From Pseudomonadales bacterium (GTDB lineage: Bacteria; Pseudomonadota; Gammaproteobacteria; Pseudomonadales; Azotimanducaceae), in NCBI GenBank assembly GCA_022448085.1, contig JAKUTH010000005.1, forward strand, positions 1-64,000: DNA of 64,000 nt. Direction: 5' to 3'. The position numbers were made by a program, and so were the translations under genes. The notes under the pieces are model-generated. The model was not told the DNA's origin and searched no databases. It worked only from the letters and a program-made list of their open reading frames with translations. Below, in pieces: positions 1 through 64,000 of this stretch. How positions within the stretch are numbered: the first letter of the stretch is position 1; the number at the start of each line of letters is the position of its first letter.

Positions 1-705
1 ACCCGACCTTCAACCTGGCCATGGCTAGATCGTCCGGTTTCGGGTCTACTCCCAGCGACTAAGACGCCCTATTAAGACTCGCTTTCGCTACGCCTCCCCT
101 ATATAGTTAAGCTTGCCACTGAGATGTAAGTCGCTGACCCATTATACAAAAGGTACGCAGTCACCCGGCCGAAGCCAGGCTCCCACTGCTTGTACGCACA
201 CGGTTTCAGGTTCTATTTCACTCCCCTAACAGGGGTTCTTTTCGCCTTTCCCTCACGGTACTGGTTCACTATCGGTTGGTAAGGAGTATTTAGCCTTGGA
301 GGATGGTCCCCCCATGTTCAGACAGGATTTCACGTGTCCCGCCCTACTCGATTTCATCGTGGATAGGTTTTCGTGTACGGGGTTGTCACCCTCTATGACC
401 GGACTTTCCAGACCGTTCCACTAACCACACCACGACTTAAGGGCTGTTCCCCGTTCGCTCGTCGCTACTCAGGGAATCTCGGTTGATTTCTTTTCCTCTG
501 GTTACTTAGATATTTCAGTTCACCAGGTTCGCCTCACACACCTATGTATTCAGTGTGTGATAACCCCGAAGGGCTGGGTTTCCCCATTCGGAAATCCTCG
601 GATCAAAGCCTGTTTGCCGGCTCCCCGAGGCTTATCGCAAGCTACAACGTCCTTCATCGCCTTCAGCTGCCAAGGCATCCACCAGATGCGCTTGTTCACT
701 TGACC
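1..705 (-). rRNA. rrl: 23S ribosomal RNA, 5' part (cut by window edge)
   Basis: Read on the minus strand, the segment ending near 705 starts like bacterial 23S rRNA: a GGTCAAGTGAACAAGCG start is followed by GGTGGATGCC and GGCGATGAAGGACG, the classic 5' landmarks. Only about the first 705 nt are in the window; the rest lies beyond position 1. The 5' end is placed by comparison with the E. coli start and may be off by a few bases. It follows tRNA-Ala in the usual 16S-Ile-Ala-23S order. Confidence 0.95.
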
Positions 706-1086
706 ATATAACCCAACGAACGAGGTGTCCGCTAAGCTCATCGTCGTTAAACTTTCGCCGGATATACCAGCAGTACCGCCGCGGTCGGCGGACTGCGGGA
801 TAGCACTCATGCTATCCCAGGCACATCGAACAATTTTTGCTCTCACCGGCATACTTGCCGGCAGAGCGGAGTGTCTTTCACGCTTACGTGAAAAACACGG
901 CTTCATCAGTTTCAAATTGTTAAAGAGCGGGCTTCAATCCTTCGCAGGACCAAACGCCAATATCAAAACGTCATTATTTCGCTTCGATATTAGCGCTCTA
1001 GCGGTTGCGCGTTGCAACGCGAGGGAAGCCCCATCCAATGCAAAAATCTACACTCCGAACTCCGACTCTGACGATAGAGCCGCAGA
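706..1086 (-). other. rRNA internal spacer between tRNA-Ala and 23S
   Basis: This is transcribed spacer of about 380 bases. It holds a boxA element (listed separately) and AT-rich spacer sequence that would form the 23S processing stem with sequence outside the window. Open frames on either strand here run through tRNA or rRNA sequence and are not genes. Confidence 0.8.
916..928 (-). promoter_or_regulatory. boxA antitermination element before 23S
   Basis: On the minus strand this reads GCTCTTTAACAAT, which matches the rrn boxA consensus (TGCTCTTTAACA) bound by NusB-S10. It lies about 210 nt upstream of the 23S 5' end. Gammaproteobacterial rrn operons usually carry one boxA in the leader and one in the spacer, and both are visible in this operon. 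Confidence 0.75.
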
Positions 1087-1162
1087 TGGTGGAGCCGAGG
1101 AGGATCGAACTCCTGACCCCCTGCGTGCAAGGCAGGTGCTCTCCCAGCTGAGCTACGGCCCC
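1087..1162 (-). tRNA. alaT: tRNA-Ala (anticodon TGC)
   Basis: This is a 76-nt tRNA with encoded CCA. On the minus strand it starts GGGGCCGTAGCTCAG, has a CTTGCAC anticodon loop (TGC), a GTTCGATCC T-arm and ends CTCCACCA. The acceptor stem GGGGCCG pairs with CGGCTCC with one G-U. It sits in the 16S-23S spacer after tRNA-Ile. Confidence 0.97.
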
Positions 1163-1192
1163 TCGGATTGGCTACTGTGCGGTGCGTATAAG

Positions 1193-1269
<77 letters not shown>

Positions 1270-1468
1270 GCTCGCGTAGGCCCAAGGTATGTGAATAAAC
1301 CATTCGTGTGGGGGCGACGCTAAGCGCCGCCATAAAATCTCCGAAGAGATTCCAGCTCGTGCGTAAAGATCGAGTCCTCGGCTGGATGGTGTATCGGTCT
1401 CATCTAGCTTCTCGAGATTCGCAAAGCGAAGCTCGTTCGCTCGACGAGGCGACGACCATCTTTTAGGT

Positions 1469-3004
<1,536 letters not shown>

Positions 3005-3108
3005 AAATAGTCTAGTCCGCTACCGACCCCGCAAGGGATCCGAGCGGACAAAAGGTTTGCCAAGGACTCAACTTCATTTGCGAGCGCCCACACGAATGGC
3101 TTATTCAA

Positions 3109-3120
3109 CTGTTAAAGAAC
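3109..3120 (-). promoter_or_regulatory. boxA in rrn leader
   Basis: The minus strand reads GTTCTTTAACAG about 105 nt upstream of 16S, matching rrn leader boxA elements (TGCTCTTTAACA). It would nucleate the NusB-S10 antitermination complex on the nascent leader. Confidence 0.7.
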
Positions 3121-3187
3121 CGCCCGACGAAATCCCACGCCTCAATTAGTGAGGTTTCAGGATCGTGCCGCCGGCCGAAGGCTGCGT

Positions 3188-3215
3188 ATTATACGCGCGC
3201 CGCGCCGCGCCGCAA
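3188..3215 (-). promoter_or_regulatory. rrn P1-type sigma-70 promoter
   Basis: On the minus strand a perfect TATAAT -10 (3188-3193) is preceded, 16 nt upstream, by TTGCGG (3210-3215) as a -35. A GC-rich discriminator follows, as expected for a stringently controlled, ppGpp/DksA-sensitive rRNA promoter. The predicted start near 3181 gives a leader of about 175 nt carrying boxA. The spacer is made almost wholly of GCGCC-like repeats, which is unusual. DksA is encoded in this same window. Confidence 0.65.
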
Positions 3216-3274
3216 TGACTAAAGGCGGATAAGGTATGTTGCCATCTTAGAGCTAACCTGCCTTTCCGATTTTC

Positions 3275-4540
3275 TCATTCGTGAAAGAACATATGCCACG
3301 ATTTTTTGCCTCTTCGCAGCAAATGGTATCGACCAAACAACGCCCGCTCGAGACGAAGGGCCTGACTCCGAAGCTCCACAAGTTCGCCGTTAATTTGCAC
3401 GCCCTTACCGTCAATGAGTTTACGACCAGCTCCACGAGACTTAGCGAGGCCAGCACGGACAAGAGCCGTAAGCAATTCCTCTTCGTTTTCGACCGAGGTC
3501 GAATCCATTCCATCAAGCTGTAACTGTTCCAAATCCTCGCGTTTAAGGTCTGCTACGGCACCACCAAATAGAGCCGCAGTGATGCGTTCTGCAGATGACA
3601 GGGCTCGCTGCCCATGGGCTAGCAGAGTGACTTCGCGCGCTAGCAGACGTTGGGCTCCTCGTTCGCCAGGTCGATCACGTAACTCGGTCGCCGCATCTGC
3701 GATATCGCTTGAGTCGAGAAAGGTGAAATAACCAAGAAACGGCACGACGTCTTCATCTGCGGAGTTAAGCCAGAACTGATAAAAACGATAGGGAGACGTC
3801 ATATCGGGATCTAACCAAATCGCTCCATCTACCGTCTTACCAAATTTGAGCCCATCAGAACGCGTAATCAACGGCACTGTAAGGACAAAAGCTTGTTGGC
3901 CATCAACTCGTCGGATTAGATCAATGCCACTAATCATATTGCCCCACTGATCACTACCACCAACCTGAATCGTGCACTGGTAACGTCGGGACAACTCGAG
4001 AAAGTCGTACGCTTGCAGAAGCATGTAACTAAATTCCGTGTACGAAATACCCTCGCCTTCGCGTCCCAACCTGTTCTTGACAGAATCCCGTTGCATCATC
4101 GCGTTCACCGAAAAGTGTTTGCCGATGTCTCGAAGAAAGCCTAAGGCATCCAGTGGGCTCGTCCACTCTAGGTTATCCACCACTCGGGCCGCATATGTAC
4201 CATCTAAATCGATGAAGCGGGAGACCTGCTGCGAAAGTCGTTCCCCCCAGCCGCGGACTACGTCCACATCGTTTAAGCCGCGCTCGTCGACGCGTTCGGA
4301 CGGGTCACCGATGAGACCTGTTGCCCCCCCTACCAACGCAATCGGAGAGTGTCCCGCAAGTTGGAAACGACGCAACGTTAGCAGCGGAACGAGGTTGCCG
4401 ATGTGGAGACTCGGTGCCGTCGGATCAAAACCACAATACAAACTCCGTCCCGACTGTTGTAAGTGAGACTCCAGTCCTTCTCGATCGGATATCTGGGCCA
4501 GTAGGTGACGCAGCTCTAGATCAGCTATAGGAGAGGGCAT
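3275..4540 (-). CDS. tyrS: Tyrosyl-tRNA synthetase
   Basis: TyrS charges tRNA-Tyr in the cytoplasm. The protein (421 aa) shows the class I core: YCGFDPTAPSLHIGN carries the HIGH-like motif, GGSDQWGN binds tyrosine, and LKFGKT is the KMSKS-like loop. A C-terminal S4-type RNA-binding region follows (GAGRKLIDGKGVQINGE). I chose the ATG at 4540 (MPSPIADLELRHLL), which matches the family N-terminus. An upstream ATG at 4606 in the same frame would add 22 unconserved residues. tyrS beside an rrn operon and divergent from an M23 peptidase-anmK-erpA group is the same order as in Pseudomonas. Confidence 0.95.
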   Translation of the reverse strand: MPSPIADLELRHLLAQISDREGLESHLQQSGRSLYCGFDPTAPSLHIGNLVPLLTLRRFQLAGHSPIALVGGATGLIGDPSERVDERGLNDVDVVRGWGERLSQQVSRFIDLDGTYAARVVDNLEWTSPLDALGFLRDIGKHFSVNAMMQRDSVKNRLGREGEGISYTEFSYMLLQAYDFLELSRRYQCTIQVGGSDQWGNMISGIDLIRRVDGQQAFVLTVPLITRSDGLKFGKTVDGAIWLDPDMTSPYRFYQFWLNSADEDVVPFLGYFTFLDSSDIADAATELRDRPGERGAQRLLAREVTLLAHGQRALSSAERITAALFGGAVADLKREDLEQLQLDGMDSTSVENEEELLTALVRAGLAKSRGAGRKLIDGKGVQINGELVELRSQALRLERALFGRYHLLRRGKKSWHMFFHE

Positions 4541-4666
4541 ACGAATTCGCTCGAGGACAAGCCGGAAGCCTTGATTACGGACTCGAGGGCTTTCCAACCG
4601 AACCAAAACCCATATACTAGCGCAACTTCTTGAACACCCCTACGAATAGGTCCGTCAACGTCCGAT

Positions 4667-6031
4667 TTGAATACCAAGTTGAGGGGGTACTCCTTACGTA
4701 ACCTCCCTCGCGCGCACCGTGCCATGGCCGTCGTACTGACAATCATTCTCGGGTTTTTCGCGATATCCGGTCTCAATGGGACTAGCGTGCTCGATCTCCC
4801 TAGAAAAGATCCTGCTGTGGCCGATTTCAGCTCCCGTGATAAATATCCTGCAATCCCTCCAGAAACTACGGGTTCGAGCGTTGCCGCTGAAATCGATGGT
4901 ATCAACAACGAGCGCAGATCCTCATCCAACGCGCTAACCGTCATCGTTGAGCCGAGAGACAACCTAGCCGTGATTTTTCAACGAGAAGGCATCTCGGCAA
5001 AGGAGCTTCAAATTGTTCTGGAAAGCGACCGGTTAGCGCAACGCCTCAAGCACATTTATCCAGGCCAAAAGCTATTTTTCGAACGACAAGAAGATGGCAC
5101 GCTGATGCGTTTGGTCTATTCCCCTGTACCACTGGAGTCGCTGGTTTTTGTTCGCCGCGGCAGCTCTTTTGAAGTGACAGAAATCGCTCACCAACCTGAA
5201 ATCCAAATTAAGGTAATGCATGGCCTCATCGACCACTCCCTATTCGTAGCAAGCCAGCGCATCGGACTCGACGATGAAACAACCATGCGCTTAGCGCAGA
5301 TTTTTCAGTGGGATATCGATTTTGTACTTGATATTCGCAAAGGCGACGAATTCGACATTGTCGTGGAAGAACTCCATCTAAACGGTGATTTCGTTGGTTA
5401 TGGAAACATCCTTGCCGCAAGGTTTGTGAATCAAAGTGATGGTTACTTGGCGATTCGGTACGTCGATCGAGACGGGGCAGCAGGCTATTTCAACCCTACT
5501 GGCGAAAGTATGAAAAAAGCGTTTCTGAGAGCGCCCCTGGAATTCACCCGCATAAGCTCCAACTTTAATATGAAACGCGTCCACCCGTTGTGGAATCGTA
5601 CGATGCCCCATCGAGGAATCGATTACGCCGCACCAGTTGGGACGGCGGTACTGGCAGCCGGGACCGGTCAAGTAAGGGTCGCCGGGTATACCAAGGCCAA
5701 TGGGAACTACGTTGTCATAGGTCATGGCACCGAATTCAAAACAAAGTATCTCCATCTTTCAAAATTTGGTCCTGGTACTAAGCAAGGGAGAAAAGTCACT
5801 CAAGGGGAGGTCATCGGATTCGTCGGATCAACCGGCTGGGCAACTGGTCCCCATTTACACTACGAATTTCTTGTCAACGGGAACCACAGGAACCCGCGCA
5901 CCGTACCGCTACCCAAATCAAACCCGATCAATAAGGCCGAACTCAAACGCTTTCGATCCCATATGCAACCGACCCTTGCTCTACTCGCTAGCGGTAAATC
6001 ACCCGGGCTCACAACCGCGGCCACTAATTAA
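4667..6031 (+). CDS. M23-family murein endopeptidase, membrane anchored (MepM-like)
   Basis: This is a likely D,D-endopeptidase that cleaves peptidoglycan cross-links in the periplasm to permit wall growth. The 454-residue product has a basic N-terminus and a single hydrophobic segment (about residues 20-38). A LysM/OapA-like region follows (residues ~75-130), and a lysostaphin-type M23 domain occupies ~300-430. The zinc ligands are visible as HRGIDYA (HxxxD) and HLHYE (HxH). The start is TTG. It ends 6 bp before anmK, so the two are probably co-transcribed and link wall cleavage to wall recycling. Confidence 0.88.
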   Translation: MNTKLRGYSLRNLPRAHRAMAVVLTIILGFFAISGLNGTSVLDLPRKDPAVADFSSRDKYPAIPPETTGSSVAAEIDGINNERRSSSNALTVIVEPRDNLAVIFQREGISAKELQIVLESDRLAQRLKHIYPGQKLFFERQEDGTLMRLVYSPVPLESLVFVRRGSSFEVTEIAHQPEIQIKVMHGLIDHSLFVASQRIGLDDETTMRLAQIFQWDIDFVLDIRKGDEFDIVVEELHLNGDFVGYGNILAARFVNQSDGYLAIRYVDRDGAAGYFNPTGESMKKAFLRAPLEFTRISSNFNMKRVHPLWNRTMPHRGIDYAAPVGTAVLAAGTGQVRVAGYTKANGNYVVIGHGTEFKTKYLHLSKFGPGTKQGRKVTQGEVIGFVGSTGWATGPHLHYEFLVNGNHRNPRTVPLPKSNPINKAELKRFRSHMQPTLALLASGKSPGLTTAATN

Positions 6032-6037
6032 CGCACC

Positions 6038-7156
6038 ATGCCTCGATTTTTTATCGGCTGTATTTCTGGCACCAGCATAGACGGTCTCGATATTGCTTTG
6101 GTTGACATTGAAGCTAAGCCTGCGATTGCTGCTTCGAAGACAGTATCGTTTCCAGAACTCCTCGAAGATGAATTACGCCATCTTTTACAGCCTGGCCCCA
6201 ACGAAATTTTTCGGCTGGGCCTCGCACACGCTCGGTTAGGAGAGTTCATTGGCACTTCCATCCTCAGTTTCTTGAATGACAATGACCTCGACGCCGGCGA
6301 TATCGCAGCGATCGGTAGCCACGGCCAAACGGTTCGTCATCATCCTGATTCGGATCCGGGGTTTTCGGTACAGATCGGAAGCGGTAGCCACATCGCCGAA
6401 ATCACCGGAATCGACACCATCACCGATTTCCGCAGTCGGGATCTAGCGTCCGGCGGCGAGGGCGCACCGCTCGTACCGAGCTTTCATCGAATGCTGTTTC
6501 ACCCTTATGAGCACGATCAAGTCATTCTCAATATCGGCGGCATCGCGAATGTAACGATCCTCTATTCGCACGAGCAACAGCCGTTTGTTGGTTTTGATAC
6601 CGGTCCAGGGAACGCACTGCTAGACGCTTGGGTCAATGATTCGAGGCAACTTCGCTACGACTCCGACGGGGATTGGTCGGCCTCGGGACGAGTATCGAAC
6701 AAGCTACTTGAAGCAATGCTCGACGATTCATATTTTTCGCTAGGGCCGCCAAAAAGCACAGGGAAAGAAAAATTTAACTTGAACTACATAGAGCAATATC
6801 TCAGAGATTTCCCAAAAATTGACCCTTCCGACGTCCAATCGACCTTATGCGAATTCACCGCAGTCACAGTAGCAAACGCAATCGAACGCTGGGGCCCGGA
6901 ATCAGCACGAGTGGTCGTTTGCGGTGGCGGGCGGTTAAACTCGGATTTGATGCAAAGATTAGATGCACACCTCAACCATCAGTCGGTCATCCGCTCCGAA
7001 GAAATCAATGTCAATGGCGACAGTCTCGAGGCCGGAGCATTCGCCTGGTTGGCTCGCTGTTTTACAGATCGGGTACCGGGCAATGTCCCGTCAGTAACGG
7101 GGGCCAAAGGGGAACGCGTACTCGGATGCCTATACCCTTCGGGGACTAAAGTTTAG
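6038..7156 (+). CDS. anmK: Anhydro-N-acetylmuramic acid kinase
   Basis: AnmK hydrolyses and phosphorylates 1,6-anhydro-MurNAc to MurNAc-6-phosphate in peptidoglycan recycling. The 372-residue length is typical. The N-terminus [19 protein letters not shown] is the family signature (MSGTSxDG). [12 protein letters not shown], the ATP-site segment NIGGIANVT, and [14 protein letters not shown] are also characteristic. The gene lies 6 bp after the M23 peptidase. Its 3' end overlaps the convergent erpA by 4 bp. Confidence 0.95.
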
Positions 7157-7500
7157 ATTGCAAATGAGTTGCCGCATCCGCATGTAGAGGAAGCGTTGGG
7201 GTTCGTAACGACAAATTGGGATCCCTGCAAGTCTTCCTTGAAGTCGACCTCTGCTCCCACCAGATACTGGTAGCTCATCGGGTCAACAACCATAGTTACT
7301 CCGCTCCGTCGAACAACCGTATCATCTTGCGCGATGTCGTCGTCAAACGTAAACCCATACGAAAAGCCGCTACAGCCGCCTCCCGTGACGAATACCCGGA
7401 GCTTGAGTTCATCGTTCTCTTCGCCCTGGATAAGTTCGGATACTTTGTCAGCAGCGCGAGCTGACATCTGGATGTTCGTGTCTAGCATAAGTCCTGCCAT
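7153..7500 (-). CDS. erpA: A-type iron-sulfur carrier ErpA
   Basis: ErpA (115 aa) carries and inserts Fe-S clusters into apo-proteins, including those of isoprenoid synthesis. The three conserved cysteines are present: one in [11 protein letters not shown] and two in the C-terminal CGCGNSF. The length is normal for the HesB/IscA family. The identification as ErpA rather than IscA or SufA rests on the location next to anmK, as in Pseudomonas, and on the absence of isc or suf genes nearby. Confidence 0.9.
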
Positions 7501-7710
7501 TCTACACCGGGGTTATAAAGACATCTCAATCACACATTCTTTGGGTGCAACGGATGTGCTCTTAAGTTTCTATTCGCACCACCTTTCAGCATATTTCCGA
7601 GGGCATTAAAGTCGGCGTGCTGAGCCGTCGTCACATCGCTAAGCATGCTGGGTTATCTCAAGGTTCCTATATCAGCCAATAAGCCTTCCCGCCTCACGGT
7701 TTAACGTGCC

Positions 7711-8166
7711 ATGATCCCCAGTTCTCTCAACATCCATGCCCGAATGCTCTACGTCAAAGCTTTCCACCTTATCGCCGTCGTCTGCTGGTTTGCTGGAATC
7801 TTCTACCTTCCTAGGCTTTTCGTGTACCACTCAATGTCACAACATGAATCGACTCGAGGCCAATTTCGAGTAATGGAACGGGCCTTGTTCCGCATCATCA
7901 TGACGCCGGCTGCCATCGCGACCGCGCTCTTGGGCCTTTGGCTCGTGCTGCTTAACTGGAGTTTTTACCAAGCTTCGATCTGGTTCTGGATCAAAATCGG
8001 CTTGGTGGTAATGCTTTACGGGTACCATTTTTACTGCGGTAATTTGCTCAAGAAATTCGCACGCGACGAAGACACCCGTTCACACACGTTCTACCGGTGG
8101 TTTAACGAGATACCTATTCTCATTTTAATTGCCATCACCATCCTTGTGGTCGTCAAACCGTTTTAG
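7711..8166 (+). CDS. hemJ: Protoporphyrinogen IX oxidase, HemJ type
   Basis: HemJ oxidises protoporphyrinogen IX to protoporphyrin IX at the membrane and replaces HemG or HemY in many bacteria. The 151-residue protein has four hydrophobic segments. It shows the family pattern [20 protein letters not shown] near the N-terminus, with the conserved histidine, and a PRLFVYH motif. An ATG 11 codons later (MLYVKAF) is an alternative start. hemL begins 8 bp downstream, supporting a haem role. The 210 bp between it and erpA contain no gene I can see. Confidence 0.88.
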
Positions 8167-8174
8167 AGGCTTCA

Positions 8175-9461
8175 ATGAAACACGTCCAATCCGACGCATT
8201 AATGCAACGCGCTCAACGTTCGATCCCCGGGGGCGTGAACTCGCCGGTACGAGCATTTAAAGGTGTTGGAGGTACACCGATTTTCTTCGTTTCGGCAAAA
8301 GGAGTAATCCTCACCGATTCAGATGGGAATCAATACATCGACTACGTCGGGTCCTGGGGACCTATGATCCAAGGTCACGGGTTTAAGCCCATCGTTGACG
8401 CTATTACGAAGCAAGCCATTATCTCGCTTGGCTTTGGCGCCCCCACCGAACTAGAGATCACCATGGCGGAGAAGGTGGTGGAAAGAATTCCATCGATCGA
8501 ACTCGTACGGATGGTGAATTCGGGCACCGAGGCGACTATGTCGGCGATTCGTTTAGCGCGCGGTTTCACCGGACGCGACAAAATTATTAAGTTCGAAGGC
8601 TGTTACCACGGCCATTCGGACTCACTGTTGGTGAAAGCAGGGTCCGGCGTTCTTACCCTCGGACTGCCAGACTCGCCGGGCGTCCCCGCAACCCTCGCTC
8701 AACACACGATCACGTTGCCGTACAACGACCTCAGCGCATTAGTACAAGCATTCGAACATTACGGGAATGAAATCGGTGCCGTAATTTTGGAACCCGTTGC
8801 CGGAAATATGGGTTGTATACCGCCCGCGTCAGGATTTCTTGAGACCGCAAGACGGTTGTCGACCGAGCACGACTCCGTGCTTATATTTGACGAAGTAATG
8901 ACCGGTTTTCGTGTCGCTCCAGGGGGTGCTCAGGAACTCTACGGAGTCGAACCCGATCTAACGACCCTGGGCAAAATCATAGGCGGCGGTCTCCCGGTCG
9001 GAGCCTTCGGCGGACGAGCAACGATCATGAACCAAATCGCTCCGACGGGACCCGTGTACCAAGCCGGAACCCTGTCTGGAAATCCGTTGGCGATGCAGGC
9101 CGGAATTGCTATGTTGGAATCTCTTGACGCTACCTTTTACGAACAACTCTTGAGCGCTACCCAATACCTGGTCGGTGGCATCGAAGAAGCAGCGCAGCGT
9201 CATCAAATTCCACTTGTTATCAACTACGTCCCAGGCATGTTTAGTCTTTATTTTACGACCGCAGAAGAAGTGACTGAGTATGCAGACGCAGCAGCTTCGA
9301 ACATCGATCGATACAACTTTTTCTTTCATCAAATGCTTGATGCTGGCATCTACTTCGCGCCATCCGCTTTCGAAAGCGCATTCGTTTCGGGAGCCCATGG
9401 ATCCGCCGAAATCAACGCGACCATAGATGCCGCCGATCGAATATTTGGCTCCATGACATGA
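8175..9461 (+). CDS. hemL: Glutamate-1-semialdehyde 2,1-aminomutase
   Basis: HemL converts glutamate-1-semialdehyde to 5-aminolevulinate, the first committed tetrapyrrole precursor in the C5 pathway. The 428-residue length is typical. Recognisable blocks are [12 protein letters not shown] at the N-terminus, [34 protein letters not shown], and the PLP-lysine segment [17 protein letters not shown]. It follows hemJ by 8 bp and overlaps the next kinase gene by 4 bp (ATGA), so the three are probably one operon. Confidence 0.97.
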
Positions 9462-10453
9462 CCCAATACGACGTTTACGGCATCGGCAATGCCCTCGTGG
9501 ACATGGCGTATTCCGTCGACGATAAATTTCTTATTGAAAACGGCGTAGCTAAAGGACACATGACGTTGGTGGATCAGCTGCGGATGGAACGTCTCATTTC
9601 GAGCCTTGGGGAGCTCGTACCCGAGAGAGCGTGCGGCGGTTCGGCCGCTAATACCATATTCGCCGTCCGAGGTTTTGGCGGACAGGCGTATTACTCGTGC
9701 CGGGTCTCAAACGACTCCACAGGAAATTATTTCGTATCCGAAATGCGTGAAGCCGGAATCATGACCAATCCACAAGATCCAACCACCAGTGGCCGTTCGG
9801 GTCGTTGCTTAATTCTCGTGTCGCCCGACGCGGAAAGATCTATGAATTCTTATTTAGGGGTATCCGAACATCTTACCGTTGACCAAATCGACGAGGCCTC
9901 TCTCACGCGGTCCAGATGCCTATTCATTGAGGGTTATTTAGCGTCTTCTACGAGTGGCACCGTCGCAGCAACCCGGGCTCGAGAAATCGCAGATAGAAAC
10001 GACGTCTCGACAAGCCTGACCTTATCGGACCCAACCATGGTTAATTTTTTTCGCGACGCGTTGAAAAACATCTTGGGCAACGGAATTTCTCGGCTTTTCT
10101 GCAACGAGGAAGAAGCATTGGCCTGGGCACAGACAGATCGGCTCGATATCGCCGCTCGCGAATTGAGCGATATCGCACCCCACGTTGCTATTACGCTGGG
10201 CCCGAAAGGGAGCCTCTATGTAGGTCCCGATGGCACTAGATCAGTAGCTGGCTACGATGTTGAGGCAATCGATACCAACGGTGCTGGGGATATGTATGCG
10301 GGCGCATTTCTCGCGGCGATCTCCCAGCAAGCATCTTCGTTCGAGGCAGCAAGGTTCGCCAATTTTGCGGCGGCTAACGTTGTCACTCGCTACGGCGCAC
10401 GTCTTCCATCGATAAGCGCTTATAAGAAACTACAACTCGCGTTTAATCCATAA
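9458..10453 (+). CDS. PfkB-family carbohydrate/nucleoside kinase (adenosine kinase-like)
   Basis: This is a ribokinase-fold kinase of 331 residues. The N-terminal signature [15 protein letters not shown] and the substrate-binding GGSAANT segment are present. The C-terminal [13 protein letters not shown] motif holds the catalytic aspartate and anion hole. Proteins of this subgroup are usually annotated as adenosine kinase, but the substrate cannot be read from sequence; ribose, fructose-6-phosphate and other sugars are phosphorylated by relatives. The start overlaps the hemL stop (ATGA), indicating translational coupling. Confidence 0.8.
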
Positions 10454-10465
10454 TTCGAGGTAGGC

Positions 10466-11155
10466 CTACGTCGCGAAGGGTATCGAATGCGTGACGGCAA
10501 TTTCATCGGGCGAAATTAAACAACCGAAAGCCATAACCTCAACACCTTGTTCGAGCGCATCTCTGACGGCGGCTGCATAAACTGGATCGATTCGGTCAGC
10601 CGTCATCACCTTGTTAACGCCCGAATGCGGGGCACAGAAAAGTAATATCGTGCGTATCCCATCTGTCCGACAACGCCCAAGTGCACGTGCATGTCGAGTC
10701 GCTCTCGTGCTGACTGCATCGGGGAAATAGCCAACACCACCCTGTTCGTAGGTCACACTCTTCACCTCGATAAGAGTTTCGTCAACGCAGAAGTCAAAAC
10801 GTCCTGATTCGCCCGGAATGGCGACTTCTCGTATTACTTTGCTAGAAGGGCCCGACCCGATATCAATGACTCGGTTTACCAGAGCCTCTTCAACAATACG
10901 GTTAATTTGGAGTGTATTCACACACACACGTTGCGATTCGGCTGTCTCAACGATCTCGACGGAATGTGGGTACTTTCGTTTAGTGTTGTTAGACGTCGAA
11001 AACCACACGCGGCTGCCCGGGTCAGAACAACCGAGCATCGCACCCGTGTTGGCACAATGCATGGTTTTGAGGTGTCCCTCAATTTCGACGTCCGCGAGAA
11101 AACGTTTATAACGGCGAATTAACACCCCTTTCTGAAGAGGAAGATCAAACTTCAT
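10466..11155 (-). CDS. sfsA: SfsA, sugar fermentation stimulation protein family
   Basis: SfsA is a conserved protein of debated role, with an OB-like DNA-binding N-terminus and a nuclease-like C-terminal domain. It was first seen as a stimulator of maltose genes in E. coli. The family motifs are visible: CANTGAMLGC, RFDFCVDETLIEVKSVTYE and PDAVSTRATRHARAL. I chose the ATG at 11155 (MKFDLPLQKGVL), which gives a normal 229 residues. The frame is open further upstream, but that would lie inside the aminotransferase gene. The start overlaps the end of the upstream aminotransferase by 11 bp. Confidence 0.92.
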   Translation of the reverse strand: MKFDLPLQKGVLIRRYKRFLADVEIEGHLKTMHCANTGAMLGCSDPGSRVWFSTSNNTKRKYPHSVEIVETAESQRVCVNTLQINRIVEEALVNRVIDIGSGPSSKVIREVAIPGESGRFDFCVDETLIEVKSVTYEQGGVGYFPDAVSTRATRHARALGRCRTDGIRTILLFCAPHSGVNKVMTADRIDPVYAAAVRDALEQGVEVMAFGCLISPDEIAVTHSIPFAT

Positions 11156-12335
11156 TCTGGAATCGCCTAACCGCATGACCCACTTGCTCGACCCCTCTAC
11201 GGATGTCTTGTTCGTTCGCCGTGTACGCAAACCTGACATGGTCCTGAGCACGGTATGAACCGAAGTCAGTCCCTGGCGTGACCGCAACCTGATATTCCTC
11301 TATTAGTCTTGCGCTAAAGGTTTCCGCGTCAATACCAGAGGAACTAACGTTGGCGTAGAGATAACAGGCTCCTCGTGCTTTCAGCGGTACTTCAAGCCCA
11401 GCGTCGAGAAGACCTTCGTACATAAGGTCTCGTCGTCGCTGAAATCGCAAGCGACGTTCCTCCGACACGCCGAATCCTTCACGCGAGTAGGCGGCCAAGG
11501 CCGCATACTGGGCAACGATCGACGGTGCGATGTAGAGGTTCTGAGCGGCTCGTTCAAGTGCCTCGATTAAAAGATCCGGCACAACGCACCACCCTAGGCG
11601 CCACCCTGTCATCCCGAAGTACTTGGAGAAACTATTGACGACGATCAGTCCAGGATCGATAGCGAGACTGCTTGTAGCTACCTCATCCATATCTGGTTCA
11701 TAGACAAGGCCCTGATAAATCTCATCCACCATTACAAATCCTTGTCGCTCCACTACGAAGTCATTGATCGCTTCAAGTTGTGCCGTTTGAATCATGGCAC
11801 CCGTCGGATTTGACGGCGTCGCTAGAATCACGCCGACGGTATCAGCAGTCCAATCCTCTTTGACTAGCTCTACCGTCGGTTGGTATCCCGTGCGTTGATC
11901 GACAGGCATCCGTATCGGCTCTCCGCCTACGAGACGAACAAATGCCTCATTGCAAGGATAACCAGGATCTGACATCAACACCTGGTCTCCTGGATTCAAC
12001 AACACTGAGAAGAGGAGATTGAGGGCACCACTAGCCCCCGACGTCACCGCGATACGGCTTGACTCGATATTGATCCCAAAACGTGAACGGTAATCATCCG
12101 CAATTGCGTTGCGAAGTTCAGGTATCCCCAGAGCTTCCGTATATCCAGTGTGCCCATCATCAAGAGCTCGTTTTCCCGCTTCCACAATCACTGACGCGGT
12201 CGGGAAATCGGGTTCCCCAACCTCAAAATGAATCACGCGACGGCCCTCGCGTTCCAGTTCTCTAGCCCGTTTAAGAACCTCCATGACTCTAAATGGAGGT
12301 TGCCTACGTGCCCACTTAGAAGGAACGGTTTTCAC
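11145..12335 (-). CDS. PLP-dependent aminotransferase, class I/II
   Basis: This fold-type I aminotransferase (396 aa) resembles aspartate or aromatic aminotransferases. Visible motifs are VTSGASGALNLLF (phosphate cup), PSNPTGAMI, DEIYQGLVY, and SFSKYFGMTGWRLGW with the Schiff-base lysine. The start is GTG with an AGGAGG 5 nt upstream. The position upstream of sfsA and divergent from dksA is conserved in Pseudomonas. The amino-acid substrate cannot be decided from sequence. Confidence 0.88.
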   Translation of the reverse strand: MKTVPSKWARRQPPFRVMEVLKRARELEREGRRVIHFEVGEPDFPTASVIVEAGKRALDDGHTGYTEALGIPELRNAIADDYRSRFGINIESSRIAVTSGASGALNLLFSVLLNPGDQVLMSDPGYPCNEAFVRLVGGEPIRMPVDQRTGYQPTVELVKEDWTADTVGVILATPSNPTGAMIQTAQLEAINDFVVERQGFVMVDEIYQGLVYEPDMDEVATSSLAIDPGLIVVNSFSKYFGMTGWRLGWCVVPDLLIEALERAAQNLYIAPSIVAQYAALAAYSREGFGVSEERRLRFQRRRDLMYEGLLDAGLEVPLKARGACYLYANVSSSGIDAETFSARLIEEYQVAVTPGTDFGSYRAQDHVRFAYTANEQDIRRGVEQVGHAVRRFQNEV

Positions 12336-12484
12336 TGGACCCTCCTCTCCAAATCGAAACCCCTTAGAAACAACAGCGCATAAAAAACTTCACTTCCCTG
12401 TATGGTTTTCCCGCAACTGTTTTGATAGTTTACGCGGCCTGCTCTGGAGTGGCCCCATTTCGGGCGTAAGGATACGAAGTCAAG

Positions 12485-13198
12485 ATGCCAGCGAAAAAAT
12501 CTTCTGAAGAAAAGTCCAAGAAAAAGCCCAGTAAACTGGAAGCCAACGCCGCCAACAAAAAAAACGCCGCATCTCGCTCAGTGTCGAAAGCCACAGCATC
12601 CACTCGGCGAATGAAAGACACCAAGCCCAAAGTCGGGAAAACGGCTAAGAAATCCACCCCTTCAAGAACCGGCTCGGGAAGTAAAGCCAAAACGACAAGT
12701 CCGCGAGCCAAGGCAAAGGCGAAAAAGTCCGTCGCCAAGAGGACTCGTACTAGTGCGAGGGTAATAAAACACAATCCCCTGGAATCGCCTTTCCGGAATT
12801 TTTCACCTTACGAGCCAGCGAACAATGAGCCGTACATGTCGAACATTCAGTTAAAACACTTCCACCAGATACTTATACAGTGGCGGAAAGATCTAATGGG
12901 CGAGGTGGGTCGAACCATGATTCATATGCAGGACGAGGCTACCAACTTTCCGGATCCCACGGATAGAGCGGCGCAAGAAGAAGAATTTAGCATCGAATTA
13001 AAAACGCGCGATCGAGAAAGAAAACTGGTCAAGAAAATCGACCAGACCCTCGAACGTATCAAAATTGAAGATTACGGATATTGCGATACGTGCGGCGTGG
13101 AAGTGGGATTGCGACGTTTGGAAGCACGCCCGACGGCCAACCAATGCATTGACTGCAAATCCCGAGATGAACTGCGCGAGCGGCAATTGCACGGTTAA
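12485..13198 (+). CDS. dksA: RNA polymerase-binding factor DksA with long basic N-terminal tail
   Basis: DksA enters the RNA polymerase secondary channel and, with ppGpp, represses rRNA promoters. From about residue 105 on, the protein matches DksA closely. The coiled-coil tip DPTDRAAQEEEF carries the essential acidic residues, and the zinc finger is CDTC...CIDC. The first ~104 residues are an added Lys/Ala/Ser/Thr-rich, histone-H1-like tail with no visible fold. Total length is 237 aa against about 150 in E. coli. An internal ATG at 12836 would remove the tail but would also cut conserved residues before it, so I keep the upstream start. gluQ follows after 2 bp. Confidence 0.93.
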   Translation: MPAKKSSEEKSKKKPSKLEANAANKKNAASRSVSKATASTRRMKDTKPKVGKTAKKSTPSRTGSGSKAKTTSPRAKAKAKKSVAKRTRTSARVIKHNPLESPFRNFSPYEPANNEPYMSNIQLKHFHQILIQWRKDLMGEVGRTMIHMQDEATNFPDPTDRAAQEEEFSIELKTRDRERKLVKKIDQTLERIKIEDYGYCDTCGVEVGLRRLEARPTANQCIDCKSRDELRERQLHG

Positions 13199-13200
13199 CT

Positions 13201-14079
13201 GTGCCTAAAAAGAGGCACGTCGGTCGGTTCGCACCAACACCTTCTGGCCCACTACATTTTGGCTCACTTGTCACGGCTGTCGCGAGTTACCTCGACGCGC
13301 GTTCCCACGACGGCGCCTGGCACATTCGAATCGATGACCTCGATTCACCGCGCGTTGTTGTCGAGGCGGAAAAACAAATTCTCACTACCCTTGAGACACA
13401 TGGCCTAGAGTGGGACGGCCCGATTGTGCGACAAAGTACTCATCGAGACCTTTATCAAGCCGCCCTCGAGAATCTCGATAAACAAGGCCTTCTTTTCGCA
13501 TGCGATTGCTCGCGCAGTGCGCTCGCTAGACAAACAAAATATCCGGGGACATGTCGAGATTCGAATAGACCGATCCGTGATGACTCCGCTCTCCGCGTCC
13601 GCGTCCCCGATCGATCCTATCAATTCAATGATTTGATCCAAGGTGTCTATGCTGAGAACTTAACGCGTACGGTTGGCGACTTCGTTGTATCTCGTCGTGA
13701 CGGCATTCCTTCCTATCAAATTGCCGTCGTCATCGACGACGATGAACAAGAAGTATCCCACATCGTCAGAGGTGCCGATTTAATGGACAACACCGCCAGA
13801 CAACTTTATTTGAGGGGTATGCTCGACCTTCCCCTTCCCGAATACGCGCACGTTCCTGTCTTCACACATGCAAGCGGCGTAAAGTTGTCTAAACATTCCA
13901 AAGCGACCGCGATCGACGATCGTTTCCCGACTCAGAACTTACAGACTGCTCTCCAACTATTGGGCCAGCCTGTGCCAGCCGAAAAATCAGTCGCCGAATT
14001 GCTAACCACGGCCTGCGCAAATTGGGGGCGCTCGACGGTGCCTAAAGCGCCCTCCATAATAAATTTCGTTAGCGTCTAA
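13201..14079 (+). CDS. gluQ: Glutamyl-Q tRNA(Asp) synthetase
   Basis: GluQ-RS is a truncated glutamyl-tRNA synthetase paralogue that attaches glutamate to queuosine in tRNA-Asp. The 292-residue product has the catalytic core and no anticodon domain. Visible are APTPSGPLHFGSL (HIGH-like), the zinc site with CDC near residue 101 and a later Cys in YPGTCR, and the KLSKH loop. The start is GTG, 2 bp after dksA, the same gene pair as in most gammaproteobacteria. Confidence 0.95.
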   Translation: MPKKRHVGRFAPTPSGPLHFGSLVTAVASYLDARSHDGAWHIRIDDLDSPRVVVEAEKQILTTLETHGLEWDGPIVRQSTHRDLYQAALENLDKQGLLFACDCSRSALARQTKYPGTCRDSNRPIRDDSALRVRVPDRSYQFNDLIQGVYAENLTRTVGDFVVSRRDGIPSYQIAVVIDDDEQEVSHIVRGADLMDNTARQLYLRGMLDLPLPEYAHVPVFTHASGVKLSKHSKATAIDDRFPTQNLQTALQLLGQPVPAEKSVAELLTTACANWGRSTVPKAPSIINFVSV

Positions 14080-14297
14080 AGATCACCTCAATTCGCCAGC
14101 GCTTGGCGCCAAACATCAAACAATAATTGCCGTTGATCAACGCGGTTGCATCACACCCGCTAGTTCCTTCCATTCCATGCCCATCATTCAACATAACGCT
14201 TTCCGTACATCCCCAAAGGAGGTACTAACAGGCTTTCCTTTTGGGATCGTGTCCGGATAAGATCGCCTCTTCCCCTTGACGGAATCGAACTGGCCCT

Positions 14298-15545
14298 TTG
14301 CCCCGCCGTATCGCTTCACACAAAATCCCGGTAGATCGTATTTCCCGGAGTGCCATCCGCGTAGTCGAATCACTTCGAAAAGCCCACTACGAAACTTACC
14401 TTGTCGGTGGATGCGTTCGGGATCTATTACTGGGTCTGGTTCCGAAAGACTTTGACGTCGCTACCAGCGCGACCCCCGAAGAGGTCAAGAAAGTCTTTCC
14501 ACGAGCTCGGCTCATCGGTCGACGCTTTAGGATCGTACACGTACGCGTGGGTCGCGAGATCATCGAGGTCTCCACATTTCGTAAGCAGATCGGCCCTAAC
14601 GACACATCGAATTACAACGAACATGAAGCCCGTGACGGAGTAATTGTTCGGGACAATGTTTACGGGAACATTGACGAAGACGCGTTTCGGCGCGACTTCA
14701 CCGTAAACGCGCTCTACTACGACCCGGCGAATAACATTGTTCTTGATTTCGTCAAAGGCATGCAGGATATCGGCTCGCGAACACTACGCCTAATCGGTAA
14801 TCCAAAGGTCCGTTATCAAGAAGATCCTGTACGTATCCTACGAGCGATTCGATTAACTGCAAAACTAGATTTCACGCTAGAAAAAAGCACCGAGAAAGCC
14901 ATCGCCCCAGCGGGAGAGTCGCTTAACGTAGTTCCTTCTGCACGCTTATTTGACGAACTCAACAAACTATTCATGTCTGGAAAAGCAGAGCGGGCGTTTG
15001 AGCTTTTGCAGAAATTCAACCTTCTAGAAATTCTGTTCCCTCTTTCTTCCGATGCAACCGATTTAGTGACCGCAGCGCTGTACAGCACTGACCAACGTAT
15101 CGCCCAAGAAAAACCCGTCACACCCGGCTTTATACTTGCTGCACTTTTATGGAATCACTACCGATCGCAGTACAACGCACTCGCAACTATCGGAAACCCC
15201 CAAGAAAAACAGTTCGACGCTGCGCGAACCGTCATCCAAGAGCAACAACACACAATCGCTATCCCGAAGCGCCACGCGTTTTTCATGCGTGATGTTTGGC
15301 ACCTACAATCTCGTCTGGAAAGAAGAACCCCACGTTCTATACGTCCATTGCTTGAACATCGCCGTTTTCGTGCCGCATACGACTTCCTACTGTTGCGTGC
15401 CAGAAACGCCGAGGTCGAACCGGGGTTAGCCCAATGGTGGACTGAAATACAAACTTTGAACCCTACCGAACAACAAGAGCAAATTAGCGCGTTATCGCCC
15501 CAGAAAAAGAAGCGGCGTCGGCGACCAAAACGAGAAAATGCCTAG
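14298..15545 (+). CDS. pcnB: Poly(A) polymerase I
   Basis: PcnB adds 3' poly(A) tails that target RNA for decay. The 415-residue protein has the class II nucleotidyltransferase head (LVGGCVRDLLLG, then DFDVAT with the metal-binding aspartates). RRFTVNALYYD-like and EDPVRILRAIRL blocks follow. The very basic C-terminal tail QKKKRRRRPKREN is typical of PcnB and separates it from CCA-adding enzymes. The start is TTG with no clear ribosome site. A strong AAAGGAGGT lies about 75 bp upstream without a usable in-frame start. The 218 bp before the gene hold nothing else I can identify. folK, the usual next gene, is absent. Confidence 0.9.
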   Translation: MPRRIASHKIPVDRISRSAIRVVESLRKAHYETYLVGGCVRDLLLGLVPKDFDVATSATPEEVKKVFPRARLIGRRFRIVHVRVGREIIEVSTFRKQIGPNDTSNYNEHEARDGVIVRDNVYGNIDEDAFRRDFTVNALYYDPANNIVLDFVKGMQDIGSRTLRLIGNPKVRYQEDPVRILRAIRLTAKLDFTLEKSTEKAIAPAGESLNVVPSARLFDELNKLFMSGKAERAFELLQKFNLLEILFPLSSDATDLVTAALYSTDQRIAQEKPVTPGFILAALLWNHYRSQYNALATIGNPQEKQFDAARTVIQEQQHTIAIPKRHAFFMRDVWHLQSRLERRTPRSIRPLLEHRRFRAAYDFLLLRARNAEVEPGLAQWWTEIQTLNPTEQQEQISALSPQKKKRRRRPKRENA

Positions 15546-15628
15546 CCCCGTACACCGAAACATAACATCACCTTGAAGAGCCTGAATCCCTACCTCATGA
15601 TAGTCACGTCATCTCTTTGAGTTCATCC

Positions 15629-16300
15629 ATGGCAACCCGATTGCCTCTCAATGACAACGATCTACCCCGATACGTTGCTGTCGAAGGACCCATCGGTGCC
15701 GGCAAGACAACCCTCGCCACGCGGCTCGCCGAGACCTTCAAATATCCATTGCTTCTTGAACCTGCGTCGGATAATCCTTTTCTGGATCGTTTCTATCGCG
15801 AGGGCCGAAGACATGCATTGCCCACGCAACTGTTTTTCCTTCTGCATCGCGCAGACCAAGTTACTAAACTGGCCGGTCCAGACTTAGTCGGACCAACCGT
15901 TATTTCCGATTTTCTAATCGAAAAAGATCGACTCTTTGCCGAACTCACTTTAGACCAAAACGAATTAGCGCTTTACGAACAAATCTATAAAAACCTGATG
16001 CTAGATCCGCCGGCACCAGACCTCGTCATCTACCTTCAGGCGCCCATATCCGTTTTGCTTGACCGAATTCGCGAGCGTGGTATCGCGTCTGAACGATATA
16101 TCGACGAGGACTATCTCAGTACTATTTCCGATGAGAACACCGATTTCTTCCACTTCTACGACCAGGCGCCTCTGCTAATAGTTAACGCCGGAGAAGCTGA
16201 CTTTAGTCACAACGACAGCCACTTTGATGCCTTATTGGAGCAAGTCATTCAAATGAACGGCGTTCGTCAGTATTTCAATCCTCATCCAACGTTGATTTAG
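15629..16300 (+). CDS. Deoxynucleoside kinase (deoxyadenosine/deoxyguanosine kinase family)
   Basis: This P-loop kinase (223 aa) of the dCK/dGK/thymidine kinase 2 family phosphorylates deoxynucleosides for salvage. The N-terminus YVAVEGPIGAGKTTLA is the Walker A loop. Also visible are LLEPASDNPFLDRFY (substrate site), the TVISDFLIEKDRLFA segment in place of the DRS motif, and RIRERGIASE as the lid arginines. I use the ATG at 15629; a TTG four codons earlier is possible. It sits where folK lies in relatives, between pcnB and pgi. The exact substrate is not determined. Confidence 0.85.
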   Translation: MATRLPLNDNDLPRYVAVEGPIGAGKTTLATRLAETFKYPLLLEPASDNPFLDRFYREGRRHALPTQLFFLLHRADQVTKLAGPDLVGPTVISDFLIEKDRLFAELTLDQNELALYEQIYKNLMLDPPAPDLVIYLQAPISVLLDRIRERGIASERYIDEDYLSTISDENTDFFHFYDQAPLLIVNAGEADFSHNDSHFDALLEQVIQMNGVRQYFNPHPTLI

Positions 16301-16310
16301 GATCTTTCCA

Positions 16311-17924
16311 ATGACCAATCAAAGCGAACGACGGCCTGAACGAACCGCGGCTTGGAAACAACTAACTCAGCTTGCTGAAATTGCTACTCAAACCCATAAC
16401 CGCGACCGGGTCGGTGAGCCCGACAGATTCGAGAAATACAGTGTCCGAGTCGGCTCACTACTGATCGATTTCTCCAAACAACGGATTGATAGACCGATAT
16501 TTAAGGGCCTTACGGCCCTGGCAGAGGAATGCCGAGTTCCAGATCTCGTATCCGCACAAATGGCGGGTGAAATAGTCAACACCACAGAACACCGGCCTGT
16601 ATTACATACGGCGCTACGAACGCCCAACGAAGCAAAACTTATGTCGGTAAACCACGATATCGAGCTTGAACAAAGTCGAATGCTCCTTTACGCGGATGCC
16701 GTACGTAGTGGCGAAAAAACCGGATTTACTGGCCGACGCATAACCCACATAGTTCATATTGGTGTCGGGGGCTCTCATCTTGGCTGCGAGCTTGTCTGCC
16801 GTGCACTCAACGGTTCAGGAATAGACATTAGGTTTCTCGCCAATATCGATGGCGCAGCGACAAACCGGGCTCTAAGGGGATTGGACCCGGAAACAACTCT
16901 ATTTATCATCGTCTCCAAAACTTTTACTACTCTCGAAACACTGGTCAACGCTCAAGCCGCGCGTACTTGGTTCCTCGAACGTACTTGCGACACTGTCGCT
17001 GTCGCCTCGCATTTTGTGGCCGTTAGCAAAAATGCTCACGAGATGACTAAGTTTGGTATTACAACCGCAAACCAATTCACACTATGGGACTGGGTAGGTG
17101 GTCGCTTCTCGTTGTGGTCATCAGTCGGTATAACAATCGCAATAGCGATCGGCAGTTCCGAATTCCGCAAATTATTATCAGGCGCAACCGCCATGGACCA
17201 GCATTTCCGTGACACACCAATCGCCAAGAATGCACCTGCAATTCTCGCGCTTCTCGCAATCTGGAATAGCAATTTTCTCGGCGCGCAAACGCATTCAGTT
17301 TTGAGCTATGACTCGCGCCTAAAAACTTTTATTGAATTCGTCCAGCAACTAGAAATGGAAAGCAACGGAAAGAGAGTCCACACAGATGGTTCGATCTGTA
17401 ATATCGATACATCGCCAATCATTTGGGGTGGGGAAGGAACCAACGGCCAGCATGCTTTTCATCAGCTATTACATCAGGGTACTCGAGCTTTCAGCGCTGA
17501 TTTTGTTACGACTATCGATCCTGAGCATGATCGCACCGAACACCATCGCTGGTTGCTTGCAAACTGTTTAAGTCAGTCCCAAGTCATGCTCTACGGGAAC
17601 TTAAATCAAGCAAGCAACTCAATCGATGCTCATGAAATAGTTACCGGTGATCGCGCGACAACAACCATCCTTATCGACAAGCTCAATCCGGAAGCGTTGG
17701 GTAGTTTGATCGCCCTTTACGAACACAAGGTCGCCTGTCTCGGGATGATTTGGCGGATCAATTCTTATGACCAATGGGGAGTTGAATTAGGCAAGCGGCT
17801 TGCACGGGAGATTTACCGTGACCTCGGCTCTTCGAGTTCGGAAAGCACCGACCAGTCGACGGACGGTCTCATACGTACAATTCGAGAACGAACCAATAGC
17901 CCATTCGACGACGGGAACAACTGA
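16311..17924 (+). CDS. pgi: Glucose-6-phosphate isomerase
   Basis: Pgi interconverts glucose-6-phosphate and fructose-6-phosphate. The 537-residue protein shows [25 protein letters not shown], the active-site block [14 protein letters not shown], and [18 protein letters not shown], all family signatures. The C-terminal region with [11 protein letters not shown] holds the conserved lysine. It starts 10 bp after the kinase gene and its stop is 1 bp before the acs ATG. Confidence 0.96.
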
Positions 17925-17925
17925 C

Positions 17926-19860
17926 ATGTCTACGCTATACCCAGTTCCAGAGGTAATCGCCAACGATGCTCACATCAATGCTGAGCTCTATCAAAAAATG
18001 TACGCCGAATCCGTTGACGATCCCGATACGTTTTGGAGTACGCAAGCAACCACGTTTCTTTCCTGGTACAGCCTGTGGGACGAAGTGTCCTCGGCAAATT
18101 TCGAAACAGGACGTATCTCATGGTTCCGCAACGCAACACTAAATGTATGTGTCAACTGTGTTGATCGCCATTTGCCCGAACGCGCGAATCAGACCGCTTT
18201 GATTTGGGAAGGCGACGACCCCTCAGTCGAAAAACGAGTCACATTTCAGGAACTTCACGACGAAGTCTGTCAGCTTGCGAACGCCTTAACCGAAAGAGGC
18301 GTCACCAAGGGCGATCGCGTTTGTATATACATGCCCATGGTTCTCGAAGCGGCGTACGCGATGTTAGCGTGCGCTCGGTTAGGTGCCATCCACAGCGTGG
18401 TGTTCGGGGGGTTTTCACCGCAAGCACTCAAGGATCGAATACTTGATTCGGACTGTCGCGTGCTAATAACCGCCGACGAGGGTGTACGCGGTGGTCGTAC
18501 CGTGCCCCTCAAAGAGAACGCGGAAGTCGCGCTAATGGAATGCCCCGCCGTCCATACCGTTTTAACGGTACTCAACACCGGCGCAAAGGTGCCATGGCAA
18601 CCCGAACGCGATGTCTGGTACCACGAGCTGGTAAATCATCAGGAAAGATCGTCAAACCCTGCAGTCATGCAAGCGGATGACCCCCTATTCATCCTGTACA
18701 CCTCCGGCAGTACGGGTAAGCCTAAGGGCGTCCAGCATTCGAGCGCTGGATACCTTCTACACGCCGCCATGACCCATAAATACGTGTTCGATTACCATGA
18801 CGGCGATACATTTTGGTGTACAGCAGATGTCGGCTGGATTACCGGGCACTCATACATCGTCTATGGACCCCTAGCTAACGGTGCGACGACCCTAATGTTC
18901 GAGGGGATACCTACTTACCCAGACGCTTCCCGCTTTTGGCAGGTCGTCGACAAGCATGCGGTCAATATTTTTTATACAGCTCCAACTGCTATTCGACAAA
19001 TCATGGGGCAGGGAAACGAATTCGTCTTATCGACATCGAGAAAATCCTTGCGAATTTTGGGTACCGTGGGCGAGCCGATTAATCCAGAAGCGTGGGAGTG
19101 GTACCACGAAATAGTAGGTGAAAGACGCTGTCCTATTGTGGATACCTGGTGGCAGACCGAGACCGGCGGAATCATGATCACACCTCTTCCAGGAGCCACT
19201 GCACTCAAACCAGGATCTGCGACACTGCCTTTCTTCGGCATCGTGCCGGCTTTGATGGACGAGGCAGGCGGACTAATTGAAGACAAAGAGGCGTCTGGAA
19301 ACCTCGTCATAAAGACGACTTGGCCCGGCCAGATACGGACCCTGTATGGAGACCATCAGCGGGTAATTGATACGTACTACTCCGCCTACGCGGGGTTTTA
19401 TTTCACTGGCGACGGTGCCCGCCGAGATCAAGATGGATATTACTGGATCACAGGCCGTGTCGATGACGTAATCAATGTCTCCGGGCATCGTATGGGAACA
19501 GCCGAGGTCGAAAGTGCGCTAGTCCTTCACGACGCCGTTGCCGAAGCAGCAGTCGTTGGTTTCCCTCACGATATTAAAGGTGAAGGTATTTATGCTTACG
19601 TAACTTTGATGACAGGCATTCAACCATCAACCGATTTAGTCAACGATTTACTGGATCTGGTTAGAACCGAAATTGGACCGATTGCCAAGCCAGACGTTAT
19701 CCAGTGGGCACCGGGCCTGCCAAAAACGCGTTCGGGCAAAATCATGCGTCGAATATTACGTAAGATTGCCGCAAACGAAGTCGACGATTTGGGCGATACA
19801 TCGACATTAGCAGAACCCACCGTCGTCGAGGATTTATTGCGCAACCGACCAGGAACTTAG
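17926..19860 (+). CDS. acs: Acetyl-CoA synthetase (AMP-forming)
   Basis: Acs activates acetate to acetyl-CoA through acetyl-AMP. The product of 644 residues is the usual size. Motifs visible are [16 protein letters not shown] (P-loop), [23 protein letters not shown], and the C-terminal [11 protein letters not shown] with the regulatory lysine acetylated by Pat-type enzymes in other bacteria. I chose the ATG at 17926 ([10 protein letters not shown]). The frame is open upstream only because it crosses pgi. Its end is 15 bp from the convergent pnp end. Confidence 0.96.
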
Positions 19861-19875
19861 ACCAAAAAATTCGAT

Positions 19876-21954
19876 CTACGCGACATTCGATACGTCGCGC
19901 ATAGATAACTTGATCCGGCCACGCTGGTCGACATCTAGAACAACCACATCAACATTCTGTCCTTCTTCTAGGTAGTCGGAAACTTTTTCGACTCTCTCTT
20001 CGGCAATCTGAGAAATATGCAACAAACCGTCTTTGCCGGGAAGAATGTTGATGAACGCGCCAAAATCCACGATTCGTTCAACTCGACCATTGTATATTTT
20101 CCCGATTTCGGCTTCCGCGGTAATTTCCTCAATCATCGCCACTGCCGCATTCTTCGAATCGGCGCTATCTGCGTATATCCGTACGCTACCATCATCCTCG
20201 ATGTCGATGTCCGCACCCGTCTCTTCGGTGATACTACGAATCGTGACACCGCCTTTACCGATCACATCACGAATTTTGTCAGGGTGGACTTTCAAGACAA
20301 CCATCGAAGGAGCATTTTCGGATACGTCTGCTCTGGGTTCCGAAATAACTTTGTTCATTTCACCCAAAATATGAATTCTGGCATCGTGGGCCTGGTCGAG
20401 CGCATCTTCCATAATGTTCTCTGTTACGCCCTGGATCTTTATGTCCATCTGAAGAGCGGTAACGCCCTGCATAGTTCCTGCAACTTTGAAATCCATGTCC
20501 CCCAGATGATCTTCATCGCCCAAAATATCAGTGAGGACTGCGTAACGATTTCCGTCTTTAACGAGACCCATGGCTACACCCGCAACTGCTTTAGAAATAG
20601 GTACACCCGCATCCATCAACGCCAAAGACGTTCCACAAACGCTAGCCATCGAACTCGAGCCATTGCTCTCCGTAATCTCCGAGACAACTCGAAGCGTGTA
20701 CGGGAAGTCATCGTGCCTGGGCAATACCGCCGCTATCGCTCTACGTGCTAGCCGCCCGTGGCCAATTTCGCGGCGCTTTGGTCCTCCCATGAATCCAGCT
20801 TCCCCAACACAATAAGGCGGGAAGTTGTAATGCAGCATAAAGTGATCTTTAAAGTTCCCCTGTAGAGCATCTATCAACGCTGCATCGCGAAGAGGCCCTA
20901 GGGTCGCCACAACAATGGCCTGCGTCTCACCACGCTGAAACAATGCTGACCCATGGGTCTTTGGCAGCGTTCCAACCTCAAGGCTGATCGGTCGTACGGT
21001 TTTGAGATCCCGACCATCTATGCGAGGTTCACCGTTCAAAACCCGCTCACGAACAATTTTCTTTTCAAGCGTGCCGAAGGCAGTCGCCACATCATTAGGG
21101 TCACTTTCTCCTTCGAGTTTGGCGATGGCTTGATCGCGAAGTTCGTGAACTCGTTGTAACCGAGCCTTTTTGTCTGTGACTCGGTAGGCTTCTCCGAGCC
21201 CGTCACCGAGAGTCTCTCGAACACTTTCCACCAAATCCTCATTTTCTGCAGGTGGGACAATTTCCCATGCTACGTTGCCAACCTCTGACGCCAATTCACT
21301 TATGGCTTTGATTGCAACTTGCATTTCTTGATGCCCAAAAAGCACCGCCCCAAGCATTTGATCCTCCGACAGTTCGTCAGCCTCCGACTCAACCATCAGC
21401 ACTGCCGATTCCGTTCCCGCCACAACCATATTGAGGCTGGAGTTCTCTAACGCCTCGTGACCAGGATTCAGCATGTATTGACCCTGGTTAAATCCGACCC
21501 GCGCCGCGCCAATTGGGCCCGCAAAAGGTACACCGGAAATTGCAAGTGCAGCGGACGTCCCGATCATCGAGATAATGTCAGGGTCCATATCCTTATCGAC
21601 CGACATGACGGTGGGTATGACTTGTACTTCGTTCATGAACCCTTTTGGAAACAGCGGACGGATAGGTCGATCTATGAGCCTACAAGTCAGGATTTCCTTT
21701 TCGCTAGGGCGTCCTTCTCGACGAAAAAAACTTCCGGGAATCTTACCCGCAGCGTACGTGCGTTCTTGATAGTTGACCGTCAGGGGGAAAAAATCCTGTC
21801 CCGGATTTGCCTTAGGCATCGCAACGACCGTACAGAGAACTACGGTATCCCCCATTCTCGCAACTATGGCGCCGGTCGCCTGTTTTGCAACATTACCTGC
21901 CTCTAATGAGACCTTATGCCCACCGTACTCAAACTCTTTTATCATCTTGTTCAA
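19876..21954 (-). CDS. pnp: Polyribonucleotide nucleotidyltransferase
   Basis: PNPase degrades RNA phosphorolytically and is a core part of the RNA degradosome. The 692-residue protein has two RNase PH domains: an N-terminal one with [16 protein letters not shown], and a catalytic one with [14 protein letters not shown] and the [10 protein letters not shown] block. KH ([13 protein letters not shown]) and S1 ([15 protein letters not shown]) domains follow. It lies 19 bp after rpsO, the conserved pair whose shared mRNA PNPase autoregulates in E. coli. Confidence 0.97.
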
Positions 21955-21973
21955 TTGCTTCTCCTTTAGTGGG

Positions 21974-22243
21974 CTATCGTCTGAGCCCTAAACGCTGAAT
22001 CAGCGTCGCATAACGTTCCTGGTCCTTCCCCCTGAGATAGTCTAGAAGCTTCCTTCTTTGACTAACCATCCGAATTAATCCACGACGGGAGTGGTGGTCT
22101 TTCGCGTGTTCACGGAAATGTTCCTGTAGGGAATTTATGTTTTGTGACAGTAAAGCAACCTGGACTTCCGGCGATCCAGTATCATTATCGCTCAACTGAA
22201 ACTCCTTCACGATTTCAATTTTTTCCTCGGCACTAAGAGCCAT
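21974..22243 (-). CDS. rpsO: 30S ribosomal protein S15
   Basis: S15 binds 16S rRNA early in assembly. Starting at the ATG at 22243 gives 89 residues, the exact E. coli length, with [32 protein letters not shown] and the C-terminal RLGLRR. Two ATGs are adjacent (22246 and 22243). The GGAG upstream is better spaced (7 nt) for the second. A longer frame to 22360 crosses the truB end and is not used. Confidence 0.96.
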
Positions 22244-22295
22244 CATATTTCTCCAATATGCTTTGTAACGACAAGGAAAACGGAACCACGCATAT

Positions 22296-23228
22296 TTACA
22301 GTTTCCGTTCTCCCAAAACCAGGCGGCGCGGCGCGACGCGTCCGTCCTCCATAATTTCACCCATCCCTAAGAACCATTCATCGTTCAAACACGATTCTCG
22401 TAACTGAACCCACCCTTCGCTAGGTGCGTGCGGCACTACCACGGGTTGACCTTGTCGCAGGTAATAGGCGGAAGTCGTATTCAACCGAACCGCCGGCCAT
22501 TGGCTTACCGCGCTCGAAATCGGGGCGAGCAACATATCCAGTCGATCCTCGGCCCGAGCGGTTTCAATTTCGTCGAACGTCACCAAATCTGATTCTGTAA
22601 AGGGCCCCGCCATTAAACGGCGTAATTCCGCAACGTGGGCTCCGCACCCCAGCTGTTCCCCAAGATCGTCCGCAATGGTTCTGACGTAAGTGCCCTTACT
22701 ACTATGCACCTGCAACGTGATTTCGGATCCGCTGAACGTCAACAATTCAATGGAATAAACGGTTATCCGTCGAGATTCCCGTTCAACCTCAATTCCCTGT
22801 CGGGCATATTTATAGAGGGGTTTCCCTCGATGTTTGATCGCTGAGTACATGGAAGGGATCTGATCGATTTCTCCACGGAAGCTCCCGATTGCATTCTGAA
22901 TACGATCCAGGGTAACTCCTGTAGTACTCCGCTCTTCAATGATGTCAGAGTCCGCATCGCCACTTGCGGTCCGAATGCCCAATCTAAGTCTCGCCCTGTA
23001 TTTCTTGTCGGAAGTAAGCAAAAACCGGGAGAATTTTGTCGCTTCCCCAAAACAAAGCGGCAATACACCCGTCGCTAGAGGGTCGAGGCTCCCCGTATGA
23101 CCGACCTTACGAGCATTAAACAATGTTTTCGCGCGCTGGACGGCTTCACTGGAGGTCACGCCTCGAGGTTTGTCCAAAACAACAACCCCACTAACATCTC
23201 GACCTTTTCGACTTCGACTACGCCCCAT
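22296..23228 (-). CDS. truB: tRNA pseudouridine-55 synthase
   Basis: TruB makes the universal pseudouridine 55 in the tRNA T-loop and acts as a tRNA chaperone. The 310-residue protein shows [16 protein letters not shown], the catalytic [23 protein letters not shown] (Asp in GSLDPLA), and [10 protein letters not shown]. The ATG at 23228 (MGRSRSRKG) gives the family-typical start and overlaps the end of rbfA by 11 bp. Confidence 0.95.
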
Positions 23229-23643
23229 CAGAAACTTCCGTCTCCGACAGGCAGGCACCACGTATTTGGTCGGAAGCCAACGCTCGCTCAATTAATGCTT
23301 CGAGCTGTGGGCCACTTTGGATTAGCTCATCATAATGGAATCGCAGAGCGGGCGTGGTCCGCATGACGTGGCGCTTCGACAAAATAGAACGCAAGAAGCC
23401 TGCCGCTCCTTGCAGTGCGCGAAGGATCTCGTCTTTGTCTTCGTATTGATCTTGCTGGGCTGAAACGGTCGTAAAATAGACATCAGCATACGAAAGGTCC
23501 TTACTGACTATCACGTCCGTGATAGACAACATCCCTATCCTCGGATCGCGCATTTCACGCTGAATCACCTCCGCGAGCTCCTTACGCAAAAAGTCCCCAA
23601 CACGGAGTTCTCGGCCATTTCTTTGTTGATTACGCGTAGACAA
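23218..23643 (-). CDS. rbfA: 30S ribosome-binding factor A
   Basis: RbfA is a KH-like cold-shock assembly factor that binds immature 30S subunits. The 141-residue product shows VGDFLRKELAEVIQREMRDPRIG and the typical SYADVYFTT strand. The start is TTG, 3 bp after infB. The order infB-rbfA-truB-rpsO-pnp is conserved. Confidence 0.92.
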   Translation of the reverse strand: MSTRNQQRNGRELRVGDFLRKELAEVIQREMRDPRIGMLSITDVIVSKDLSYADVYFTTVSAQQDQYEDKDEILRALQGAAGFLRSILSKRHVMRTTPALRFHYDELIQSGPQLEALIERALASDQIRGACLSETEVSDGA

Positions 23644-23646
23644 AAT

Positions 23647-26217
23647 TCATAAAGCCCGGGCGAATTCTGTGGTGTCAAAAACTTCAATTTTGTCGCCCGA
23701 TTGAACATCGTTATAGTTACGAACGCCGATGCCACACTCGAGGCCATTTCGTACTTCACCTACGTCGTCTTTGAATCGGCGAAGCGATTCCAATTCGCCT
23801 TCGTAAATAACAACATTTTCCCTTAGTACACGGATGCTTTTGTTACGGAAAACAGTTCCTTCGACCACCATACAACCAGCTACTTGTCCATATCGCGGAG
23901 ATTGGAAAACATCCCGAACTTCCGCAGTACCAACTATCTCTTCGCGAATCTCCGGGGCCAGCATGCCCTCCAGAATAGTCCTAACGTCGTCGAGCAACTC
24001 ATATATAACGCTGTAATAACGGAGTTCTATCCCCTCTTTCTCGATCAAGTCCTTAGCCGAATTGTCCGCCCGTACATTGAAGCCAAAAATGACGGCCCCA
24101 TACGTCATCGCCATGGTGGCATCCGATTCGGATATCCCTCCTACGCCCGAACCCAGAACATTTACAGACACTTCCTCGTTACCAATTTCGGCAAAAGATT
24201 GCGTTATAGCCTCCAAGGAACCACGCACATCCGTCTTTAAGACTAATTTAAGAACCCTTTTTTCACCCTTGCCAAGGTTTGCAAACACATTTTCGAGCTT
24301 AGCGGCTTGCTGCGAAGCCTGACGCTTCTCTTGGCTCCTATGGGCACGAAATTCTGCAAGATCCCGTGCACGTCGATCGTCTGTTGCTACCGAGAAGTCA
24401 TCTCCCGCGTTGGGAGTCCCGTTTAGTCCAAGGACCTCGACCGGAATGGATGGCCCCGCGCTAGTCACGTTTTGACCATGCTCGTTAACTAACGCGCGTA
24501 CTTTCCCGAACGTTTCGCCCGCAATAATCACGTCGCCTTGTTGCAATGTCCCGTTCTGGACCAAGACAGTTGCTACTGGGCCTCGCCCACGCTCGAGTTT
24601 TGATTCGATTACAACTCCACGCCCCGGTGCTTCGGGAACCGCCTTCAGTTCTAGAATCTCTGCTTGCAGGTTTACGGCTTCTAGAAGCGCATCAATTCCC
24701 TCTCCTGTTTCCGCGGAAACATTCACAAACTGAGTATCTCCTCCCCAATCTTCCGGTATGACGTCAATGGCAGCGAGTTCATTTCGGACTCGTTCCGGGT
24801 CAGCCCCCTCGAGATCTATTTTATTGACTGCGACAACCAGCGGCACTTCGGCTGCTTTCGCATGTTGGACAGCTTCCTCGGTCTGCGGCATAACCCCATC
24901 ATCCGCTGCACATACGAGAATGACGACGTCCGTCGCCATCGCACCACGAGCACGCATTGCGGTAAACGCCGCGTGGCCGGGGGTATCTATGAAAGAAATG
25001 TTCCCTTGGGGGGTCTCAACATGGTACGCACCAATGTGTTGAGTAATTCCACCCGCTTCACCCGCAACAACCCGCGACTTTCGTATGTGATCTAGAAGTG
25101 ATGTCTTCCCGTGGTCGACATGTCCCATCACCGTCACGACGGCGGATCGCGAAACAAGATCGCCTTCGACCTTCAAAGACTCTTCCAATTCCTGTTCTAT
25201 CCGGTCGTCAGCAACAATTTTTGCTTTATGGCCCGTTTCTTCGACCACTAGAACCGCAGTATCCTGATCGATGGTCTGATTAATTGTTGCCATGACACCC
25301 ATTCCCATAAGTGTCTTGATAACCTCGCCCGTCTTTACCGACATCCGCTGTGCTAGGTCACCCACAGAAACCAATTCGCCGATCTCTACTTCTCTTTGAA
25401 TTTCCTCGATCGGCTTGGAAAACTCTCCCCCTTGTTTTTCTTGCTGAAGGGCTACTCTCTGCTTCATTCGGCGAGATTCTTTCTTTAAAGACAACTCGCG
25501 TCGACGGGTTCGTTCTCCATCGGGAGGCCCCGATCTACCGCGATCGCGACTTTGACCCTTACCCCTTCGATTTCCCTTTTCCGCTGCCTGCTCCTGCGCC
25601 TGCGCCGATGCTGCAGCTTGAGCGACAGCATCCGCTTCTGTTTTATCCTCTTTAGCTTTAGTTTCTGCTTTAACTTTTACTTCGTCTTTGACTTGAGCTT
25701 CTCGGTCGTCAGGTTCACTTACCGCGAGCAACTCCTCTTTCTCGCGGAGTTCAGCCTCTTCCTTCTTACGAATCGTCTCGGCTCTACCTTCCTGCTCAGC
25801 AGCTTGTCTTTGGTTCTCCTCTAGGCGAATACGCTCCGCTTCGATTTGAAGCTGACTCGGATCACTTGAGACCTTAGAACCCGACTCTCCCGATTGGGCA
25901 TCTTCTGACGATTCCGCATCAACGCGCTTTACGTACGTCCGCTTACGCCGAGTCTCAACCTTTACACTATGACCGCCTCTGCCGATTTTCAGAGTACTCT
26001 GGGCGCGTCTTTTCAAAGTAATCTTTTTGGGGGAAACAGAAGCTGACGGGGCGCCTTGCTCTCCTTTTAAGAACGCTAACAAGCCTTGCTTATCTTCATC
26101 TGACACCATATCCGCTTCGTTAATCTGAGGCAGCCCGGCTTCGTGCATTTGTTGCAGCAGTTTCTCGATTGCAACACCGGTCGTTTCAGCGAGTTGTTTT
26201 ACCGTTACCTCAGCCAT
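23647..26217 (-). CDS. infB: Translation initiation factor IF-2
   Basis: IF-2 is the GTPase that recruits formylmethionyl-tRNA to the 30S subunit. The 856-residue protein has an N-terminal IF2_N module ([20 protein letters not shown]) and a long charged, Lys/Glu/Ala-rich linker (~residues 65-260). A second IF2_N region follows, then the G domain with [17 protein letters not shown] and NKIDLEGAD, and the C-terminal beta-barrels. Its initiator tRNA gene is the first gene of the same operon (28388-28464). Confidence 0.97.
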
Positions 26218-26235
26218 TGGTATCTCTATTGAAAA

Positions 26236-27765
26236 TCAATCTGGCTCCCCAACTTCAGCCTCTTCGAACCACGGGGCACGGGCCGTCATAATTAGCGCTG
26301 CCGCTTCGTCTTCGTCTAGACTTTCAACGATTTCAATGAGTTCGGGTATGGCTAATTCTGCCAAACTCTCCATTGAAGTTACGCCACCTGCCGCCATCGT
26401 CTTAGCCAACTCACCGGTCATGCCTTGCATCGCTAAGAGATCTTCTTGCGGCTCTTGTCCATCTCGTTGTTCTTCGGAAGCGATCGCTCTAGTAAGCATC
26501 GAGTCCTTAGCACGGTTCCGCAATTCGTTTACGATTTCCTCATCAAATCCATCGATAGCACTAAGTTCCTCGATCGGTACGTAGGCGACCTCTTCAACGG
26601 TTGTAAATCCTTCTTCAACAAGCACGGCTGCCACGTCTTCATCGACAGATAGCGCAGTCATAAAATTGGCTACATGCTGCTGAGCTTCGTCCTGTTGCTT
26701 CTGCGCCGCTTCATCTTCGGTCATGATGTTCAGTTTCCAACCCGTCAGTTCGCTAGCAAGCCTGACATTCTGGCCACCCCGCCCAATCGCTTGGGCAAGA
26801 TTGTCTTCCGCAACAGCTATATCCATAGAATGTGCATCCTCATCCATAACAATCGATGCAACTTCCGCTGGACTCATGGCATTAATAACCAGTTGCGCGG
26901 GATTGTCGTCCCACAAAACTACATCAACCCTTTCCCCGGCCAACTCTCCAGAAACCGCCTGCACCCGGGAACCACGCATGCCAACGCAAGCCCCAACCGC
27001 ATCTATTCGCCCATCGTTCGTCGTAACCGCTATTTTGGCTCGTGAGCCAGGATCTCTTGCCGATCCACGAATCTCGATTACGTCTTCAGCGATTTCAGGT
27101 ACTTCAAGTTTGAATAGTTCTACGAGCATCGCTGGTATAGTTCTCGTCAAAATGATTTGCGGACCTCGGGCATCGGGCCGCACCTCTAGCAGGAATGCGC
27201 GCAACCGATCGCCGATGCGAAACGTTTCTCGCGGGATTAGGTGTTCTCGAAGTAAAACAGCCTCGGCATTATTACCGAGATCGGCGATAACTGAATCACG
27301 CGACGTTTTTTTGACGATCCCGCTTACTAACTCGCCAACCTTCGGTAAATACTCTCGAATAACCTGTTCGCGCTCGGCTTCCCGAACTTTTTGCAGTATT
27401 ACCTGGCGAGCAGTTTGAGCAACAATTCGACCAAACGCGACTGATTCAGCTGGTTCCTCCCAAACATCACCAATCCCGAGGCTAGGGTCTTTTTCTTTCG
27501 CTTCGTCGGGCGTCAGTTGGGCATCAGGGTTAAAGGGGAATTCTTCATCTATCTCTGCTGGATCCACCACCAACCAGGTCCTAATGGTTTCGTAATCACC
27601 AGTTTCCCAGTCGATTGAGACTCGAAATTCAGCATCGTCTCGGCGCCGCTTTTTTGTTGCGGTCGCCAGTGCTACCTCGATCGCATCGCAAACAATTTCT
27701 TTGGGTACCCCTTTTTCGTTCGAGACCGAATCTACAGCGGCAAGTATGTCTTTAGTCAGCATCAA
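26236..27765 (-). CDS. nusA: Transcription termination/antitermination protein NusA
   Basis: NusA modulates pausing, termination and rRNA antitermination. The 509-residue protein has the N-terminal RNAP-binding domain and S1 (VSGIVKKTSRDSVIADLG). KH1 and KH2 follow (KIAVTTNDGRIDAVGACVG, AIGRGGQNVRLASELTGW), then two acidic C-terminal repeats as in enteric NusA. Two adjacent start methionines are possible. It lies 8 bp after rimP and 18 bp before infB. Confidence 0.96.
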   Translation of the reverse strand: MMLTKDILAAVDSVSNEKGVPKEIVCDAIEVALATATKKRRRDDAEFRVSIDWETGDYETIRTWLVVDPAEIDEEFPFNPDAQLTPDEAKEKDPSLGIGDVWEEPAESVAFGRIVAQTARQVILQKVREAEREQVIREYLPKVGELVSGIVKKTSRDSVIADLGNNAEAVLLREHLIPRETFRIGDRLRAFLLEVRPDARGPQIILTRTIPAMLVELFKLEVPEIAEDVIEIRGSARDPGSRAKIAVTTNDGRIDAVGACVGMRGSRVQAVSGELAGERVDVVLWDDNPAQLVINAMSPAEVASIVMDEDAHSMDIAVAEDNLAQAIGRGGQNVRLASELTGWKLNIMTEDEAAQKQQDEAQQHVANFMTALSVDEDVAAVLVEEGFTTVEEVAYVPIEELSAIDGFDEEIVNELRNRAKDSMLTRAIASEEQRDGQEPQEDLLAMQGMTGELAKTMAAGGVTSMESLAELAIPELIEIVESLDEDEAAALIMTARAPWFEEAEVGEPD

Positions 27766-27773
27766 AGATAACC

Positions 27774-28232
27774 CTAATCAAATTGGGGTACGACGCGTGC
27801 CCTTCGTACCTGCTCAAGCGGAATCAAATACTCCTCATCGTCGACGGTTACTACCAGCTCACTATCCTCGACCCCAACGAGTAGACCTTCGACTCGTCGT
27901 CGACCATCGAGTGGAACTTCCAGCCGAACATTCACCTGTTGACCAATATGCATCTGGAATTGTTTATCTTTAAACAAGATTCGATCTAACCCTGGCGAGG
28001 AAACCTCGAGCGTATACGAGTCGTTAAATGAGTCGTCAACATCGAGGATGCTGCTTAATTGCCGGCTTACAGCCTCGCAGTCACCTACCGCAATTCCTGA
28101 ATCAGAATCGATGTATACGCATAGCTTTTCATGCGCGCCATTGCCATTGGAATCAATTCCCCATAGCTCATAACCCATCGCGCCGACAGTTGGTTCGATT
28201 AGCTGCTCTATATCTCTGGCTCGTCTATTCAC
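27774..28232 (-). CDS. rimP: Ribosome maturation factor RimP
   Basis: RimP assists 30S subunit maturation. The product has RARDIEQLIEPTVGAMGYELWGI, the conserved YTLEVSSPGLDRILF block, and an SH3-like C-terminus. I prefer the GTG at 28232 because AGGA sits 6 nt upstream. A GTG at 28250 in the same frame lies only a few bases past the terminator T-run. The operon order tRNA(fMet)-rimP-nusA-infB is the classic one (metY-rimP-nusA in E. coli). Confidence 0.93.
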   Translation of the reverse strand: MNRRARDIEQLIEPTVGAMGYELWGIDSNGNGAHEKLCVYIDSDSGIAVGDCEAVSRQLSSILDVDDSFNDSYTLEVSSPGLDRILFKDKQFQMHIGQQVNVRLEVPLDGRRRVEGLLVGVEDSELVVTVDDEEYLIPLEQVRRARVVPQFD

Positions 28233-28254
28233 TAGCTGTCCTGATCCCACTCAC

Positions 28255-28274
28255 AAAAAATGGGCTTACGCCCA
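28255..28274 (-). terminator. Intrinsic terminator between tRNA-fMet and rimP
   Basis: On the minus strand the sequence reads TGGGC-GTAA-GCCCA followed by six T residues, a compact five-pair hairpin with a T-run. It lies between the initiator tRNA and rimP. It probably ends most tRNA transcripts and lets a fraction, or antiterminated complexes, continue into the nusA operon. Confidence 0.75.
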
Positions 28275-28387
28275 TTACCCAAGAACAAGCCGCACCTCCT
28301 GACCCGGCGTGCTCTTGCCCACGACACTGTTGTCGGAACATTAACTCCCTACCCAACGAAAGGCCCCAATCTGGGACCCGATCGCAT

Positions 28388-28464
<77 letters not shown>

Positions 28465-28479
28465 TCAGCAAGATGCGCG

Positions 28480-28508
28480 ATTATAGGGACCGTCATATCG
28501 GGACGCAA
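28480..28508 (-). promoter_or_regulatory. Sigma-70 promoter of the initiator tRNA
   Basis: On the minus strand TTGCGT (28503-28508) and a perfect TATAAT (28480-28485) are separated by exactly 17 nt. The -10 is followed by a GC-rich CGCGC discriminator typical of stable-RNA promoters. The tRNA begins 15 nt after the -10. This is among the best promoter matches in the window. Confidence 0.8.
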
Positions 28509-29046
28509 CGAATCAAAAAATCGGCCGACTATGCCGTTTCTTATAATGCGTGCCTGGCGATATTCTGTGACGGGTATCTCCAAACAATATGTATGTTTCG
28601 ATACCGGTCAGGGGACTAGATACAACGACGTATATGCTGGAAGCGCGCCATACACTTCCGACTGAAACAGACCTATTTAACCCGCAAACCCCCGTTGCAT
28701 CGCTTAAGCGCTTCGACTAAACGACTGCTTGCGAATAATGGCGCCGAACAGTTGGGATATTGGTTTGTTCGCTCAAGCTTTTGAGGTTTATGGATCAGGA
28801 TACAAAGAGCGAATGATCAAAAGAGATAGGGAAGCAGTAAACACTAACTAGGCACCTCGGGTACAAACGTTCCCATCGCGTAATCCAAGTACTTCTGTAC
28901 TAGTACCCACGCCGCTAGCCGAGGCCTGTCATGGCTCTTGAGATTGGTTCAGGCTTCAGAGTAGATAAAACAGTGTGCGCTTTTATGCCCTTCACTATGA
29001 ACTAGGTGACCGCAACTATTGATGTAACAGGGCTAATCAGTACGAA
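28509..29046 (-). other. Gene-free spacer between tRNA-fMet promoter and tRNA-Leu
   Basis: About 540 bases contain no credible reading frame. The most structured part is 28851-28926, where CCTCG/CGAGG and GGTAC/GTACC arms stack on one side and an inner AGTAC-TTCT-GTACT hairpin is enclosed. It could be a small RNA on either strand or just spacer. I do not recognise it as 6S, RNase P or any other family. Confidence 0.4.
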
Positions 29047-29133
29047 TGGTGCCGAAGAGAGGACTCGAACCTCCACGGGCATAAGCCCACTACCCCCTCA
29101 AGGTAGCGTGTCTACCAATTCCACCACTTCGGC
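29047..29133 (-). tRNA. leuU: tRNA-Leu (anticodon GAG)
   Basis: This is an 87-nt class II tRNA with a long variable arm and encoded CCA. On the minus strand it starts GCCGAAGTGGTGGAATTGG, has a TTGAGGG anticodon loop (GAG), GGTTCGAGTCC in the T-arm, and ends TTCGGCACCA. It lies 4 bp after secG, the same place as leuU in E. coli and in Pseudomonas. Confidence 0.96.
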
Positions 29134-29137
29134 GCAT

Positions 29138-29572
29138 TTATAATGGATCCGGAACGTCGGATTCTGCATCGGTCGATTGAGGCGCTAGTGATGGAAATTC
29201 ATCGCCCGGATCCGCGTATTCTCGCGATTCCTCACTTTCGCCACCTGTAGGGAAATCGCGTCCTGGCTCGAAGGATCGATCTTCTACTCGGGAATCCGGC
29301 ATCCCAATCCCTCTAATCGTATTTGCCTTTTCTCTGGCGGCATACGCGAGCCCGAACGCGATAAAGAAAAACCCAATCGCCAACCAAGCTGTCGCCTTTG
29401 TAATAAAGGAGGTTGTACCCTGAGCTCCAAAAAGGGTGTTGGCCGAGCCGCTACCGAAAGCCGCGCCTATATCCGCACCTTTGCCTTGCTGCAAAAGTAC
29501 TAACACGGCAAGTGCTAGCGCATCCACGATAAGTAGTATTAATAAAACCGTTTCGAGTGTGTCAATATTCAA
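29138..29572 (-). CDS. secG: Preprotein translocase subunit SecG
   Basis: SecG is the small stimulating subunit of SecYEG. Two membrane segments (about residues 5-27 and 55-78) flank the conserved LLQQGKGADIGAAFGSGSANTLFG loop. The hydrophilic C-terminal tail of some 60 residues is acidic and longer than in E. coli. The start is TTG and overlaps the tpiA stop by 4 bp. Confidence 0.93.
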   Translation of the reverse strand: MNIDTLETVLLILLIVDALALAVLVLLQQGKGADIGAAFGSGSANTLFGAQGTTSFITKATAWLAIGFFFIAFGLAYAAREKANTIRGIGMPDSRVEDRSFEPGRDFPTGGESEESREYADPGDEFPSLAPQSTDAESDVPDPL

Positions 29573-30312
29573 CGCGATACCGCTCTACAGATTTTTGCGA
29601 ATTCCTTGAATTCAAGCGATGCTCCTCCCACCAGACCTCCGTCGATATCCCCCTCTGCAAACAACTCAGCTGCAGTATTTGCGTTCACACTACCGCCGTA
29701 CAAAACCCTGGTATTTTTCGCAGTCGTTGCATCGGATTTCGTCAGAACAGCTCTGATAAACGCGTGCATTGATTGGGCTTGATCCGGTCTCGCCGTTTCT
29801 CCTGTACCTATTGCCCAAACTGGTTCATAAGCAATAACCGCGTTCGCGAATGCCTTAATTCCCACGGTTTTTATAATGACATCGATCTGTCCAGACACGA
29901 CAGATTCTGCCCTACCTTCCAGTCTCTCTTCGAGAGATTCACCGACGCACAATACCGGAGTAAGCCCTGCGCGCTGACACGCAGTGAATTTTTCAGCAAC
30001 TAGTCCGTCGGATTCACCAAATAAATTACGTCTTTCAGAATGTCCAACTAATCCATACGTGGCACCCGAATCCACGGCCATTGCTGCGCTGATTTCTCCG
30101 GTGTACGCGCCGCTGCTAACATTACAAACATTCTGAACACCAACTGAAATTGAACGCTCTGCAAAACCTTCGGTCAATATCGACGTATAAAGAAAAGGCG
30201 GAAAAAGCACGACGTCAAGCGAACCATCTACATCAAAGTGCTGCAGGAATTCGCGACAAATAGCCCTGGAACCATTCATCTTCCAATTGGCAGCAACCAT
30301 CGGGGCACGCAC
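29569..30312 (-). CDS. tpiA: Triosephosphate isomerase
   Basis: TpiA interconverts dihydroxyacetone phosphate and glyceraldehyde-3-phosphate. The 247-residue protein shows VAANWKMNG (catalytic Asn/Lys), GHSERR (catalytic His), AYEPVWAIGTG (catalytic Glu and flexible loop), and YGGSVN (phosphate binding). The start is GTG at 30312; an ATG four codons later is possible. Gene order tpiA-secG-tRNA-Leu is conserved. Confidence 0.96.
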   Translation of the reverse strand: MRAPMVAANWKMNGSRAICREFLQHFDVDGSLDVVLFPPFLYTSILTEGFAERSISVGVQNVCNVSSGAYTGEISAAMAVDSGATYGLVGHSERRNLFGESDGLVAEKFTACQRAGLTPVLCVGESLEERLEGRAESVVSGQIDVIIKTVGIKAFANAVIAYEPVWAIGTGETARPDQAQSMHAFIRAVLTKSDATTAKNTRVLYGGSVNANTAAELFAEGDIDGGLVGGASLEFKEFAKICRAVSR

Positions 30313-30361
30313 CGCTCTTCTACCAGCCGCAAAGGGCCCAGGATAGTAGCAAGCACGTTCC

Positions 30362-31729
30362 TTATTGTGAACGCAAAGTTCCAGCCCCCTTATCCACCGA
30401 GGTGAGCGCTACATCTGCGATCCTCTCCGCATATCGGCGGACGTCCATAGAATTCTTCCCCTCAACCATAACCCTCAACAGTGGCTCCGTACCGGACGGA
30501 CGAACCAATACCCGGCCATCTCCCCCTATCTTTCGCTCAACGTCACGAATTGCATTGATAACACTGGGATGATTCACCACACCACCCGGATCTTCCAAAG
30601 CAACGTTAATCATTTCTTGCGGTAATTTCGTCATGCCCCTTTTAAGATCTGACAAAGAACGATTCAGCGAGACCATCGCGACAAGCACCTGGAGAGCAGA
30701 AACGATCCCATCGCCAGTTGTCGCCCAATCGAGACAAACGATATGTCCGGAACTTTCACCGCCCAACACCCAGCCTTTGTCGTGCAATAGCTCTACCACA
30801 TAACGATCGCCGACCTTTGCTCTCTCGAACGGAATACCCAGATCCTCAAACGCTCGCTGGAGCCCGCCGTTGGACATTTCAGTTCCAACAACACCGCCAC
30901 AAAATCGATTCCGCATCGACATAGAAAGAGCGATCACATATAGCAGTTCATCGCCATCGACAATTTCGCCCTCAGAGTCAACCATTATTACGCGGTCGCC
31001 ATCTCCATCGAGCGCGATTCCTACATCAGCACTTAACTCCAAAACTTTTTCGCGCAGAAGCTCTGGATGCGTTGATCCGCAATTTTTATTGATATTCGAA
31101 CCGTCGGGATCAACCGAAATCCCAATGACATCGGCGTCTAGTTCACGATACACGCGGGGAGCTACGTCATACGCCGCGCCATTCGCACAGTCCAAAACAA
31201 CCTTTAGACCATCAAGTCGTATCCGCGAATCAACGGTCCCTTTACAAGACTCGATATATCGACCGCGCGCATCATCGACGCGAAAGACGAGACCCAAATT
31301 CGACGCACTAATATGAGGAAGCGGCGTATTAAGCTGTCTTTCAATCGATAGCTCCATCGCGTCACTAAGCTTGTTTGCTTGACTGTCGAAAAACTTAAGC
31401 CCGTTATCATCAAAAGGATTGTGGGAAGCGGTTATGACAATCCCGAGATCACCACGCATCGTGCGCGTCATGTACGCAACTGCGGGAGTAGGAATAGGAC
31501 CCAGCAACGCCACATCAGCTCCTGCGGACGACAACCCAGCCTCCAACGCAGACTCCAGCATGTAACCAGAATTTCTTGTGTCCTTCCCAAGAATTACAAG
31601 CGGCCTTCGTCCTTTTACAGACAGAGCCCTGCCGACAGACCGCCCCAATTTCAAACAGAAATCAGGGTGAATAAGGTCGTCGCCAACGCGTCCGCGAATG
31701 CCATCAGTTCCGAAATACTGCTTACTCAA
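30362..31729 (-). CDS. glmM: Phosphoglucosamine mutase
   Basis: GlmM converts glucosamine-6-phosphate to glucosamine-1-phosphate for UDP-GlcNAc synthesis. The 455-residue protein has YFGTDGIRGRVG, the active serine loop TASHNPFDDNGLKFF, the metal loop DGDGDRVIMVD, and the sugar loop GGESSGHI. The phosphate loop is VRPSGTEPLLRVM. The start is TTG with GGAGG 4-5 nt upstream. folP, normally just upstream between ftsH and glmM, is missing. Confidence 0.96.
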   Translation of the reverse strand: MSKQYFGTDGIRGRVGDDLIHPDFCLKLGRSVGRALSVKGRRPLVILGKDTRNSGYMLESALEAGLSSAGADVALLGPIPTPAVAYMTRTMRGDLGIVITASHNPFDDNGLKFFDSQANKLSDAMELSIERQLNTPLPHISASNLGLVFRVDDARGRYIESCKGTVDSRIRLDGLKVVLDCANGAAYDVAPRVYRELDADVIGISVDPDGSNINKNCGSTHPELLREKVLELSADVGIALDGDGDRVIMVDSEGEIVDGDELLYVIALSMSMRNRFCGGVVGTEMSNGGLQRAFEDLGIPFERAKVGDRYVVELLHDKGWVLGGESSGHIVCLDWATTGDGIVSALQVLVAMVSLNRSLSDLKRGMTKLPQEMINVALEDPGGVVNHPSVINAIRDVERKIGGDGRVLVRPSGTEPLLRVMVEGKNSMDVRRYAERIADVALTSVDKGAGTLRSQ

Positions 31730-31852
31730 AACACCTCCCGTTCAAGAAGGGGACCATGTGGGGGCTTCGGATCAAGCAAACCTCAGAGACACTTTACACT
31801 CGGACGTTCTGTTTGAGGCTCAGCAAACGATCGGCTTTGCTTGGTGGGTAGC

Positions 31853-33760
31853 TTAAGTTTCCTCTAGAGGATCGCCGACGGAACCTTCTTGACTGTTTTT
31901 GTTGTTATTGGTTCCCGATGTATTAACGCCTTCATCGGGTGCTCTAGGCTTTGCACCCGCCATTATATCCCCAGCTTGGGCCGGCGATAACGTCTCGTAT
32001 TCCATCAGGGCATCGGCCATTGCGTGGAGTTTCTCTACGTTGTCTTGCAGAATCTTTTTCGCTCTTTTATAGCAATCATCGATAATTTTTCTGACCTCTT
32101 CGTCAATTTCCCTGGCGGTCTGCGAAGAAATCGATTTCGATTGCGAACCAGCGGACATGCCCAGAAACACTTCTCCTTCTTCATCGTCATATTTCACTGG
32201 GCCCATCCTTTCCGATAGCCCCCATTTAGTAACCATATTACGTGCGAGCTGAGTAGCTCGCTCTATATCGTTGGATGCTCCAGTGGTTACCCCATCCGCA
32301 CCACTTATCAATTCCTCCGCAATACGACCGCCCAGTAAAGAGCAAATTTGGGACTCTACCGACCGCCGACTGTGGCTATAACGATCCTCCTCTGGCAAAA
32401 ACATGGTGACACCGAGTGCTCGACCTCGAGGAACGATGGTAATTTTGTATAGTTGATCGTGATCGGGGACCGTATATCCAACTATCGCATGCCCAGCCTC
32501 GTGATACGCCGTATTCCGTTTTTCTTTCTCGGACATCACCATCGACTTACGTTCCGCGCCCATCATGACTTTATCTTTCGCTTTTTCGAATTCCTCCATT
32601 TCAACCAACCGTTTACCGCCACGGGCAGCAAAAAGTGCGGCTTCATTAACAATATTTTCCAGGTCGGCGCCAGAAAAGCCCGGGGTTCCACGTGCCAAAA
32701 TCGACGGTTCAACGTCATCTGCAATCGGAACTTTCCGCATGTGAACATTCAATATTTGTTCTCGCCCTCGAATATCCGGCAAGGAGACAACGACCTGTCG
32801 ATCAAAACGTCCTGGCCTCAACAAAGCTGGGTCAAGGACATCTGGCCTATTCGTCGCAGCAATGACGATGACGCCATTATTAGGTTCAAATCCATCCATC
32901 TCGACCAACAGTTGATTGAGCGTTTGTTCGCGCTCATCGTGACCGCCACCCAAGCCCGCTCCCCGATGGCGGCCCACCGCGTCGATTTCATCAATAAAAA
33001 TGATGCACGGAGCTTGTTTCTTGCCCTGTTCAAACATATCGCGTACGCGAGAGGCACCGACACCGACAAACATCTCGACAAAGTCCGAGCCAGATATCGT
33101 AAAAAAGGGAACTTTTGCTTCGCCGGCTATTGCCTTAGCAAGCAGGGTCTTTCCCGTTCCCGGCGCGCCAACCATTAGCGTGCCGCGAGGAATACGACCA
33201 CCCAACCGCTGAAACTTACCGGGGTCCATGAGAAACTCAACAAGCTCCTGGACTTCTTCCTTAGCTTCGTCCACGCCTGCAACATCAGCAAACGTAGTCT
33301 TGATCTGATCTTCAGCCAGCAAGCGGGCTTTACTTTTGCCAAACGCCATGGGACCGCCTCGGCCCCCAACTCCACCCTGCATTTGCCTCATAAAAAGCAT
33401 GAAGACAGCTATAATGATCAGGATAGGAAAGCTTGCGATCAGTAGCTGAGTCCAAAATCCTTCGGTTTCGGCTTCTTTCCCCACGATCTCGACGTCGTGT
33501 TCCATCAAATCGTCTAATAGTCTCGGGTCCGGCGCTGGGATAATGACCTTAAAACGAGAAGTATCCTTCCGAAGCACCGTTAGGTATTCATGCTGACCAT
33601 CGAATTCGACCTGGCGAACCTCATTACGATTTACCTGTTCGATAAAGTCGGAGTAGCTGATTTCCTGTGGCTCACTCACCCCGCTAAAATTATTAAACAC
33701 GGTCAGTAGGACGGCGGCGATAATTAGCCAAAGCAGGATATTTTTTCCCATATCGTTCAA
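31853..33760 (-). CDS. ftsH: ATP-dependent zinc metalloprotease FtsH
   Basis: FtsH is the membrane AAA+ protease that degrades misassembled membrane proteins and, in enteric bacteria, sigma-32 and LpxC. The 635-residue protein has two N-terminal membrane segments flanking a periplasmic domain (~residues 5-22 and ~105-123). It has Walker A GAPGTGKT, Walker B IIFIDEID, the second region of homology, and the zinc motif HEAGH. The start is TTG with AGGAGG 7 nt upstream, which decides it over the ATG three codons later. rlmE, the usual partner upstream, is absent. Confidence 0.96.
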
Positions 33761-33847
33761 AGACTTATCCTCCTAGCACGCGGTACCAGGACGCCACTTT
33801 CCGGGCCCATTAGACTACACCAGGTAAGTAGCTCCGGCTATCAAGCA

Positions 33848-33877
33848 ATATTTGGGCGGAATGAGACTTTACAAGTG
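33848..33877 (-). promoter_or_regulatory. Possible sigma-32-type promoter of ftsH
   Basis: On the minus strand CACTTGTAA (33869-33877) is followed after 12 nt by CCCAAATAT (33848-33856). This resembles the heat-shock pattern CTTGAAA with CCCCATAT, with one mismatch in the -35. ftsH is a sigma-32 target in E. coli, which is why I list it. The leader to the TTG start would be about 85 nt. Confidence 0.4.
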
Positions 33878-33960
33878 GTAGATTATTCTCAGCCAGATAA
33901 AAACCATGTCGGTTCGTCCCTGCGACTTCGACACGTAATTTTCACCAACATACGCAGATC

Positions 33961-34257
33961 ATGGATACAAAAGTACTAAAGGCTATTGCACATCATCTCG
34001 ATCCAATCGTAACCATTGGTAGCGCAGGATTATCAACTAGCGTCATTGCCGAATTGAAACGGGCCATCTCAGATCACGAATTGATCAAGATACGGTTGAA
34101 CGTTGGAGATAGAAAATTTCGACGCGAACTCGCCAACGAGGTCGCACAACTGCTATGCGCAAAGTTGGTTCAGCAAATAGGGAAGGTCTTCGTGGTGTAT
34201 CGCCCTAACGAGCAAACTTGCCCCGCTCTATCAAACATCACGCGTTTTGGGCATTAA
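33961..34257 (+). CDS. yhbY: YhbY, CRS1-YhbY domain RNA-binding protein
   Basis: YhbY is a small KH-like RNA-binding protein associated with pre-50S particles. The 98-residue product shows LKAIAHHLDPIVTIGSAGLS, an ELIKIRL strand, and VFVVYRP near the C-terminus. It lies on the opposite strand between greA and ftsH, exactly as in enteric bacteria and Pseudomonas. Confidence 0.9.
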   Translation: MDTKVLKAIAHHLDPIVTIGSAGLSTSVIAELKRAISDHELIKIRLNVGDRKFRRELANEVAQLLCAKLVQQIGKVFVVYRPNEQTCPALSNITRFGH

Positions 34258-34275
34258 CTACACAAAAACCTAGCT

Positions 34276-34749
34276 TCAAAGATGTTCAACAGTATCGACT
34301 TCGTATTCGCGCTCACCATCGGGCGATTTTACGACCACGGTATCGCCGAGATTTTTACCCACCATCGCCCTCGCCATCGGAGATAACACCGAGATCTTAT
34401 CTTCTTTAATGTCAGCTTCATCTTCTCCGACGATTTTGTATCTCACTTCCTGATCACTACCTTGTTCCACCAACGTCACGGTACAGCCAAATACAATTTT
34501 TCCGCTTGGGCTGATCTTTGTTACGTCGATAACTTGAGCATCACTAAGCTTGGCTTCAATCTCTTGTATTCGCCCTTCCGTAAAGCCCTGTTGCTCTTTA
34601 GCCGCGTGATATTCAGCATTCTCACGCAAATCGCCATGCTCTCGAGCCTCGGCAATCGAGCGAGTCACAGACGGCCGCACAACGCGTTTGAGATGGGTCA
34701 ATTCTTCTCTCAGTTTCGCAGCACCCTCCACGGTCATGGGCGTAGTCAC
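34276..34749 (-). CDS. greA: Transcription elongation factor GreA
   Basis: GreA rescues backtracked RNA polymerase by stimulating transcript cleavage. The 157-residue protein has the coiled-coil N-terminus [18 protein letters not shown]. It has the acidic tip [16 protein letters not shown] and the FKBP-like C-terminal domain ending in the conserved GEREYEV segment. The GTG start overlaps the carB stop (GTGA), so greA is translationally coupled to carB. Confidence 0.95.
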
Positions 34750-37700
34750 GCTTGCAGTCCTCGGTGTATTTCCTGAAGGCTTCGAACCCGATTGCTATTC
34801 CCATGTCGCATCGCAATACAGAAAGCTTCGCCGCCCGCAAGAGTCGTGGTGTAGCACACTTTATGACGTAGCGCGAGACGCCTAATAACCGCCGAGTCAA
34901 TAATCGCCTGGCGGCCTTCCGTGGTATTAACAATCAATGTTGGTGGGTCATTCTTTATAAGGTCTGTTACGTCCGGTCGTCCTTCCGTAACTTTGTTGAC
35001 TACTGCAGTACTTACGCCAGAATCCCTCAGAGTTTTTGCAGTTCCCCTTGTAGCAACAATCTCAAATCCCAAAGCCGTTAATTGCCTAGCGACCTCAGCT
35101 ACATACGGCCGATCTGATTTCTTAACGCTCATGAAAGCCAACCCACCCTTAGGCAAAATTTCTCCCGCAGCTAACGTAGCCTTGGCGAAAGCCTCGCCGA
35201 ACGAGTCACCAATCCCCATGACTTCTCCAGTCGATTTCATTTCTGGTCCGAGGATCGGATCGACCCCAGGGAATTTGGTAAACGGGAACACAGACTCCTT
35301 AACGGAGTAGTGGACAGGGACAATTTCTTCTGTAAATCCTTGAGCTTCCAAGCTTTCGCCAACCATACAACGAGCCGCGATTTTGGCGAGCGAGACCCCA
35401 ATCGATTTCGAAACAAATGGCACAGTACGTGACGCCCTTGGATTGACTTCTAGTACATAGACCTTTCCATCTTGAACCGCCATTTGAACGTTCATTAACC
35501 CAACAACGCCCAGTTCCAGTGCCAGCGATTCCACCTGATCTCGTATTTCGCGTTGAATACCGAAATCGAGACGATATGGCGGTAGTGAGCAAGCCGAATC
35601 GCCGGAGTGCACGCCCGCTTGTTCGATATGTTGCATGATGGCACCAATCACGACTCGTTCCCCATCACATACGGCGTCTACGTCGACCTCCACGGCTTGA
35701 TCCAAGAATCGATCAAGTAGCACGGGTGATGCGTTAGATACTTGAAACGCAGATTCCATATATCGTTGGAGATCTTGCTGACCGTATACGATCTCCATAG
35801 CACGGCCACCTAAGACGTACGACGGTCGAACAACAATCGGATAGCCGATCTCATTTGCGGCTCGCGCTGCGCTAGCTGGTTCACTGACGGTACGGTTCGG
35901 CGGTTGCCTCAATGCAACTTTATCGATCATCGCCTGAAACCGTTCCCGATTTTCAGCTCGATCTATCGCATCCGCGCTCGTCCCGAGAATTGGCACGCCC
36001 GCGGTCTCGAGCTGATCAACTAACTTGAGAGGGGTCTGACCTCCAAATTGGACAATGACACCGTGAGGTTTCTCTACTTCAACAATGGCAAGTACGTCCT
36101 CCAAAGTCACCGGCTCAAAATAGAGACGGTCTGACGTGTCATAGTCAGTCGAAACGGTTTCGGGATTACAATTCACCATAATCGTTTCGTATCCGTCTTC
36201 ACGCAATGCCATCGCCGCGTGGACACAGCAATAATCAAACTCGATGCCCTGACCGATCCGGTTCGGACCGCCGCCCAAAACCATGATTTTTCGCTCTTTC
36301 GTCGGTTGCGCCTCACACTCTTCTTCGTAGGTCGAATACATGTAGGCAGTCGCAGCCTCGAATTCAGCGGCGCAAGTATCAACTCGTTTATAAACTGGGC
36401 TGACCCCAAGTGACTTACGATATTCCCTAAATTCTTCCTCCGAGCATCTAAATATCGACGCCAGGCGGACGTCAGAAAAACCATCTCTCTTCAATAGGCG
36501 GACATGGGCTTCTGTAAGATTTCTCAGATCCTGACCGTTAAGCGACTTCTCCGTTCGAACAAGGTCTTCAATATGGGCCAGAAACCACTTGTCGATGCCC
36601 GTGGCGTCCGCAATTTCTCCGATGGTCATTCCCTCGCGGAAAGCATCCGCGACAAACCAAATCCGCTCCGCTCCTGCCTGTCTTAATTCGAGAGTAAGGA
36701 TCGATACCCGTTCGTCGTCATTCGGGGAGAGAATCGGATCTAAGCCCATCACTCCGGTCTCGAGGCCTCTCAAAGCTTTCTGGAAAGATTCTTTGAAAGT
36801 ACGCCCGATCGCCATAACTTCGCCGACGGATTTCATCTGGGTCGTTAGTCGATTTTCGGCTTGACTGAATTTCTCAAAAGTAAAACGCGGCACCTTAGTC
36901 ACTACGTAATCGATCGAAGGTTCAAACGAAGCGGGCGTTGCTCCGGTGATATCGTTAATCAGCTCGTCCAGGGTATACCCGACCGCTAACTTAGCCGCGA
37001 CCTTGGCGATCGGAAATCCCGTTGCTTTCGAAGCAAGAGCCGACGATCGCGATACTCGCGGGTTCATTTCAATAACGACCATCCGACCTGAATCTGGGTC
37101 GAGCGCGAATTGAACGTTTGAACCCCCCGTATCAACACCGATTTCCCGTAACACAGCGATCGATGCGTTACGCATCAATTGATATTCCTTGTCGGTCAGT
37201 GTTTGTGCAGGTGCCACCGTGATCGAATCACCGGTATGAATTCCCATCGGATCAACATTTTCGATTGAACAAACGATGATGCAGTTGTCGGCACGATCAC
37301 GTACAACCTCCATCTCAAATTCTTTCCATCCCAACAGTGATTCATCGATCAATAACTCGCTGGTCGGCGAAAGATCTAAGCCCCCTGCACATATCTCGAT
37401 AAATTCCTCGCGGTTGTATGCAACACCGCCGCCACTTCCACCCAAAGTAAAGGAAGGTCTAATGATGCAGGGGAATCCGAGCCGGCTCTGGACCTGAAGC
37501 GCTTCTTCCAAGCTATGTGCGCTCGCGGAGCGGGGAGTTTCTAACCCAATCCGCCGCATGGCGCGATCAAAACGCTCTCTATCTTCCGCTTTGTCAATCG
37601 CATCGTGACTGGCACCAATGAGTTCAACATTGTGAGCGTCAAGGACTCCTTCACGAACGAGATCAAGCGCACAATTGAGTCCGGTCTGGCCGCCCATGGT

Positions 37701-37964
37701 AGGTAACAACGCCTCCGGTTTTTCCCGAGCAATGATCTCAGCAACAGTTTTCCACTCCACCGGCTCTATGTATGTTGCATCTGCCATCGTAGGATCCGTC
37801 ATTATCGTCGCCGGATTCGAATTGACCAACACGACCCGATATCCCTCGCTGCGAAGAGCTTTGCATGCCTGCGCACCGGAATAATCAAATTCGCAAGCCT
37901 GCCCGATGACGATTGGGCCGGCGCCGATGATAAGCACAGACTCTATATCCTCGCGCTTAGGCAT
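34746..37964 (-). CDS. carB: Carbamoyl-phosphate synthase large subunit
   Basis: CarB makes carbamoyl phosphate from bicarbonate, ATP and ammonia passed from CarA, for arginine and pyrimidine synthesis. The 1072-residue protein holds two homologous ATP-grasp halves. Each has a VRPS(Y/F) block, and the two [31 protein letters not shown] segments mark the half starts. The C-terminal MGS-like allosteric domain begins near residue 940. It overlaps carA by 8 bp. Confidence 0.97.
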
Positions 37965-39099
37965 GAGCGCCCTCGTTCTTGTAATCAGACATCATTTGGA
38001 CAAATCGATCGAAAAGATAGGCGCAGTCCTGCGGTCCTGGGCTAGCTTCCGGGTGGCCTTGAAAACCGAACGCCGGTTTGTCCGTTCTGGCTAACCCTTG
38101 GAGAGACTCGTCGAAGAGCGACACGTGCGTAACCTCTAGATTTTTCGGCAAAGAGTCCCCGTCTACGGCGAAACCGTGGTTCTGGCTGGTGATGATGACG
38201 CGACCCGTCGATAAATCCTGAACTGGGTGATTTGCACCGTGATGGCCATGCGTCATCTTGACTGTCCTTGCATCGCTCGCCAAAGCCAGTAATTGACAGC
38301 CGAGGCAAATTCCAAACAACGGAAGTCCTATCTCTAAGAATTTCCTTATCGCGGCAATCGCGTAATCGCAAGGGTCGGGATCGCCCGGACCGTTGGATAG
38401 AAAAACTCCGTCGGGATGCATTGCCATCACAGCTTCGGCAGACGTCGTTGCTGGTACCAGCGTCACGTCGCATCCTCGATCCGACAAAAGGCGTGAAATC
38501 GCGTGTTTTACACCAAAGTCATAGGCAACGACCTTATGGACAAAAGGCTCTGATTCAGCATAACCCTCGCCTAAACGCCAACTGCCACCCCTCCAACTCA
38601 CGACGTCCTGGCGGCTCACCACTTTCGCTAAATCCATCCCAGCTAATCCCGGAAATGCATTCGCCTGAGCGAGAGCTTCATCCTCAGAGACTTCTTCGCC
38701 AGCCATTAAACAACCGGCTAAAGAACCTTTCCGCCGAAGAATTCGAGTTAGTCTGCGCGTATCGATCCCGTCGATAGCGACGACTTCTTTATCTCGCAGA
38801 AAATCAGTAAGCGATTGACTGGCCCTCCAACTACTTACCTCGACCGGGAGATCGCGTATCACCAAGCCGTCTGCCCATACGCGGTCGGACTCCATGTCCT
38901 CCTCATTCGTTCCGGTATTTCCGATATGGGGATACGTGAGGGTAATAATTTGGCGGGCATAAGACGGGTCGGTAAGAATTTCTTGATAACCGGTCATCGC
39001 CGTATTGAAGACGACTTCTCCGGTTGCCGTGCCAGGAATACCAATGGAGCGCCCGCGAAAAACGCTACCGTCTTCAAGTACCAGTATGGCGGGCTTCAC
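37957..39099 (-). CDS. carA: Carbamoyl-phosphate synthase small (glutaminase) subunit
   Basis: CarA hydrolyses glutamine and delivers ammonia to CarB. The protein shows the N-terminal [14 protein letters not shown], the class I amidotransferase nucleophile [12 protein letters not shown], and the HPEASPGP His-Glu pair. I chose the GTG at 39099, which has AGGA 5 nt upstream and matches the family N-terminus. The same frame is open to an ATG at 39144 and would then run through a terminator-like hairpin (see the attenuator entry). Confidence 0.95.
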
Positions 39100-39110
39100 T
39101 TGCTTCCTAT

Positions 39111-39144
39111 AAAAAGGCGGGAAAGACTTCCGCCCTCCCGCCAT
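39111..39144 (-). promoter_or_regulatory. Attenuator candidate in the carA leader
   Basis: On the minus strand GGCGGGA (39136-39142) and TCCCGCC (39116-39122) form a seven-pair stem with a 13-nt loop, followed by five T residues. It ends 11 nt before the carA GTG. An ATG at 39144 opens a frame straight through the hairpin. Its codons over the 3' arm and T-run are pyrimidine-rich and read SFPPFY. The frame joins carA without a stop. This resembles UTP-sensing attenuation of pyrBI. It could also simply terminate dapB transcripts. Confidence 0.6.
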
Positions 39145-39240
39145 AGCTTCGTATCGCCCGACCCGAAATCGAGCGCCAGAATTCTAGCGGCAAACGGGAA
39201 TAATTGCGCGGATCATAGTGTCGTTACCGCAAAAAATGGT

Positions 39241-40050
39241 TCAGAGTCCGAGCACGTTCTCCATGCCAAAAAGACCCCTTTCTTTCATCGCGATCTTATT
39301 AGCAACAAATCGAACGGCCCGAATAGCGCCTGCCGCGAAGTTCGACCGACTTTGTGCTCGGTGTGTAATCTCGATGCGCTCACCCGTTCCTGCAAAGGTC
39401 ACCGTATGTTCTCCGACAACATCTCCGCCACGGGCAGAATGAAATCCAATAGTTGGTTGTGCACGCTCACCGGTGTCGCCAACCCGTCCGTATATCGCGT
39501 CCTTTTCAAGATCGCGCCCGAGAGTCGTCGCAACAATTTCGCCCATCCGAACGGCGGTTCCCGACGGCGCATCAATCTTATGGCGATGGTGCATTTCGTA
39601 TATTTCAATATCGACGGAATCACCCAGAATCTCGGCCGCGGTTTCGATCAAACGAAACGCTACGTTGACTCCAACACTCATATTGGGAGCCATCACAATG
39701 GGTATCGACCCGGCGGCAACCTCGATGTCGCGCACTCCGGAGGCATCGAACCCAGTCGTCCCAATAACCATCCCGAAACTATCCGCGACACCCGTGTCAA
39801 GAAGTCCGAGCGTTGCTGCAGGAATACTAAAATCGACAAGCACGTCAAAAGTCGATCCATCGGTATTCGTTACCACTGGAACACCGATTTCGCCAACCCC
39901 AGCAACCAACCCTGCGTCTTGCCCCAAAAATTCGGAATCCGAACGTTCAAGTGCTACCACAAGCGATAGATCTTTTTCGTCGTCGATGGCTTGCGTCAAC
40001 ATCCGACCCATGCGCCCCGCGGCACCGTTAATTGCAACATCAATAGACAT
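39241..40050 (-). CDS. dapB: 4-hydroxy-tetrahydrodipicolinate reductase
   Basis: DapB reduces the dihydrodipicolinate precursor in lysine and meso-diaminopimelate synthesis. The 269-residue protein has the Rossmann start VAINGAAGRMGRML, the VIGTTGF block, APNMSVGVN, the catalytic EMHHRHKIDAPSGTA, and GEHTVTFAG. It starts 2 bp after dnaJ and is followed by the carA leader. Confidence 0.96.
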   Translation of the reverse strand: MSIDVAINGAAGRMGRMLTQAIDDEKDLSLVVALERSDSEFLGQDAGLVAGVGEIGVPVVTNTDGSTFDVLVDFSIPAATLGLLDTGVADSFGMVIGTTGFDASGVRDIEVAAGSIPIVMAPNMSVGVNVAFRLIETAAEILGDSVDIEIYEMHHRHKIDAPSGTAVRMGEIVATTLGRDLEKDAIYGRVGDTGERAQPTIGFHSARGGDVVGEHTVTFAGTGERIEITHRAQSRSNFAAGAIRAVRFVANKIAMKERGLFGMENVLGL

Positions 40051-40052
40051 GC

Positions 40053-41189
40053 TCAGGTACCCGTCATCCGCTCGACAAAATCGCGCACCGCCCGAAACCA
40101 GGACGTCTCCTTCGGCGAATGCTCGCCCCCATCGTTAGCAAGGCTTTGGTGAAGCTCTTTCAATAGCGTCGCCTGTTGTTCGGATAAGCGCACGGGTGTT
40201 TCAACGACCACCCGGCACAGTAGATCTCCAGTCGCGCCACCACGAACGGGATGCACGCCCTTCCCGCGTAATCGAAACAGCTTACCGGTCTGGGTTTCCG
40301 CAGGCACTCGAAGCTTCACTTTGCCGTCCAGCGTCGGAACCTCTAACTCGCCGCCTAACGCCGCTTGGGTAAACGAGATAGGGACTTGGCAATGCAAATG
40401 ACTACCCTCACGTTCGAATATCGCGTGATCCCTAACATTTATCTGGACGTATAAATCACCAGCAGGTCCACCGTTTGGACCTACCTCGCCTTCGCCAGAG
40501 AGTCGAATTCGATCATCATTGTCGACGCCCCGAGGCACTTCAACGCGGAGAGTCTTCTGCTGTTCCACCCGACCACCGCCACCACACACCCGGCAAGGAT
40601 CGGCAATCACTTTGCCGACACCACCACACCTTGGACACGTCTGTTGAACGGCGAAAATACCACGAGCAATCCTCACTTGACCCGCCCCTGAACATTCCGG
40701 GCAAGTACTCGGCGCCGAACCCGGGGCTGCACCCGAGCCTCCACAGTCACCACACGCGGACATCACTGATGCTCGGATTTCCACGGAATCACCGGCCACC
40801 GCTTGTTCCAGATCGAGATCTAGGAGATAGCGTAAGTCAGCGCCCCTTTGCGCAGCCGTTCTGCCCCGCCTACCTTGAGCCCCGCCAAAGATGTCGCCGA
40901 AGACATCGCCAAAAATATCACCAAAATTCCCGTCAAATCCACCACCCATACCGCCGTTGCGTCCTTCGACGCCGGCATGACCAAACTGATCGTAGGCTTG
41001 ACGTTTTTCGGAGTCAGAAAGGACCTCGTACGCTTCCGATGCGTCCTTGAAACGAACATCGGCATCCGTAGCATCTGGATTTCGATCGGGATGATATTTC
41101 ATTGCGAGACGACGATACGCTTTCTTGATATCGCTATCGCCCGCGCCTCGGTCTACCCCGAGCACTTCGTAGTAATCGCGTTTAGCCAT
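40053..41189 (-). CDS. dnaJ: Chaperone protein DnaJ
   Basis: DnaJ delivers clients to DnaK and stimulates its ATPase. The 378-residue protein has the J domain with the HPD motif (YHPDRNPD), and a Gly/Phe-rich linker ([13 protein letters not shown]). Four zinc-finger repeats follow ([32 protein letters not shown]), then the C-terminal substrate domains. It follows dnaK by 63 bp. Confidence 0.97.
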
Positions 41190-41252
41190 GATTCCCCTGA
41201 CCGCGTCCAGCTGAGACCAGCGGCCCCCGAAGGCTGAAGACTACCCTTTCAA

Positions 41253-43169
41253 TTACTTTTCGTCGTCCTTAACTTCTTCGTACTCGGCATCGACAACATC
41301 GTCTGTTTCTGGCGAACCTTCGCCATCACCTTCCGTTGCCCCGGCTGCCGTTTCATTCGCGTACATCTTTTGCGCTAGACCACTCGTAGCTTCGGACAAC
41401 ACTTGTATCGCCGCTTCGATCCGCTCTTTGTCATCGGTCTTACTGGCTTCGTCCAATGATGTCGCTGCAGATTCAATGGCTTCTTTCTCTTCGTCCGTTG
41501 CCTGATCCGCGGCATCGGTGAGCATCTTGCGCGCCGCGTGTGAAAGCCCGTTGGCCTGATTTCGCAAATTGACCAATTCCTCGAATTTCGCATCCTCTTC
41601 CGTGTGCGCTTCAGCGTCCCTCACCATGTCATCGATCTCGTCATCGGAGAGGCCCCCCGACGCCTTGATGACAATCGATTGCTCTTTGCTCGTTGCCGTA
41701 TCTTTGGCCGATACGTTTAGTATGCCGTTGGCATCTATATCGAAGCTGACTTCAATCTGCGGTATGCCGCGAGGAGCGGGCGGAATGTCCGAAAGGTCGA
41801 ATCTACCCAGGGACTTATTCTGGGCAACTTGTTTCCTTTCACCTTGTAATACGTGGATCGTTACCGCAGTTTGATTGTCATCTGCGGTCGAGAAGACCTG
41901 CTGCTTCTTCGCGGGAATGGTGGTGTTTTTGTCAATGAGCGTGCTCATGACTCCTCCCAGCGTTTCGATACCCAGGGATAGCGGCGTTACATCAAGTAGC
42001 AGTACATCTTTAACGTCGCCGGATAGCACGGCTCCTTGGATTGCCGCTCCCACGGCAACGGCTTCATCCGGGTTCACGTCCTTTCTCGGTTCTTTCCCAA
42101 AATATCCACTGACTTTCTCTTGAACCAATGGCATACGGGTCTGTCCGCCGACCAAGATGACTTCATCAATATCACCAACCTTCAAACCCGCATCGTCAAT
42201 CGCCGTCCGGCACGGTCCGATGGTTCTCTCGACTAGATTTTCGACCAACGCTTCCAATTTGGCCCTTGTGACTTTAACCACGAGGTGTTTCGGACCGGTG
42301 TTGTCCGCCGTTATGTACGGCAGGTTGACCTCAGTTTCCTGACTGGTCGAAAGTTCGATCTTGGCCTTCTCCGCTGCTTCTTTTAGTCGTTGTAAAGCTA
42401 ACGGATCACTATGCAGGTCTATCCCATTTTGTACTTTAAATTCATCGGCCAGGTAGTCGATCAACGTAAGGTCGAAATCTTCGCCTCCCAAGAACGTGTC
42501 GCCGTTCGTTGAAAGCACTTCAAACTGATGTTCACCGTCAATTTCGGCAATCTCTATCACCGAAACATCAAAAGTCCCGCCGCCAAGATCGTATACCGCA
42601 ATCTTCGAATCCCCACGCTGCTTATCCATCCCATACGCGAGTGCAGCCGCAGTTGGTTCATTTATGATTCGGCGAACTTCAAGCCCGGCAATCTTGCCGG
42701 CGTCTTTGGTAGCCTGTCGTTGTGAATCATTGAAGTATGCCGGCACGGTGATCACCGCTTCAGTGACCGAATCACCCAGAAATTCTTCGGCAGTCTTTTT
42801 CATTTTCTTGAGAACTTCTGCGGACACTTGCGGCGGCGCAATTTGTTCGTCTTTCGCTTGCACCCAAGCATCGCCATTGCTTGCTTTGACAATTTGATAG
42901 GGGACCATCTTGATGTCCCGCTGCACCACTTCGTCGTCGAACTTGCGTCCGATCAACCGTTTAACAGCAAACAACGTGTGGTCGGGGTTGGTCACGGCCT
43001 GTCGTTTCGCACTTTGTCCAACGAGCACTTCTCCCTTATCCGAATACGCCACAATAGACGGCGTGGTCCGGTCCCCTTCGGCATTCTCGATCACTCGAGC
43101 GTCAGTGCCATCTACAACGGCTACGCACGAATTTGTCGTCCCGAGGTCAATTCCTATAATTTTTGCCAT
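41253..43169 (-). CDS. dnaK: Chaperone protein DnaK (Hsp70)
   Basis: DnaK is the ATP-driven Hsp70 chaperone. The 638-residue protein has [18 protein letters not shown] at the N-terminus, [34 protein letters not shown], the linker before [13 protein letters not shown], and an acidic C-terminus ending EEVKDDEK. A sigma-32-type promoter lies just upstream, in the gap after grpE. Confidence 0.98.
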
Positions 43170-43229
43170 GTTTAACCTATTACTGGCGCCGCTTTCTCAG
43201 CATAACGCTCACGCTTTCTATGAACCTGA

Positions 43230-43260
43230 CATATTGGTCCAATTCCCTAAGTTTCAAGGG
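43230..43260 (-). promoter_or_regulatory. Sigma-32 (heat-shock) promoter of dnaK
   Basis: On the minus strand CCCTTGAAA (43252-43260) matches the sigma-32 -35 consensus. After 13 nt comes ACCAATATG (43230-43238), close to the CCCCATAT -10. The -35 starts right after the grpE stop codon. dnaK-dnaJ can therefore be induced separately from hrcA-grpE. Confidence 0.65.
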
Positions 43261-43261
43261 C

Positions 43262-43924
43262 TCAGGGTGCCTTTTTTGGCTCCGACATATCTTTCGCCAC
43301 CAACACACGGGCCGGACGAACAAGCCGGTCATTGAGTGTGTAACCCTTTTGAACGACTTCCAGGACGGATCCGGGCTCTGCGTCTGGGTTTTCGAGCATA
43401 CTCATCGCTTCGTGATACTCGGGATCAAACGGTTCGCCAGTCGGATCAATCGACTTTATCCCAGCTTTCTGCAGCACATCGATAAAAAGCCTGTATGAAA
43501 GTTCAACACCTTCTAGCGTGGCATGAACTGACCCGTCATTTTCTTGGCCATCATCCGCAGCCTTCTCCACCGCTTTTTCAAAGCTATCGAGCACGGGTAA
43601 AAGCTTCTCGGTCAAACTCTCGAGTGCATATTTATGTGCGTTCTCAACTGCCTTGTCGGCACGTTTCCGGATGTTGTCGGCCTCCGCCACAGCTCTTAAG
43701 GCTCGATCTTCTGCATCGGCCAACTGTTCCCGAACCTCCTCAAGCGCTATCTCCGGCGAAGTCTCTGCAGATTCACCTGCGACAGCTTCGTCGTCGAGTT
43801 CACAAGTTTTAATCTCGTCGGACGATGCGTTGGGATCTACCGCAGAGTCCGAAACGTTTACGTCTGATTGTGAAACCGGAGAATCTTCGCCGGGCCCTAT
43901 GTCCGAGTCTTTTTCTTCTGCCAT
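43262..43924 (-). CDS. grpE: Nucleotide exchange factor GrpE
   Basis: GrpE releases ADP from DnaK. The 220-residue protein has a long acidic, low-complexity N-terminus (~residues 1-60) and a coiled coil (VREQLADAEDRALRAVAEADNIRKR). The conserved FDPEYHEAMSM block lies in the beta domain. It lies 54 bp after hrcA and about 90 bp before dnaK. Confidence 0.95.
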   Translation of the reverse strand: MAEEKDSDIGPGEDSPVSQSDVNVSDSAVDPNASSDEIKTCELDDEAVAGESAETSPEIALEEVREQLADAEDRALRAVAEADNIRKRADKAVENAHKYALESLTEKLLPVLDSFEKAVEKAADDGQENDGSVHATLEGVELSYRLFIDVLQKAGIKSIDPTGEPFDPEYHEAMSMLENPDAEPGSVLEVVQKGYTLNDRLVRPARVLVAKDMSEPKKAP

Positions 43925-43978
43925 ACCCGTCTTTTCACCGTTATCGAAAACGTCATATGCGGTCGACTGACCGAAAAA

Positions 43979-45055
43979 TCAATGCCTTCCGTAATCCAAT
44001 GCAGAGCCTAAAAGACGAGCGGTCAAGTCCACCAATGGAATCACCTTTTGATAGGACATGCGGGTGGGTCCGATCACGCCAAGCACTCCAGCAATCTCGC
44101 CGTTCACCTCATACGGCGCCGTTATAAGACTGTATTCATCGAGTGGCCGATAGCCAGACTCCTCTCCGATGAATAGCTGTACACCATCTGTCTCCAAACA
44201 ACGATCCAGCAAATGTACGATCGCGTTCTTCTCTTTGAAGGCATCGAGTAAGCCCTGAACTTCCTCTGAAGAACTGAGAAAACTCATCAAATTGCGTTCA
44301 CCGGATACCACATAATCGTGTTCGTCCTCTCGTACGAAGGTTTTCGATGCCATATCGAGCGCCGTCTGCATGAGTTCATCCATCCGCTGCTTATCATCGC
44401 TCATGCTTTCAAGAACGCCTTTACGTATGGACATCAGCGAACGGCCACCAAACTGACGATTGATAAAGTTCGCGGCCTGAGTCAATTCGACATCCGAATA
44501 CTCGCGCTCAGTATCTACCACGCGGTTCTGCACTTCCCGCTCATTTACCACCAAGATCGCCAACACTTTCTTGCCTGAGAGCGGTAGAAACTCGACTTGC
44601 CTAAGTTCGACCTGCTCGGGACGCGGCATCGTGACTAAGCCGGCGAGGTGCGAAACTTGGGAAAGGATGTTTGATGCCGATTCCACAAGTTCGTTTGGAG
44701 ACATACGGGTATGGAGTCCTTCTCGTAGGTACTGCACCGATGCCGCTTCGAGTGGCTGTACCGAGATCAGGCTATCGACAAACAATCGAAGCCCTCGGTG
44801 CGTTGGCACCTTCCCAGCAGAAGTGTGTGGAGAGCGGACCAGTCCGCGCATTTCGAGGTCCGACATGATATTGCGTACAGTTGCCGGACTGACCGCGATC
44901 GCGGTCGTTTCCGACAACGTCTTTGAACCGACCGGCGTGCCTTGCTCCAGATATTCTTCTACAAGAAGTTTAAACAGGTGTTGCTCGCGATCCGCAATCG
45001 CGAACGTGTCCCGGATTCCATCGTTCAATCGTTGGTGTTTTTCTGCACGTGTCAT
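43979..45055 (-). CDS. hrcA: Heat-inducible transcription repressor HrcA
   Basis: HrcA represses chaperone operons by binding CIRCE inverted repeats. The 358-residue protein has a winged-helix N-terminus (LVEEYLEQGTPVGSKTLSE, SPATVRNIMSDLEMRGL) and a GAF-like dimerisation domain. The C-terminal end has GVLGVIGPTRMSYQKVIPLV. It is divergent from recN with 72 bp between. I found no CIRCE repeat in front of hrcA, grpE or dnaK. Confidence 0.94.
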   Translation of the reverse strand: MTRAEKHQRLNDGIRDTFAIADREQHLFKLLVEEYLEQGTPVGSKTLSETTAIAVSPATVRNIMSDLEMRGLVRSPHTSAGKVPTHRGLRLFVDSLISVQPLEAASVQYLREGLHTRMSPNELVESASNILSQVSHLAGLVTMPRPEQVELRQVEFLPLSGKKVLAILVVNEREVQNRVVDTEREYSDVELTQAANFINRQFGGRSLMSIRKGVLESMSDDKQRMDELMQTALDMASKTFVREDEHDYVVSGERNLMSFLSSSEEVQGLLDAFKEKNAIVHLLDRCLETDGVQLFIGEESGYRPLDEYSLITAPYEVNGEIAGVLGVIGPTRMSYQKVIPLVDLTARLLGSALDYGRH

Positions 45056-45127
45056 GACTACCGAAGATTAATGTAAATCCAAGGGAACGTCGGCTACTCT
45101 AGCACAGTAGAAACCGCTGATTGCGAC

Positions 45128-46777
45128 GTGCTGACGCAACTCAACATCCAAAACTTTGTCCTAGTCGAAAGTCTAGAGATCAGCTTCGATTCGGGCATGA
45201 CGGTGTTAACGGGCGAGTCGGGCGCGGGCAAATCGATCCTACTCGGGGCCCTCGGTTTGGTCTTAGGAGCCCGATCGACAAAGCGGGTCATCCGCGCAGG
45301 TGCTGAACGCTGCGAGATCAGTGCGGAATTTTCAATCGAAGATAATGAGATCGCGCAGTCGTATCTAGCTCAACTCGATCTCCTCGATGCCAATGCGCCT
45401 CAACGTTGCCTCGTTCGGAGGGTGGTGCGAGGGGATGGACGGTCCCAAGCGTACATCAACACCTCACCCGTGAATCTGAGTGTCCTTGCGGAATTCTGTT
45501 CTCCATTAATTGAAATACACGGTCAGCATCAGCACCAGCGCTTACTTGATCGGCGCACACAGCTAGCCTGGCTTGACGATTACGGCGTCAACAATACGAT
45601 TCGAGCAACCGTCAGCAACGCCTATTCACTTTGGCGTACCGCTAAGGCGGAACTGGAAACCCTTCAGCTAAACATCCAAGCAACAACGGAACGTTCGGAT
45701 TTACTTCAATACCAAATCGGGGAACTCAAATCTCTCGGACTCAGCGAAGGTGAGGTCGAGCAGCTCGATGCCTCCTACAAGCGTCTCGTACAGGCCAAAG
45801 ATATTAGATTACGGATCTCCAAAATCGACGAATCCATCCGCGAGCGCCTGTTACCCGAAACCGGTCAGTGGAACCGCGATTTACACGAAATTAACGATGG
45901 CCACAACGCCCTAGTAACTGCCCGCGAACTCCTTAATTCATCGGAAATCCAGCTGCTCGAAGCACAAAACGAATTGCGCGTATATTCGGAAACGCTAGTG
46001 ATCGACGAGCAAGGGCTCGCCGATCTAGAACAGCGTCTCACGGCTATCCATGATGTGTCGCGCAAACACCGTGTTAAAGCAAACGAATTGGAGACTCGTC
46101 AAAAAGAATTGGAAGCCGAACTCGGCGCGATATCTGTCAATCAACAGCGATTAAATACACTCTCGCAGGAAGTGGCCGAGCACGAAAAAATATTTCAGAA
46201 ACACGCCTCAATACTTTCCTCGGCCCGAAGGAAACACGCCGTCCCGTTCCAACGGGACGTTTGCGGTACCCTCGATACCCTCAACCTGCCCGGGGTCCGC
46301 CTTACCCTTGACTTTGTCGACGCGGAATCCGATGCCGGACTCGAAACCGTCGAGTATTTGGTGGCCACCAATCACCCAAACCCACCCGGCCGGCTCCGCG
46401 ACATCGCCTCCGGGGGCGAACTCGCCCGGATCAGTTTAGCGATACAGGTGGTGGCGGCCCAGCGTTCCCAACTGCCATGCTTGATCCTTGATGAAGCCGA
46501 CATTGGCGTTGGCGGTACGACCGCCGACGTCGTAGGCAGGATGCTGCAAAAACTCGCATCACATACCCAGGTCGTATGTGTAACTCACGCTCCCCAAGTA
46601 GCAGCCCTAGCCAATGCCCATATGAAGGTCGAAAAATCGAAGCGTCAAGACACTTCCATTGAAATGCTTTCGGACGCCGGGCGCGTCGACGAGCTCGCCC
46701 GCATGTTGGGAGGTCGAAAAATTACGGACGAAACAAAAGATTTTGCGCGAACGTTGCTTGCCGACGCGCACAAATAA
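45128..46777 (+). CDS. recN: DNA repair protein RecN
   Basis: RecN is an SMC-like ATPase acting early in double-strand break repair. The 549-residue protein has Walker A TGESGAGKSILLGALGL near the N-terminus, long coiled coils in the middle, the signature ASGGELARISLA, and Walker B PCLILDEADIGVGG. The start is GTG. fur, which lies between recN and bamE in Pseudomonas relatives, is not here. Confidence 0.96.
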   Translation: MLTQLNIQNFVLVESLEISFDSGMTVLTGESGAGKSILLGALGLVLGARSTKRVIRAGAERCEISAEFSIEDNEIAQSYLAQLDLLDANAPQRCLVRRVVRGDGRSQAYINTSPVNLSVLAEFCSPLIEIHGQHQHQRLLDRRTQLAWLDDYGVNNTIRATVSNAYSLWRTAKAELETLQLNIQATTERSDLLQYQIGELKSLGLSEGEVEQLDASYKRLVQAKDIRLRISKIDESIRERLLPETGQWNRDLHEINDGHNALVTARELLNSSEIQLLEAQNELRVYSETLVIDEQGLADLEQRLTAIHDVSRKHRVKANELETRQKELEAELGAISVNQQRLNTLSQEVAEHEKIFQKHASILSSARRKHAVPFQRDVCGTLDTLNLPGVRLTLDFVDAESDAGLETVEYLVATNHPNPPGRLRDIASGGELARISLAIQVVAAQRSQLPCLILDEADIGVGGTTADVVGRMLQKLASHTQVVCVTHAPQVAALANAHMKVEKSKRQDTSIEMLSDAGRVDELARMLGGRKITDETKDFARTLLADAHK

Positions 46778-46879
46778 TCGTTCCGGTTTGTCAATCTACC
46801 CGAACTAAACTAAATCGATTCGGTCTTTAACCTTGTCCTTTGATGCATTAACGTTCGCGCTAATTCGTCGAAACAGTCC

Positions 46880-47248
46880 GTGGATATGTTCCTGAAACGC
46901 TTTTCTTGGCTCGTGTTCGTTTGCGCGATTGTCGGTTGCTCGATCTCGATGCCACGCGTGCACAAGGTCGCTGTCCAGCAGGGCAACATCCTCAACCAGC
47001 CGATGATCGACAAACTGAAACCGGGTATGACCCGCGCCCAGGTAGCCTACATTATGGGACGACCGGTGATGATTAATACCTTCGATCCCGATCGTTGGGA
47101 CTATGTCTTTACCATAGAAGTACCGGGTCAATTCAACGAATCCACGCGCATGTCACTATTTTTTGAAAACGACGTCTTGACCCACTTCAGCGGCGACATG
47201 GCGCCCTCCACAGCAAAGTCTGGCGAAACCACGACCGGCACCGAATGA
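46880..47248 (+). CDS. bamE: Outer membrane assembly lipoprotein BamE
   Basis: BamE is a small lipoprotein of the beta-barrel assembly complex. The 122-residue product has a lipoprotein signal peptide ending in a lipobox (IVGC, cysteine about residue 20). The conserved KLKPGMTRAQVAYIMGRPV and DRWDYVF blocks are present. The GTG at 46880 and the ATG at 46886 are both possible starts. It follows recN by about 100 bp, in which I see no gene. Confidence 0.93.
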   Translation: MDMFLKRFSWLVFVCAIVGCSISMPRVHKVAVQQGNILNQPMIDKLKPGMTRAQVAYIMGRPVMINTFDPDRWDYVFTIEVPGQFNESTRMSLFFENDVLTHFSGDMAPSTAKSGETTTGTE

Positions 47249-47336
47249 GCTTCATTCTTGGTGTCGGTGAACATTTACTGCAAGTAACCCAGTGATCCTA
47301 TCGTTCCGATGATTTTTTCGAGGACGCAGCCCTGAT

Positions 47337-47780
47337 CTAATTCGAGTCTTCGTCCGTTAAAACGTCACGGGCACGCTTGGAAAAAGAATCCACCAATCCG
47401 TCGATAATCTTCCCGAAGAATGGCCATAGCAAACTATCAATCATTAGACTTTTTAGTCGAAACGATACTTCTAGGCCGACGCGGCAACCGACGCCAAGGT
47501 CTGTAAAGCTCCACTGCCCATTGAAACTTTCGAAGGGCCCACTCACCAAAGAAAGGACAATGATTCCGTTCTCACTCTGATCATTACGGGTCACTAAACT
47601 TTCGGTAACTCCTCTTCCCGAAAGTTCGAGGCGAGCGACCACGAAATCGTTTCCCTTTTCAATAACGCTGGAACTTTTGCACCCCGGGACAAACTCACGG
47701 TAGCGATCAACATCGTTAACGAGCGCCTGCAACGCTTTTGCGCTGTACGGCAGTAACACACTGCGTTCAAACGTCCTCAA
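47337..47780 (-). CDS. ratA: RatA/Coq10-type START-domain protein
   Basis: The protein (147 aa) has the polyketide cyclase/START fold. VLLPYSAKALQALVNDVDRYREFVPGC is the family N-terminus and LWPFFGKIIDGLVDSFSKRA the C-terminal helix. In E. coli RatA was reported to block subunit association; eukaryotic homologues (Coq10) bind ubiquinone. The start is TTG. Its usual neighbour ratB (RnfH) is absent. It is convergent with bamE. Confidence 0.87.
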   Translation of the reverse strand: MRTFERSVLLPYSAKALQALVNDVDRYREFVPGCKSSSVIEKGNDFVVARLELSGRGVTESLVTRNDQSENGIIVLSLVSGPFESFNGQWSFTDLGVGCRVGLEVSFRLKSLMIDSLLWPFFGKIIDGLVDSFSKRARDVLTDEDSN

Positions 47781-47795
47781 CTCGCGGGGGCCCGA

Positions 47796-49166
47796 TTAAT
47801 CGGTAGGCCAGATCGTATAGAGAAATACAATTAGAACCCCTAGCGGGGCTATTACTCTCGACGAGGCCATCCATATCGCCACGGCGGATTTCGACGTAAT
47901 ACCCAACTGCGACATGACGGTGGCTTTGGGTAGAACGTAGCCAGCAAAAAGTGCAATAAACAAACCGCCGAGCGGTAACATGATGTTTGCGGTGAGGTAG
48001 TCGATCGAATCGAACACCGTTTTATCGCCGACCACGTAGACGTCTGACCAGACATTAAATGAAAAGACCGATGCCAAGCCCAATAGCCAACACGCAGCGC
48101 CAAGGCTGACCGCAACCCGGGACCGTTCCAGGTTGTATTCCTCGACAAGAAACGCGATGGCCGGTTCAGTCAATGAGATGGCCGAGGTAATCGCTGCGAA
48201 GCTCACCAAGATGAAGAAAATGCCCCCGAACAGCGCACCGAGCGGCATCTGTCCGAACGCAAGCGGGACCGTAACAAACATGAGTCCGGGTCCACTCCCC
48301 GGTTCCAGTCCGTTGGCAAAGACAATCGAAAAAATAGCGAGGCCCGCTATCAAAGCCACCACGGTGTCTAGGGCTGCGATGGTGATCACGGTTCGAGTTA
48401 TTGAAACCGAGCTTGGAACGTAAGCCCCGTACGCCATGATCGCACCCATTCCAATACTCAAAGTGAAAAAGGCGTGACCGAGGGCCACCAACAAACCGTC
48501 CACGGATAACGCCTCCCACCTCAACCCAAACATAAAATCAAATCCTTGGGCAAACCCGCCCGACGCGACGCCATAACCTAGCAACACGATCAACAAAATG
48601 AACAACAGTGGCATCAGCCAACGAATCGCACGCTCGAGGCCACTTACGACTCCTCGTGCAACAATGAAGACCGTGAGACCCATGAAGACCGTGTGGAATA
48701 CGGCCATGAGAATGGGATTGCTATGTAATGCTGCTAACGCTTGCGTGGCCGTCGTCCCATCCACTCCAGTGAAACTGCCGCTGGCGAGTTGCCCGATGTA
48801 GTAAAGACCCCATCCAGCAATTACAGAATAGAACGACAGGATGAGGAAACCGGCCGCGACCCCGGCCCAACCGATCAGCGACCAGGCTTTCGAACCATCG
48901 CTCTGTTGCACCAACGCTCGCATGGAGTTGATAGGACTTTGGCGACCCTGCCGACCCATGAGCACCTCAGCCATCATGACCGGAACACCCACAAGAGCAA
49001 CGCAGAAAAGGTAGGCGACCACAAAGACGCCGCCACCGTTTTCACCGGCGATGTACGGAAACTTCCAGATATTGCCCAGCCCAACTGCGGATCCTGCGGC
49101 CGCCAGCACAAACAACCAACGGCTGGACCACATGCCATGTTTGGATTCGTCTGGCGTCACATGCAC
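47796..49166 (-). CDS. Sodium-dependent transporter, neurotransmitter:sodium symporter (SNF) family
   Basis: This integral membrane protein of 456 residues has about 11-12 hydrophobic segments. The first segment contains the Na+-site sequence [21 protein letters not shown], the hallmark of the LeuT/SNF family. Bacterial members usually import amino acids, but the substrate cannot be read here. It lies between smpB and ratA, a place where such a transporter occurs in several gammaproteobacteria. The start region is divergent from smpB. Confidence 0.9.
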
Positions 49167-49265
49167 ATCTCTTTGTCAACGGGCAAGGTACATTCTGTCC
49201 CGCTCAATGATTCGTTGCCAGTTACCAATCCATTCGGCTATTTCATTGCCGCCCACGACCTCGCC

Positions 49266-49271
49266 TATAAT
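49266..49271 (+). promoter_or_regulatory. -10 element of smpB, possible leaderless start
   Basis: A perfect TATAAT ends 6 nt before the smpB ATG, so transcription would begin at or next to the start codon. No convincing -35 is seen at the ideal distance, and there is no Shine-Dalgarno. Confidence 0.45.
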
Positions 49272-49277
49272 CTGGTC

Positions 49278-49751
49278 ATGGCCAAACACGAAAAAGGAGG
49301 AGGATCGAACACCATCGCCCTCAATCGGCGGGCTAAATTTGATTACCACCTAGAAAAAACTTTTGAAGCCGGCATGGTGCTCGAGGGCTGGGAGGTAAAG
49401 AGTATACGTGCCAATCAGGCGCAGCTTTCCGATAGCTATGTCTTGGTTCGTGAGGGTGAAGCCTGGTTGCTGGGATCGCAGATCAGTCCGCTCTCTAGTG
49501 CATCAACGCACATAACCACCGATCCGCAGAGGACACGGAAACTGCTCCTAAACGCGAAAGAAATCGCTGAAATTTTTCGAGCGACCCAGGCGAAGGGAAG
49601 TACCTGCATCGCAACAGCCCTCTACTGGAAAGGGCCGCACGTTAAATGCGAGGTCGCGCTCGGGAAAGGCAAGAAACAGCACGACAAACGATCGACGGAA
49701 AAAGAACGCGACTGGCAACGTCAGAAACAACGTCTCATGAAAAATGGTTAA
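49278..49751 (+). CDS. smpB: SsrA-binding protein SmpB
   Basis: SmpB binds tmRNA and is needed for trans-translation. The 157-residue protein shows [39 protein letters not shown] and the basic C-terminal tail rich in Lys, Arg and Asp/Glu. The ATG at 49278 matches the family start. A longer open frame upstream is antisense to the transporter and is rejected. I saw no tmRNA gene nearby. Confidence 0.95.
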
Positions 49752-49756
49752 CTGCG

Positions 49757-50509
49757 CTAACCGCGGCCCACGAATGGCATTTTGGAAGCAAGAACAGTAA
49801 TCGACTGCACGCTTGCGTCCAACGGCAAGCTATCCATGTAAACAACGGCCCGCACGACACTATCGACGTCCATCGTCGGTTCCGGTTTCACCGTTCCATC
49901 AGCTTGCGTCACGCCTTTACCCATCCGGGCAGTCATGTCCGTGAGGGCATTGCCAATATCAATCTGGCTACAGACGATGTCATGGCTCCGGCCGTCCAAT
50001 GCCGTCGATTTTGTTAACCCAGTGATCGCATGTTTCGTTGACGTATAGGGGGCTGAGTTAGGCCGAGGTACATGCGCCGAAATCGAGCCGTTGTTGATAA
50101 TGCGACCACCCTTTGGGTCTTGGGCCTTCATGATTCGGAAAGCAGCTTGTGTGCACAGAAAGGTGCCTGTCAAATTAACTCTAACAACTCGCTCCCATTG
50201 ATCTAAAGTGAGCTCCTCCAACGGAATGGCTGGTGCTCCCGAACCGGCATTGTTGAACAACAAGTCCAACCGACCGAACGTCGTACGAGTCGTCTCGAAA
50301 AGGTGCTCAACCGCTTGCGGGTCACCCACGTCCGTTGGCACCGCGATGATCCGTTCTCCCGCACCAGACTCGTCGACAACGGCGTCCAGCAGCTCAGCTC
50401 GCCGGCCCGCCAATACGACCGAATATCCTTCATCAAGCAATGCCAACGCAGTGTATTTGCCAATCCCTGTGCCAGCGCCGGTAATGATCGTCACCTTTCC
50501 CATGGTCAT
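49757..50509 (-). CDS. Short-chain dehydrogenase/reductase
   Basis: This is a classical SDR of 250 residues. [12 protein letters not shown] is the NAD(P) motif, NNAGSG follows, and the catalytic tetrad shows as N in RVNLTG, S in NNGSISAH, and YTSTKHA. The acidic or basic cofactor choice is suggested by AGRRAEL, where the arginines favour NADP. The ATG at 50509 overlaps the upstream dehydrogenase stop (ATGA). The substrate is unknown. Confidence 0.85.
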
Positions 50510-51555
50510 ACCGCCAACGCCGTGGAGAATTCCGGCACGCCATCCCACCGTCCCGGATCCACAGACCTCATCACCGCGATTGTTTTGATGACCTCGGGGT
50601 TCGCAAGTCCATGGGGCGGACGACCGGTCAACACCCGAACGATGTTTTCAGCTTGCATGATTGGACATTCCTCAAGAAAGGTCGGAGAAAATCCGGCGAT
50701 GTGCGGGGTCACCATCATGTTTGGCAAACCAAGGAGCGGATCTTGCGCATCGATCGGCTCGATCTCCGTGACATCAAGCGCTGCGGCTTCGATTTGTCCC
50801 TCGCTCAGCGCATTCGCCAATGCGGCCCCGTTGACGACAGGCCCTCTCGAAGTATTCACCAGCAACGTCGTGGATTTCATGCGCCCGAGCGCGTTCGAAT
50901 CAATCATGTGCCGTGTCTCCTCAGTCGACGAGCAGTGAATCGTGATGAAATCAGCCGAACTCAACAACTCACCGAAATCGACCATTCGCACGCCGTATAG
51001 ATCCGCCGTGGATTGGGGCACATACGGGTCATACGCAGTAATTGAGGCCGGGCCAAAGCCACGAATGCGGGTCGCAAAAGCCCTACCAATATTGCCGAAA
51101 CCAATGATGCCGATGGTATGGCCGGCGATTCTTCGAACCGAGCGCTGGTATTCGCCCGTGAGTCTTCGATTTTCGCTCCATTGACCTGCACGGGTCGTGT
51201 TCGTGGCATCAACCAGTCGACGCGTGAGCCCGAGGAGCATAGCCACCGCGTGATCTGCCACTTCAGTGGTATTCACGCCGGGAACGTTACACGCGAGGAC
51301 ACCAAGTTCGGTCGCTGCCTCAAGATCTATAGAATCCACACCAACCCCCATACGACTTACGACCTTGAGTTTTGGACACGCTTCAAGGACCTCGCGCGAC
51401 GTCAGCGGCAGCGTACCGACTTGTGCCCCATCGGCATCGCCCAACAAATCAATCATTTCTTCGGTACTGCGTGTCGAGCCTTCAACGACCTCGAAGCCTG
51501 CCGCTTCAAATAAATCGATGCGATTGTATGGACTATGGGGTAACGCGATTTTCAT
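50506..51555 (-). CDS. D-isomer-specific 2-hydroxyacid dehydrogenase
   Basis: The protein (349 aa) belongs to the formate/glycerate dehydrogenase family. It shows the NAD-binding [13 protein letters not shown], the catalytic arginine in NTSRGPVV, the glutamate in DVTEIEP, and the histidine in TPHIAGFSP. It resembles phosphoglycerate dehydrogenase catalytic domains but lacks an ACT domain. It lies between an MDR reductase (44 bp upstream) and an SDR (4-bp overlap), probably as one operon. The substrate is unknown. Confidence 0.87.
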
Positions 51556-51599
51556 TGAGGACTCCTGTTACGAATTCGCCTGGCTTCTCGACAAGACCG

Positions 51600-52730
51600 C
51601 TATCCGTCGAGGTCTTTGTTGGGATTGATCAAGAATTTCTCACCCGTGGCTTGCATCCCATACCGAGCGACCGCCTCTGGTGATAATGCCTCCTCTAGGG
51701 ACACAATTTCCGTGTACGAACTAGCAAACGTGGTGGTTATTTCAGACGCCACCCGCTGCCGTAACACCTCCGCTTCTTCGGCCCCAACTCGTTGCAAGAA
51801 ATAGGGTAATAACCATCCCCCCAAACCCCAGGCCATGCCGAAACTTCGATTCAATAACGTTGGATTTCGATCAAGGCCTCCGTAGATATACACCTGTTTG
51901 TGCGTCGTCGATCCGTAACGATTGAACTCGCCAGCGTCGCGATTCGCCGCAACCTCCATCGCCGTCAGCAATTGACCCGGTAACGGGCCGCCTCCGGTGG
52001 CGTCAAAGCCCAGCGTCGCGCCGGTATCGGCTAATGCGTCGATCAACGTCTCCATAAAATTCGGCTCACCGCTGTTGCAAACGTGGGTAGCTCCCAACGA
52101 CTTCAACAACTCAACGTGCTCCTGTTTTCGAACCACGTTAACCAACGGAACATCTTCGTTTAGGCAAAGTTTGACGAGCATCTGTCCGAGATTGGAGGCC
52201 GCCGCCGTATGCGCCAATGCGGTATGTCCCTCGAGACGCATCGTACCGACCATGCCCAAAACAGTCAGTGGATTGACGAAACATGACGCGCCCTCCACGG
52301 CAGTCGTTCCGTCTGGCAACAGCAAGCATTGATCGGCACGGGTCATCCGATACTGGGCGTACATGGCCCCACCAAGCGTTGCAACCGTTTTGCCCATCAG
52401 GGATTGAGCCCGTTCCGAAGAACCCGCGCTCACCACCACGCCCGCTCCTTCGTTGCCCGCGGGCAGCGATTGATCTATTCGCGCGGCCACCTGGCGCATC
52501 ATGGCTTCCTGAATACTTGCCGTTAAGACGGCACCGGATCCCGCACCAGACAGTGTCGCGGTTTCCATGTCGGCCATACCGAACAGTAGGCCGAGATCCG
52601 ACGGGTTGATGGGTGACGCTTCGACGCGGATGACGACATCGTCCTCGCCCGGTTCCGGCATATCGACTTCGGCGAGCGATAGCTCTAAGTGACCTTCCTT
52701 GCGGACGGTCGAACGTAGTTGTAATGGCAT
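51600..52730 (-). CDS. MDR-superfamily oxidoreductase (zinc-free, quinone reductase-like)
   Basis: This medium-chain reductase has a GroES-like N-terminal domain (IRVEASPINPSDLGLLFG), the GNEGAGVVVSAG block, and a Rossmann domain (HTAAASNLGQMLVKL). The zinc-binding cysteines of alcohol dehydrogenases are absent. About 30 additional residues lie between PSDLG and GNEGAG. The ATG at 52730 (MPLQLRSTV) has AGGAGG 10 nt upstream. It is the first gene of a three-gene minus-strand run and is divergent from an acyl-CoA dehydrogenase. Confidence 0.82.
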   Translation of the reverse strand: MPLQLRSTVRKEGHLELSLAEVDMPEPGEDDVVIRVEASPINPSDLGLLFGMADMETATLSGAGSGAVLTASIQEAMMRQVAARIDQSLPAGNEGAGVVVSAGSSERAQSLMGKTVATLGGAMYAQYRMTRADQCLLLPDGTTAVEGASCFVNPLTVLGMVGTMRLEGHTALAHTAAASNLGQMLVKLCLNEDVPLVNVVRKQEHVELLKSLGATHVCNSGEPNFMETLIDALADTGATLGFDATGGGPLPGQLLTAMEVAANRDAGEFNRYGSTTHKQVYIYGGLDRNPTLLNRSFGMAWGLGGWLLPYFLQRVGAEEAEVLRQRVASEITTTFASSYTEIVSLEEALSPEAVARYGMQATGEKFLINPNKDLDG

Positions 52731-52832
52731 AGATTGGGTCCCTCCTGTCTCCATGATATGCCAATAGAGACGGCTGGCTATCGCCCCGGTTTCCAGGGTT
52801 AAAATTAAGACCCTACCGTTTCCAGCGTTGCG

Positions 52833-54017
52833 ATGGCCAACCTAGACGATTTTCAACAAGAAACCCGCGATTGGTTAGAAGCAAACTGTCCAGCGGGTGC
52901 CCGTGAACCGGGCCCGGTGCCTTGGGGCAGCACCAAAATCGAGCTCGACGATGCATCCAAACAGTGGCTCGAGCGAATGGCTAGTCGTGGTTGGACCGTC
53001 CCATCATGGCCCAAAGAATACGGCGGTGCCGAGCTTTCGCCAGACCAATACAAAATTCTTATCGACGAATTGAAACGGATCAATGCACGACCGCCCCTCA
53101 CAGGCCGTGGGGTCAACTACATAGGCCCGACAATACTGGAACTAGGTAACGACGATCAGAGAGAACGCTGGCTCCCGGGCATTGCGAGGGGCGAAGGCGG
53201 ATGGGCAATGGGCTATTCAGAGCCCGGTGCGGGTTCGGATCTTGCAAGTCTTTCAATGCGTGCTGCGCGACATGGAGATCGCTATGTGATTAACGGCCGC
53301 AAGATTTGGACATCGGACGCCATGCAAGCCGACTATATTTTTGTGTTGGCGCGAACGGCCCCCGACGAGCCGAAACACCAAGGGATCAGTTTAATTCTCG
53401 TCGACATGCAACAAGAAGGGGTGCAGGTGCGTCCCATACGGTTAATATCGGGCGCTTCACCGTTCAACGAAACGCTGTTTGAAGACGCGATCGCCCATGC
53501 TAGCGACGTTGTTGGCGGCGTTAATAACGGTTGGACTGTGGGAAAACGTTTACTGCAATTTGAACGATCTACCCACGCCGGTATCAACACGTCCGGCTCA
53601 CAGGGTGGGCGTTCTCAGCCCAGCACAATGCCCGAACAGATTCGGCGTCACGCGAAAGTTATCGGGAGTCGTATTGCTGATCCTGGAATACGCGCTCGGC
53701 TGATTCGATACCAACAAAATGACCTCGCACAACGACTTACCCAGCAACGTGTGATCGAAGAAACGCGTGCCCATGCGCCCGGCTTCGCTTCTTCTGCGGT
53801 AAAACTGACCGGGGCACTGCATACCCAAGAAGGGGACGAACTGCTCCTCCACACTTCCGGCACCCATGGACTTGATTGGGGAGCGACTGGATCATCGATC
53901 GAGACATCGGAAATCGCCAAGGCCTGGCTACGTCAGAAAGCCCTGACCATCGCCGGTGGGACGAAGGAGATCCAACTGAACATTATCGCCAAACGCGTGC
54001 TAGGACTTCCGGACTGA
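52833..54017 (+). CDS. Acyl-CoA dehydrogenase family protein
   Basis: This flavoprotein of 394 residues oxidises acyl-CoA thioesters. It has the N-terminal helical domain and GYSEPGAGSDLASL, the FAD/substrate signature. ING(R)KIWTSDA and the C-terminal AGGTKEIQLNIIAKRVLGLP, which resembles the second ACAD signature, are also present. I cannot place the catalytic glutamate with confidence. It may work with the divergent MDR/hydroxyacid/SDR genes, but this is inference. Confidence 0.87.
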   Translation: MANLDDFQQETRDWLEANCPAGAREPGPVPWGSTKIELDDASKQWLERMASRGWTVPSWPKEYGGAELSPDQYKILIDELKRINARPPLTGRGVNYIGPTILELGNDDQRERWLPGIARGEGGWAMGYSEPGAGSDLASLSMRAARHGDRYVINGRKIWTSDAMQADYIFVLARTAPDEPKHQGISLILVDMQQEGVQVRPIRLISGASPFNETLFEDAIAHASDVVGGVNNGWTVGKRLLQFERSTHAGINTSGSQGGRSQPSTMPEQIRRHAKVIGSRIADPGIRARLIRYQQNDLAQRLTQQRVIEETRAHAPGFASSAVKLTGALHTQEGDELLLHTSGTHGLDWGATGSSIETSEIAKAWLRQKALTIAGGTKEIQLNIIAKRVLGLPD

Positions 54018-54031
54018 GACACAGGTCTGTT

Positions 54032-54790
54032 TCACGCCGCTGACCAATCGCGCACGAGATCCCGATACAAAAGCCCCGAGCCGCCGAACAGGTCAAGCGC
54101 ACTACCAACGGTAAAATCAACTCGACCCTTGCCCACTCTCAAAATGGTGTCCAGGTCCATGAGGCTCGAAATCCCGCCAGCGTACGTAACCTGACTGGGG
54201 ACAATGTCGGTTAATAACGCCAATAATCGACCATCGATACCCGTGATTTGGCCCTCTTTGTCGATGGCGTGGATCAGGAATTCGCTACAGTATTGGGACA
54301 ACTCACCAAGCGTAGCCGCATCGATCGTGACATCGGTACGCGTCTGCCATCGATCCGTCATAGCAACATAGTTACCGCTTTCCTCACGGCAACTAAGGTC
54401 AAGAACAAGCCGATCCCGCCCGACCTGATCTGCAATCGACTCGAGGCGATCGCGATCAAGACGTCCACTAACAAAAATCGTCGATGTCACGATCACCGCA
54501 GCAGCGCCAGCCGCTAGCCATGACTCGGCGTTCCTGCCATCAATCCCCCCACCAACTTGCAGACCGCCAGGAAAATTCTCCAATGCTTCCCGGGCAGCGA
54601 CTTCATTGCCCGGGCCCAGCATGATCACGTGCCCGCCCACCAACCCATCATCACGGTAGCGTCGCGCATATTCCGCCGCGGGCTTGTCAGTATCAAAATT
54701 CGTCGTAGGTTCGCCATCGTCCGTGAGCGTGTTCCCCACGATCTGTTTGACGCGACCACCGTGGAGATCAATGCAGGGGCGAAAGCGCAT
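54032..54790 (-). CDS. ProFAR isomerase, eukaryotic (HIS6) type
   Basis: This TIM-barrel protein of 252 residues matches the fungal and plant HIS6 form of HisA rather than ordinary bacterial HisA. CIDLHGGRVKQIVG, the TNF...YYA/EYARRY region, HVIMLGPGN, AAREAL, LQVGGGID, VLDLSCR, and EFLIHAIDKEGQ follow the yeast pattern in order. Asp8 and the aspartate in VLDLSCR are the expected catalytic acids. It should isomerise ProFAR in histidine synthesis. It lies 8 bp after a sulfatase and away from other his genes. Confidence 0.82.
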   Translation of the reverse strand: MRFRPCIDLHGGRVKQIVGNTLTDDGEPTTNFDTDKPAAEYARRYRDDGLVGGHVIMLGPGNEVAAREALENFPGGLQVGGGIDGRNAESWLAAGAAAVIVTSTIFVSGRLDRDRLESIADQVGRDRLVLDLSCREESGNYVAMTDRWQTRTDVTIDAATLGELSQYCSEFLIHAIDKEGQITGIDGRLLALLTDIVPSQVTYAGGISSLMDLDTILRVGKGRVDFTVGSALDLFGGSGLLYRDLVRDWSAA

Positions 54791-54798
54791 CCTGCTGT

Positions 54799-56361
54799 TT
54801 ACGCGTATCGGGCATCTACGGGCGCGCCTCTTGCCGCATCATCAGCGGCGATTAGTGCGTCCGTAAGTCGTTCAATCGCTATCGCGCGTGTGGCCGTGTC
54901 GATCCCAACAAGATTCTCGCATTCGTCAGGATCTGCGACTAAATCGATCAGCTGCTCTTCGCGTTTTGAATTTCGCGTATAGCGATATGTATCGGTGATC
55001 ACGGTTCTTGTTTTAGCCGGAATCGGCGTCAACGATGCGATCAGCGGCGCGATGTCATCTTCAATGAGCACGGAATCTCGGACACTTGCTTCTGGATCTT
55101 GAATCACCGGCCTCAGAGAATACCCCTGAATACCGTCATAGCCTTGGATTGAGCACAGATCCAGGAGCGTTGGACCAAGGTCAATGCTGGACGCGAGCCT
55201 CGTCGTTCGGTTCGCTTTCTCCCCCGGGACCGAAATGACAAGCGGCACATGCAACGTCCCTCGATAATGCATGAAGCCCTTCAGCATGAGACCGTGGTCT
55301 CCCATCATGTCGCCGTGGTCACTCGTGAACACAATAATGGTGTTCGCTCGCTGATCCGTGGCTTCAAGGTGGTCGAGAATGCGTCCGACCGCGTCGTCGA
55401 CCATTTCAACCATCCCGTAAGTTGCTGCGGTCGCTTCTTGTACAAGTGCGTTACTACCGCTTCCGCAAGGTGAAACCCAATTCCGTTGATCGCGTGGATG
55501 GATTTTTCGAAACTGACGAAGGTGCTCGAAACAATCGGCGCCCGTATCCATTGACGTGGCCGGAAGTTCCATGTCCGACGGCACATGACGATCAAACCAA
55601 TCCCCCGGAGGCGTCATCGGGTGATGCGGATCCGGAAATGAACACCAAGCTAGCCAAGGGGAATTCTCCGCTCGAGCTTGGTCGATAAACGCAACGGTTC
55701 GTTCAGCGACGAAGGATGTAGAGTGCAACTCCGCCGCATAAGGCGGCCTATAAATCTGCCACCACTCTGACGAACGCTTCGAGCCCGGTGCATCCGGCCG
55801 ATAATCCGACGTTAAGTCTTCCCGTCGGGCGCCTTTATCTAGGGCCCACCTTAGATGATGGCCGCTAACCCGAGCGCCGTGATCCATTGCCAACTCAATG
55901 TGGTCAAAGCCGTAGTAGTCGTCCGGATCGTCTGGGACCTCCTCAAGAAATCGTTCGAAGTTCTCGATCTCATCCCAGCCTGCCGGATGCGGGGTTTCTA
56001 CGGCGGCACGTCCTCGGTAAGGGTTCATGGAGTTACGGCTTGAGCCGTGTTGTAAATGCGATTTGCCGATCAGTCCTGTCCTGTAATTCTCGCCACGAAA
56101 CTGCCGCACAAACGTGTTTGCACCCCAGTCTAGCGATCGGTCGTTAAAGATCACTCCATGAGCCGTCGGCATGCGACCCGTCATGATGCTGGAACGATTC
56201 GGCATGCACACCGGGTTGGAGACCCAGGCGTTCTCAAACACCGTGCCGGTCGCCGCAATACGATCGAGATTCGGCGTGCGAATCACGCGATTTCCCATAA
56301 ATCCCGTATGGTCAGCACGCTGTTGGTCCGTGATAACGAAAAGTATGTTGGGTTGTGCCAT
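54799..56361 (-). CDS. Sulfatase (formylglycine-dependent, type I)
   Basis: This is an alkaline-phosphatase-fold sulfatase of 520 residues. The N-terminus NILFVITDQQRADHTG carries metal ligands. The formylglycine motif is CMPNR (Cys52, CxPxR), and later FTSDHGDMMGDHGL gives the second metal cluster. The TDQQRAD form is seen in choline-sulfatase-like and carbohydrate sulfatases. There is no clear signal peptide. The ATG at 56361 is chosen; 10 more codons upstream are possible. Activity would need a formylglycine-generating enzyme, not present here. Confidence 0.87.
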   Translation of the reverse strand: MAQPNILFVITDQQRADHTGFMGNRVIRTPNLDRIAATGTVFENAWVSNPVCMPNRSSIMTGRMPTAHGVIFNDRSLDWGANTFVRQFRGENYRTGLIGKSHLQHGSSRNSMNPYRGRAAVETPHPAGWDEIENFERFLEEVPDDPDDYYGFDHIELAMDHGARVSGHHLRWALDKGARREDLTSDYRPDAPGSKRSSEWWQIYRPPYAAELHSTSFVAERTVAFIDQARAENSPWLAWCSFPDPHHPMTPPGDWFDRHVPSDMELPATSMDTGADCFEHLRQFRKIHPRDQRNWVSPCGSGSNALVQEATAATYGMVEMVDDAVGRILDHLEATDQRANTIIVFTSDHGDMMGDHGLMLKGFMHYRGTLHVPLVISVPGEKANRTTRLASSIDLGPTLLDLCSIQGYDGIQGYSLRPVIQDPEASVRDSVLIEDDIAPLIASLTPIPAKTRTVITDTYRYTRNSKREEQLIDLVADPDECENLVGIDTATRAIAIERLTDALIAADDAARGAPVDARYA

Positions 56362-56520
56362 CGTTCCGCACCGTTGTTCGAATCCGACCATAGCATGGCG
56401 GCCAGCGGCTTGACCTTGGCTCTACGTTGAAATTTCGTCGCGCTCGCGAAAAACCAAATAGATTGAACAAGGTGCTTGGTTTTGCCATCCTCGGTCATCA
56501 CCCGGCCCGTGGAGAGTCCG

Positions 56521-57600
56521 ATGACCCAGGACGTTGCAACCGACCGACAAGAATTCAGTTTCGATGAGCTCATGGCGGATGATCCATTCGAAAAATCTTT
56601 GGTAACGAACGACATCCAGTGCCACGGCGGGTACATCGATGGCGAATACGTCTCGCCCCGCGGCGCGCTGAGACGCCCCGCCATCCGCAACTGGCGTGAG
56701 CGTCTTTCGGTAGCAGATCATCCATTAATCACGATCCCCGAAAAATACGTGCCCCCCAATTATCCCAACTACGATCAGGCTAAATACCTTCTTCAGGAGG
56801 GCGTCGTTGAACCTGTCACCCGTGCCCTGACAATCATCGCGATCGTCGAAGGTTTTGGCGCACGCATTCGTGAAGTTTCGGTACCCGATTTTGACGCGGA
56901 GGTCGAGGAATCGGTCGACGGAACCGCACTCGCACACCTAGCAAGCGGCCTCTTTGAAGCCCACGCCAGGGACGAGGCCGGCCATCGCGACCAAGGCGGC
57001 CATAAACAAATGTGGGAGGCCGCAAGGGATGCCGGTCTCGACAAACCCGAAATACCCGATGATGTGCTGTTGCGATTGATGTCGGGTGGGCCACCGGCGA
57101 CGCGCAAACGGCTTTACCCTGAACTTTCGGAACGCATGGAATCCATGCTCCTCATGATGACCAACGTGCTCATCATTGAAACGTTTGCCGAAGACACCTT
57201 TAACTGGGCGAAAAAACTTCTTGGGGACCCTGAAGTAAGCGCCGATCCGGTACAAGCCGCTCACATTGTCGATTGCATCGCTCGCGACGAGGTACCCCAC
57301 GTCGACTACCTCACAGTTGCTCTCTCCGAACTGCGCGCGCGCACGCTGATTGGAGCCGATGGCCAATCGACCCTTTCAGGCGCCGATGTGATCGATGGCG
57401 TGTTCCGACGCCAGTTACGCGGCATGGCGACAGTTCGACCGCAGCAAAGTCGGGAACGCAGTCAAGCGGATATCCACCAGGCCGTGTCCGACAAACGCCG
57501 TGCCAGTTCAGTTGCCCGCCAATTTGAAGAGCTTGATTCCGGTTGGACGTTCCCACACCGTGATGATGAGGAACTCGACGTTCTACTGAAAAGCGCGTGA
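56521..57600 (+). CDS. Predicted ferritin-like diiron protein, family not recognised
   Basis: I do not recognise this 359-residue family by name. The mostly helical sequence carries the four-helix diiron pattern in order: Glu110 (IVEGFG), Glu152-x-x-His155 (DEAGH), Glu220 (IIETFAE), and Glu257-x-x-His260 (DEVPH). This is the ligand set of ferritin-like oxygenases and oxidases. The ATG at 56521 has GGAG 6 nt upstream; an open frame begins 45 bases earlier. It overlaps the ABC1 kinase gene by 4 bp (GTGA), so the two are translationally coupled. A role in hydroxylation is inference. Confidence 0.7.
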   Translation: MTQDVATDRQEFSFDELMADDPFEKSLVTNDIQCHGGYIDGEYVSPRGALRRPAIRNWRERLSVADHPLITIPEKYVPPNYPNYDQAKYLLQEGVVEPVTRALTIIAIVEGFGARIREVSVPDFDAEVEESVDGTALAHLASGLFEAHARDEAGHRDQGGHKQMWEAARDAGLDKPEIPDDVLLRLMSGGPPATRKRLYPELSERMESMLLMMTNVLIIETFAEDTFNWAKKLLGDPEVSADPVQAAHIVDCIARDEVPHVDYLTVALSELRARTLIGADGQSTLSGADVIDGVFRRQLRGMATVRPQQSRERSQADIHQAVSDKRRASSVARQFEELDSGWTFPHRDDEELDVLLKSA

Positions 57601-58913
57601 ACGCTGAAGCGAATTCGAGCGTTTTGACGTTCGTCCCTGCGTCGCTCGCGGAACGCGCGTACCGTTCGGCTCAAATTTCGTGGACCGGTTTACGGGTCTG
57701 GCTTCATTACCAAACCCTCATATGGTGGGACAAACTACGGCGGCGCGACCCGGACGCACGTGACCTCCATGCTGTCCATCAAAAAAACGCAGACCTTATT
57801 TTCCACACGGCCGTCTCGTTGCGAGGCATGCTCGTTAAGATGTGCCAGGTCATCGGGACTCGTTCCGACATCTTTCCTCGCGAATATGTATCCGTTTTAT
57901 CCCAATGCCAGGACCGGCTGCCGGCGCGCGAATTCGAGTCTATTCGACAGGTTGTCGAAGAGGACCTTGGCAAGCCCATTGAATCCGTTTTTGCCGAGTT
58001 CGAAACTGCGCCTGTCGCCGCCGCATCCCTCGCTCAAGTGCACCGCGCCCAGTTGGTTACCGGAGAAGAGGTGGCCGTCAAAGTGCAATATCCGGATATC
58101 GAACACATCATGCACACGGATATGACTGCGTCACGTCGCATCGCAGCGTTGTACGCGCGATTCTCAGACAACCCTATCGACTTCTTGCCACTACTCGATG
58201 AATTACAAACCCATCTTCGGATGGAGCTCGATTTTCGCCGCGAGGTAAAAAGCGCAGATCGGATCCGAGATTTTTTTTCTCGTGATCAAGACGTCCGAGT
58301 ACCTATGGTGTTCGAAGAGTTTTCGACCCGACGAATCATCACCATGGAATTCGTTACGGGCGCCAAACCCAACGACCTCGACGAGCTGCATGCGGCGGGT
58401 ATTGATACGCAAGGCTTCATGCTCCGTTTGATGCGTATTTTCAATCGCATGATCCTTGCGCACGGTTTTTTCCACGCCGACCCTCATCCAGGAAATATCT
58501 TCGTCACAGCCGATGAGCGAGGTAAGCCGGTATTTACGCTGCTCGATTTCGGGCTTTCAAAACAACTGCCGCGAGGCTTCGGTATGGGTTTGTTCGAGCT
58601 GATGTTTTCGATGATGACGTTTAACGAATCTGCCATGTTGCGAGCATTTCGAGAGCTCGGGTTCGACACGCGCAAAGGCGATGACGACAGCCTCCTCTAT
58701 ATCGCTCGACGCATGATTTCGCGCTCGGATACCGGTTCGTTTCAGGGTGAATTCACCGAAGATATGACCGATGAAATGTTTGACGCCGTTCGAGAAAGCC
58801 CCATCGTCACGGTACCCACCGATTTCGTATTGGTCGCTCGCGCATTTTCGCTGCTTTCGGGGATCGGTCACGCTATCGGCCAGCGCGGCAACGCCCTTGA
58901 TGCCATGAGCTGA
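57597..58913 (+). CDS. ABC1/UbiB-family atypical kinase
   Basis: This is a member of the UbiB/ADCK family, whose best-known members support ubiquinone synthesis. The 438-residue protein shows the Ala-rich loop AAASLAQVH (141-149), VAVKVQYP with Lys162, ELDFRREV (Glu210/Asp212), HADPHPGN (293-300) and LLDFG (Asp317). The diagnostic KxGQ motif reads KMCQ (81-84), with cysteine for glycine. The C-terminal membrane helices of UbiB are absent. The GTG start overlaps the diiron gene. Its substrate is unknown. Confidence 0.85.
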   Translation: MNAEANSSVLTFVPASLAERAYRSAQISWTGLRVWLHYQTLIWWDKLRRRDPDARDLHAVHQKNADLIFHTAVSLRGMLVKMCQVIGTRSDIFPREYVSVLSQCQDRLPAREFESIRQVVEEDLGKPIESVFAEFETAPVAAASLAQVHRAQLVTGEEVAVKVQYPDIEHIMHTDMTASRRIAALYARFSDNPIDFLPLLDELQTHLRMELDFRREVKSADRIRDFFSRDQDVRVPMVFEEFSTRRIITMEFVTGAKPNDLDELHAAGIDTQGFMLRLMRIFNRMILAHGFFHADPHPGNIFVTADERGKPVFTLLDFGLSKQLPRGFGMGLFELMFSMMTFNESAMLRAFRELGFDTRKGDDDSLLYIARRMISRSDTGSFQGEFTEDMTDEMFDAVRESPIVTVPTDFVLVARAFSLLSGIGHAIGQRGNALDAMS

Positions 58914-58990
58914 TATATAAAGAGGCAGGGCCCTGGCAAATATCCCGCGCTCCTTAAGCGACGACCCACAAAGAACATCGGAACTCATCA

Positions 58991-60391
58991 ATGGAAAACG
59001 AAACGACTCTGACGGCTGACTACCTTGTGATCGGCAGCGGCGCCATGGGGATGGCATTCACTGATGTGCTGATCCAGGAAACCGACGCCTCCGTCGTAAT
59101 GGTGGACCGCCATCATCGACCTGGAGGGCATTGGAACGATTCCTACGCCTACGTTCGCCTGCACCAACCTTCCTCATTTTACGGTGTTAATTCGCGACAC
59201 CTTGGCAGCGACGCCGTTGATCAGACCGGCTGGAACAAGGGATTGCACGAGCTCGCTTCGGGCGCCGAAGTTTGCAACTACTTCGATCAGATTATGCAGC
59301 AGCAATTTCTCCCGTCCGGTCGTGTCCAGTACTTTCCGATGTGCGATTATCTCGGCGAAACCCAGTTTAGATCACTCGTCTCTGGCCGCGAATACGCCGT
59401 ATCCGCGCGCTGCAAGGTTGCCGACGCGACGTACATGGACGTCGTCGTACCGGCCATGCGCACCCCTCCGTTTTCGGTTGACGCCGGTATTCGCTGTATT
59501 CCATTAAATGACCTCACCCGTATCGACGCAGCAGCGCGTCACTACGTTGTGATCGGCGGCGGAAAGACGGCCATGGACGCGTGCTTGTGGTTGCTCGAAA
59601 ACTCTACCGATCCGGGCGCTATTTCTTGGGTCATGCCACGAGATTCATGGATCCTAGATCGAGCGAACATCCAACCTGGTGAACTCAACGCCGAACGTAT
59701 CTTGTCGGGAGCTGCGGAAACTATGTCGGCGGTTGCCAAGGCCGAGTCAGTCGAGGAACTTTTTGACGAGCTAGAAGCTACCGGTCAATTAATGCGTCTC
59801 GATACCAACGTTCGGCCCACCATGTTTCGGTGCGCGACGGTGACCGAAACCGAACTTGAGGCATTACGGAGCATTCACAATATCATCCGGATGGGTCGCG
59901 TCACGGCACTCACCGGTGGGGAGATTGAGCTCGAACATGGCACCGTGGCGGTTGAGAACGATTCACTATTTATCGACTGCGCCGGCGATGGTCTCAAACG
60001 CCAACCCGCGGTGCCCGTTTTCCAGGAAAACAGCATTACGTTGCAGTCCGTCCGTACATGCCAACAAGTTTTCAGTGCCGCATTCATCAGCCACGTCGAG
60101 GCCAGCTACGAAGACGAGCAACAAAAAAACGAACTATGCGCCGTGGTCCCGCATCCAAATTCGGATATCGATTGGTTGCGTAACCGGTTTGCCGACAACG
60201 TGAACACTTTTCGTTGGAACCAAGACCCGAAGCTCATGGACTGGCTACGCGCTTCCCGCCTCGATCCGTTCAACCAGCCCAGCAATGGGGCCGATCAACC
60301 CAACGGTGACGACGCCGAGCGTATCGGCGAAATGATGCGAAACGCGCCGCTCGCGATGCAGAAACTGCAACAATTGTTGGGCTTTGGTTAA
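58991..60391 (+). CDS. FAD/NAD(P)-binding oxidoreductase, flavin monooxygenase-like
   Basis: This flavoprotein of 466 residues has two dinucleotide sites. GSGAMG (15-20), followed by VMVDR and RPGGHW (43-48), indicates FAD binding as in group B flavin monooxygenases. GGGKTA (189-194) suggests an NAD(P) site. No Baeyer-Villiger fingerprint was seen, and the protein could be a monooxygenase or a reductase. It begins 77 bp after the ABC1 kinase on the same strand. A joint redox role with the diiron protein is inferred from this. Confidence 0.75.
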   Translation: MENETTLTADYLVIGSGAMGMAFTDVLIQETDASVVMVDRHHRPGGHWNDSYAYVRLHQPSSFYGVNSRHLGSDAVDQTGWNKGLHELASGAEVCNYFDQIMQQQFLPSGRVQYFPMCDYLGETQFRSLVSGREYAVSARCKVADATYMDVVVPAMRTPPFSVDAGIRCIPLNDLTRIDAAARHYVVIGGGKTAMDACLWLLENSTDPGAISWVMPRDSWILDRANIQPGELNAERILSGAAETMSAVAKAESVEELFDELEATGQLMRLDTNVRPTMFRCATVTETELEALRSIHNIIRMGRVTALTGGEIELEHGTVAVENDSLFIDCAGDGLKRQPAVPVFQENSITLQSVRTCQQVFSAAFISHVEASYEDEQQKNELCAVVPHPNSDIDWLRNRFADNVNTFRWNQDPKLMDWLRASRLDPFNQPSNGADQPNGDDAERIGEMMRNAPLAMQKLQQLLGFG

Positions 60392-60456
60392 CCGTGAGGT
60401 GGAGCGAAAGTAACTCGCCTCCGTATTCCACCATCGTTCCTCTATACGCGTAACTC

Positions 60457-60672
60457 TTAGCGCAAACGATCGACTAATTGATCCTCGTCTGGGAATTCGC
60501 CGGTTTCGTGCTTGGAGTACACCAGGTCACCGTCGACCACCACATCGAAAATTCCGCCGGCGCCTTCAATAAGAAACGCATCGGCGTTATACGCGTCTTT
60601 CAATTTAGCCGCCAAACTGACGGCTTTTGGTTTATACGATCACGCGCCGCAATAAGTAATGGTGATGTCCAT
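60457..60672 (-). CDS. SelW/Rdx-family selenoprotein (in-frame UGA = selenocysteine)
   Basis: Reading 60672 to 60457 gives 71 residues if the UGA at 60640-60642 is read as selenocysteine (residue 11). The N-terminus ITITYCGAUSYKPKA matches the SelW CxxU redox motif. The rest, GGIFDVVVDGDLVYSKHETG and a C-terminal helix, is typical of the Rdx family. GGAG lies 9 nt before the ATG. Conservation continues across the UGA, and a SECIS-like hairpin follows it, so a pseudogene is unlikely. The function is thiol-based redox, exact partner unknown. Decoding would need SelA, SelB, SelD and tRNA-Sec, which are not in the window. Confidence 0.88.
60607..60625 (-). promoter_or_regulatory. Bacterial SECIS-like hairpin in the SelW mRNA
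   Basis: Starting 15 nt after the UGA, the RNA AGCCGUC-AGUUU-GGCGGCU forms seven pairs (one U-G) with a five-base loop. A G is the second loop base, 23 nt after the UGA. Known bacterial SECIS elements have a loop G in one of the first two positions and about this spacing, so SelB could bind it. Confidence 0.75.
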
Positions 60673-60804
60673 TCTCGCAATCTCCAATAATCAAGGAGTC
60701 CACGAATGATAACCGATGCGCGAGGACGTCGTATTTTCAGTGGCAGCCCAATAGGGCTGGAATAAGTACCGACGAATTCACCGCTTGGAATACACTGCAC
60801 GGTT

Positions 60805-61266
60805 ATGCAATCCGGCAGACGAAATATCTGGGTCGATGGTGATGCCTGTCCCAAAAACGTCAAAGAAATTCTATTTCGCGCCGCGGAACGCGTTCGTATC
60901 GAGTTGTTTCTGGTTGCCAATCAGTTCGTTCCGGTACCGAAATCGCCTTTGCTCAGATCCATTCAGGTTCCATCCGGCATTGACGTCGCTGACAACTACA
61001 TCGTGGAGCACGTCTCGCCCGGGGACTTGGTGGTTACCGCGGATATTCCGCTAGCAGCCCTCGTCGTCGGGAAAAATGCAGTCGCCCTCAATCCGCGTGG
61101 AACCCTCTATAACGAGGAAAATATTGGCACCCACCTAGCTCGACGTAATTTCATGGACGAATTGCGGGCCACTGGCGCTGTCACGGGCGGCCCAGACGCG
61201 TTCGGTAAAGTCGATCAGCAGACATTTGCCAATGCCCTAGACCGCTGGCTAGCGAAAAGAAACTGA
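60805..61266 (+). CDS. yaiI: UPF0178/DUF188 protein (YaiI family)
   Basis: This is a conserved protein of 153 residues. [46 protein letters not shown] and [19 protein letters not shown] are the family blocks. The fold is PIN/NYN-like with acidic residues in place for metal binding, but no function has been shown for the family. It is divergent from the SelW gene. A small hairpin (60744-60759) lies in the gap between them. Confidence 0.9.
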
Positions 61267-61327
61267 ACCACTAAAAATGCCCGCCACGGACGATTGACTG
61301 CGTTCCTTCGTCGAACCCGCATTGTTC

Positions 61328-61350
61328 AGCCCCGGCCATCGGCCGGGGCT
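61328..61350 (+). terminator. Strong hairpin between convergent yaiI and phoX-like genes
   Basis: Plus-strand AGCCCCGGCC-ATC-GGCCGGGGCT forms a ten-pair GC-rich stem with a three-base loop, followed by TT. The T-run is short on both strands, but the stem strength and the position between convergent genes fit a terminator working in both directions. Confidence 0.6.
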
Positions 61351-61381
61351 TTGCAACTATCGCCGCAACAAGCCCTCAGTG

Positions 61382-64000
61382 CTACTCGGCGAACGGACCG
61401 GTGATCTCGTAGGTGATGCCGTAAGCCGAGTCACCCTCCGGACCACGTTGTGAGCTGAAATAGAGCCGCGTCATATCCGACGTGAACGCCGGACCCGTCA
61501 TTTCCGAATTGCCCTGACCAATGACGCGAACGATTGGCACCACGTAATCATTAGCAATGGCACACAACTCCATGTTGCCACCGTCTTCCGCGATGATGAC
61601 ATCGCCCGCGGGACTCATCTCGAGATTATCGAGACCTGATGCGAGTCCGCCGTTCATATCCGTCGCCTGATCGTAGATGATCGTCATCGTGTCGTTATCA
61701 ATGTCGTACTGATAGACGCGGTTATCGTTCTTGGTCGTGAAATACATCGACCGAGCGTGATAGTCGAGTCCTTCCCCGCCATTAAACGATGTGGCCGGCC
61801 CGTACTGGTAGCGTGTTTCAACACCGTTCGCCACGGTTGGGTCGCCAATTGCGCCCCACGTGACGTTGTTGTCAGCATCCACCACGGCGACTTCTAAGGC
61901 TCCCGAGCTAAGATCCGAGCGCGCAATGGTTGAGGCCGCTAGACCAGCATCAAAGCTGATATCCGAGCTCGCGGTTTGATTCTGATGCACTTCCACCGCC
62001 AGCACATTCGTACCAGACGTCGTCGCAACCAGTTCCGCATCAAAGCTGACATCTGAGCTCGTGGCACTCACCTGATGCACTTCAACCGCCAGTACATTTT
62101 CGGCAGTCGTTGTCCTCGACGCGATGAACTCGGGATCAAAACTCACGTCCGAGCTACCCGCGCTGCTTTGATGGACTTCGACCGCGACCACGTTTTCGCC
62201 GGCGACCAGACCGTCGAGTGCGACATCGTACATATAGCTCGTACTTTCACTCCCGGCATCGCCCGACGTCGTCTGGAACGTAATGACGCCGTCACCCATA
62301 TTGAGCGAACGTGCCACTTCAGTGCCATTGAGGTACACAACGCAACCATCGTCGCGTTGGGTTTTCATGCAAAGCGCGGTGATGTCGGATATATCCGCGA
62401 CCGTGAATGTATGCCGAAAGTAGTAGGTGACATGACCGCTCGTGATCAGCGTGTTCTCATCGCCCTCGGTGAAGCCCAACTCGGCAGCACCCGTCGTCCA
62501 ACTGGAGTCGTCAAAATCGCTCGCGGTCCACGTCGTGCCTTGGTCGGTGCCGTCGTCGAGATAGCTCCAATCCGCTTTTCTCGCAATCAAAGCCTCCGTC
62601 GTCGGCGTCGCATCGCCGGCCAACAAGAGGCTCGCATCGACCGTGAACGGATGAAAGTTATTGCCGTCATCCGACGCATTCTCTGCATAATCTCCCGCGC
62701 CAATCGTTCCCGCGGCAAGCCCGTCACGGGCCACCTCGGTACCGTTCAGATAGACGATGGCCCCGTCGTCGCGCTTGAGGTTGACCGTTAAGGCGGAAAT
62801 ATCGCCAAGGTCAGCGACCGAGAAGGTATGACGGAAATAATACGTCGTCGCACCACTTTGGATGAGTGTGGCTTCATCCCCTTCGGTGAACCCAAGTTCC
62901 GCAGGTCCTGTCGACCAGCTTGAATCATCAAAGCTAGCCGCTTGCCATGCAGTACCTTGATCCGTGGCGTCATCCAAGTAACTCCACGTCGAGCCTTTCG
63001 AAACAATCACTCTGGACGGATCCGCAGACGAGATCAGCGATCCCATCGCGATTGACGTCGCGGTGTAACCCACCGGATCAGCTCCATCACTCGTCGATTG
63101 TGACGCATAAGTGATGGTGCCCGTTGGCATCGCCGTCCTATGCACCTCGGTGCCGTTGAGGTACACCACGGCGCCATCATCGACTTCGAGTGACAGCGTC
63201 AGCGCCGAAAGATCGGTCCCTGCCAAGTCCGTCGAAAATTCAGAGCGGAAATAGTAGGTATTGGCATTGGTGTCATTGATCAGCGTCGCCTCGTCGCCTT
63301 CGTTAAACCCAAGTTCACCGGCTCCGGAAGCCCAGCCCGAGTCATCAAATCCAACCTGCCGCCAGGCCGACCCTTGATCGGTGTTGTCGTCGAGATAGCT
63401 CCAGGTCGCCTCCTGCGCCACGAGATCTTGGCTACCGGCCACCCGAACGGTCGTCGGGGTAAACCGATAAAAATTTCCATCCGATCGGTCTTCGGTTTCG
63501 TACACGATGCCCGTGTCTGGGTCGACTGCCGCGGCTTCGTGATTAAACTCCCCCAACGCTTCGCGCTTGGTCGCCGCCGTCGCACCCGTAATATCGCATT
63601 CGTAGGTATAGCCATCTGCCATTTCTTCGCACGTGAGCCAGGTCCCCCACGGAGTAGTGCCACCTGCGCAATTACGTCGGGTATTCGTACAAATGGAGTA
63701 GGCGTCCGTGATGTTTCCACTCGAGTCAAACCGGATTGCGCCAACGCCGCCTTGGCTGCCACTCTCGGCATTCGATACGTAAATCCAACCGCCGTCATCG
63801 GTATCAAATACGGCACCTCCATCCGGCGCCCGAACCCAAGGAAAGTCGGTACCCGCAACATTTTGTGTCGTCTGCGCAATGACGCGTGACGTAAAACCTT
63901 CGGGCAACTGCAAACCGTTGTCATCAGCCCCTTGAAGCGCACCGAGATTCGTAAGGTAGGTGCGAGGCAGTGGGTTGCCCTCAGCCTCTGCCGCAGCAGC
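61382..64000 (-). CDS. PhoX/DUF839-like secreted protein with inserted jelly-roll domains (5' end outside window)
   Basis: The frame is open to the window edge, so 872 residues are a partial product; the methionine-like start at 63913 is a TTG inside the gene. The N-terminal part matches the PhoX/DUF839 propeller: LPEGFTSRVIAQT, WIYVSNAESG, GTWLTCEE, NHEAAAVDPDTGIVYETED. The same propeller resumes near 61925 (DLSSGALEVAVVDAD, GLDNLEMSPAGDVIIAEDGG). Between them lie about 500 residues of repeated WSYLDD domains (listed separately). The sequence is low in cysteine and rich in Asp/Ser/Thr/Gly, suiting an exported protein. A calcium-dependent phosphatase role is possible but unproven, since several DUF839 proteins are uncharacterised. 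Confidence 0.8.
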   Translation of the reverse strand, partial: AAAAEAEGNPLPRTYLTNLGALQGADDNGLQLPEGFTSRVIAQTTQNVAGTDFPWVRAPDGGAVFDTDDGGWIYVSNAESGSQGGVGAIRFDSSGNITDAYSICTNTRRNCAGGTTPWGTWLTCEEMADGYTYECDITGATAATKREALGEFNHEAAAVDPDTGIVYETEDRSDGNFYRFTPTTVRVAGSQDLVAQEATWSYLDDNTDQGSAWRQVGFDDSGWASGAGELGFNEGDEATLINDTNANTYYFRSEFSTDLAGTDLSALTLSLEVDDGAVVYLNGTEVHRTAMPTGTITYASQSTSDGADPVGYTATSIAMGSLISSADPSRVIVSKGSTWSYLDDATDQGTAWQAASFDDSSWSTGPAELGFTEGDEATLIQSGATTYYFRHTFSVADLGDISALTVNLKRDDGAIVYLNGTEVARDGLAAGTIGAGDYAENASDDGNNFHPFTVDASLLLAGDATPTTEALIARKADWSYLDDGTDQGTTWTASDFDDSSWTTGAAELGFTEGDENTLITSGHVTYYFRHTFTVADISDITALCMKTQRDDGCVVYLNGTEVARSLNMGDGVITFQTTSGDAGSESTSYMYDVALDGLVAGENVVAVEVHQSSAGSSDVSFDPEFIASRTTTAENVLAVEVHQVSATSSDVSFDAELVATTSGTNVLAVEVHQNQTASSDISFDAGLAASTIARSDLSSGALEVAVVDADNNVTWGAIGDPTVANGVETRYQYGPATSFNGGEGLDYHARSMYFTTKNDNRVYQYDIDNDTMTIIYDQATDMNGGLASGLDNLEMSPAGDVIIAEDGGNMELCAIANDYVVPIVRVIGQGNSEMTGPAFTSDMTRLYFSSQRGPEGDSAYGITYEITGPFAE
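61931..62008 (-). repeat. Detached closing strands (VEVHQ segment) assigned to copy 1
   Basis: About 26 residues, NVLAVEVHQNQTASSDISF and on, are a second orphan domain end. After them the PhoX-like propeller resumes, consistent with copy 1 being inserted in the propeller and copies 2 and 3 inside copy 1. Confidence 0.65.
62021..62101 (-). repeat. Detached closing strands (VEVHQ segment) assigned to copy 2
   Basis: About 27 residues, NVLAVEVHQVSATSSDVSF to LVA, match the end of copy 3 but have no domain body before them. They directly follow copy 3, as expected if copy 3 was inserted into copy 2. Confidence 0.65.
62114..62596 (-). repeat. WSYLDD domain copy 3, complete
   Basis: About 161 residues run from ALIARKADWSYLDDGTDQG through AELGFTEGDENTL, YYFRHTF, DDGCVVYLNGTEVAR and GLVAGENVVAVEVHQ to SFDPEFIAS. 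This is the only copy with both halves joined and defines the intact domain. Confidence 0.75.
62615..63013 (-). repeat. WSYLDD domain copy 2, N-terminal part
   Basis: About 133 residues contain TWSYLDDATDQGTAW, AELGFTEGDEATL, YYFRHTF and DDGAIVYLNGTEVAR. The copy stops at ASLLLAG. Its closing VEVHQ strands are probably those at 62021-62101. Confidence 0.75.
63029..63427 (-). repeat. WSYLDD domain copy 1, N-terminal part
   Basis: About 133 residues begin DLVAQEATWSYLDDNTDQG and contain GELGFNEGDEATL, YYFRSEF and DDGAVVYLNGTEV. The copy stops at the MGSLIS strand. The closing VEVHQ strands expected next are not here but occur at 61931-62008. Confidence 0.75.

Follow-up and report, generated by a model that had tools for sequence, protein, structure and literature searches.

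A 71-codon gene on the minus strand of the window, the whole 64,000-nt stretch of DNA that was analyzed, is almost certainly a single gene of the SelW/Rdx family, whose in-frame UGA at codon 11 would be read as selenocysteine (Sec) by means of a hairpin lying just downstream. The features are as follows.

60460-60672, minus strand: selW-like coding region of 71 codons with a putative Sec codon, UGA, at codon 11 (profile matches, dN/dS)
60457-60459, minus strand: stop codon of the selW-like gene
60640-60642, minus strand: UGA codon predicted to be read as Sec, the U of the CGAU motif (alignment with the second Cys, UGA of relatives)
60607-60625, minus strand: bacterial SECIS-type hairpin, with 5′ arm 60618-60625, loop GUU 60615-60617 and 3′ arm 60607-60614 (folding, covariation, codon-constrained simulation)
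60673-60695, minus strand: stretch before the ATG containing GGAG, a possible ribosome-binding site (direct reading)

Direct reading of 60457-60672 on the minus strand gave MDITITYCGAUSYKPKAVS...DRLR followed by a stop, the TGA at codon 11 being the sole internal stop, as the preliminary description had stated; translation with table 11 ended after 10 codons. Annotation that takes UGA solely as a stop readily truncates or misses such genes. A mechanical search of the window returned 17 frames of at least 60 codons read through UGA and lying mostly outside ORFs of at least 150 codons. When these were compared with Pfam (the SelW frame from its ATG, one other from its second codon), the SelW frame alone reached a cut-off; one other frame had a sub-threshold match to DUF2045 (E 0.022, 14.6 bits against a cut-off of 25). 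Within 60380-60900 we found no sigma-70-like promoter, and four terminator-like sites were present against 0.5 expected from shuffles, none of them at the 3′ end of the SelW gene on its own strand.

The protein read through the UGA matched PF10262 (Rdx) over residues 3-71 with 65.1 bits (cut-off 22.6; E 6.5e-18), thus bearing out the similarity previously claimed for both sides of the UGA, and matched TIGR02174 (SelT/SelW/SelH) with 56.1 bits (cut-off 34.2), which places it in this family. Its best NCBIfam match was NF041051 (SelTWH_Campy; 75.2 bits, residues 3-70), below the 88-bit cut-off of that equivalog, so the protein is not filed under the Campylobacter-type SelTWH. In an Rdx search of the whole genome bin (2.66 Mb, 137 contigs, 94.6% complete), the SelW frame, with its one TGA, was the sole match (E 4.6e-15). 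Structure alignments with 2ljk and 2fa8 paired codon 11 with the second Cys of CxxC, in agreement with the earlier placement of the UGA (TYCGAU) at the Sec/Cys position of SelW/Rdx proteins, and the motif near the N terminus reads C8-G-A-U11. C8 and position 11 (U written as C) were invariant among 49 aligned UGA-form sequences, namely the window and 48 of the 74 genome_contigs loci described below. An AlphaFold2 model of the protein (mean pLDDT 89.1, pTM 0.72) matched 23 PDB chains from 8 entries at E <= 0.001 with TM-scores (query) of 0.66-0.93, and all 8 entries were also recovered by sequence search. SelW-related proteins came first (2fa8, TM-score 0.90), and thioredoxins ranked next, with E values from about 0.02 upward; the model thus predicts a thioredoxin-like SelW fold.

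We next compared codon 11 among relatives. Of 195 genomes from the same genus, family and order, 87 had an Rdx match. In the window's own family, f1 (120 genomes), there were 70: 69 short forms, each with one TGA and no other stop, and a partial match in G119 that did not reach codon 11 and was excluded from the 69. The 17 matches outside this family were all without a stop, and two genomes of the family (G009 and G023) carried a second Rdx match without a stop beside the short UGA-type gene. A scan of genome_contigs, with search peptides that excluded codon 11, yielded 74 relatives, 33-99% identical, whose record titles name gammaproteobacteria, planctomycetes, acidobacteria, chloroflexi, actinobacteria and others. 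Codon 11 was TGA in all 74, and in 86 of 86 loci when the window (L001) and 11 same-family loci were added. It was likewise UGA in all 69 same-family genomes whose short-form match covers codon 11, a set made up of the window, the same 11 loci and 57 other genomes (57/57 TGA); the two sets overlap, 19 of the 57 being identical over 68 codons to loci among the 86. The UGA is therefore kept among relatives, with no scattered stops. Over the 57 codons past the UGA, dN relative to the four closest loci was 0, 0, 0.015 and 0.031, with dS of 0.11, 0.46, 0.29 and 1.01 in the same order; relative to six more distant loci, dN was 0.14-0.20 and dS was saturated in five and 1.89 in one. These codons are under purifying selection. 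Homologues with Cys at codon 11 used TGC or TGT in 13 of 13 placed loci; Cys counts refer to these 13 of 19, as tblastn placement failed for L022, L028, L031, L035, L036 and L038. In a tree of 96 rows and 77 columns, the 13 Cys rows formed one group with support 100/99, and most forks were unsure given so few columns.

RNA folding placed an 8-pair stem with loop GUU at +15 to +33 after the UGA. The preliminary description had reported a seven-pair hairpin 23 nt after the UGA: the hairpin is there, +23 is the position of the loop G and not of the stem, which starts at +15, and eight pairs can close. Seven is nevertheless a fair count for the conserved core, because the outermost pair is kept in just 16 of 36 distinct relatives' rows. 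This layout, a hairpin closely following the UGA and carrying a G in its small apical loop, is that of a bacterial SECIS element. Depending on the stretch taken, 2 to 14 of 200 shuffles folded at least as well, so that the energy alone is only moderately unusual, and a search of Rfam returned only two chance-level matches, neither inside the SelW gene.

To assess whether the helix is selected as RNA, we analyzed 37 loci (36 distinct), which were picked from the 86 after the folds had been seen, a choice that favours structure in the following counts. Pairing held in 89.6% of helix cells; shuffles gave 81.8% (sd 1.1), and sliding the helix by 1-3 columns lowered the figure to 16-50%. A total of 24 cells were changed on both sides of the helix against 11.2 in shuffles; none of 500 shuffles reached either observed value. 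Less striking were the numbers of pairs changed on both sides (3 against 2.0, 15 of 500 shuffles being as high) and of further pair types (9 against 7.1, 10 of 500). This comparison excludes L041-L051 and the loci with other loops, all of which entered the codon redraws and loop-codon counts. We also redrew codons from the usage of flanking ORFs, entering each distinct hairpin a single time (34 from the 40 near-group loci, 46 from the 46 far-group loci). The near group (gammaproteobacterial loci by our own choice, not all tested for family) formed 7.24 of 8 pairs where the simulation gave 5.46, and the far group 5.91 where it gave 4.68; none of 500 draws reached the observed value in either group. 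Helix pairs were not in excess among the Cys forms: 3.46 of 8, with 3.24 simulated and 100 of 500 draws as high. As the redraw followed a weak energy test and took its helix from the folds, the slid and shuffled controls and the serine counts given below are the better evidence. That energy test, a general comparison of minimum energies with synonymous draws from a codon pool that contained the hairpins themselves, counted against the Sec reading: the hairpin stretch had a mean z of -0.63, with 9 of 86 loci at p <= 0.05, and three other stretches of the same genes had z of -0.21, -0.51 and -0.41 (8, 8 and 12 of 86). Distant UGA loci also often fold with a different stem or loop, and we likewise counted this, as well as the Rfam result, against that reading.

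Codon 19 has the loop G at its second position. This base was G in each of the 80 distinct UGA sequences, all of which encode Ser (AGY), Gly, Arg or Trp at this residue. Serine at the loop codon was always AGY (58 of 58; 54 AGT, 4 AGC), compared with 75 of 281 for the other serines of the same genes, and AGT accounted for 34 of 34 loop serines in the near group (3.3 expected) and 20 of 24 in the far group (1.7 expected). The 57 further same-family genomes, which in part hold the same sequences, contributed 54 distinct hairpins with G at +23 in 54 of 54, codon 19 being Ser AGT in 50, Gly in 3 and Arg in 1. Since all 13 Cys rows also had G at the loop position, from Trp TGG, the loop G alone does not discriminate between the two forms. 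Compensatory pairs combined with the choice of serine codon in the loop indicate that the hairpin is selected as RNA. It may be, at slightly less than an even chance, that the short SelW clade is fixed for Sec across many phyla, with the SECIS loop confining residue 19 to codons with a middle G and serine never encoded by UCN; on this reading Cys forms are apparently not accepted, so that the gene would persist only in genomes that retain the Sec machinery.

The machinery that the preliminary description had implied was found in full in the same genome, every component above its cut-off:

C73:1603-1692: tRNA-Sec (69.2 bits; ARAGORN, tRNA-SeC with anticodon tca, i.e. UCA)
C73:1772-3625: selB (405.9 bits)
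C73:3643-4980: selA (547 bits)
C51:15946-16848 (L019): selD (272 bits)

The first three lie side by side, selB and selA on the same strand as tRNA-Sec. The selD match is part of a 731-codon frame, with a CGGCGAK motif and no TGA inside, in which Pyr_redox_2 (91.3 bits) precedes two AIRS domains, and resembles in this the Ndh-SelD fusions as presented in the available portion of PMC2398784. About 100 bases downstream of tRNA-Sec, a minus-strand frame (L002:1-1401) encodes DUF6538 and a phage-integrase SAM-like domain, and selC may be an integration site here.

Across family f1, selA was present in 64 of 69 genomes with a UGA-type SelW gene versus 38 of 51 without a SelW gene (Fisher p 0.0087), where G119 was counted as lacking the SelW gene, G070 and G073, with weak selA matches, as lacking selA, and six genomes with selA fragments as having it (G000-G119, 120 genomes, 104 with a match and 16 without). 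Five genomes with a UGA-type SelW gene (G001, G046, G053, G082 and G118; 81, 93, 73, 87 and 82% complete) had neither a selA match nor a selB match above the cut-off, and these we counted against the Sec reading. The best selB match of three of these genomes falls in a frame of 396-399 codons that is probably EF-Tu; for G046 and G118 it falls in frames of 637 and 879 codons, which probably encode other translational GTPases. In G082, short broken pieces were seen at C8:74215-75189. Since the window's genome carries selA, selB and tRNA-Sec next to one another, the absence of a single contig from an assembly could take away all three at once.

Two further candidate selenoprotein genes were observed in the window's genome, both peroxiredoxin-family frames with an in-frame TGA: G000:C87:2729-3127 (L128; PF00578, 104.8 bits; ...AVWUPPC...) and G000:C51:19-384 (L130; PF00578, 101.4 bits; ...AYTSGUTLECK...). 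With their UPPC and TSGU motifs, we counted them in favor of the Sec reading.

Considering that homologues carry Cys at codon 11 (13 of 13 placed Cys loci from the same order), a Cys-inserting tRNA would likewise give a plausible protein, and the UGA might be decoded as an ordinary amino acid, either Cys or, by a variant code, Trp. This is very improbable: among the 42 mechanical ORFs of at least 150 codons in the window, 19 end in TGA (13 in TAA and 10 in TAG), showing that UGA also serves as an ordinary stop in this DNA, and the genome holds a complete Sec machinery together with a hairpin under selection. That the gene is decayed, the UGA being a true premature stop, as the table 11 reading would have it, and the downstream frame a relic, is still less credible: all 74 genome_contigs relatives and all 69 same-family genomes have UGA at codon 11, the same-family short forms contain this single TGA and no other stop, and dN past the UGA is near 0 for the closest loci.

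Taken with the sequence evidence above, the internal UGA very probably inserts selenocysteine. The gene would form its own transcription unit, judging from the orientation of its neighbours, and translation would begin at the ATG at 60672, the ribosome reaching the UGA at codon 11. There, SelB carrying Sec-tRNA(Sec) would bind the hairpin just downstream, so that selenocysteine is inserted. The predicted product is a SelW/Rdx protein of thioredoxin-like fold, with C-G-A-U between the first strand and the first helix. The CxxU motif points to thiol-selenol redox chemistry, the Cys/Sec pair probably being the redox center; the available part of PMC1088965 suggests the same for CxxU.

The genes flanking SelW in the window are the following, together with ORFs of 374 and 843 codons.

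57597-58913: ABC1 kinase gene, flanking
58991-60391: flavoprotein-like gene, flanking
60805-61266: YaiI/DUF188 gene, flanking

Among the 86 UGA loci, of which L041-L051 hold just about 1.5 kb per side, the flanking genes lay beside SelW only in the window and L052-L055, the other 81 having none of them (tblastn, E 1e-6). The neighbourhood was considered as a clue to function and rejected, since the neighbours are not conserved beyond the closest loci. No viral copy was found in viral_contigs, where 9 stretches matched the pattern and none was a relative, nor any phage copy in 50,697 phage records at E 0.01.

A literature search linking selenoprotein and Azotimanducaceae, a family name taken from the label of the relative L077, found no paper, and a term search of the main text of PMC13188914 did not find the names SelW, SelT or Rdx. 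Genes of this type were known before, and none of the publications consulted names this particular copy. It documents a Sec system in use in this lineage and is a fair test object for bacterial SelW, opening no new class. The near-exclusive use of Sec in the clade and a loop codon choice tied to structure amount to an RNA signal shaping a protein.

Cys-containing Rdx proteins (PDB 2fa8, 2obk, 2oka and 2p0g; 19 Cys loci) share the fold and the N-terminal position of CxxC, whereas the placed Cys loci differ in their Cys codon, a longer part after it, the lack of a helix-pair excess and their single tree group; the helix-pair and tree comparisons used the 13 placed loci, not the PDB proteins. Mouse SelW carries a CxxU motif. 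It matches in sequence and fold (2npb, TM-score (query) 0.72), and differs in that eukaryotic SECIS elements, the kind it has, lie in the 3′ UTR according to the available text of PMC1088965, versus just after the UGA here. The closest counterparts are the SelW-like genes of marine metagenomes. In the parts of these sources at hand, the Sargasso Sea set (2005, PMC1088965) holds 48 of them, with CxxU and a bacterial SECIS, as its most abundant selenoprotein family, against 7 Cys forms, and GOS (2008, PMC2398784) 427 Sec forms against 56 Cys homologues; PMC1794560, likewise in part, describes Cys homologues of SelW-like proteins as scarce or absent in organisms that use Sec and suggests that Sec is the original form. 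Compared by published description, as far as those portions go, and not by sequence, our gene shares with the Sargasso Sea and GOS genes the Rdx/SelW family, CxxU, a bacterial SECIS after the UGA, a marine setting and the preponderance of Sec over Cys, and no essential difference was found. It looks like a real, ordinary bacterial selenoprotein gene, belonging to a family whose frequent occurrence in sea water was established before. The shotgun sets, as described in the same portions, gave no genomic context of this kind, whereas the window's copy lies in a genome bin with its own Sec machinery.
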